Part shown: piece after piece, positions 1-38,841 of the stretch
Layout: every line of letters begins with the position of its first letter
Position numbering within the stretch: position 1 is the stretch's first letter
Origin: Candidatus Woesebacteria bacterium
GTDB lineage: Bacteria; Patescibacteriota; Microgenomatia; UBA8517
DNA length: 38,841 nucleotides
Direction of reading: 5' to 3'
Assembly (NCBI GenBank): GCA_016926185.1
Contig: JAFGPD010000019.1
Location: forward strand, 1-38,841
The notes under the pieces: model-generated
What the model was told of the DNA's origin: nothing
The model's database searches: none
The model's input: only the letters and a program-made list of their open reading frames with translations
Position numbers and translations under genes: made by a program

Positions 1-5
1 AAAAC

Positions 6-1028
6 ATGCAGTTGAAGAAACAACTTATAGAGATGCAATCTTCTCAAACTCAGGAAATTTCCGACAAATTAAATATCTCCACTCACACCCCGACCCCCGA
101 TTCAACACAAGATTGGGAAACATATGATAATGAAAAATATGGATATCAAATAAAATATCCAACAGGCTGGATATTAGAAGAGCATGATTACTCAGTTAGT
201 GTTTTCAATTGGGATTTTGGAGAAACAATTAATGATGAATCTGATAAGGTGTTCCTATCGATTAGATTAATAGATGATGATTATGGTGATGAGTCAATTA
301 GCCTTTATCTAGATAAATTAAATACAGAAAGAGGAATGAATGCTGCAAAATATGTTTATCCAATAGAGATTGGGGGAAATGAAGCTGCTCTGGTTCATAA
401 TCCAGTACCTGGAGTTCTTGCTGGTGGTAGAATTGCATATTTTGTAATAAATAACCAGAATCAATTGTTAGAAATCAGTTTACAACTTGGAAGGGGTGCC
501 GATACCAGAAATTTCGAGCAAATTTTTAATCAAATTCTTTCAACACTCGAATTTATTGATGAAGATCAATCCAGTGAAACTGAAAATTGGGAGACATATA
601 ATTCAAAAGGTAAATATTTTACGATGAGGTATCCGCAGGATTGGAAAATATATTATTGGGATAAAACATTGAACAATAGTGAATGTATTTCGATTGGAGA
701 TTTAGAAACAAATCAACTATTACAAATGCATAATTTAGATTCTGAGACTCTCAGAACGTCTTACAGTGTTCAGGTTTGTTATTTTCCTGATGACGAAATG
801 CCAGAAAGCTTTGATTATAACAATGGTATAGGTGGAAACGACACGATAGAAAAGGTCGTAATAAATGGTTACACTGGCATAAGAGGCAAGGAAAGTTCAA
901 TAATAGTTGGTGAAAGAGAAAGAATATATATTAAGGATCCAAATGACGGTTATATAACCTTTATTTTGGAAATTGGCGATGTCGATAAACTTGATCAGAT
1001 CCTTTCAACCTTCAAATTCACCGACTAA
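6..1028 (+). CDS. Hypothetical protein with two PsbP-like (YGYQIKYPTGW / GKYFTMRYPQDW) domains; may be truncated at the window start
   Basis: ORF open to the window edge; internal duplication of a 'Y..KYP.GW' motif. Confidence 0.6.
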   Translation: MQLKKQLIEMQSSQTQEISDKLNISTHTPTPDSTQDWETYDNEKYGYQIKYPTGWILEEHDYSVSVFNWDFGETINDESDKVFLSIRLIDDDYGDESISLYLDKLNTERGMNAAKYVYPIEIGGNEAALVHNPVPGVLAGGRIAYFVINNQNQLLEISLQLGRGADTRNFEQIFNQILSTLEFIDEDQSSETENWETYNSKGKYFTMRYPQDWKIYYWDKTLNNSECISIGDLETNQLLQMHNLDSETLRTSYSVQVCYFPDDEMPESFDYNNGIGGNDTIEKVVINGYTGIRGKESSIIVGERERIYIKDPNDGYITFILEIGDVDKLDQILSTFKFTD

Positions 1029-1130
1029 GCTACCCGTTTCAAAGACAAACCATAGAAGTTTGTAAATAATATAAAAATTATCCGATAGTTGCGGGAGTGA
1101 ATCTTATAATATAGAATGAGCTAGGTCAAA

Positions 1131-1256
1131 GTGAGATAGCATCGCATCTCACGTGATCACAAATGTGGAGCCACAGTTAGATAGTGCAAAGCACATCAAA
1201 CGTGGCCCCATGAGAAGTCCTTTTTTTTTAGGGACTATCTCATAGGGGGAGGTGAT
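1131..1256 (+). ncRNA. Candidate structured 5' leader (multi-hairpin) upstream of the MscS-like gene
   Basis: Successive inverted repeats: GTGAGAT(1131-1137)/ATCTCAC(1146-1152), GTGATCAC(1153-1160), TGTGG/CCACA(1164-1175), GTGC-AAA-GCAC(1184-1194), CCCCaTGAGAaGTCC/GGGACtaTCTCAtaGGGG(1206-1249) abutting the SD GGAGGTGAT. Confidence 0.5.
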
Positions 1257-1261
1257 TAGAA

Positions 1262-1948
1262 TTGAATAATATTAATACTTGGCAGGATTTTTTGATCACT
1301 TCCTGGAGTCAGGTCTGGTCCTCTTTTTTGAAAGTATTCCCTTCGATATTGGGCGCTATAGTGATATTTTCTGTAGGTTTGATAGTTGCCGTATGGGTCA
1401 AAAGACTTATTGTGGAGCTATTAAAGCTTCTCCGGCTGGATAAACTGACAGAATCATCAGGTGTGGATGAGTACTTGAAGAAAGCTGACATAAGACTATC
1501 AACCATTGATCTGATTGGAGTCGTGTTTCAATGGCTTATAATCTTGGTGTTTTTCCTGACATCTATTGACATCTTGGGTTTGTCAGCTGTATCTAGAGTT
1601 TTGAGTAACGTGCTAAGTTTCGTACCAAACGTCATCGCAGCGGCTCTAATTCTTGCGGGAGGATACATGATCGCTAATGTTGTGAATGGACTGGTAAGAG
1701 GAATGCTTGTATCTGTTGATCATGACTTGGCGAAACCTGTGGGGAAAATTGCCAGATGGCTGATAATAGTGATAGCCTTTTTTGCCGCTGTAGATCAGTT
1801 GCAGATAGCACAAGGGCTGATCTCGACATTTTTTCAAGGCCTGACATATACAATTGTTTTGGTGGTAGGTTTGTCAGTAGGGTTGGGGTCGAAAGATCTG
1901 GTGTCAAAGATCTTAAACGACTGGTACGAAAAGATCCAGAAAAAGTAA
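1262..1948 (+). CDS. Small membrane protein, MscS-like conserved TM-helix family
   Basis: TTG start with strong SD (GGGGGAGGTGAT); several TM helices; glycine-rich 'GLSVGLGSKDLVSKILNDWYEK' C-terminus typical of MscS-related TM helix proteins. Confidence 0.7.
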   Translation: MNNINTWQDFLITSWSQVWSSFLKVFPSILGAIVIFSVGLIVAVWVKRLIVELLKLLRLDKLTESSGVDEYLKKADIRLSTIDLIGVVFQWLIILVFFLTSIDILGLSAVSRVLSNVLSFVPNVIAAALILAGGYMIANVVNGLVRGMLVSVDHDLAKPVGKIARWLIIVIAFFAAVDQLQIAQGLISTFFQGLTYTIVLVVGLSVGLGSKDLVSKILNDWYEKIQKK

Positions 1949-1951
1949 TAT

Positions 1952-1983
1952 AAACTACATGAATTTTTAAAAGGTAGTTTTTT
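1952..1983 (+). terminator. Rho-independent terminator-like hairpin
   Basis: AAACTAC ... GTAGTTT stem followed by a T run, just after the stop at 1948. Confidence 0.55.
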
Positions 1984-2084
1984 ACCGCTTCGTGAGTTGG
2001 CTGGTATGTAATTAGGCTTTGATATTGCTGTTAATCTTTAGATATAATGAAGAGTAGTCGTTAAGACTATAAAAAAATCCTGCC

Positions 2085-3764
2085 ATGCAATTAAATGACG
2101 AAACACTGAAAAAGATCGTTGTTGGCTCCGGCTTTGTATCTGAAGAGGATTTTGACAAAGCCAAAAAATCTGCTGAAGAATTAGATAAAAACGTAAGAGA
2201 TGTTCTTGTCTTTCGTGGACATATTTCAGAGGAGGCACTCAGCAAGCTCATAAGCAAGCATCTGAATATTAAATATGCTGACATTGGCAGGCAGTCAATT
2301 CCTGAAGAAATTTTGAGTCTGATCCCTGAAAAGATCGCAAAAACCTACCGGATGGTCCCCATAGCAGTAAAGGACAACAAGCTTATGTTGGCAATGAGTG
2401 ACCCGGGTGATTTTGAGGCTCTGGAGTTTGCAAAAAGGCAGACAGGAATGTCAGTTGAGCCGCTTTATGCCAGCAACGACGACGTCCGCCGCGCAATCGG
2501 CCAGTATAAAAAGGGAATTAAAGAAGAATTCAGCAAAGTTATCTTGGAAAACCTAAAGCAGGCAAAGGTTGATGATGATTTGGCAAAATCGGCAGAGAAA
2601 CTTCCCATAATCAACATCTTGGATTCTATTTTGGAATACGCTACTTCAGAGCGTGCTTCCGATGTTCATATTGAAACTTTAGAGGAGGAAGTAGTAATAC
2701 GTTTTAGAATTGACGGAGTTTTGCGGGATATTATTAAACTTCCTAAGGGAATAGAAACGGCGTTGGTTGCAAGAATCAAAATACTTTCCAATCTAAAGAT
2801 CGATGAGCATCGTGTCCCGCAGGATGGTAGGTATAAATTCAATATTGACGATAATGTCATTGCACTAAGAATTTCAATAATACCGGGTTTTTACGGAGAG
2901 AATGTTGTTATGAGAATTCTCAAAGAATCCGCCCGTCCGTTGAGTCTGGAGGAGCTTGGTTTAAGCGGAGACGGGCTGGAGATAATCAAAAGAAATATTA
3001 CCAGACCCCATGGAATGATCCTTGTTACCGGACCAACAGGTTCTGGGAAGACCACTACCTTGTATTCAATTTTGAACATTTTAAATACCATAGAAGTAAA
3101 GATCGCCACAATTGAAGACCCTATCGAGTACGGGATCAATAGGGTAAGTCAGATACAAGTTAACAACAAGACCGGTCTGGACTTTGCTGCTGGTTTAAGA
3201 GCGCTTCTTCGGCACGACCCTGACATAATAATGGTTGGTGAGATCCGTGATCAGGAGACCGCTGAGATCTCAGTGCATGCGGCCTTGACCGGACACTTGG
3301 TCCTTTCAACTTTGCATACCAATACAGCCGCAGGGGCGATCCCCCGCTTCATTGATATGGGAGTTGAAGGTTTTCTTTTAGCATCTACTGTAAATGTTAT
3401 TTTGGCTCAGAGATTGGTGAGAAAGATTTGTAATGCTTGTATCACTACTTACAAACCAGATAAAGCTCTTGTAAAACAGTTTGAATCAAAGTTGGGCATA
3501 ACACTGACCGGACAAAAATTCTACAAAGGAAAGGGATGTGAACAGTGTGGGGGAAAAGGTTTTATGGGGAGGATCGGAATTTATGAGGTCTTAGAGGTCA
3601 CAGAAACAATAAGGGAGCTTATCACCGACAAAACAAACAGCGAGGATATCCAGAAGGCCGCAATGAAAGAGGGTATGATAACAATGCTGAGGGACGGTTT
3701 GGACAAGGTTGCTTCCGGCCAGACAACTATTGATGAAGTAATTAGAGTGATACGAGAAGAGTAG
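2085..3764 (+). CDS. pilB: Type IV pilus assembly ATPase PilB (GspE/PulE family)
   Basis: N-terminal GspE-N domain; Walker A GPTGSGKTTTLYS; IEDPIEY Asp box; HDPDIIMVGEIRD Walker B; CxxC zinc motifs. Confidence 0.95.
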   Translation: MQLNDETLKKIVVGSGFVSEEDFDKAKKSAEELDKNVRDVLVFRGHISEEALSKLISKHLNIKYADIGRQSIPEEILSLIPEKIAKTYRMVPIAVKDNKLMLAMSDPGDFEALEFAKRQTGMSVEPLYASNDDVRRAIGQYKKGIKEEFSKVILENLKQAKVDDDLAKSAEKLPIINILDSILEYATSERASDVHIETLEEEVVIRFRIDGVLRDIIKLPKGIETALVARIKILSNLKIDEHRVPQDGRYKFNIDDNVIALRISIIPGFYGENVVMRILKESARPLSLEELGLSGDGLEIIKRNITRPHGMILVTGPTGSGKTTTLYSILNILNTIEVKIATIEDPIEYGINRVSQIQVNNKTGLDFAAGLRALLRHDPDIIMVGEIRDQETAEISVHAALTGHLVLSTLHTNTAAGAIPRFIDMGVEGFLLASTVNVILAQRLVRKICNACITTYKPDKALVKQFESKLGITLTGQKFYKGKGCEQCGGKGFMGRIGIYEVLEVTETIRELITDKTNSEDIQKAAMKEGMITMLRDGLDKVASGQTTIDEVIRVIREE

Positions 3765-3810
3765 TGAGATAACTTGTCATTATTGACCATAGTTAAGTTT
3801 TACAATCTTT

Positions 3811-5022
3811 ATGCCGCTATATTCATACAAAGTCAAAAACAAAAAAGGAAAGGTGATTGAAGATGTAGCTCAGTCAGCAAGCAGACAGGAAACTGCTAGT
3901 ATGTTGAAAGCTGAGGGGTATCAAGTATTAACTGTAAAGGCGGTAAATAGCAAGGTGGAAAATCTCTTTGAAGGTAAGATATCGGTGGCTGATAAGGCAG
4001 CATTTTGCAGATTCATGGCAACCATGCTGAAGGCCGGATTGCCGCTCCCCGAGGCTATTGAGATCATTCAAGAGGAAACAACCAACAAAAAGTTTAAAAA
4101 AATACTATATGATGTCTCGTTCAATCTTAAGAAGGGGTCATCCTTGCATGGAATTTTGTCAAAGTACGAAAGCGATTTTGGGACGATATTTTTGACTATT
4201 TTAAAAGCTGGTGAAGAATCGGGGTCTTTGGAAAAATCTTTCGGTTATTTGTCACAGCAGCTTCTGCAGATGCATGAATTGTCTCAAAAGATAAAAGGTT
4301 CTATGATGTATCCTTTGGTTATTGTGGGTGCAATGATCGCTAACGGGATCTTGATGTTCACTTTTGTTTTGCCAAAATTATCTCAAGTTTTTTTACAACT
4401 GAATGCAGACTTACCGAGGGCTACGGAAATACTTTTACAAGTAGGCACTTTTCTGGGAGGTCATGTATTGCTAACGATTGGAACAGTATTGGGATTATTA
4501 TTGTTGATATTGGCGATATTTATGATTAAAAAAACTCGTGATATTGTTGTTTCACTCTTCATAAGACTGCCTGTGGTCAGTAAGGTTGTCAGTCAAATTG
4601 ATGCTTCAAGATTTGCGCGCACTCTTTCAACACTTCTCAAAAGCGGAGTGCCTATCACAGTTGCTTTGGATGTGTCTTCTGATGTTGTTATGCAGTCAAA
4701 TGTGAAAAAAGTCACTGAAAGGTTCAGTAAGGGTGTAGAAAAAGGAGAGTCTCTCTCAGAAATCCTGGAAGAGGATAAAAAATCTTTTCCCCCTGTTATG
4801 ATACAGACAATAAAGGCTGGAGAAAAAACCGGAAGTCTTGAGGTTGTTCTAGAGGAAATGGCAGGCTTTTATGAGTCAGAAGTGGACTACTCGCTTAAAA
4901 GGGCAACTTCTCTTTTGGAACCGATACTGCTTTTGATAATTGGATTGGCTGTTGGAGCAATGGCAGTACTTATGATAACTCCTATATATAGTGTGGTTGG
5001 TTCTATGGATGGATCTTTTTAA
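3811..5022 (+). CDS. pilC: Type IV pilus inner membrane platform protein PilC (GspF family)
   Basis: MPLYSYKVKNKKGK N-terminus; duplicated T2SSF domains; immediately downstream of pilB. Confidence 0.93.
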   Translation: MPLYSYKVKNKKGKVIEDVAQSASRQETASMLKAEGYQVLTVKAVNSKVENLFEGKISVADKAAFCRFMATMLKAGLPLPEAIEIIQEETTNKKFKKILYDVSFNLKKGSSLHGILSKYESDFGTIFLTILKAGEESGSLEKSFGYLSQQLLQMHELSQKIKGSMMYPLVIVGAMIANGILMFTFVLPKLSQVFLQLNADLPRATEILLQVGTFLGGHVLLTIGTVLGLLLLILAIFMIKKTRDIVVSLFIRLPVVSKVVSQIDASRFARTLSTLLKSGVPITVALDVSSDVVMQSNVKKVTERFSKGVEKGESLSEILEEDKKSFPPVMIQTIKAGEKTGSLEVVLEEMAGFYESEVDYSLKRATSLLEPILLLIIGLAVGAMAVLMITPIYSVVGSMDGSF

Positions 5023-5730
5023 ATGGCTAGAAGTAATTTTCAAAAAAAGCTATCTCGTTATATGTCACCCCAGAATGTTGCAGTTGCAATATTGATATTT
5101 TTTGCTGCGGTATTTTTAGTTCTGTCATTTGTGCAATCGGGTGTGAGTGAACAGGAAACAATAACTAAAGATCAGATCCGGATGAACAAGAACGGAGAAA
5201 TTATCACAGTTAACAGAAACGGGCTGGTCGAGTATAGGACTGAAGACAAGATCACCTATAAAATATGGGACTCGGGTAAGGTGGCTAGGTTCTTTGATAT
5301 GGTTGAAAACAAGGCAAGGGACTATCTGGAAAATCCTAATCAAACCTCCAACTGTGTTTGGGTAAGTTTGTATCTTGATGGAGAGCTTGTAACAATTTGC
5401 TTTTCTGAGGATGACGAAGTGATTCAAGAGGCTTATGAGGAGTTCGACAATGGTGATGATTCAATTTCACTGTCTGATCTTTTTGATGATGGAAGTGACG
5501 ATGAGGATGAAGAGGACGAAGTAGATGACCTGTCTGATTACTTTGCTATTACACCAACTCCGACTTTTGTTCCAACATCCACACCAGGTGGTACGGGAGA
5601 CACTGGACAACCACAGCTTCCGCCGCCCCTTCCTATTGAAGCCACTTGTGAAAGTTGGGAAGAACAGATCGTTGGCGGAAGGGCGATAATCAGTAATACC
5701 CTGTGTTCGGTATCTGTTCAAGAAGAATAG
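5023..5730 (+). CDS. Single-pass secreted/membrane protein with acidic stretch and Thr/Pro-rich linker
   Basis: N-terminal TM (VAVAILIFFAAVFLVLSFV); DDGSDDEDEEDEVDD; TPTPTFVPTSTP; start adjoins the pilC stop. Confidence 0.7.
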   Translation: MARSNFQKKLSRYMSPQNVAVAILIFFAAVFLVLSFVQSGVSEQETITKDQIRMNKNGEIITVNRNGLVEYRTEDKITYKIWDSGKVARFFDMVENKARDYLENPNQTSNCVWVSLYLDGELVTICFSEDDEVIQEAYEEFDNGDDSISLSDLFDDGSDDEDEEDEVDDLSDYFAITPTPTFVPTSTPGGTGDTGQPQLPPPLPIEATCESWEEQIVGGRAIISNTLCSVSVQEE

Positions 5731-5732
5731 GT

Positions 5733-7130
5733 TTACTTTTCCTGCCAGGAGATGAACTGATAAGCATTACTTGATGGGAAGTATGGAGGTGGATTATCAG
5801 GTGTACACGAGTCGAAATTAAGTTCTCTTTCGATAAACCCAGATTCGGGTCCTTCGCCAAAATTCCAATACGATTTAAAATATGAAAGCAATGACCCATT
5901 AAGTGTAAATTTTTGTTTCACTGCTGCAGCAATATCACCACACCAATCAAAATACCCGTGTCGAATAATTTTACCTTTTTGTGACATTAGGACTCCATCT
6001 ATCTGGAAATAGTTTGGAACGTCTCTCCCTATGTAAATATCGCTTTGGGCAATAAGTCCAAGTGAATCGGAACAGTCGTAAGCAGTATATGTAATACTAT
6101 TTGGTATCCAGATAACTGAACTACTGCTTTGTATCGGAAAATCAACGGCAGCAACTGTAAGTCTTCCTCGGACTGTGCCTTCTACCCAAAGATTATTTTC
6201 AGCAAAAATTATCGGGGTTTCGGCAACATTATAGACTCCAATAAGTGTCTCATTGTCAATTTCTTGCTCGTCTTCCCGACAACCACCCAACCCTGCTTGT
6301 CCTATTCCTTGTCCGGGGACACTGTATCCTTCAATGTCGTTGAGTTTTGTAATTTTATAAACACTCACAGTCCCGTTTGACTGAAAGACGAGATGGTAGC
6401 CCCTAGCACCCTTTCCGTCAAGATATAAACCGTTGACTTTTGAGTCATCACGCATTTGAGCGAAGTCAAACGAGATAGAATCAAAGTCAATTGCAGGGAC
6501 TGGGAATTGCCATAAACCTTGATCTCCGCCACTCCCCCAAACACCAGGTTTAGGCTCAGGGGGGTGACATCCAGTTTCGAAACCACACATGTATTCTTCC
6601 TGGGCACTTGAAACGATAGAATTATTAATTCCATCCATCCTTACACCATTGTTACTATGGACCCTTCCGTTTACAACTGAACCCACTCCGTACCAAACAC
6701 TGCCGTTACTTAAAAGTGAATAAGAGGAAAAAGATGGAAGCCCATATTGGACTTCAATAGTTCTTTTTACCTTAGGATATTCATTGGTCCAACCTGTTGA
6801 TTCGATAATTACTGTAGTTGAACCTTCCTCGGGTGGTGTTATATTGAGTTCATACTGTCCAACAATACCACCTTGAGGATCTGAGTAGTCATGTATTCCA
6901 GTATCGCTGGTATAATCGTTGGGATTATGGGAAAGATGCCAAGCATAGTAATTGATCCCTGCTTCTGCGATATTTAGAGCTTTTTCTGAAGCGGTTTGCC
7001 TATGAGAAAAGTCAAGCTGCAATCCCAGTAGAAATAGTATTCCATAGATCACAATTGTAAACGCTCCTGTAATGACAATTAATGCAGGAGTGATCGATCC
7101 AGATTGATTAATTATTTTTTTCTCTTCCAT
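5733..7130 (-). CDS. PilX-like minor pilin / pilus-associated protein with large ectodomain
   Basis: SGSITPALIVITGAFTIVIYGILFLLGLQLDFSHRQTASEKALNIAEAGINYYAWHL: hydrophobic helix followed by the 'ALNIAEAGINYYAW' motif of PilX-type proteins. Confidence 0.65.
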   Translation of the reverse strand: MEEKKIINQSGSITPALIVITGAFTIVIYGILFLLGLQLDFSHRQTASEKALNIAEAGINYYAWHLSHNPNDYTSDTGIHDYSDPQGGIVGQYELNITPPEEGSTTVIIESTGWTNEYPKVKRTIEVQYGLPSFSSYSLLSNGSVWYGVGSVVNGRVHSNNGVRMDGINNSIVSSAQEEYMCGFETGCHPPEPKPGVWGSGGDQGLWQFPVPAIDFDSISFDFAQMRDDSKVNGLYLDGKGARGYHLVFQSNGTVSVYKITKLNDIEGYSVPGQGIGQAGLGGCREDEQEIDNETLIGVYNVAETPIIFAENNLWVEGTVRGRLTVAAVDFPIQSSSSVIWIPNSITYTAYDCSDSLGLIAQSDIYIGRDVPNYFQIDGVLMSQKGKIIRHGYFDWCGDIAAAVKQKFTLNGSLLSYFKSYWNFGEGPESGFIERELNFDSCTPDNPPPYFPSSNAYQFISWQEK

Positions 7131-7182
7131 CCTTGTTCTAATGATAACATCTTAAGATCAAAGGTTATCCCTGATGATCTTT

Positions 7183-7821
7183 TTAAAGATTTTCTTTCAA
7201 CATTCTTATATTAATGTAGCTTTGCATGACATAGTCTTTATCGGACTCATTAGCAACCGGATTTGTCCTAAGGTTAATTCCAACGGTCTTTATCCCCGAA
7301 ATATCGGTGGGAAGAGTTAAAGGATTATTTGTTGTGTCACTCGGCCAATCACCGTTATAGTAGGTGAAGACCGGCATAGTAAGATTTCTAACAATGCTTG
7401 TAAGTCTTTTTACTTTTTCGTTTTCCTGAGGGTATGTGATTGGCGGTTCAGAGGTGGGTTCGGTCACTCCTCGGTAGAGGGTTGTATTTTCAAGAAAATA
7501 TCTTACACGTTCAGTTTCGTCATCGAAATCGATATCTGTGTAAAATACTATCTCATTTTCGTCAACACTTTCTATCGCATAGGCACCGTTTTCCCCCGGG
7601 TGTGCAGTTCTCAACTGTCTTGTAAATTCACTTATACTGGAATTTGCTTCTTCGATACTTAAGTAGCTTTTAAAAACGACTTCTTGATTTTGGCTCAAGA
7701 TAAATTGCAGAGCTAGCACACCAACACCCAAGATCGCGATAATGATGATAGAAAGCAATCCTTCGATAAGTGTGAAACCGGCTTGGTTTTTATGCTCTTT
7801 TTTTGTTATTCTCTCATTCAT
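7183..7821 (-). CDS. Prepilin-like minor pilin (start revised to 7821 from the track's 8109)
   Basis: MNERITKKEHKNQAGFTLIEGLLSIIIIAILGVGVLALQ = class III/type IV prepilin signal; the extension to 8109 overlaps the next pilin gene and looks spurious. Confidence 0.85.
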   Translation of the reverse strand: MNERITKKEHKNQAGFTLIEGLLSIIIIAILGVGVLALQFILSQNQEVVFKSYLSIEEANSSISEFTRQLRTAHPGENGAYAIESVDENEIVFYTDIDFDDETERVRYFLENTTLYRGVTEPTSEPPITYPQENEKVKRLTSIVRNLTMPVFTYYNGDWPSDTTNNPLTLPTDISGIKTVGINLRTNPVANESDKDYVMQSYINIRMLKENL

Positions 7822-7825
7822 ATCT

Positions 7826-9178
7826 TCAAATAGGATCCAGAAAAGCTTGTTCTTGTATGTCTCCTGAGATTTCAACACTATCTGTGTAGTAGTTGTATCC
7901 GGAGGCAGTTGCCTCCAAATAGTAAATTTTATCTGAAAGGTCTGAGAAGAATATCTGGCCGAAGTCGGGGTTTTGTATAATGCCGCTTGAAGCGCTAGCT
8001 TCATAAGTGCCACCGTCGAAAAGTCTTGCAGATACCGATGCGATTTGTAAATCTCCCGGATCGGTGAAGGTGACAAGGAAGCTATTTGCAGAATTGGAAT
8101 TAAGTGCAATTTTTTGCTCGAATTCAGAATTTGGCAGAAGATTGACAGGAAGGAGAGGGTTGAAACCAGAAACGTCGTATCCGGTGATTGCCGGAATGGT
8201 TATTGAATAATTATCCCATTCGAGATCCTCAATGACTATTTCCCCAGATGCGTTGGTTGATAGAGTCTCTTCGTATTTGTAGACAAGTTCATCCAAAGCA
8301 TCAGTGCCAATTGTCTTGTCTCCTCTAATGTTGAAAGTAATATTGCCCAATGGAGAAAAATCACTATCACGATTATTTGTTGTAGTTATTTCAAGAGTGG
8401 ACACAAGATCAATGGCGAAACTAATTTCAGTTAACTTACTTTCGATTATGGTCGCGTGTGGCTTATCGGGATTTGCCACTTCTGAAGTTGAATAGGTTTT
8501 ATCAGTACTATATCCTTCCTTTGTTGTAGTAATTTGGTAACAGTCAGTACAAGGCAGTGCACCGGGAAGAATAACCCTACCGGAACTGTCCGTTAGAAGT
8601 GTTAGATCCACTGGTGGTGAGATCGAAGGTGCGTATATTGTTACCTCTGCTTGAGAAACCGGTTGAGCGTTCGCATCGAAAACGAGCACTGATAGAGTTC
8701 CTCCTCCCACGGTTGATTCAACCCCTCGAGGTGCGATGTCTGTTATTAAAGAAACAGGGCTTTTGTTAGATGATGCAAGTCCTCCCCATGAAACATCAAC
8801 TCGAACCCTTTTGAAGTCAGTTGGAAGCAGATCTGTAGGAGCTATCCCATCGAGGGGGTCGTCAATATATACAATGTCTGTACTGACTACGTAATTTAAT
8901 CCATTTCTGAAAACATTTTCCTCTTGAAATATTGGACCATCCGGAACACCACTTACGGTACCCACATCCTCGTATGGTAAGTTTCTAATTAGCTCAATTT
9001 TTTCCTGGGCAAGATGGCGTGCAGTTATTCTCGCACTTGTAAACGAAATAAGCCTATATGATGAAGTGACTAGGGTGAATAATGCCTGAGCAAGTATCGC
9101 GAAAAGTGCGATCGCAACGACCAATTCCACCAGTGCTTGTCCGTTTTGTTTTTCTCTTGCTGATAAATTGGGATTCAT
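7826..9178 (-). CDS. Minor pilin (PilV-like N-terminus) with carboxypeptidase-regulatory/Ig-like ectodomains
   Basis: NGQALVELVVAIALFAILAQALFTL prepilin helix; 'LSVLVFDANAQPVSQAEVTIYAP...LTDSSGRVILPGALPCTDCYQITTTKEGY' resembles CarboxypepD_reg domains. Confidence 0.8.
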   Translation of the reverse strand: MNPNLSAREKQNGQALVELVVAIALFAILAQALFTLVTSSYRLISFTSARITARHLAQEKIELIRNLPYEDVGTVSGVPDGPIFQEENVFRNGLNYVVSTDIVYIDDPLDGIAPTDLLPTDFKRVRVDVSWGGLASSNKSPVSLITDIAPRGVESTVGGGTLSVLVFDANAQPVSQAEVTIYAPSISPPVDLTLLTDSSGRVILPGALPCTDCYQITTTKEGYSTDKTYSTSEVANPDKPHATIIESKLTEISFAIDLVSTLEITTTNNRDSDFSPLGNITFNIRGDKTIGTDALDELVYKYEETLSTNASGEIVIEDLEWDNYSITIPAITGYDVSGFNPLLPVNLLPNSEFEQKIALNSNSANSFLVTFTDPGDLQIASVSARLFDGGTYEASASSGIIQNPDFGQIFFSDLSDKIYYLEATASGYNYYTDSVEISGDIQEQAFLDPI

Positions 9179-9349
9179 TAGGGCAGATTGAGTTTACTTG
9201 ACTAATTGATTATAAGTATAGCATTTGACATAATTGATATGTATTTACTATTTTTAAAATTTCCATTTACCATTTAATTTTACAATATTGACTTAATTTA
9301 CTAAGTCAATAGAAGAAGATGTTGTATATATAATTGATTTAATACTGCC

Positions 9350-10750
9350 ATGCTCAAAAAAAACTTTGTTTCCCTTGTGTTTTCTGCAAAAAAACTTCAG
9401 ATCCTTCAGTTAAATCCCTCGAAAAAAAAGGTAGAAAGATACCTGACAGCAGATATTCCTGAGGGATTAATTGTCGGCCATAAAGTACAAGATGTAGACA
9501 TCCTGGCAAAACTTATAAGTCAGGTATGGAAAAAAGCCAATATAAAAGAAAAGACTGTAGGTTTGGTAGTGCCTGAATTTTCTACATTCATAAAAACCCT
9601 TGATATGCCCAATTTAAGTGTAGAAGAGCTGGACGAGGCAATATCTTGGCAAGCTCACGATTATCTTCCTAAATCACCTGACTCGATGACAATGGATTGG
9701 CGTATAGCTAAAAAAGAAAAGGATAATGTTCAAGTACTTTTAGTTGCAATGGAAAAAGAACTTCTCAATGGTTATGTTAATGCTGTTGGCAAAGCAGGAC
9801 TATTCCCAGAGCTTGTTGAAACACCATCTCTTTCTTTGGTCAGGGCAAGTGATGTTAGTGTTTCAAACAAACTGATAATTTATGCATACTTTGAGGAGGT
9901 AATAGTAACGATCGCAGATAAAGAAAAGATAATTGTCAGCTCTGTAGTCGACACAAAAGATCCCAACGAGATAATTAGCACCATCAATAGGATCTTGGGG
10001 CATTACAAAGATATTAAAATTGAAAATGTCCTAATAGGAGGGTTTGGTATAGATCAGGTATTGATCGACGCATTATCAAAAGGATTAAAAAAGGAAATAA
10101 AGATATTGAACATCAAGGTTGGTGGAATATCTAATGAGGACACTCAAAATTATCTTATCCCCCTTTCTTTGCAATTTAAACCGCCTAGCGAACCAGCCGA
10201 TGAAAATACTGTTAACCTCCTTCCAAAAAGCATCATCGATGAGTATAAGAAAAAGCACGATGCTTTAAGATATTGGAGTTTGCTTATGTTATTGACATTT
10301 GTTGTATGGAGCTCGTTTTTGGCAACTTTGGGGGTTTATATATACTTTTTACAGCAGATTAGAGCATATGAACAAAAAACAAGCGCTAATCGTAATGTGA
10401 TAATCCAGACCCAGGATGCCAGACAAACAATAGGTGAGATCAATAAGGCTTCAAGCAGCGTGCTTAAAATAATGGACCTGAGCCTTGATCCCCAAGATAT
10501 TTTAAATAATATAAATAGCATCAAAAATGATGGCATATCGATCAGAAGATATAAAATGGAACTTGATAGGTATGAAATTGAGATCGAGGGAGTTTCACTG
10601 CAAAGATCTGACCTTATCGATTTTAAGAGCGATCTGGAGGATCTGGAACTGGTAGAAAAAGCCACTATTCCCATCTCGAGCTTTGAAGTGGAAAGTGATC
10701 TGAATTTTAATATGATACTGACATTGAATAAGAAGTTTAAAAAGCAATAA
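9350..10750 (+). CDS. PilM-PilN fusion protein (GspL-like architecture)
   Basis: N-terminal PilM actin-like ATPase region (SVEELDEAISWQAHDYLP...); then NLLPKSIIDEYKKK + TM + coiled periplasmic region typical of PilN, all in one frame. Confidence 0.85.
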   Translation: MLKKNFVSLVFSAKKLQILQLNPSKKKVERYLTADIPEGLIVGHKVQDVDILAKLISQVWKKANIKEKTVGLVVPEFSTFIKTLDMPNLSVEELDEAISWQAHDYLPKSPDSMTMDWRIAKKEKDNVQVLLVAMEKELLNGYVNAVGKAGLFPELVETPSLSLVRASDVSVSNKLIIYAYFEEVIVTIADKEKIIVSSVVDTKDPNEIISTINRILGHYKDIKIENVLIGGFGIDQVLIDALSKGLKKEIKILNIKVGGISNEDTQNYLIPLSLQFKPPSEPADENTVNLLPKSIIDEYKKKHDALRYWSLLMLLTFVVWSSFLATLGVYIYFLQQIRAYEQKTSANRNVIIQTQDARQTIGEINKASSSVLKIMDLSLDPQDILNNINSIKNDGISIRRYKMELDRYEIEIEGVSLQRSDLIDFKSDLEDLELVEKATIPISSFEVESDLNFNMILTLNKKFKKQ

Positions 10751-10754
10751 ACTG

Positions 10755-11378
10755 ATGTCAAAAAAAGGTGATAAAAATAAAAAAGAAAAAAGTATGAGTG
10801 ATGTTAGTGATCAAAAACAGGAAAAATCAAAAATGATCAAAAATACATTAAAGAAGAAAAAAAATAGATTTTCAAAGATCTATATGTTTATCATAACGGA
10901 CATTATTGTCTTTGCACTTCTTTTCTTTTTTTTGGGTTTGGTAAGAAAAAAAGCAGTAGCGTTGAATGGATTGATCAACACTTATCAAAATGCCCAAAGA
11001 AGCAGTCAGGTTAACTTTGCAGATCTTGAGATAAAATCAAATAAAGAAAAGGCTGATAAAATAGTTGAACTTTTTCCTAATGAAAAGAAATTCCTGGAAT
11101 TTATAAAGATAATTGAGGAAAAAAGCGGAGATGGAGGTTCAGTTGTCAATTTCACTTTTGCCACGAAAGAACCTGTTCGAGATTCGACCACACGGCTTGG
11201 TATTCCAGTTGTTGTTAATTTTAAGGGCAGTTGGGGACAGATAGACAAGGATCTAAGAGATATTCAATCTGCTCCATTTCTTTTTCGTCCAATTACGATT
11301 GAGGCGAAAAATACCGCTGAAGAAGGTGTGGTAGAGTTAATGTACGGCGGATTTTTATATATAGATGAAAGTTTCTAA
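10755..11378 (+). CDS. pilO: PilO-like type IV pilus assembly protein
   Basis: Basic N-terminus, one TM, coiled coil, compact C-terminal domain; directly after pilMN. Confidence 0.65.
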   Translation: MSKKGDKNKKEKSMSDVSDQKQEKSKMIKNTLKKKKNRFSKIYMFIITDIIVFALLFFFLGLVRKKAVALNGLINTYQNAQRSSQVNFADLEIKSNKEKADKIVELFPNEKKFLEFIKIIEEKSGDGGSVVNFTFATKEPVRDSTTRLGIPVVVNFKGSWGQIDKDLRDIQSAPFLFRPITIEAKNTAEEGVVELMYGGFLYIDESF

Positions 11379-11667
11379 TAGCAAATTTTATGTTTTAGGA
11401 TTTTTTTCCCTTGTGATGATGGGTGGTGTTGTGGTTTATTCTTTCAGAACTTTATTTGAGTCTTTGGGTACAGCATTTACTGTAGACACACAAATTCCTG
11501 AATCTGAATTGAGGATCAACCGGCAGAATTTAGAAAAAGCATACAATATGATCTATGATTCTGAACCTACAAAGTTAAATTTAGATGATTTTGTCAATAG
11601 ATCTCCGGCGGAGACAGAAAAAAATGATGATAGTACATCGGAAATAGATAATGAACTATCTGATTAG
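11365..11667 (+). CDS. Small single-TM protein in pilus operon (possible PilP-position protein)
   Basis: Overlaps pilO by 14 nt; N-terminal TM. Confidence 0.55.
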   Translation: MKVSNSKFYVLGFFSLVMMGGVVVYSFRTLFESLGTAFTVDTQIPESELRINRQNLEKAYNMIYDSEPTKLNLDDFVNRSPAETEKNDDSTSEIDNELSD

Positions 11668-11674
11668 TGTAGAA

Positions 11675-11680
11675 TATAAT
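11675..11680 (+). promoter_or_regulatory. Candidate -10 box for leaderless transcription of the pilin-like gene
   Basis: TATAAT-agattt-ATG(11687). Confidence 0.5.
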
Positions 11681-11686
11681 AGATTT

Positions 11687-12148
11687 ATGAAAAGAAAATA
11701 TATAAGAGGTTTTACAATGATTGAACTTCTGATCACGATGGCTTTGATTGCGATATTGGCTACGGTTGTCGTGTTTTTAATAAATCCTGCACAGATGCTG
11801 GCACGAGCCAGAGATACACAAAGGCAAAGCGATCTTGTCGCAATTCTCTCATCTATCTACCAATACTCTGCAGAGCATAGCGGAGCATTACCTGATACTG
11901 ATGGTGATCCCTTGACAAGCAATTTCCCTAATAGCCCAACTTGTATTGGTACCGGAGTTGGTTGTTATGATCTTGGTTCAGCTGGAGATGCGGGTGAAAC
12001 AATGGTGCCTGTTTATATGGCTGCGATGCCAATGGACCCAAGAACTGGAACAAGTGCCAATACGGGGTATTTAATTTATATTGATGCAAACGATCGTTTA
12101 GTTGCATCTGCTTCAGGTGAAACAAGAGAGATAAATTTAACAAGGTGA
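11687..12148 (+). CDS. Type IV prepilin (major-pilin-like; start revised to 11687)
   Basis: MKRKYIRGFTMIELLITMALIAILATVVVFLINPAQMLARARDTQRQSDL: canonical G|FTMIELL prepilin signal and pseudopilin-like extension. Confidence 0.9.
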   Translation: MKRKYIRGFTMIELLITMALIAILATVVVFLINPAQMLARARDTQRQSDLVAILSSIYQYSAEHSGALPDTDGDPLTSNFPNSPTCIGTGVGCYDLGSAGDAGETMVPVYMAAMPMDPRTGTSANTGYLIYIDANDRLVASASGETREINLTR

Positions 12149-12167
12149 TAATTTTTTGAGAAAATCA

Positions 12168-12173
12168 TATATT
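12168..12173 (+). promoter_or_regulatory. Candidate -10 box (leaderless) for histidine kinase
   Basis: TATATT-actgca-ATG(12180). Confidence 0.35.
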
Positions 12174-12179
12174 ACTGCA

Positions 12180-12974
12180 ATGGATGAAAGCAATTTGAGT
12201 CTAAAAGAGGAAAATAGGAAATTAAGAAAAATTTTAAAAGAGACCAAGGACGAACTCAGGTCAGTCAGTGATCGTTTGAACACCATCGATAGACAAAAAG
12301 ATGAGTTTATTTCTATGGCTGCCCATGAACTCCGTGCGCCCACTACCGCTATAAAGGGTTATTTGTCAATGATGTTAAATGGTGATGCTGGAGATATTTC
12401 GGAAAGAGTGCGGGGTTATCTTGCTGACGCTCAGGCAACAAACGACAGGCTGATAAGACTTGTTAATAATATGATCAATGTTTCAAGGATAGAAGAAGGT
12501 AAGATCACTTACCAGATAGATGATGTCAAACTTTCTGCTCTAGCAGGTGCAGTATACTCGGATTTTAAATTCGAAGCTGAAAGAAAAAAACTAGGATTTT
12601 CGACTGAGATTCAGGAAAATGTGAATGATCTAGTCAAAGTAGATCCTGACAGGATCAGGGAAGTGGTAGCAAACATGGTTAGCAATGCAATTAAATATAC
12701 AAACGAAGGTTTTGTCAAAATAAAAGTCCTTGATTCCAGCGGAGGGATGGTGAGGCTGGAAGTGGTTGATAGCGGTCCCGGTATTTCAGAGGAAGAGCAG
12801 TCTAAGATCTTTCGTAAATTTTACCGGGTAAAATCTGCAGTAGGCAAGACAATTGGTACAGGTTTGGGGTTGTATATATCAAAACTGATCATAAAGTCTT
12901 TTGATGGTGAGATAGGTGTAGATTCAAGAATGGGTTCGGGTAGCACTTTCTGGTTTGAGCTACCAAGGCAATAG
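12180..12974 (+). CDS. Soluble sensor histidine kinase (HisKA-HATPase; track start at 12156 is a TTG)
   Basis: QKDEFISMAAHELRAPTTAIKGYL H-box; N box VSNAIKYTNEG; G boxes. Confidence 0.93.
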   Translation: MDESNLSLKEENRKLRKILKETKDELRSVSDRLNTIDRQKDEFISMAAHELRAPTTAIKGYLSMMLNGDAGDISERVRGYLADAQATNDRLIRLVNNMINVSRIEEGKITYQIDDVKLSALAGAVYSDFKFEAERKKLGFSTEIQENVNDLVKVDPDRIREVVANMVSNAIKYTNEGFVKIKVLDSSGGMVRLEVVDSGPGISEEEQSKIFRKFYRVKSAVGKTIGTGLGLYISKLIIKSFDGEIGVDSRMGSGSTFWFELPRQ

Positions 12975-13007
12975 AAGATTCATTCATTGTTGAGGAAAAG
13001 TATTTTT

Positions 13008-13391
13008 ATGGATAAAGAAAAAAAGAAAATCATTTTTATTGAAGACGATCCGGTTCTCTCGAAAATGTATAAGATAAAACTGGAGGATGCTGGCTATGAG
13101 GTGCTCATTGCCGAGAACGGTAAAATAGGTTTGGAAGAAATTCTAAAGGGAGATGTGGACCTTATTCTTCTGGATATCATGATGCCTCAGCTTTCCGGTA
13201 TGGACATGCTTTCAAAGTTAAGAGAGAACGAAAGTTATCAGGATCTTCCTGTTTTGATAATTACCAATCTTACAAGTGATAAAGACCGGCAACGTGCTAA
13301 AGAGCTAGATGTGGCAGAATATTTGATGAAGGCGGATCTCACGCCCACACAGCTTCTGGACAAAGTGAATGGGATCCTTGTTAGAGGCTGA
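13008..13391 (+). CDS. REC-only response regulator (CheY-like); start revised to ATG 13008
   Basis: IIFIEDDPVLSKMY...DLILLDIMMPQLSG...LIITN; GAGGAAAAG upstream as possible SD. Confidence 0.92.
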   Translation: MDKEKKKIIFIEDDPVLSKMYKIKLEDAGYEVLIAENGKIGLEEILKGDVDLILLDIMMPQLSGMDMLSKLRENESYQDLPVLIITNLTSDKDRQRAKELDVAEYLMKADLTPTQLLDKVNGILVRG

Positions 13392-14024
13392 TCATCTTCG
13401 CATCTGGGTTAATACGAATATTATACCTACTATTACTATCAAAGAAATACCAATAACTATTCCAGCTCTTCTTAATCCTGTTACCAATCTATTGCTATCG
13501 AGGGACCTTGAAGGTTGCTGGTTGGGGGTTGGAGTTTTAACGGCTTGTGTAGGGGTTTTTTCCTGTTCCTCTTCTCCTCCGACGTCAATGATCTCTCCCG
13601 GTCGTGGTTCGTCAAGGAAATTGATTCTTTCAACGTTGCCCATCATAACTGTCGGACCTTCAGGTTCTTGTGCGCGCTGGTTCACCTCTGTTGTTACAAA
13701 AATTGAGGAGAAAGGTGTTTTTGTATTGAAAGATGCCCGTCCGAGACCAAGCTCGCCCAGTTTGATAGGTTTATTTCCTTCTAATGGATCTGCCCATGCT
13801 ACATATCTGAATATATTATCTCCTGCGGGGTATATAAGGTTCCTGCAAGTAACAAGGATGTTATATTTCCAGTCCATCATTTGAATTGACACCGCGTAAC
13901 ACCGATAATCCTCCGATGTTATTGACTCAAGTTCTATTGTCCCTTCAGAAGCATTGATTTTAGTGGCGCTAAAGACAAAAATAAACAAAAAAACCAGAAG
14001 TATTTTAAGACAGCTTTTGATCAT
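13392..14024 (-). CDS. Secreted protein with signal peptide, Thr/Pro linker and C-terminal TM
   Basis: MIKSCLKILLVFLFIFVFSATKINAS signal; TPTQAVKTPTPNQQPS linker; C-terminal AGIVIGISLIVIVGIIFVLTQMRR. Confidence 0.75.
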   Translation of the reverse strand: MIKSCLKILLVFLFIFVFSATKINASEGTIELESITSEDYRCYAVSIQMMDWKYNILVTCRNLIYPAGDNIFRYVAWADPLEGNKPIKLGELGLGRASFNTKTPFSSIFVTTEVNQRAQEPEGPTVMMGNVERINFLDEPRPGEIIDVGGEEEQEKTPTQAVKTPTPNQQPSRSLDSNRLVTGLRRAGIVIGISLIVIVGIIFVLTQMRR

Positions 14025-14030
14025 AATTTC

Positions 14031-14036
14031 ATTATA
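14031..14036 (-). promoter_or_regulatory. Candidate -10 box (leaderless) for the 13392-14024 gene
   Basis: Minus strand: TATAAT-gaaatt-ATG. Confidence 0.5.
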
Positions 14037-14254
14037 ACAGATTAATTTTTGTTATTACCAAGGTATGTTTGATTATAGATTGTCTTTTCGAATATTTTAT
14101 CCGTTAGTTTATCAGTAACTTTTCAAATTTTACAGTTGACTTTGTAAGGTAATTAAACTTTTCAAAAAAGTCTCAAGTTTTATGTTGATATTATTAGATT
14201 TGATATTGCTGAAAAACTAATTTATTATTAATCTTGTATAATAAAAACATTGAA

Positions 14255-14731
14255 ATGGCTGCTCAACAAACTGAACAAAATTCACAATCTGACCCGACAG
14301 CAGTGAACAATCCTTCCCAAGGAAATTCACTTCCCGCACAGCCTGTTGAGCAAACTGCTGGTCTGCCTCGGATACTGATTGTAGAAGATGATCCTATTCT
14401 GGGGAGAATGTATTCAGAGAAATTTAAAAGTGAAGGCTATGAAGTGATTTCTGCACAGGATGGAGAGGCTGGTCTTCAGAAGGCAAAGGAAGGTAATATT
14501 GATATGATACTTCTTGATGTAATGCTTCCCAGAATGAGCGGGATAGATCTATTGGAGCAGCTAAGGAAAGATGATAACGCAAAAGATACAAAGGTGATCG
14601 CGCTTACAAATCTCGCTGATCAGAGCGAAAAGGACCGTGCAATAGCATTAGGAGTGAAGGATTATTTGGTAAAAGCGATGCAAACCCCTGAACAAGTTGT
14701 TACGAAAGTTAATAGTTTGCTTGGAAGATAA
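14255..14731 (+). CDS. REC-only response regulator with disordered N-terminal tail (start revised to 14255)
   Basis: RILIVEDDPILGRMY...DMILLDVMLPRMSGIDLL...IALTNL; the track's TTG start lies next to a TATAAT at 14237-14242. Confidence 0.92.
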   Translation: MAAQQTEQNSQSDPTAVNNPSQGNSLPAQPVEQTAGLPRILIVEDDPILGRMYSEKFKSEGYEVISAQDGEAGLQKAKEGNIDMILLDVMLPRMSGIDLLEQLRKDDNAKDTKVIALTNLADQSEKDRAIALGVKDYLVKAMQTPEQVVTKVNSLLGR

Positions 14732-14757
14732 AACTATTCTTCGGTCTTTAGTTTATT

Positions 14758-15000
14758 ATGCATGGTTTTGATACCAGTTTAAGTGAATTTCTGACTACAG
14801 CCGTTTTCATTGGTTTTCTAACAGTGACCACACTTTTCGTGGGTTTTAACTTCAAAATTTTCAAATTTGTTTTTAAAGACAATGTCAAAAAATATTGGTG
14901 GCTATTTCTGATCACTGCCCTGATACCGCTTTTTCTTTTTCTTACAATATCAACTTACATATTAGATCTAAAGATAAGCCAGTCGGTGAGATTTATATAA
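14758..15000 (+). CDS. Small membrane protein, two TM helices
   Basis: ORF with two hydrophobic segments, no overlap. Confidence 0.5.
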   Translation: MHGFDTSLSEFLTTAVFIGFLTVTTLFVGFNFKIFKFVFKDNVKKYWWLFLITALIPLFLFLTISTYILDLKISQSVRFI

Positions 15001-15112
15001 GCGTAAGGAAATTCCCACCTGATCTTTTTAAAGCACAATCTTACTTAATAGTTCTTCTGGTTTTTTAGTTTGAAGGTCAGTGATTGTAAGTTAGTGCTAA
15101 AATGAAAATAGA

Positions 15113-15379
15113 GTGAAGGTTATTTACACAATATTGTTTGTTTTTTTCATTTTAACTGTTTTTATTGGTCTGATAAATCTGGCTTCAATGTTTGATGAAG
15201 AGAGCTGTGTTTGTATGAATGAGACAAACCGCTGCATGCTTTACTCTGAGGTTAAAGACCCAAAAAGAAAGATTGATTACAAGAGGGTGTGTGGAAAAAG
15301 CACTTGTAAGTATTTCTTTGGGAGCTGTTACAAACTGCACAGGTTTTTGGATATCACCTATGTGATTAGGGGTCGGTGA
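15113..15379 (+). CDS. Small secreted/membrane cysteine-rich protein
   Basis: N-terminal TM/signal; CVCMNETNRCM...CGKSTCKYFFGSC. Confidence 0.5.
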   Translation: MKVIYTILFVFFILTVFIGLINLASMFDEESCVCMNETNRCMLYSEVKDPKRKIDYKRVCGKSTCKYFFGSCYKLHRFLDITYVIRGR

Positions 15380-15380
15380 T

Positions 15381-16043
15381 TCAGGCTCTTTCTAAAATTG
15401 AAGGATAATCATTTCTTGGACTATTTACTTTTTTCGAAATTTTGTGAGCTGTCATTGGTTTGGCAGAATAAGGTTTTAGAACTTTCAGTAAATCATTCAA
15501 AGAAGCGCTTGAATTTAACCATAAGTCCTCATTTTCTTCCTGAAGTATCACTGGCATTCTGTTGTGAATTTTTGCAACGAGGGAATTTGGTTTAGTTGTT
15601 AAGATCGCAAATGTGAATATCTCCTTGCCTTCTGCATCCTTTAAAATGATATAAATACCGGCAAAAGAAAAGATCTTATGATCTTTAAAGCGGATGTAGT
15701 AAGGGATTTTTTCTTCTTTTTCATCTAACTTTATCTTTTTCCACTCAAAGAACCCGTCGCTTGGAATTAGGCAGCGATCTTTGAAAAGAATATTTTTAAA
15801 ATATGGTTTTTCCTTCACTGTTTCTGAACGGATATTTATTAGACTGAGTTTTTTGTCTTTGCCCCAATGAGGTACAAATCCCCATTTCATCATAGTTATT
15901 TTATTAGGGGAATTTCTTGTGATAGTTGGAAGATATTGAGCAGGGGCAATATTATAACTTGGTTCAATCTTCTTAATATCGTTGACTGTTTTGAATCTTT
16001 TTTTAAGTTTTTCAGGTTGGGTGAGAGTGTATCTTCCGCACAT
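15381..16043 (-). CDS. SRAP domain protein (YedK/HMCES family; abasic-site DNA-protein crosslink)
   Basis: MCGRYTLTQPEKL N-terminus (catalytic Cys2), IRSETVKEKPYFKN, RCLIPSDGFFEWKK, HNRMPVIL motifs. Confidence 0.95.
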   Translation of the reverse strand: MCGRYTLTQPEKLKKRFKTVNDIKKIEPSYNIAPAQYLPTITRNSPNKITMMKWGFVPHWGKDKKLSLINIRSETVKEKPYFKNILFKDRCLIPSDGFFEWKKIKLDEKEEKIPYYIRFKDHKIFSFAGIYIILKDAEGKEIFTFAILTTKPNSLVAKIHNRMPVILQEENEDLWLNSSASLNDLLKVLKPYSAKPMTAHKISKKVNSPRNDYPSILERA

Positions 16044-16051
16044 TAATTGCT

Positions 16052-16057
16052 ATTATA
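16052..16057 (-). promoter_or_regulatory. Candidate -10 box for SRAP gene
   Basis: Minus strand TATAAT-8 nt-ATG. Confidence 0.4.
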
Positions 16058-16091
16058 CTTTATTGGTTTGACCTTTATCGGTTTGAGGAAA

Positions 16092-16097
16092 TACAAT
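16092..16097 (+). promoter_or_regulatory. Candidate -10 box (leaderless) for Cys-repeat protein
   Basis: TACAAT-gaatta-ATG(16104). Confidence 0.4.
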
Positions 16098-16103
16098 GAA
16101 TTA

Positions 16104-18239
16104 ATGAGCTTTAAGAATTTATTTAAGTATTTTTTCTATACAACCTCGGTGCTTATCGGGATCTTGATCTTTACAAGTTTTTTCGAATTCATTTTCGTAA
16201 ATAGGGTGGGACTATCTAACAGATCAGTTAAAGGAACTAGTATTTACCTGGCACAAGCTACATGTCAACCACCCGTAGAAGGTTGTGGAAGCAGTCACTA
16301 TTGGGATTTTAGTACATGTTCTTGTGTCTATGACGGATCCTGTGTAGAGCCGGTTTCCGGTTGCGGCTCAGATTATTATTGGGATCACACTGATTGTGTC
16401 TGTGTACCCTACGAAAGTGGAGGAAGTAGTTGTCAGGAACCTGTTACAGGGTGTGGTACAGGATTCGAATGGGATAGTACCGCTTGTACATGTGTGTATT
16501 TAGGAAACTGTTCAGAACCCAGTAGCGGGTGTGGAGCTGATCATTATTGGGATAGTGCCAGTTGCAGTTGTGTTTATTCCGGGACGACTTGTTCGGAACC
16601 AACGGGAGGGTGTGCTAGCAATCATTATTGGGATCAACCATCTTGTTCATGTTTGTACGACGGATCTTGTGGCAGTTCTGCCGGTTCTTGTACAAATGGA
16701 TATTATGATTACGAAACCTGTTCCTGTGTTTATGATTGTACAGAACCTGCAGGTGGCTGTGGAGCAGGTTTTTTCTGGGATGCAAATAAATGTTATTGCG
16801 CTCCCGAGTCAGGGACTAATTGCTATGAACCAATTGGTGGTTGTGGGACAGATTGGTATTGGGATTATGAACTCTGTGAGTGTGTGTCAAATACTTCAGG
16901 GTCTTCAACTGATACAACATTTACACCAACACCTACCACGGTAACATACACAGAGACGAACTCCACATTTGACAGGTTGGCATATGAGTCAGAGACGATC
17001 ATAGGCTGTATAAAAGATAAACTGACAAGTAGTGAATATCAGACCTTTCGCTATAAAATTGCTGATTCTGAAACAGAAAGACAATATATCCAAACTCTTA
17101 GTGAAAAGATCAGGTTTTGCTGGACTCAACATGTAGACCTGTCGAATGATAGTCCACAAGAAGCCTTGTCCTCCACAAGAAACACAATCGAAAACGAGTC
17201 CTGTCTGATCCGTGTAATCGGTGAAGCCGCTTATAAAGACATATATCAAGGTTTAAGAGAGCCAACTGACAGGGAAAGGCTGGCTTTCAAAGGCTGTTAC
17301 GAAACAAAGACATACCGCAAGGTTACTTACAAAACTGATGAGGAAGAGATTGATGACACTGTACATCAATGTCTGAAGACTTCGTTGGGTGATGCTGTGT
17401 ACACAAAAGTGGTAGATGGTCAAAGTCAGCCGACTTCAGTGCAGCTTAAAAAAATTAATGCCTGTTTTGGTGTTGTTGCACAGCCATTCGATGAAGGTTC
17501 GACCTATAAAGCTCCGGACAAGGTCGTAGCTTGTCTTCAGTCCGCTTTAGGAAAAACTGTTTTTAGTCAGATCAACTCAGGCAAAAGAGTACCAACTACG
17601 CAAGAGAGAGAAAAAAGCAAAGCTTGTTTCAATGGTGTCAATCCACTGCAGAAAAAATTTCTGCCACCTCCTGTTGAGGAAGTTCCTTTTTTGGACGAAG
17701 AACCCGGGTTGGTAAAAGTTGCAGTTGCCAATCAAGTTAAAAAGAAGGTGAAAAACAAGGAAGTCGGCGGAGCAGTAGTTCTTTCTGGTAATGGTCCACC
17801 CAACTCTACGGTTAACATTTATATTTATTCAGATCCAATCGTAGTTACGACAGAAACTGACGAGAATGGGGATTGGGTATATGAGCTTAAAAATCCGATC
17901 GATGGTGAAAAGCATATCGCGTATGCAACTGTTAGGAACAGTGAAGGCAGGGTGGTAAGGTCATCTGTTTTTGATTTTACTGTGGTTGCTGCAGACACAG
18001 ATTCCGTTCAGGCTCTTTTGGACGAGTCAAAGTCTTCTGATGCGCAGAAAAAGTTTGTGAAGTCTGCAACCATAATGGTTGCTATTGCTTCTTTGGTAGT
18101 AATAATAATCGGAATTATTGTTTATCTAAAAAATGCAAAGCTTTTAAAAGAAGCCGCAGAAAAGGCTTCCGGTCAGTCAGCGGGTGTTACCTCTGACGGG
18201 AAGAGTGAAGGAGAGAGTGGTTCCGGTCCCGTAAATTGA
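16104..18239 (+). CDS. Secreted/membrane-anchored protein: 8 four-Cys repeats, 4 helical paired-Cys repeats, Ig-like domain, C-terminal TM (start revised to 16104)
   Basis: N-terminal signal/TM; repeats 'C.EP..GCG..YYWD...C.CVY'; repeats 'CL...LG...Y..I..G...PT..ER.....C'; GNGPPNSTVNIYIYSDPIVVTTETDENGDWVYEL Ig-like; VIIIGIIVYLKNAK TM. Confidence 0.85.
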   Translation: MSFKNLFKYFFYTTSVLIGILIFTSFFEFIFVNRVGLSNRSVKGTSIYLAQATCQPPVEGCGSSHYWDFSTCSCVYDGSCVEPVSGCGSDYYWDHTDCVCVPYESGGSSCQEPVTGCGTGFEWDSTACTCVYLGNCSEPSSGCGADHYWDSASCSCVYSGTTCSEPTGGCASNHYWDQPSCSCLYDGSCGSSAGSCTNGYYDYETCSCVYDCTEPAGGCGAGFFWDANKCYCAPESGTNCYEPIGGCGTDWYWDYELCECVSNTSGSSTDTTFTPTPTTVTYTETNSTFDRLAYESETIIGCIKDKLTSSEYQTFRYKIADSETERQYIQTLSEKIRFCWTQHVDLSNDSPQEALSSTRNTIENESCLIRVIGEAAYKDIYQGLREPTDRERLAFKGCYETKTYRKVTYKTDEEEIDDTVHQCLKTSLGDAVYTKVVDGQSQPTSVQLKKINACFGVVAQPFDEGSTYKAPDKVVACLQSALGKTVFSQINSGKRVPTTQEREKSKACFNGVNPLQKKFLPPPVEEVPFLDEEPGLVKVAVANQVKKKVKNKEVGGAVVLSGNGPPNSTVNIYIYSDPIVVTTETDENGDWVYELKNPIDGEKHIAYATVRNSEGRVVRSSVFDFTVVAADTDSVQALLDESKSSDAQKKFVKSATIMVAIASLVVIIIGIIVYLKNAKLLKEAAEKASGQSAGVTSDGKSEGESGSGPVN
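16263..16892 (+). repeat. Eight tandem ~25-30 aa cysteine-rich repeats within the CDS
   Basis: CQPPVEGCGSSHYWDFSTCSCVYDGS / CVEPVSGCGSDYYWDHTDCVCVPY / CQEPVTGCGTGFEWDSTACTCVYLGN / CSEPSSGCGADHYWDSASCSCVYSG / CSEPTGGCASNHYWDQPSCSCLYDGS / CGSSAGSCTNGYYDYETCSCVYD / CTEPAGGCGAGFFWDANKCYCAP / CYEPIGGCGTDWYWDYELCECVS. Confidence 0.95.
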
Positions 18240-19535
18240 CTCGATGTATATTTGCCCTCCCAGAAGTTCAACAATTTGTTTGATTATCCAAAGGCCTAAT
18301 CCTGTTCCTCTCACTTCTTTAGTCTTTTCATCTTGAACTCGATGGAATTTTGTAAACATTTTGCTCAGGTGATCAGGTGGTATTCCTATTCCGGTATCCG
18401 AGACTGCCACTTTGATGCTGTCTTTTTCAACTGCCGATGAGACCTTCACTTGTCCTTCAAGTGTGTATTTAATGGAATTGCTGACCAAGTTTGCAATAAC
18501 CTGTCTTAGCCTGTCCGGATCGGTTTGGATGACAGGAAGTTCACCTTTTTCTACTAAAAGCTCAAGATTTTTACCTTTTGCTTGTGGTCCAAAAGTTTTT
18601 ATTACATTGTCGATAATTTCATTTACCTGAACATCCTTCATTTCTACTTTGATCCTGCCCTGCTCGATCCGTGACACATTCAAAAGATCTTGAATTAGAT
18701 TGTGAAGATCATTCGTGAGAGTTTTAAGAGTATCAACGTCACTTTGAAGGCCCGTATTTTTTATGGGTGTGATCTTGTCTTGCAAAAGTTCCAGATAACC
18801 GACAAGACCTGTGACCGGTGCCTGCAGTTCATGAGATGCCATTGAAATGAATTCATCTTTCAGCTTGTCTAGTTCCTCGAGTTTTTTGGTTTCCATTGCC
18901 TTTCTGTAAAAAATGAAGTGATTCAGAAGAAGCGCAATTGTCGCCGCGACTAAAATTACTAAAATTGTGATCGAGTCCTTTGACGTTCTGCTTAGCAATT
19001 CGTCTACCGCCTGAACGGTTATTTTTGTTGCAAGAATGTAGTAGCTGTCGTTATCCTTAACAATAGGTACTGTCACATCCCAAACATTTTCCTGCAGATG
19101 GATATCATAGTTTAACCCGGCGTAAGATTCATCAAAGCCCATGCTGACCGTGAGGTTAGCCAGCTCTGAAAGCACTGGGTCCTGCGAGGTGATGTTGGGG
19201 TCTGTTGATGTAAGTAAATTCAGATTTGTTCCCTTCTGCACCACTATCGTTGCAGACTGCAGATCTACATTGCTATCTACAGCTCCTTTCAAAAGAGTGT
19301 AAAGGGTTTGTGTATCACCCAGATTTTGACTGACCGCCGGCTTTAGGGTTTCAGAGATACTGGCAGCTTGGTGGCGAATCAAAAAATTCACATCTCTTTT
19401 GAAGTTTTTAAGATTCCAGACTGTATTGACTATTAAAAGGACCGGGATGGTAACAATTATGATGATCGGATAAATAAGCCCCGCAGGTTTTGCTATCTTT
19501 GTGAATTTGGAAAGCAAGTTTTTAATTTTGAACAT
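18177..19535 (-). CDS. Membrane sensor histidine kinase with periplasmic/extracytoplasmic sensor domain
   Basis: Two TMs flanking ~150 aa; LKDEFISMASHELQAPVTGLVGYL; N box LVSNSIKYTLEG; DTGIGIPPDHLSKMF; GTGLGLWI. Confidence 0.93.
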   Translation of the reverse strand: MFKIKNLLSKFTKIAKPAGLIYPIIIIVTIPVLLIVNTVWNLKNFKRDVNFLIRHQAASISETLKPAVSQNLGDTQTLYTLLKGAVDSNVDLQSATIVVQKGTNLNLLTSTDPNITSQDPVLSELANLTVSMGFDESYAGLNYDIHLQENVWDVTVPIVKDNDSYYILATKITVQAVDELLSRTSKDSITILVILVAATIALLLNHFIFYRKAMETKKLEELDKLKDEFISMASHELQAPVTGLVGYLELLQDKITPIKNTGLQSDVDTLKTLTNDLHNLIQDLLNVSRIEQGRIKVEMKDVQVNEIIDNVIKTFGPQAKGKNLELLVEKGELPVIQTDPDRLRQVIANLVSNSIKYTLEGQVKVSSAVEKDSIKVAVSDTGIGIPPDHLSKMFTKFHRVQDEKTKEVRGTGLGLWIIKQIVELLGGQIYIESIYGTGTTLSFTLPVRGNTR

Positions 19536-19541
19536 TAATTA

Positions 19542-19547
19542 AGATTA
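19542..19547 (-). promoter_or_regulatory. Candidate -10 box (leaderless) for histidine kinase
   Basis: Minus strand TAATCT-taatta-ATG. Confidence 0.3.
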
Positions 19548-19583
19548 AATCAGTCACAGAGCATAAGTCAAAATAGGAAACTA

Positions 19584-19610
19584 ATGCACAAGGGACGGAC
19601 CCTTGTGCAT
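19584..19610. terminator. Perfect 11-bp stem hairpin between the 91-aa gene and the HK gene
   Basis: ATGCACAAGGG-acgga-CCCTTGTGCAT; no adjacent T run, so the terminator role is uncertain. Confidence 0.45.
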
Positions 19611-19638
19611 ATACATATATAATAGCTGGAGTTTTTCT

Positions 19639-19914
19639 TTAGATACCAAAGGATTGCATTAGGTTATAAACCAAAAATGCTGGCCAAACGAGAGCTTTGA
19701 ACAGTCCAACCACTACGGATACAAAAGTTGTTGCACCCTGCAGGTAATATATTGCGGCTCCGATAAATCCAAAAAACCATACTCCTCCACAGGAACCACC
19801 ATGCTTTTTAACAACTTTTTTCTTTCCGCAGTCCATGTCTTCGAACTTTTTTACACCCCTTTCGATCCATTCTTTGACCTTTTCCTCAGTTATTTTTTCC
19901 TTTTTTGCTGCCAT
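19639..19914 (-). CDS. Small conserved-looking membrane protein
   Basis: Strong SD (AGGAGGTGAG) before ATG; hydrophobic C-terminal half. Confidence 0.75.
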   Translation of the reverse strand: MAAKKEKITEEKVKEWIERGVKKFEDMDCGKKKVVKKHGGSCGGVWFFGFIGAAIYYLQGATTFVSVVVGLFKALVWPAFLVYNLMQSFGI

Positions 19915-20014
19915 TAATTCTCACCTCCTGACTAGATATTATCACATTGATTTCTTCACCAGCGAGCCCCATTTGTATGTATAAGTATTTATAAACTTTA
20001 ACTGTTTTGATTGA

Positions 20015-20020
20015 TATAAT
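20015..20020 (+). promoter_or_regulatory. Candidate -10 box for 20028 gene
   Basis: TATAAT-ttgttat-ATG(20028). Confidence 0.4.
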
Positions 20021-20027
20021 TTGTTAT

Positions 20028-20543
20028 ATGTCCGCCGGCGATTTATTGCTTAGTATATTAATTAGCTTTTTGGTTGTAAAAAGTACTCCCACATCCCCTT
20101 ACGGTCAATATAAATTAAACAAAAATCAATTGTTTAACATCACTTTTGAAAGGTTTATTATGGTTTCCGGAGCTTATATAGCTGGAAATGCAATTCTTTC
20201 TTTCACATTATTTCCTACTGTTTCTAGGATCATAAGAATACAAGATGCTGAAGCTCTATTTGTAGTTATTAAATTGATAGCCTATTCAGTAATATATCTT
20301 TTATCTTCTGCTCTGTATAAATTAGTTGTGAAAGAAAATGATGAGATTAGGGGAGTATCAAAGTATTATTCCAAAGGAAAGACAGATAAATTAATTGCTA
20401 CGACACAAGAACAAAAAGAAGTAGTTTCATATACACAGACTATGATTGTTAGACCAATACTTAACGGTGTAATGTATATTGTTGTATGTATGGTAGTTGC
20501 TCTTGTCAGTGGAATCATTTGGTTAAGCCATATCTCTAATTGA
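20028..20543 (+). CDS. Membrane protein of unknown function (start revised to 20028)
   Basis: Four hydrophobic segments; the track's upstream TTG would lie in the TATAAT region. Confidence 0.6.
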   Translation: MSAGDLLLSILISFLVVKSTPTSPYGQYKLNKNQLFNITFERFIMVSGAYIAGNAILSFTLFPTVSRIIRIQDAEALFVVIKLIAYSVIYLLSSALYKLVVKENDEIRGVSKYYSKGKTDKLIATTQEQKEVVSYTQTMIVRPILNGVMYIVVCMVVALVSGIIWLSHISN

Positions 20544-20688
20544 CTACTTTAATGATCGGATCTTTCTAAACATGGGAAGTGTTTTGCAAATTAATCTTGA
20601 GTGGTTTGGCCTTTTTCATAATTAACCTTTCCAATGGATAAATGTATACTGTTTTTGTTAAAAGGTAAGTGTGAAGGGGGTGATTGTT

Positions 20689-20898
20689 GTGAATAAAACT
20701 ACTAAGTGTGATCATAAATGGGTGAATGCTGGTCTTTGGCATGGTAAGACGCCAGATGGAAAACCTACGGGAGGACAGATGTTTAAATGTACTGTGTGTG
20801 GAGAAAGAGTAAATAGCATGCAGAAAATTAAAGAAATGGGCGGGTCTTACGATCCGCAGGCTCAGAATATTTTTGGTACACCCAAGGAAGAAGAATAG
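20689..20898 (+). CDS. Small zinc-ribbon-like protein
   Basis: CDHKW...KCTVCGERV paired Cys/His; GGGGGTGATTGTT-GTG start with SD-like sequence. Confidence 0.55.
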   Translation: MNKTTKCDHKWVNAGLWHGKTPDGKPTGGQMFKCTVCGERVNSMQKIKEMGGSYDPQAQNIFGTPKEEE

Positions 20899-21004
20899 GT
20901 TTTTTATTTTTTTGCAGTGTGTGGAGTTGTTAAATACGTATTGTTTTGTTAGTGAATTAAATCAATTAAATAATGTGAATTTGGGACATTTATTATTCTT
21001 TGAT

Positions 21005-21325
21005 TTATATTCTTCTCAGTTGTTCCAACAATACAATATTGTCTAAATGATCTTCTATAATTTCAGGTTCTTCAAAGATCTGATCTAGATACCTGTCTTC
21101 TGTAAAAGGAGAACTACCTCCTTGTAATAACTGCCATCTATCGCTATTTCTAAGACAATAATAGATATTTCCAGAAGAAAAGCTTACAGTGTATCCATCG
21201 TCACCAATTTCTGTACGGGGTGGTATTTTCTTGGGATTTTGCTCTGTGTTTTCACGGCAAACTATCTTGGGGGAAGTTCTATCCTTACTGATAAGGCTAC
21301 GGAGTCTTTCGATAATAAATCCCAT
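21005..21325 (-). CDS. Hypothetical protein
   Basis: ORF with SD-like AGGAG before ATG. Confidence 0.45.
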   Translation of the reverse strand: MGFIIERLRSLISKDRTSPKIVCRENTEQNPKKIPPRTEIGDDGYTVSFSSGNIYYCLRNSDRWQLLQGGSSPFTEDRYLDQIFEEPEIIEDHLDNIVLLEQLRRI

Positions 21326-21408
21326 AGCTCCTAGATTGTAGCACTCAATCTTCTTTTTACAAGATTTTTTAAACCAAATACCTAGTACAAAGTGTCAAGC
21401 TCTACTTA

Positions 21409-21537
21409 TATACTGAGAATATGCTTGCAAAGATCAATAGTGGAGCGACGGTGGGGCTGGATGCAAGACTCGTTGATGTTGAGGTAGATATTCCCAATGA
21501 GGGGCTGCCAAGTTTTACGATAGTAGGAACGCAATAG
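21409..21537 (+). pseudogene. Detached 5' fragment of comM (from -10 box through codon ~36, then TAG)
   Basis: 21409-21528 matches 22966-23085 with 6 mismatches in 120 bp; frame ends ...TIVGTQ*. Confidence 0.9.
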
Positions 21538-21681
21538 GAGAATTTGGCTTCAGTTTTTATATCTAACCTCTCTCCATTGGCTAGTTGTAGTAGATAGTAT
21601 TAGATATTTGAATACCACCCGAGGGACGGTTGCTTTTGGAGTCTACTTGAATATAAAAGTATGTTCCATTGTGTATTTCTT

Positions 21682-22800
21682 TTAATTACTACCTTCAATT
21701 ATATCAAGTAATTTTTGATTTTTTTCTTTTTGATCAGCGAATTTTACGAACCAATCCTTTAGATTACCTTTTATTACCGTATTGTTATCACAAATATTTT
21801 TAAGTGATTCTCGAACAATTTCACTATCCATTACTCCCTCTAAATTTATGAGTCTGTTATACAGCTCAGCAGAAAAAACATTGAATTGTTTTATTTCACC
21901 TTTTGAATAAGGAAATTTTGTATACGGTTCATGAAAATATCTAGTATGCGCACTAACATAATTAATTATTTCCTCAAATCTTGTCATTCCTTCTTCATTT
22001 GTCTTAAGCAGGTCTTCGTCACTTTGTGTTCCTAATTCCATTAGTGGTGCTAGAAACCAACCATCACCCAATTCTAAATAACCAAAAAGAGTATTTACAT
22101 GTTTACCGGTATATTTTATGTCTTCTCTTTTTCTCAATTTTGCAACAGCTTCATCTACACCCCCTTGAACCATATATTGGCCATTATTACCCCAGAAAGC
22201 AGGATAACCCATTCTCTTCAAATGATTTTCTACATGTTTAGAAATTTCCGCCTGTAAATCCTCTTTTAATCTAAACTTATCACTTTCAAGGCGATATAAC
22301 TCTTCCGTTGAAGAAAAATCTCTCTCTTCTAGTTTTTTTTGAGCTTTATTTAATTCCTCATATGTCTTTTTTGGAAGTCTTATATCAACACTTTTAACTC
22401 CTTTCGGTATTTCAATATCTTGGGGCTTTTCTGATAACCAGATTATCATTGAACCTTCGGGTATTTCCATATCATGAGACCAAAAAGTGTCTACTGCATA
22501 CAGACTTTCAGGTTTACCGTTTGACTCCACCAAATTTTTTCCTGGACACAGAAGCACTGCCCCTGATTCTACCCAAGAATTACTGTAGTGTTGTGTAACA
22601 AAGTGATTTATTGTCCAATGTTGAGTTATTCGAGGTATTTCTCCTTTTGAGGAATCTATAGCAGTTTGAGAGACGAGTTTCCTGTTTTTATTTATAAGCT
22701 GGTTTTTTGGATTAACCAGTGCTCTAACAAAACAAATATTATCCCAATCCAGAGGTTCACCTTCATGCCAAGTAGTATCTAATTGTTCTGGAGATTCCAC
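21682..22800 (-). CDS. Hypothetical 372-aa protein located between the two comM 5' copies
   Basis: Long ORF, GTG start; no family recognised. Confidence 0.7.
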   Translation of the reverse strand: MESPEQLDTTWHEGEPLDWDNICFVRALVNPKNQLINKNRKLVSQTAIDSSKGEIPRITQHWTINHFVTQHYSNSWVESGAVLLCPGKNLVESNGKPESLYAVDTFWSHDMEIPEGSMIIWLSEKPQDIEIPKGVKSVDIRLPKKTYEELNKAQKKLEERDFSSTEELYRLESDKFRLKEDLQAEISKHVENHLKRMGYPAFWGNNGQYMVQGGVDEAVAKLRKREDIKYTGKHVNTLFGYLELGDGWFLAPLMELGTQSDEDLLKTNEEGMTRFEEIINYVSAHTRYFHEPYTKFPYSKGEIKQFNVFSAELYNRLINLEGVMDSEIVRESLKNICDNNTVIKGNLKDWFVKFADQKEKNQKLLDIIEGSN

Positions 22801-22900
22801 GATGCATTCATTTTACTATATATATCATTTAAACCTAAAAAGTAGGGTAGTCCTTCGATTTCATTCAGGATAAATAAACTTTGCCGCGCCCTTCTGAAGT

Positions 22901-22936
22901 TTTAACGAAAGAGGGTCAGGAACTTCTTTCGTTAAA
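22901..22936. repeat. Perfect 12-bp inverted repeat in the divergent promoter region upstream of comM
   Basis: TTTAACGAAAGA (22901-22912) / TCTTTCGTTAAA (22925-22936). Confidence 0.85.
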
Positions 22937-22965
22937 TAAATCTTAAAGTTTCCGTTTAATCTGGT

Positions 22966-22971
22966 TATACT
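22966..22971 (+). promoter_or_regulatory. Candidate -10 box (leaderless) of comM
   Basis: TATACT-gagaat-ATG(22978); the same arrangement is in the duplicated fragment at 21409. Confidence 0.5.
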
Positions 22972-22977
22972 GAGAAT

Positions 22978-24531
22978 ATGCTTGCAAAGATCAATAGTGG
23001 AGCGACGGTGGGGCTGGATGCAAGACTCGTTGATGTTGAGGTGGATATTCCCAATGAAGGATTACCCAGTTTTACGATAGTAGGACTTCCTGACAAGGCG
23101 GTAGAAGAAAGCAGGGAAAGGGTGCGATCTGCAATAAAAAACTCCGGCGCGGATTTCCCGACAACTAGAATTACCGTCAATTTAGCCCCTGCTGACCTGC
23201 CAAAAGTAGGTCCCGCATATGATCTTCCTATCGCTTTAGGGATTTTAATAGCTGACGAGCAAATAATGCCAATAAACGAGAAAGCGCTATTTTTTGGTGA
23301 ATTATCTCTTGATGGATCACTTCGTCATACCAACGGGATACTTCCAATGGTCTATATGGCCAAGAAAAAGGGGATTAAGAAAGTTTTCGTGCCAAAGGTG
23401 AATGCAAGAGAGGCGTCTGTTGTTGGAGGAGTGAAGGTTTATCCTGTTGAGACGCTTTTGGAACTGGTCAGGTATTTTTCTGGAACTGTAACAATTGAGC
23501 CGGAGGAGAAACTGGCTTTGAGTAAGTTGATAAAAAGCGCTGAGGCTGAATTTGATTTTTCTGAGATCATCGGACAGGAGCATGCAAAGCGTGCTGCAGA
23601 GATAGCAGCTGCTGGGTCGCACAATATCTACATGAAGGGGACACCAGGGAGTGGTAAAACAATGCTAGCGCGTGCAATTCCGGGAATTTTGCCTCATTTA
23701 ACAGAAGAAGAGGCTTTGGAAGTCACAAAAATTTATTCGATAACCGGAAATTTGGGAGCTGATCAAGCAATTGTAACAACGCGGCCATTCAGAAGTCCAC
23801 ACCATACAACGAGCCGAATTGGTCTTATTGGTGGCGGAACCAACCCTACTCCAGGTGAAGTTTCCCTCGCCCATCGAGGGGTGCTTTTCCTTGATGAATT
23901 CCCTGAGTTTCCGAGAAATGTACTGGAGTCCTTACGTCAGCCAATGGAAGACGGTGTTGTTACAATATCACGTGCAAAAGCAACAGTTACCTACCCTGCT
24001 CAATTTCTTCTAATTTCAGCCTCGAATCCCTGTCCTTGTGGATATTACGGAGATAAAAAGAGGGCTTGCAAGTGTCTTCCGGGTCAAATCGCACGGTATC
24101 AAAAGAGAGTATCGGGACCGATCTTAGATAGAATTGATATTCATGTTGATGTTCCCAGTGTTGATACACAAAAGCTGATAGGAAAAGATGATGGCAATAG
24201 AGAAACCAGCAAAGAAATTCAAAAGAGAGTTCAAAGGGCAAGGGATATACAAACAGAAAGGTTTAAAAAGCTCAACAAGAGTAAAAGAAAAAAGACTATC
24301 AATTCAAATGCTGAGATGAACACAAAGCTAGTTAAAACTTATTGCCCACTCTCCTCTGAGTGTCGCACAATGATGCAAAGTGCAGTTTCAAGTATGAATT
24401 TATCCGCCAGATCTTACTTCAAAGTAATTAAAGTTGCTCGTACTGTGGCAGACCTCGAAGGTTCAGACGAGATCACAACCAACCATCTCGCCGAAGCTCT
24501 CCAGTATAGGCCAAAAGATGATGGAATTTGA
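22978..24531 (+). CDS. comM: YifB/ComM family Mg-chelatase-like AAA+ ATPase
   Basis: MLAKINSGATVGLDARLVDVEVDIPNEGLPSFTIVGLPDKAVEESRERVRSAIKNSG; Walker A GTPGSGKT; FRSPHHTTSRIGLIGGG; CPCGYYGD. Confidence 0.96.
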   Translation: MLAKINSGATVGLDARLVDVEVDIPNEGLPSFTIVGLPDKAVEESRERVRSAIKNSGADFPTTRITVNLAPADLPKVGPAYDLPIALGILIADEQIMPINEKALFFGELSLDGSLRHTNGILPMVYMAKKKGIKKVFVPKVNAREASVVGGVKVYPVETLLELVRYFSGTVTIEPEEKLALSKLIKSAEAEFDFSEIIGQEHAKRAAEIAAAGSHNIYMKGTPGSGKTMLARAIPGILPHLTEEEALEVTKIYSITGNLGADQAIVTTRPFRSPHHTTSRIGLIGGGTNPTPGEVSLAHRGVLFLDEFPEFPRNVLESLRQPMEDGVVTISRAKATVTYPAQFLLISASNPCPCGYYGDKKRACKCLPGQIARYQKRVSGPILDRIDIHVDVPSVDTQKLIGKDDGNRETSKEIQKRVQRARDIQTERFKKLNKSKRKKTINSNAEMNTKLVKTYCPLSSECRTMMQSAVSSMNLSARSYFKVIKVARTVADLEGSDEITTNHLAEALQYRPKDDGI

Positions 24532-24536
24532 TATGA

Positions 24537-25346
24537 CTATTTATTATGATAGGGAGCTGGATGTTGTTCAATTAAATTGTCTAAATAACTTTCGACCTGT
24601 ACGTGTCTGGTATTTCCAATATATGGACAAAAACTTCTATAATCAGGTACTTTATGATCAAAATAAGTTAAAGTCTGTCCATTTTCGATTCTATGAGTAG
24701 GAGATCTTTCTTTTAACCACACATAATCATCATCTCCAATCACCTCTCTCATGGTTTTAATTGTCCTGCCCATAAAAATCTCAACATCTACATCATTTTT
24801 TATAGCTTCTTGGTTGATTTTACTCACAGATTCGTTAGTCATAAATGGAATTACAACAATAAATCTTCTCATGCCAAATCTTTCCGCTCCGAAATGAACA
24901 TGATCACTTACTTGAGTACCAGAGTAGCTGGCATCTTCAATAATTATTCCTGTTTCATATTCACCAACTAGTTGTTTATCAAAATAGTCTACTGTTGGGA
25001 TTGTTAATATGGTATCGTCTGGGAAATATTCTCGGCATAAGCCCTTAACCCACTCAGCACTCCTATGTTTTCCCCCAGAATAATAAATATATCTTGTCTT
25101 CTTGGGATCAAGTGTTACCAACCGCTCTTTTCTGGCCAATTCATAGACTCCTAACAATTCACTTTCGAACTGGTCTTGGCTTATTTTATTTAGTCCTGCT
25201 AATAATTTTTCTGCGACCGCTTTAGCTTGCTCTTTATCCCTAAACAAATTAACAAATTGACCTTTCCACTTCTCTGTTTTTGCTATACTTAATTCCTTAT
25301 TAACAGTTGGAGTATATTGAATTTCAATATTACCTGAATCTACCAT
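24537..25346 (-). CDS. Phosphoribosyltransferase-like protein
   Basis: 'TGIIIEDASYSGTQVSDHV' resembles the PRPP-binding loop; 'RYIYYSGGKHRSAEWVKGL' upstream. Confidence 0.5.
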   Translation of the reverse strand: MVDSGNIEIQYTPTVNKELSIAKTEKWKGQFVNLFRDKEQAKAVAEKLLAGLNKISQDQFESELLGVYELARKERLVTLDPKKTRYIYYSGGKHRSAEWVKGLCREYFPDDTILTIPTVDYFDKQLVGEYETGIIIEDASYSGTQVSDHVHFGAERFGMRRFIVVIPFMTNESVSKINQEAIKNDVDVEIFMGRTIKTMREVIGDDDYVWLKERSPTHRIENGQTLTYFDHKVPDYRSFCPYIGNTRHVQVESYLDNLIEQHPAPYHNK

Positions 25347-25352
25347 GAATTA

Positions 25353-25358
25353 ATTTTA
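25353..25358 (-). promoter_or_regulatory. Candidate -10 box (leaderless)
   Basis: Minus strand TAAAAT-taattc-ATG(25346). Confidence 0.4.
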
Positions 25359-25471
25359 TCAAAAAATTCTAATCATGAGGTTTTTTAAAACTTTTTATAC
25401 TATCTACTACGACCAGCCAATGGAGATTGGTGAGGGTATTATCGAAGGGTTTAACTGCTTCTTTTTTGTAA

Positions 25472-26623
25472 TCATTGAGCTGTAATAGGTTTTGTACAAA
25501 CACTAGTAATAAATCCATTAGAAAATTGAGCGTGCATTTTTGCAGTATAACTGCCAGGATTGGTATATGTATGGAATAGATTACCATTAAAAGAAAAGTC
25601 TGTATCCCAGGTTCCATCTCCGTCAAAATCCCACTGAATACCATCGACATAATGACCACTGATCCCTCCGTAAACGCTGTAAATAAAATTAACTGTTAAT
25701 GGTGTGCTTCCGGATGATGTGTCTGTTACTATGCTGCAAGTGGGAGCGGAGGTTGGTGTTGGTGTTGGAAGTGAAGTTGGGGTAGGTGTTGGCGCATCAC
25801 CTTGGACCGTTACATTGGTAGTTGTTAATTGTCCGGAGTTTACAATTATATTTTTTGAACCTGTCCACTGGCCCTTATATTGAATTCTAACTGAATATGG
25901 TCCGGCTGGTGCTTGGGAAAATGTAACCTCGGGACTTCCCTGTCTTGCAATGCGAGTGTCTTTTTCGGATGTCATATTCTGAAGCACTGCATAGCCTGAT
26001 TGAGCGGAAAGCTCAACTATCTGATCGCCAACGAGATTTCCAGAAGAAGCAGATATGGTAACTTTGACAGCTCCTGTAGAAGAGGTAAGGTCATATGGGT
26101 TGGATGATGCTTGTGGTGTAACTGTTGGGGTAGGTGTCTGTGTAACTGTTGGTTTAGGTGTGGTAGTGACACTTTCATTAGGTGTTGAACTGGGAGTTTG
26201 ATATGGAGCTGGAGTTGTTATTTGAGTTTGGTTTTGAGAACCGACCTCATTCTCCATGTCAGGATATTCTGAGCTTATTTCACTAACTGGATCTACTTCA
26301 GCCTTGTTATTATTAAGCTTGTCTGGTTGAAGAAAAAGTTTTTTTGCAAATATCCCAGAGGTGACTAGTACAAAAGTTGCAACGATGGCAATAATAACAA
26401 TTTTCTTTATCGGAAAATTATGTTGCTTTTCATTATTACTATAAGAAGTGTAAGTGTGGTCGATATCGCCTTCAAAACTAGATGATGGTTTTTGGGGAAA
26501 CGGAAGATCAGTCTTTCGGGAATTTAACTGATCGGATCGTGTTGGGTCAGCGGAATTATCGTTTTTTTCAGAGAAAGAATCATTGTTTGAAGTTTGGTAT
26601 TTATCAATCTCCTCTTGATTCAT
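25472..26623 (-). CDS. Single-TM surface protein with Thr/Pro-rich linkers and C-terminal PKD domain
   Basis: Cytoplasmic N-terminus, TM KKIVIIAIVATFVLVTSGIFA, TPTPTVTPQ linkers, PKD motif 'IQWDFDGDGTWDT...FHTYTNPGSYTAKM'. Confidence 0.85.
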   Translation of the reverse strand: MNQEEIDKYQTSNNDSFSEKNDNSADPTRSDQLNSRKTDLPFPQKPSSSFEGDIDHTYTSYSNNEKQHNFPIKKIVIIAIVATFVLVTSGIFAKKLFLQPDKLNNNKAEVDPVSEISSEYPDMENEVGSQNQTQITTPAPYQTPSSTPNESVTTTPKPTVTQTPTPTVTPQASSNPYDLTSSTGAVKVTISASSGNLVGDQIVELSAQSGYAVLQNMTSEKDTRIARQGSPEVTFSQAPAGPYSVRIQYKGQWTGSKNIIVNSGQLTTTNVTVQGDAPTPTPTSLPTPTPTSAPTCSIVTDTSSGSTPLTVNFIYSVYGGISGHYVDGIQWDFDGDGTWDTDFSFNGNLFHTYTNPGSYTAKMHAQFSNGFITSVCTKPITAQ

Positions 26624-26629
26624 AGATTG

Positions 26630-26635
26630 ATGTTA
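26630..26635 (-). promoter_or_regulatory. Candidate -10 box (leaderless)
   Basis: Minus strand TAACAT-caatct-ATG(26623). Confidence 0.3.
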
Positions 26636-26775
26636 ACAGAATTGTTTTTCTTCAGCAATGAATCTCTAATTAGATCGTATTCGCAAAAAATATTTACAAA
26701 ATTAGTTAGGGTACATAGTAATATTAAGTAATAACAATATTGACCCAAAAACGATAGAATATAAATATTTTCTTT

Positions 26776-28485
26776 ATGAATTCATTTATCACTTTTTTAA
26801 AGAAACATTCCTATACCTCTGCTTTTGTGATTAGTGTGGGGTTGAGTTTTTTGCTGTATGGGAACACATTAAAAGGAGAGTTCGTTTATGACGATGCCTT
26901 TTTTGAAAGTAGGCAGGAGATTCGGGATATTGGCTATTTACCAAAATTATGGATAGAGTCTTTTATCCCGGATAACCCCAAAGCGAGTCTTTTCCGACCC
27001 CTTGTAACTTCAACATTTCTTCTTAACTTTTTTGTAACTGGAGAATCTACCTTTGGATTTCATCTTGTGAATATTTTATTTAACGCTATTGCCTGCTTTT
27101 TGTTATATGTGCTGGTGCTGAAGCTATTCAATAACCAGTTACTTGCAATACTGACTGCATTAATATGGGCATTTTTTCCAATTCATACCGAGTCGGTGGC
27201 GTATATCAAATCAAGAGATGAGATACTGTCCACAGTTTTTCTTCTTTTGGGCTGGATCGCATTCATCAAAGCCACGAAGTCTCAAAAAGTTAACATTAAA
27301 TATGCTGCTTTGAGTTCAATTTTTTATATCTTTGCAGTTTTTTCCAAGGAGTTTGCTTTTTTTGGGATATTTTTATATTTGGCTACTTATTACTTACAGA
27401 AAAAAACAGCAATTATCAATACGATCAGGTTAGGATTTTTTTATGTTCCACCCTTTCTGGTATATCTCTTATTAAGAATAAAGGCGCTGGAGCAATATGC
27501 GTTTAACCCACGTCCTGTGATATATGCGAACAACCCGCTTGTAGGTGAAAATATATTTGTAAGGATATTGACTTCTTTCAAGATTGTTTACATCTATTTA
27601 CAAAGAACTTTTTTACCGTTTAAGCTTTCTGCCAGTTATTATTTTCGGGAAGTTGAGCCTGTTAAAAATATTTTTACCTCATGGGAAGCGCTGTTTGGAA
27701 TTTTGTTTATTATTTTCTTACTGATCTTGATCATCCGGAAAAGAACTCGAAAAAACCCGCTAGGAATTGGGGCAATTATGTTTTTAGTATCTTACTATCC
27801 TCTTTCCCAAATTCCCCCTCTTGGGGGTAAGGCGGATATTGTGGCAGAAAGGTGGATGTATTTTCCTACAGTTGGCTTGGCAATTATTCTAGGATATATC
27901 CTGACTAAGTTAGTTGAGAAAAGGCGTTCAGCAGGCTTGATTTTCTTTGGCTCACTTCTTATTTTGTACGGGGCTAGAACCATAACAAGAAATAGGGTAT
28001 GGTTGTCAGAGAGAACACTTTACGAATCAATAATAAAAGATGCACCGAGAAGTACTCAAGGGTATTATCTGACAGCACAGCTTGAAATAAGAGAGGGAAA
28101 TCTCGAGAAAGCAAAAGAGCTTTTGCAAACTGCAAATGGGATCTATGATTCACATCCAAACGTGGTCAGATCTCTAGGTTATGTTTCCTATCTTGAGGGT
28201 GACTATGATTCTGCAGAGCAGTATATCAAAAAGTCAATATCTCTCAACAGGGACTATGAAGGAAATCTCTTGTACGCAATGACTCTAGCAAAACAAGGTC
28301 GTTGTGGACTTATGATACAGGGAGGTGCAAAAATGCTCGAAAACTATCCCGAAAGTAGCGAGCTTAAGGAACTTATGGCAGTTTGTTTCTATAAGCTTGG
28401 ATTAACAGAAGAATCTATAAAATTCTTTGATTGGGTGCCTGGAGAAACACATGAGGATAAAGTGTATTTCATTGACTCCTTCTAA
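26776..28485 (+). CDS. TMTC-like multi-pass glycosyltransferase with C-terminal TPR repeats
   Basis: 'GEFVYDDAFF' acidic loop, 'ASLFRPLVTSTFLLNFFVTG', 'FFPIHTESVAYIKSRDEILSTVFLLLGW', C-terminal TPR-like 'AEQYIKKSISLNRDY'. Confidence 0.85.
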   Translation: MNSFITFLKKHSYTSAFVISVGLSFLLYGNTLKGEFVYDDAFFESRQEIRDIGYLPKLWIESFIPDNPKASLFRPLVTSTFLLNFFVTGESTFGFHLVNILFNAIACFLLYVLVLKLFNNQLLAILTALIWAFFPIHTESVAYIKSRDEILSTVFLLLGWIAFIKATKSQKVNIKYAALSSIFYIFAVFSKEFAFFGIFLYLATYYLQKKTAIINTIRLGFFYVPPFLVYLLLRIKALEQYAFNPRPVIYANNPLVGENIFVRILTSFKIVYIYLQRTFLPFKLSASYYFREVEPVKNIFTSWEALFGILFIIFLLILIIRKRTRKNPLGIGAIMFLVSYYPLSQIPPLGGKADIVAERWMYFPTVGLAIILGYILTKLVEKRRSAGLIFFGSLLILYGARTITRNRVWLSERTLYESIIKDAPRSTQGYYLTAQLEIREGNLEKAKELLQTANGIYDSHPNVVRSLGYVSYLEGDYDSAEQYIKKSISLNRDYEGNLLYAMTLAKQGRCGLMIQGGAKMLENYPESSELKELMAVCFYKLGLTEESIKFFDWVPGETHEDKVYFIDSF

Positions 28486-28590
28486 AAGTTGATTAACCAT
28501 ATCTCCACCAATTTTCTAAAGAATATTCCTACGAAATCAAAATGTCGGAATACGATCTTATACTGTTTTAACAATGTCTGCCTTGTCTTG

Positions 28591-28625
28591 CCAAAATATT
28601 GCACTCCGGGAGTGCAATATTTTGG
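28591..28625. terminator. Perfect 17-bp inverted repeat between convergent genes (probable bidirectional terminator)
   Basis: CCAAAATATTGCACTCC-G-GGAGTGCAATATTTTGG. Confidence 0.6.
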
Positions 28626-28701
28626 ATAAGAACTTATCAGGCTAGTTTGGGTTCAATAAATGATCACTGGTATGGACCTTTTTAACTGAAGCCTTCCTAA
28701 T

Positions 28702-28730
28702 AGACAATTTCCTCAATGAGGATATTGTCT
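28702..28730. terminator. Second inverted repeat in the same convergent intergenic region
   Basis: AGACAATtTCCTCA-A-TGAGGAtATTGTCT (13 of 14 pairs). Confidence 0.5.
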
Positions 28731-28782
28731 TTCAAAATGGTAAGTGTTTTGCCACAAGAGTTTTGTTATTAATGATAAAAAA

Positions 28783-29118
28783 TTAGAAGTTCGAAACTGG
28801 TTGAATATTAGGAGTATCAATGTGGATGAAAAACATTTTGTAAACAAAGATTCCATATAAAACCCCTGCAATAATAAGAAAAATTCCAACTGCCCTATCT
28901 CCCTTGATTAACATGTTTATGATCCCGAGGATCAGTACGATGACAGGAGAGATTGGAATCATATAACCAAAAACGGAAAACACCTTCCACCACAGCATAT
29001 TATTAGAATCGGGCCATAAAAAATCAATAGCACCTAAAGATAAATAGGGAAACGCTACAACAAAGATGGCAAATAATAATATGAAGTAATCCGGAACTTT
29101 TTTACCCTTTTTCTTCAC
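28783..29118 (-). CDS. Small multi-TM protein
   Basis: Three hydrophobic segments; GTG start preceded by TAAGAT-N6. Confidence 0.55.
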   Translation of the reverse strand: MKKKGKKVPDYFILLFAIFVVAFPYLSLGAIDFLWPDSNNMLWWKVFSVFGYMIPISPVIVLILGIINMLIKGDRAVGIFLIIAGVLYGIFVYKMFFIHIDTPNIQPVSNF

Positions 29119-29124
29119 AATCTA

Positions 29125-29130
29125 ATCTTA
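29125..29130 (-). promoter_or_regulatory. Candidate -10 box (leaderless)
   Basis: Minus strand TAAGAT-tagatt-GTG(29118). Confidence 0.3.
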
Positions 29131-29319
29131 CACATGATTTAGTTTAAATGTCTATCGAGGTGTGTAGGAATGTTTGGTTTGAATCGGGTCAAGTCAAGAC
29201 ATAAAAAGATACGCATAGTAGTATTGACTCAAGTCCCACTATGCATGGTTTATTACTTTGATTCCATCTTGAGTTAGTGCAAATGTGACTGTTATTATTT
29301 TATTAGAGTTAGTTAACGG

Positions 29320-29769
29320 ATGTTAAAAAAGAAAAAACTACTGACCTATTCAGTTGTAATCGTTCTTGGGGCGTTTATATCAGTTGTTATTTACTTTTAC
29401 TTTTATACAACTTTATATCCAGGAGTAAAGAATTTTTTTTATCGCAAATTTTTGTTCGAGCGAGAGTGTTATAAAAAGGGGGGAGAAATTGTTTCTTCAA
29501 ATGAAGTAAGCTTTATTGTTCATCACCCTGATGAAGTTTGTGCTTTTCGCTATTCAGATGCTGGAAAAGAATGCTTCGACGGTAGCGAGTGTCAGGGTGC
29601 ATGCATTCTGGAAAGATATTCTTACGGATGGCGGAACGAGAGTGAATATCTTTCTTCAAATCCTGAGAGCGAAAATAAAATAGGTAGCTGTCAGAGATAT
29701 AAAAATATGGAATGTTTTATTGAGAGGAAAGAAGGAAGAATTATTTTGCACCATTGTCCTATTGAATAA
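29320..29769 (+). CDS. Membrane-anchored secreted protein, Cys-containing
   Basis: N-terminal TM; CFDGSECQGACILERY. Confidence 0.6.
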   Translation: MLKKKKLLTYSVVIVLGAFISVVIYFYFYTTLYPGVKNFFYRKFLFERECYKKGGEIVSSNEVSFIVHHPDEVCAFRYSDAGKECFDGSECQGACILERYSYGWRNESEYLSSNPESENKIGSCQRYKNMECFIERKEGRIILHHCPIE

Positions 29770-30162
29770 TTATCAATTTACTTAAACTTAACACCGAGGG
29801 TTAATCAACTTCGGACCTTGGCAACTTTTTAATAGATTAGGGATAGGTTGAGCTAGGTTAAGGTCATATCTCTTGAATGTTTAAATTGCATAATATCAAA
29901 TTGGGATCGCCACTTTACCTTTCGTAAATTCTTACACCAGAAGCAGTAAAATTGTTAACTTAATTTGCTAATACAGAACATTTATCGGCTTAATATTAAT
30001 AGAATCTCAGATTGATAGTAAAGTTATTTAATTGTGTTATGTAAAAATAAGTTAAATACTATATACATGTTTATATTTTTGTTATAGGTTTATTAGTGTA
30101 ATAACTGTTTTGGTTTATTAATGATACGGATGATAATTTAGTTCGCTCAAATAGATCAAAGT

Positions 30163-30435
30163 AGATTCTATCGCGTTGCTCCAGAACGACGATATGATAT
30201 AGATTCTGATTCCAGTTTCGGAATGACGTAGTCTATTTGAGATTCTTCAGTCGAAGACTCCTTCTGAATTACGAGAGAGAAAATAGATTGCTTTGTCGTT
30301 ATTACTTCTCGCAATGACACTTTTATTATTGGGAGAAAATGGATGATAGTATTGGTATAGATTCCGTATCCTAGTCCGTAATGACAATGAACATTTAATA
30401 GGGGAGAGATTCTTCGTTATACTCAGAATGACGAA
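30163..30435. repeat. Cluster of ~6 degenerate 'AGATTCTTCG...CAGAATGACGA' short repeats
   Basis: Units at about 30163-30192, 30201-30228, 30240-30274, 30285-30320, 30359-30388, 30407-30435 share AGATT...GAATGACR / GCAATGACR ends. Confidence 0.7.
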
Positions 30436-31079
30436 TATTTATAAAGTTTCGTGTTTTGGTGGTAGATTTTGCAAACGTTTTGAGTGGCTGGATATTGAAT
30501 ATATGTGTTACTCAATAGGGATTGATAGTCGTTATGTTAATAGTAAATAGTTGATTATTCCTAAGAGGACTATAGTTTGGTGTTTAGCAGTTAGTATTTA
30601 GTACTTAGGAAATTGAGTTAATAGTATATTAAATAATTGTACCGTTTTGTACTTTTTACAATTAGTATAACTTTTATAATACAAAAGAATTAATGTTGGG
30701 GGAATTAGTGCTGTGGAAGTATAAGAAGTTAGAGTAAAGAATCTTTTATTCAGCAAAGCAATAACAAGGATTATAAAAGGAATCAATAGAATTTAATTCA
30801 TAAATCCAGTAGATTAGGTTAAACTTGAGGCTGAGGCTAAAATAGAGATGATACAAGATATAAGATTCACGAATCAAGAATAGGTAATAATAAGGAAGAT
30901 CTTCGAAGAAAACTTTTAATTACCAATAATAGAGGATATCAAAGACACACAAAATACTACATATTGACATTATTAGGATGGTTGGTAACACTTAATGTAG
31001 AGTCAAAATCAGGAAGTTATTGTGAACCTAACTTATGCCTAGAAATACAGTGCGGATAATATAAGGAAAACAGCCTTAA

Positions 31080-34000
31080 ATGAAGAAAATACCTGCCCAA
31101 ACTAAAAAAGAAATCGTACGTAAAGCTCTTTACGAAAATGCTTCAATTAGTGATCTTAGTAGAGGGTACAGCATCTCCCGTAAAGCAATTTATAATTGGA
31201 TCAATAAATACAAAAAAGAATCAGAAGATAAGTCAAAAGCATTTATACCACAGTATGCAAAGGGAAGAAAACATCCAAAAGCAAAAGCTCATGAGATAGA
31301 GAAGAAGCTTCTAAGGATAGTGGCAGATAACCCCAAGATAACTATTAAGCAATTATCATCAAAAGTACCGGTATCTAGTTGGACTGTTTGGAAAATATTG
31401 GACCAAAACAATTTAAACACCAAGGATAAGCGTACTGAGTTTGCTGATACATTTGAAAAACAAAATACTGCAGCAGAAGAAAAAAGGGAAGCTGTAATAA
31501 GAGCAGTAGAGGAAAACGAAAGTGTAACAAAAATTGCAAAAGAATTGGATGTTGCAAGAAAGACTGTCTATAGCTGGATAAAAAGATACAAAAAGGCAAA
31601 AGATCTATCTCTTAAAACTTTCCAGCCAAGATATGTGAGTGGAGAAAAACATCCCAATGCTAAAGTATCAGATGATCTTGAAAAGAAACTTTTGGAAATA
31701 GTGACAGAAGATCCGGATTTGGCGATAAGCGAATTGGCGAATAGTCTTCCTGTTTCGGCATATACCGTATGGAAGCTTTTAGATAAACATAACCTTAATA
31801 CTATTAGTCAGAGAGAGTACTATGCACTTCAAACCTCACAAGCTCTTGAAAAACGTGTACCGTTTGCTTCAATATTAGACTCTTTTGGCTATGTCAGAAA
31901 AGAGCTGGAACTACTTTTACAAGTTTCTCGTAAGATCCCAAAGACAGTTGATCTTCAATTAATATCTCCAATTAAAAGTTACCTTTCAACTTTAATTATT
32001 AGTACTTCAAGACGACTTTCATTATATATAAATAGTTTAAGTAACTATTTGCGCTTTGTAATTAGAAAGGCATCATTTGCACTTGATCAATTGGTTAATG
32101 ATGTTGGCCGTTTCACTCTAAACCTTTCAAGATTTACGCTAACGCGCCCCAGACATTCCTATTATTATGCAACTTTAGTACTACTAATAGTACTTTCACT
32201 TGGATTTGCGGATAGGATAGTCAAACTTATTCCTGAAGAAACTGTGTCCCAGGTAAGCCAGAGACTTTCAGAAAACACTAGACTTGCAGCACTTTTATCA
32301 GAAGAGGAAGAGGAACAAGAAGTAGAAAGACTTATCAGTGGCAATTACATTATAGAAGGAGACACCGACTTACAAGTTACCGGTACACCAAAGTTTAAGA
32401 TCACTAAAGTTGCCAGTGCCTTTGAAGTTGATCGAAAAGATAGTATTGACCTATCTCAGGTAACTCCGACTATAAAACCGGAAGTAACAATAACCGGTCC
32501 AAGCGGTCAAAATATTAAAGATTTTTCATTACAAGAAACTAACGAAGGAGAATTTGAGGTGATCTTATCAGATTTTTCAAAAATTAAGCCGGGGCTATAT
32601 GTGTTGGGTGTAAGCGACGAAACCGGTACGCAGATAACACAAAATTTCAGTTGGGGGATTTTAGCGATAAACACCAACCAGACAACCTATAATACTGATG
32701 AAAATATCGAAATTTTAATCACTGTATTGGATAGCAAAGGAATACCAAAATGTGATGCAGATCTAGCATTGGTTATCAGAAATACAGAAAATGACGACTA
32801 CACGTTAATGACAACAGCAGATAACGAAATAAAAGTAAATGATGGTTGTGAGACAGATCAAAAAACTACAGAACCAGACTACAGTGCATCACTATCTGAA
32901 CTTTCAGAAGGTGAATATGAAGTTGAACTCATTGCCAGTATAGATAGTACAAATCACAAAGTTTCATCTGGATTTAAAGTAGCAGAAGAATCTGAGCTTG
33001 CCGATTTTGAAGTCAGCCGTGCGGCACCAATTAAAGTAGCTTCGGGTGAGGACTACCCAGTTGTTATAAGAATTAAGGCTAATAAGGATCACAAGGGGCA
33101 GGTTATTGATAAAGTCCCCAGTAATTTCCTGGTCAAACCGTTTGGAAAAGCTAAGATTGAGATCGATCCTGAGACCAGTAGTTTGGTAGATGAGGAATTT
33201 AGTGTAAAGGTAAATGGTGAAAATGAGCAGCTTTTGATCTGGGATGTTGATTTTAAGGCTGGTGGAACGTATTCCTTGACTTATGCTTTTTCCGATATGG
33301 GCAGTGATTGGACAAACTACTACCTCGGACCAGTTGAAATTGAGGGAGCGGAGGTAGATAAGATTTGGGAATTCAGGCAGGATCCGAGTGCTCCAGCGGG
33401 TAAGGTTACGCAAAAGATGCGCTACGGTAGGGTCAGGGTGGAGGAAAAAATGCTTGAGATCAGGGGCAGGAAAATGAAGACCTTCATGGAGAAAGCTCAT
33501 GTAAAGGCAGGGGAAACTCCAAAGATAGTACTGGAAGATCTAACATTATCTGATTCCGGCTCGCAAAATCCGGGATTGATGCAAAGACTTTTGGGAATTG
33601 CGCAGGAAAATGTTGATGACAGCCAATTTACTACCGGAATAAAAATAGAGGTAATTGATAATGACGGTAATAGGGAATATGTTACCAACATTGAGCAAAT
33701 TACTGAAACAGTAGAAATCCCACCACAATACTTAAAACCCGGCAGACACATAGTAACAATAACGGATGTTGAGACGGGCAACTTTGTTGAACAAGAGTTT
33801 TTATACGGTGTTTTGGCACTTAACTTGAATAAATCTGTTTATAGTTTGGGAGAAAGTACTTATATTCAAATGGCATCGCTTGACGATGGAGGCCAGACTG
33901 TGTGTGACAGTAACTTAGAATTAACAGTTTATGATCCTGAGGGAGGCGTTGAAACATACAGCATGCAAGAAGGAACGATCAGTGTTAGTGATGAGTGTCT

Positions 34001-37000
34001 ACTAAATAACGTAACTGATGAGCCTGATTACTTTGTTTATTACCCTATAAACAATCTAGGTGAATATCGTACAGTTTTGACTAATCTTGAAAATGGTTAC
34101 TCGGTAGATGGGAACTTTCTAGTTGAGGAATCTCCCCAATACTCGATTGAACGTGTTGGAGCAACACGAATAAATCCTTTTAAAGCTAAATATGTGATGA
34201 CGTTCAATGTTGAGTCAAAGGATAATTTTTCTGGAGAATTGATCGAAACAGTTCCTGATGGTTTCCAAATTTCTGAGTCGGATGAATTTTCGGTGAATGG
34301 CCAAGAGATATTATGGAGTTTAGAACTTAATGCAGGAGAGCAACAATCTTTTATATATGAGTATCAAGCACCGAAAGTGTCACCTGAACTATATCTACTC
34401 GGTGAGGCAAGACTCGTAAATGATGGAAACGAGGTTTTCTCCGAATATAGAAAATGGCAGCTTGCATCTGACGCAACTATATATATAACGAGCGGGACCA
34501 GTTGGCAGGTGCCGAGCGACTGGAATGATAGTGACAATACTGTTGAAGTTATTGGAGGCGGAGGCGGAGGTGCAAATGGAGCGGCAGAGTCAGGTGGTAA
34601 CGGAGGGGTCGGCGGAGGCGGAGGCGGAGGCGGAGGCTATGCAATCGCTACAAATGTGGACCTAACACCGGATGATTATGTTACTGTGCAAGTTGGACAG
34701 GGAGGAACCGTCGGAAATCCCGGCACACAAACTTATTTTAATGGAGGCAGTTGCGCAACCTCTTCCGTTTGTGCAACAGGCGGAGGTGCAGCGTCAGGAG
34801 CAACAGGGGGAACGGCAGGAACTTATTCTGTAGGAACAGGATATTCAGGAGGGTCAGGGGGCGGTGGAGGCGGTGTGGCCAATGCGGGTGGTGGAGGTGG
34901 AGGAGGTGGCGGCGCGGGTGGACCTAATGCAGCCGGTGATGGTGGCACAATAGGATCTTCTGCTTCAGGAAATAGTGGAGGGGCAGGTGGTGGTGGAGGA
35001 CAAGGGGACGGAACAAGCGGAGGCAGCGGAGGAACCGGAGGAACTGCCGGTGGAGGAACTGGAGGAAATGGCGGAAACGGAACTGAATGGGATTCAACGC
35101 ATGGTTCAGGCGGAGGCTCAGGAGGCGGAGGCGGAGGCAGCAGAAATGGCAATGGAGGACCTGCCGGAACAGCTGGAACTTATGGTGCGGGCGGTGCAGG
35201 TGGCGGAGGTGAGGGGCGTGGTGGCACGACATTTGGTTCGGGAGCATCGGGAAGAAATGGATTGATCGTTGTTGATTATACCCCGCCACCCAATTCTCCC
35301 CCGACGATCAACGTTGACGAGCCGGATGGGTCCGGTGATGAGATCGCGGAAGGGGCTAACTTCACCGTCCAATACGATCTTGAGGATACAGATGACACTG
35401 TAACGGCCGACTTTTACTATGATACAGATGGCTCCGGCCTTGACGGAGTTGCAATATCAGGTTGTCAGGATCAACCTGAAGACACTGACAACACATGTAC
35501 TTGGGATACAACAGGAGTTACTCCTGGAACATATTATGTTTATGGTGTGACAAGTGATGGGGTCAACCCTCAGCAAAGTGATTACTCATCCGGGGTTGTG
35601 ACGATCAATGATGCTCCAACGATCAATGTTGATGAGCCGGATGGAACAAGCGATGAGATCGCGGAAGGGGCTAACTTCACGGTTCAGTATGATCTGGATG
35701 ATACTGATGATCTGGTTACAGCTGACTTTTATTATGACACCAATGGGAGTGGTCTTGACGGAGTTGCAATAAGTGGATGTGCAGGTCAGGGAGAAGCAAC
35801 AAATGGAACTTGCAGCTGGGACACAACGGGGGTAACACCGGGAACATATTATGTATACGGAACTGTGAGCGACTCAGTTAATTCGCAGGTTTCTGATTAC
35901 TCTGCCGGGGTAGTAACTATAAATGACGCACCAACAATAAATGTTGATGAGCCGGATGGAGCTGGTGATGAGATCGCAGAAGGTGCAAATTTTACAGTGC
36001 AATATGATCTTGCCGACAGTGATGACTCGGTTACAGCTGATTTTTACTACGATACTGACACTACAGGTCTAAATGGGGTGGCGATCAGCGGATGTTCCGC
36101 ACAAGGTGAGGGAACGAACCAGACATGTTCCTGGGACACAACAGGTGTGACCCCGGGCACTTACTATATTTATGGAACTGTCGATGATGGTGTGAATTCG
36201 CCGGTAAGTGACTATTCATCTGGAGTGGTGACAATAAATGATACACCGACGATCACGGTTGATGAGCCGGACGGTGTGGGAGATACTATTTTGGAAGGAG
36301 CGAACTTTACCGTTCAATATGATCTTGATGATACTGATGATCTGGTTACAGCTGACTTTTATTACGATACAGATGATTTGGGACTTAACGGTTCAGCTAT
36401 AGCAGGTTGCCAAGATCAGGATGAAGATACAGACAACACTTGCACTTGGGACACAACGGGAGTAATACCAGGTACTTATTATGTTTACGGAATTGTCGAT
36501 GATGGTGTGAATTCTCCTGTCAGTGATTATTCCTCTGGGGTTGTGACAATAAATGACGCTCCTGATATTACAGTTGACGAGCCGGATGGAGCAGGTGATG
36601 AAATTGCGGAGGGTGCAAACTTTACAGTCCAATATGATCTAGCAGACACAGATAATGATGTAACCGCGGATTTTTATTATGACACAGATGACTCAGGACT
36701 AGACGGATCGGCTATCAGTAGTTGTACAGGACAGGGTGAAGGTATAAATCAAACCTGTATTTGGGATACCACGGGTGTAACACCAGGAACTTACTATGTT
36801 TACGGGATAGTTGACGATGGGACAAATCCTCAACAGGATGATTACTCATCCGGGGTAGTGACAATTAATGATGCTCCAACAATTAATGTTGATGAGCCGG
36901 ATGGGGTAAGTGACACTATCCAGGAAGATGCCAACTTCACAGTGCAGTATGATCTAGCCGATACAGATGACGATGTTACAGCTGACTTTTACTACGATAC

Positions 37001-38841
37001 TGATAGTTCTGGTCTTGACGGAGTTGCGATAAGTGGATGTGCGGGCCAAGGGGAAGGAACAGACCAAACCTGCATTTGGGATACTAATGGAGTAACTCCA
37101 GGAACTTACTATGTTTACGGGATTGTAGATGATGGAGTTAATTCGGCAGTTGATGATTATTCATCTGGGGTTGTAACAATAACTGATGCGCCGGATATCA
37201 CGGTTGATGAACCTGATGGAGTAAGTGATGAGGTGACTGAGGGAGATAATTTCACCGTTCAATATGATCTAGCAGATACAGATGATGATGTTACGGCAGA
37301 TTTCTACTACGATTCTAACGACTCAGGTCTTGATGGAACGGCAATATCAGGATGCCAAAATCAAGGTGAAGGAACCGACCAGACTTGCATATGGGATACA
37401 ACAGGAATAACCCCTGGGAATTATTATGTCTATGGGGTTGCCGACGATGGGTACAATCCTGCGCAGAATGATTATTCGTCGGGTGTTGTGACAATTATTT
37501 CAGGGTCAAACGATCCTCCAACCATAAATGTTGATGAGCCGGATGGAGTAAGTGATGAAATTGCTGTTGATGCCAACTTTACAGTCCAATACGACCTTGA
37601 TGATACCGACGATACAGTTACAGCAGATTTTTATTATGATACAAACTCAACAGGTCTAGATGGAGTTGCAATATCGGGTTGTCAAAATGAAGCGGAAGGA
37701 ACTGACCAAACTTGTACTTGGGATACAACAGGGGTAAGTGCAGGTACCTATTATGTCTACGGGATAGTAGATGATGGAACAAACCCCCCTGTTGACGATT
37801 ATTCTTCCGGGGTAGTGACAATTAATGATGCACCGACGATTAATGTTGACGAACCAGATGGAGTGAGCGATGAAATCGGAGAAGGAACGAACTTTACAGT
37901 CCAATATGACCTTGACGACATTGTCGATACGGTGACAGCTGATTTTTATTACGACTCCGACAGTTCAGGTCTTGACGGCGTTGCAATCAGCGGTTGTCAG
38001 GATCAAGGTGAAGGGACAAACGAAACATGCACTTGGGACACAACCGGAGTGAGCCCTGGAACATATTATGTTTATGGGATCGTCGATGATGGATTCAACG
38101 CTCAACAGGATGACTACTCAAGTGGGGTAGTGACGATCAATGATGCACCGGAAATAAATGTTGATGAGCCGGATGGAATAAGTGATGAAATAACAGAGGG
38201 TGCCAATTTCACAGTGCAATATGATCTTGCCGATACAGATGATGATGTAACGGCTGATTTTTACTATGATGCCAACGCAACTGGTCTTGATGGAACATTG
38301 ATTGCGGGATGTCAAACGCAAGCCGAAGGGACGAATCAAACATGCACATGGGACACAACAGGTGTGAGCCCCGGAGCATATTATGTTTACGGAATTGTTG
38401 ATGACGGAGTTAATTCTTCCGATGATAACTATTCAGCCGGAGTGGTAACAATAAATGACTCACCGGATATAACAGTTGACGAACCTGATGGCGTGAGTGA
38501 TGAAATTGCAGAAGGTGCCAACTTCACAGTTCAATATGATCTTTCCGACACCGATGATACAGTTACAGCTGATTTTTATTACGATACGGACAGCTCTGGT
38601 CTTGATGGTGTTGCGATAGCAGGTTGTGCGGGTCAAGGAGAAGGTATAAACCAGACTTGCAGTTGGGATACAACAGGAGTGTCACCTGGGACATATTATG
38701 TGTATGGTGTTTCCTACGATGGATTTAACCCATCGGAAAATGATTATTCATCAGGTGTTGTGACTATCAATGACCCTCCTACTATCAATGTTGATCAACC
38801 AGACGGAGTATCTGATGAGATTGCAGAAGGTGCCAACTTCA
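31080..38841 (+). CDS. Giant surface protein, 3' end outside window: duplicated HTH modules - TM - duplicated beta-rich ectodomain - Gly-rich domain - tandem Ig-like repeats
   Basis: Continuous frame read by hand from ATG 31080 (in-frame TAA at 31077, AAGGAAA upstream) to the window end without a stop; absent from the ORF track because no stop is in the window. Confidence 0.92.
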   Translation, partial: MKKIPAQTKKEIVRKALYENASISDLSRGYSISRKAIYNWINKYKKESEDKSKAFIPQYAKGRKHPKAKAHEIEKKLLRIVADNPKITIKQLSSKVPVSSWTVWKILDQNNLNTKDKRTEFADTFEKQNTAAEEKREAVIRAVEENESVTKIAKELDVARKTVYSWIKRYKKAKDLSLKTFQPRYVSGEKHPNAKVSDDLEKKLLEIVTEDPDLAISELANSLPVSAYTVWKLLDKHNLNTISQREYYALQTSQALEKRVPFASILDSFGYVRKELELLLQVSRKIPKTVDLQLISPIKSYLSTLIISTSRRLSLYINSLSNYLRFVIRKASFALDQLVNDVGRFTLNLSRFTLTRPRHSYYYATLVLLIVLSLGFADRIVKLIPEETVSQVSQRLSENTRLAALLSEEEEEQEVERLISGNYIIEGDTDLQVTGTPKFKITKVASAFEVDRKDSIDLSQVTPTIKPEVTITGPSGQNIKDFSLQETNEGEFEVILSDFSKIKPGLYVLGVSDETGTQITQNFSWGILAINTNQTTYNTDENIEILITVLDSKGIPKCDADLALVIRNTENDDYTLMTTADNEIKVNDGCETDQKTTEPDYSASLSELSEGEYEVELIASIDSTNHKVSSGFKVAEESELADFEVSRAAPIKVASGEDYPVVIRIKANKDHKGQVIDKVPSNFLVKPFGKAKIEIDPETSSLVDEEFSVKVNGENEQLLIWDVDFKAGGTYSLTYAFSDMGSDWTNYYLGPVEIEGAEVDKIWEFRQDPSAPAGKVTQKMRYGRVRVEEKMLEIRGRKMKTFMEKAHVKAGETPKIVLEDLTLSDSGSQNPGLMQRLLGIAQENVDDSQFTTGIKIEVIDNDGNREYVTNIEQITETVEIPPQYLKPGRHIVTITDVETGNFVEQEFLYGVLALNLNKSVYSLGESTYIQMASLDDGGQTVCDSNLELTVYDPEGGVETYSMQEGTISVSDECLLNNVTDEPDYFVYYPINNLGEYRTVLTNLENGYSVDGNFLVEESPQYSIERVGATRINPFKAKYVMTFNVESKDNFSGELIETVPDGFQISESDEFSVNGQEILWSLELNAGEQQSFIYEYQAPKVSPELYLLGEARLVNDGNEVFSEYRKWQLASDATIYITSGTSWQVPSDWNDSDNTVEVIGGGGGGANGAAESGGNGGVGGGGGGGGGYAIATNVDLTPDDYVTVQVGQGGTVGNPGTQTYFNGGSCATSSVCATGGGAASGATGGTAGTYSVGTGYSGGSGGGGGGVANAGGGGGGGGGAGGPNAAGDGGTIGSSASGNSGGAGGGGGQGDGTSGGSGGTGGTAGGGTGGNGGNGTEWDSTHGSGGGSGGGGGGSRNGNGGPAGTAGTYGAGGAGGGGEGRGGTTFGSGASGRNGLIVVDYTPPPNSPPTINVDEPDGSGDEIAEGANFTVQYDLEDTDDTVTADFYYDTDGSGLDGVAISGCQDQPEDTDNTCTWDTTGVTPGTYYVYGVTSDGVNPQQSDYSSGVVTINDAPTINVDEPDGTSDEIAEGANFTVQYDLDDTDDLVTADFYYDTNGSGLDGVAISGCAGQGEATNGTCSWDTTGVTPGTYYVYGTVSDSVNSQVSDYSAGVVTINDAPTINVDEPDGAGDEIAEGANFTVQYDLADSDDSVTADFYYDTDTTGLNGVAISGCSAQGEGTNQTCSWDTTGVTPGTYYIYGTVDDGVNSPVSDYSSGVVTINDTPTITVDEPDGVGDTILEGANFTVQYDLDDTDDLVTADFYYDTDDLGLNGSAIAGCQDQDEDTDNTCTWDTTGVIPGTYYVYGIVDDGVNSPVSDYSSGVVTINDAPDITVDEPDGAGDEIAEGANFTVQYDLADTDNDVTADFYYDTDDSGLDGSAISSCTGQGEGINQTCIWDTTGVTPGTYYVYGIVDDGTNPQQDDYSSGVVTINDAPTINVDEPDGVSDTIQEDANFTVQYDLADTDDDVTADFYYDTDSSGLDGVAISGCAGQGEGTDQTCIWDTNGVTPGTYYVYGIVDDGVNSAVDDYSSGVVTITDAPDITVDEPDGVSDEVTEGDNFTVQYDLADTDDDVTADFYYDSNDSGLDGTAISGCQNQGEGTDQTCIWDTTGITPGNYYVYGVADDGYNPAQNDYSSGVVTIISGSNDPPTINVDEPDGVSDEIAVDANFTVQYDLDDTDDTVTADFYYDTNSTGLDGVAISGCQNEAEGTDQTCTWDTTGVSAGTYYVYGIVDDGTNPPVDDYSSGVVTINDAPTINVDEPDGVSDEIGEGTNFTVQYDLDDIVDTVTADFYYDSDSSGLDGVAISGCQDQGEGTNETCTWDTTGVSPGTYYVYGIVDDGFNAQQDDYSSGVVTINDAPEINVDEPDGISDEITEGANFTVQYDLADTDDDVTADFYYDANATGLDGTLIAGCQTQAEGTNQTCTWDTTGVSPGAYYVYGIVDDGVNSSDDNYSAGVVTINDSPDITVDEPDGVSDEIAEGANFTVQYDLSDTDDTVTADFYYDTDSSGLDGVAIAGCAGQGEGINQTCSWDTTGVSPGTYYVYGVSYDGFNPSENDYSSGVVTINDPPTINVDQPDGVSDEIAEGANF
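31092..31840 (+). other. Two tandem copies of a bipartite transposase/resolvase-like HTH module at the N-terminus of the giant protein
   Basis: ISDLSRGYSISRKAIYNWINKYKK...GRKHPKAKAHEIEKKLLRIVADNPKITIKQLSSKVPVSSWTVWKILDQNNLNT vs VTKIAKELDVARKTVYSWIKRYKK...GEKHPNAKVSDDLEKKLLEIVTEDPDLAISELANSLPVSAYTVWKLLDKHNLNT. Confidence 0.9.
32160..32210 (+). other. Predicted transmembrane helix in the giant protein
   Basis: YYYATLVLLIVLSLGFA preceded by basic residues (RPRH). Confidence 0.85.
34477..35279 (+). other. Glycine-rich domain in the giant protein
   Basis: TIYITSGTSWQVPSDWNDSDNTVEVIGGGGGG...GGGGGGGGGYAIATNVDLTPDDYVTVQVGQGG...GRNGLIVVDYT: layout of phage tail-fibre-like Gly-rich domains. Confidence 0.85.
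35301..38841 (+). repeat. At least 12 tandem 315-bp (105-aa) Ig-like repeats, the last cut by the window end
   Basis: Unit starts 35301, 35616, 35931, 36246, 36561, 36876, 37191, 37518, 37833, 38148, 38463, 38778; spacing 315 bp except one of 327 bp. Confidence 0.97.

Follow-up and report, generated by a model that had tools for sequence, protein, structure and literature searches.

A membrane-anchored giant surface protein of Candidatus Woesebacteria carries transposase-type helix-turn-helix modules that probably read the promoter of its own gene

The window, i.e., the whole stretch of 38,841 nucleotides analysed here, is the entire contig C29 of a Candidatus Woesebacteria genome (1.11 Mb, 57 contigs, 94% complete). 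An open reading frame on its plus strand (31080..38840) starts with ATG and encodes 2587 residues with no stop up to the contig end, where the frame is open and the C-terminus of the protein is missing. The protein consists of several distinct parts, all encoded on the plus strand. Two bipartite helix-turn-helix (HTH) modules of the transposase type come first: module 1 (residues 1-118; 31080..31433) was delimited by Pfam, alignment and structure prediction, and module 2 (residues 126-255; 31455..31844), which is 42% identical to module 1, by Pfam, structure prediction and the operator co-variation described below. A basic cytoplasmic linker (residues 256-361; 31845..32162; pI 10.6, net charge +10) leads to a single transmembrane (TM) helix, placed by hydropathy at about residues 362-384 (32163..32231). 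Beyond it, a local HMM detected two MG2-like ectodomains, the former at residues 504-756 (32589..33347; iE 4e-64) and the latter at residues 887-1133 (33738..34478; iE 5e-85, with a weak Pfam MG2 match). The translation then shows a Gly-rich stretch of approximate limits (34560..35270) and Ig-like repeats of about 90 residues each (35271..38840), 11 of them full and one cut. A repeat search found no continuation of the Ig-like array on any other contig of the genome, and a protein-based scan of the genome contigs gave a single spurious Gly-rich match.

The HTH region (residues 5-72 and 131-263) was matched above cut-offs by the Pfam families HTH_28, HTH_32, HTH_Tnp_1, HTH_23 and HTH_Tnp_Tc3_2. 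NCBIfam models of IS481/IS630 transposases were matched over their first ~125-128 positions only, leaving the catalytic part unmatched, and no DDE domain was present among the 25 Pfam families listed for the protein. AlphaFold, run on the window sequence, predicted tri-helical HTH units, the better ones with pLDDT values of about 80-90, in models of low overall pTM (0.29 and 0.37). A Foldseek search with the single-sequence model yielded nothing significant; the top match, a weak one, was the Mos1 transposase. The two modules represent a tandem duplication of a bipartite, two-HTH unit, with four HTHs in total.

As for the topology, the ectodomain is acidic (pI 4.3) in comparison to the basic linker, which fits the positive-inside rule for a cytoplasmic HTH. 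In the relatives described below, two TM helices lie between the HTH part and a cytosolic GT2 domain, which likewise places the HTH in the cytoplasm. Other MG domains follow a hydrophobic N-terminus in HTH-less proteins, and this arrangement makes it very likely that the ectodomain is exported. Of the traits of a giant repeat adhesin, the window protein has a long repetitive region of predicted export; an adhesive role is putative.

In the surroundings of the gene, the 1.3-kb gap before it contains, at 30190-30440, non-coding, diverged repeats of the GGAATGACG/CAGAATGACG type. Elsewhere in the window, a marginal PRTase-CE match (24537-25346, minus strand; score 27.2 against a cut-off of 27) adjoins a comM-like gene (22978-24531). 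Rfam and tRNA searches of the window gave no matches. On contig C11 of the same genome (locus L044), a reverse-transcriptase-like gene (16129-17337) was identified by reading the sequence; a Gly-rich repeat protein and a TM-MG protein are encoded upstream of it, and it is possibly part of a diversity-generating retroelement.

A search of 76 relatives with residues 1-400 revealed the same N-terminus on long frames in other genera. A profile search then matched 28 of the 374 genomes of the class; six had only weak matches in transposase-sized frames and were set aside, so that the membrane form counts 22 of the 374 genomes, and four further genomes elsewhere in the phylum hold the family. Most relatives have the order HTH-HTH-TM-TM-GT2-TMs-ectodomain, and their GT2 core scores as PgaC/CelA-like, i.e., as a GT2 glycan synthase. 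Three proteins are GT2-less: that of the window, L111 (2504 aa) and the compact L118 (493 aa), which comprises one module, a TM helix and an MG domain. No GT2 core was found in the genomes of these three at E<=1e-15. The window protein has the HTH N-terminus, the operator and the MG ectodomain of its relatives; in L035, the MG domain that stands behind the GT2 core is the same as the one behind the TM helix of the window protein. The nearest module 2 is 36% identical to that of the window.

The original prediction had read from this one frame two tandem bipartite transposase-type modules with four HTHs, no DDE domain after them, one TM helix after a cytoplasmic linker, and a repeat region. This anatomy was borne out: Pfam, the identity between the modules and AlphaFold agree on the HTHs, and the same N-terminus heads membrane proteins across the class. 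The order of HTH, TM helix and ectodomain was found across many genera with no assembly join, and a downstream start codon was looked for in the homologues and not found, the start of the window gene being aligned with theirs. Collectively, these observations support the proposal that a transposase-type DNA-binding domain forms the cytoplasmic end of a membrane-anchored surface protein.

Two further features of the relatives were observed. L030, L032, L035 and L063 carry at their C-termini PEN/PEK, a hydrophobic stretch and a Lys/Arg-rich tail, which together look like a sorting or anchoring signal. Moreover, contigs end within HTH-GT2 genes at stretches that are near-identical between paralogues (about 92-100% over 30-290 bases) with differing HTHs, as in genomes G020 (L028, L039, L040), G213 (L104, L107), G235 (L110, L126) and G098 (L108, L116, L119); near-identical core stretches with unlike HTHs suggest recombination between paralogues.

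The genes of the family are preceded by long upstream gaps, with a median of 656 bases against 53 for all gaps at the same loci. Comparison of these upstream regions across family genes revealed a common site (in short, TTGAC...CCCAT..GGTAACA). It is composed of TTGAC, a spacer that contains CCCAT or a related sequence, and GGTAACA, GTTAACA or GTTTACA at the right end. In the window, the promoter/operator-like site is TTGACATTATTAGGATGGTTGGTAACACT (30964..30992, plus strand), 116 bases 5' of the ATG; a repeat search of the upstream gap did not reveal this operator. The site lies <=150 nt from the start in 37 of the 44 family genes, including the GT2-less L111 and L118, and the other seven have no clear site there. 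In leave-one-out tests with a position weight matrix (PWM), the site came first at its own locus for 30 of the 37 genes and within the first three for 35, the sites of L136 and L138 receiving low scores. The 334 kb of control loci, which include HTH-less MG genes and MerR giants, gave two matches at 14 bits, and neither has TTGAC in place. A PWM that excludes the window ranks the window site 1 over both strands of the 38.8 kb, and this site is the sole match with <=3 mismatches in the 1.11 Mb genome. Among 309 genomes, the family pattern has 11 matches (reversed control, 0), and by coordinate comparison each of them immediately precedes an HTH membrane gene. The -10 element of the window site is weak and a consensus promoter scan does not call the site, so that its place in a promoter is a predicted one. 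A relic of transposon ends was considered as the source of the operator and rejected, the site being absent from seven loci with transposase-type genes.

Operator distance tracks HTH module distance (Mantel r=0.52, P=2e-4, n=37), and it does so after removal of the GT2-core distance (partial Mantel r=0.55, n=24) and, unchanged, after thinning of related modules; the GT2 core, in contrast, does not track the operator (r=0.05). The strongest residue-base pair overall is formed by residue 161 and the base preceding TAACA, with a mutual information of 1.24 versus a maximum of 0.89 in 200 permutations. Lys goes with G in 15/15 cases, Phe with C in 2/2 and other residues with T in 20/20 (Fisher 1e-10, a simple P value that ignores kinship and is thus too small). 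Residue 161 is located in the recognition helix, where it adjoins the invariant Arg160, and the DNA-facing positions of this helix are the most conserved part. In the window gene, Lys161 (codon at 31560..31562, plus strand) is paired with G. Five genomes hold both residue-161 types, each gene with its matching site. In the second HTH of the module, His at position 228 goes with CC in 23 of 24 cases. Most members have two modules, and the single site shows a code for the last one. These data argue strongly that the fused HTH functions in a sequence-specific manner, with its own promoter as the predicted target, and they support a DNA-recognition constraint that still acts on it.

A parallel was encountered among MerR-type proteins. 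MerR-type genes lie near several family members, and seven of them encode a C-terminal TM helix. All seven (L029 1809-2237, L030 6648-6950, L039 1093-1737, L035 2871-3452, L036 7364-8047, L102 1574-1876 and L119 3486-3974) are beside HTH-GT2 genes, three of them immediately divergent. The TM-bearing MerR is a second putative membrane-tethered DNA-binding protein at these loci. A search with these proteins revealed giant frames that begin with one MerR domain or with two in tandem (L161-L172 and L174-L179; full frames L180-L197). Among the matches listed, at least 56 genomes have a MerR match in a frame of 700 aa or more. All 18 long cases inspected contain fibre-like repeats and a single TM helix; the giants reach 4721 aa, and two of the three examined contain an S74 chaperone domain (Peptidase_S74). 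A promoter site like TTGACAAATCTATGCAAATCTATGTA was found at 14 of the 18 giants, the private site consisting of the direct repeats CAAATCTATG. Scanning 374 genomes for it gave 17 matches, one per genome, and no control match; by coordinates, 17/17 lie upstream of a MerR-TM-giant gene. With a private site of their own, the MerR giants show the same design with an unrelated DNA-binding domain. A membrane-MerR profile had no match in the window genome at 1e-6.

The anatomy, the conserved private promoter site and the co-variation between HTH residue and operator base can be read from the sequences themselves. They suggest that the window protein probably unites in one polypeptide a surface product and the membrane-tethered, autogenous regulator of its transcription. 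Physical binding to DNA, the sign of regulation and any signal from outside are inferred. The two transposase-type HTH modules would reside in the cytoplasm, the TM helix would span the membrane, and a fibre outside would be formed by the MG2-like, Gly-rich and Ig-like parts. The last HTH module would recognise the promoter site of ~25 bp, which occurs once in the genome, and the protein would thereby adjust the transcription of its own gene; with one genomic site, it would be able to act on its own gene only. Most likely, negative feedback would limit how many copies of this very costly fibre are made, and the state of the ectodomain may tune it. Within this autogenous reading we lean towards repression, given the large product, the overlap of the site with the likely promoter and the precedent of PutA, which represses its own gene (PMC5293562). 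Activation is possible as well, since the -10 element is weak and MerR proteins often activate from spacer sites.

A rather unlikely alternative, which nevertheless deserves consideration, is a contact sensor whose ectodomain would sense a host cell or surface and switch the HTH at its own promoter, resulting in positive feedback or commitment, in the manner of ToxR or CadC with itself as the target. The compact HTH-TM-MG protein L118, the long upstream regions and the weak -10 element, which fits activation, are consistent with such a sensor, as is the HTH-TM-ectodomain layout, which occurs in transmembrane regulators (PMC11856585, PMC6320335). However, neither a signal nor a ligand is apparent, sensor domains do not typically consist of giant repeats or GT2 cores, and a site private to the protein's own gene means that no response genes are reached. 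The original prediction had suggested a one-component contact sensor, a chromosome-to-envelope tether or a DNA-uptake or surface link. A general tether, a role in DNA uptake or a sensor driving a regulon is not favoured now, as the sole such site found in the genome lies in the gene's own promoter. The neighbours listed for the relatives show no link to a pilus or comM. A physical anchor devoid of regulatory purpose, which would hold the fibre to the nucleoid or the gene to the membrane (as a tether or an aid to transertion), is improbable. Binding of a membrane protein to its own gene would indeed localise that gene, and the localisation of CadC depends on DNA binding (PMC6320335). Yet one promoter-type site per genome provides at most one or two anchors, and a promoter is the least sensible place for a pure tether.

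The site might instead be read by another regulator, e.g., the neighbouring MerR, with a different role for the HTH of the surface protein. This is also improbable, if marginally less so than the anchor: although MerR-type genes, some with a C-terminal TM helix, adjoin several family members, the operator follows the fused HTH rather than the GT2 core, the recognition-helix residue predicts the base even between paralogues within one genome, and the window genome lacks a membrane-MerR profile match at the threshold given above. It is very improbable that the HTH fold has become a protein-binding module devoid of DNA recognition, as RodZ, an HTH-TM-outside protein that binds MreB, would suggest, considering that the DNA-facing positions of the recognition helix are the most conserved and co-vary with the operator. 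Least credible of all is an artefact in which a transposase HTH and a surface gene were brought together by a wrong assembly join or an accident of frame. The genome is a draft and the gene is open at the contig end, but many genera have the fusion, among them one with a one-contig genome (G010, L030), and GT2-less forms exist in two other genomes; for the family, the recurrence of the fusion refutes an artefact.

The autogenous regulator favoured here would, if confirmed, represent a new form of surface-structure control, in which a single polypeptide serves as both structure and regulator and has a one-site regulon. It would imply that transposase-type DNA-binding domains were turned into membrane-bound regulators, and that the same design, with an unrelated MerR domain and fibres of up to 4,700 aa, is present in a sizeable share of the class. 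It seems plausible on balance that this is a general strategy in a large group of small-genome bacteria: costly surface fibres and glycan synthases would each have a transcription factor of their own as the cytoplasmic end. Such factors would have arisen at least twice, from HTH types unrelated to each other (paired-like transposase type and MerR), and each would serve one private operator in its own promoter, so that the product counts or senses its surface copies at the membrane. For organisms that are rarely culturable, the family also provides regulators, operators and a recognition code that can be tested in E. coli assays. Membrane-tethered and autogenous regulators are known kinds; in the open-access literature, we found no description of HTH-TM-giant or HTH-GT2 fusions, i.e., of fusion to giant fibres or glycan synthases with a one-site regulon.

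Among the known systems, ToxR/CadC-type regulators, ChiS and TfoS bind DNA from the membrane (PMC11856585, PMC6320335). They resemble the window protein in combining a cytoplasmic DNA-binding domain, a membrane helix and an outside domain in one polypeptide. The HTH of ToxR/CadC is an OmpR-type winged helix, whereas that of the window protein is of the transposase type; indeed, Trans_reg_C, the OmpR-type winged helix, is absent among the Pfam matches listed for it. The outside part also differs, being here a giant fibre with or without a GT2 synthase, and the sole site found is in the protein's own promoter. PutA differs from the window protein, which has an HTH and is membrane-anchored, in that it uses a ribbon-helix-helix domain and is no integral membrane protein. 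Both carry an N-terminal DNA-binding domain on a protein with another job, with control of its own gene, predicted in the present case; PutA is an enzyme that acts as the autogenous repressor of its own gene (PMC5293562). As for an autogenous regulator, an operator-like site is present in the window gene's own promoter.

The transposases of the IS481, IS630 and Tc1-mariner types share with the window protein the bipartite HTH unit, as reflected in the Pfam and NCBIfam matches and the weak Mos1 fold match. They differ in that the window protein has no catalytic domain, and the operator was not seen near the transposase genes examined. Processive GT2 synthases (PgaC/IcaA, CelA) match the middle part of most relatives, although the window protein itself is devoid of the GT2 core; we know of no such HTH in the known synthases of this type. 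RodZ likewise combines an HTH, a TM helix and an outside domain. Its HTH binds MreB, whereas in the window family the DNA-contact positions are conserved and co-vary with the operator.
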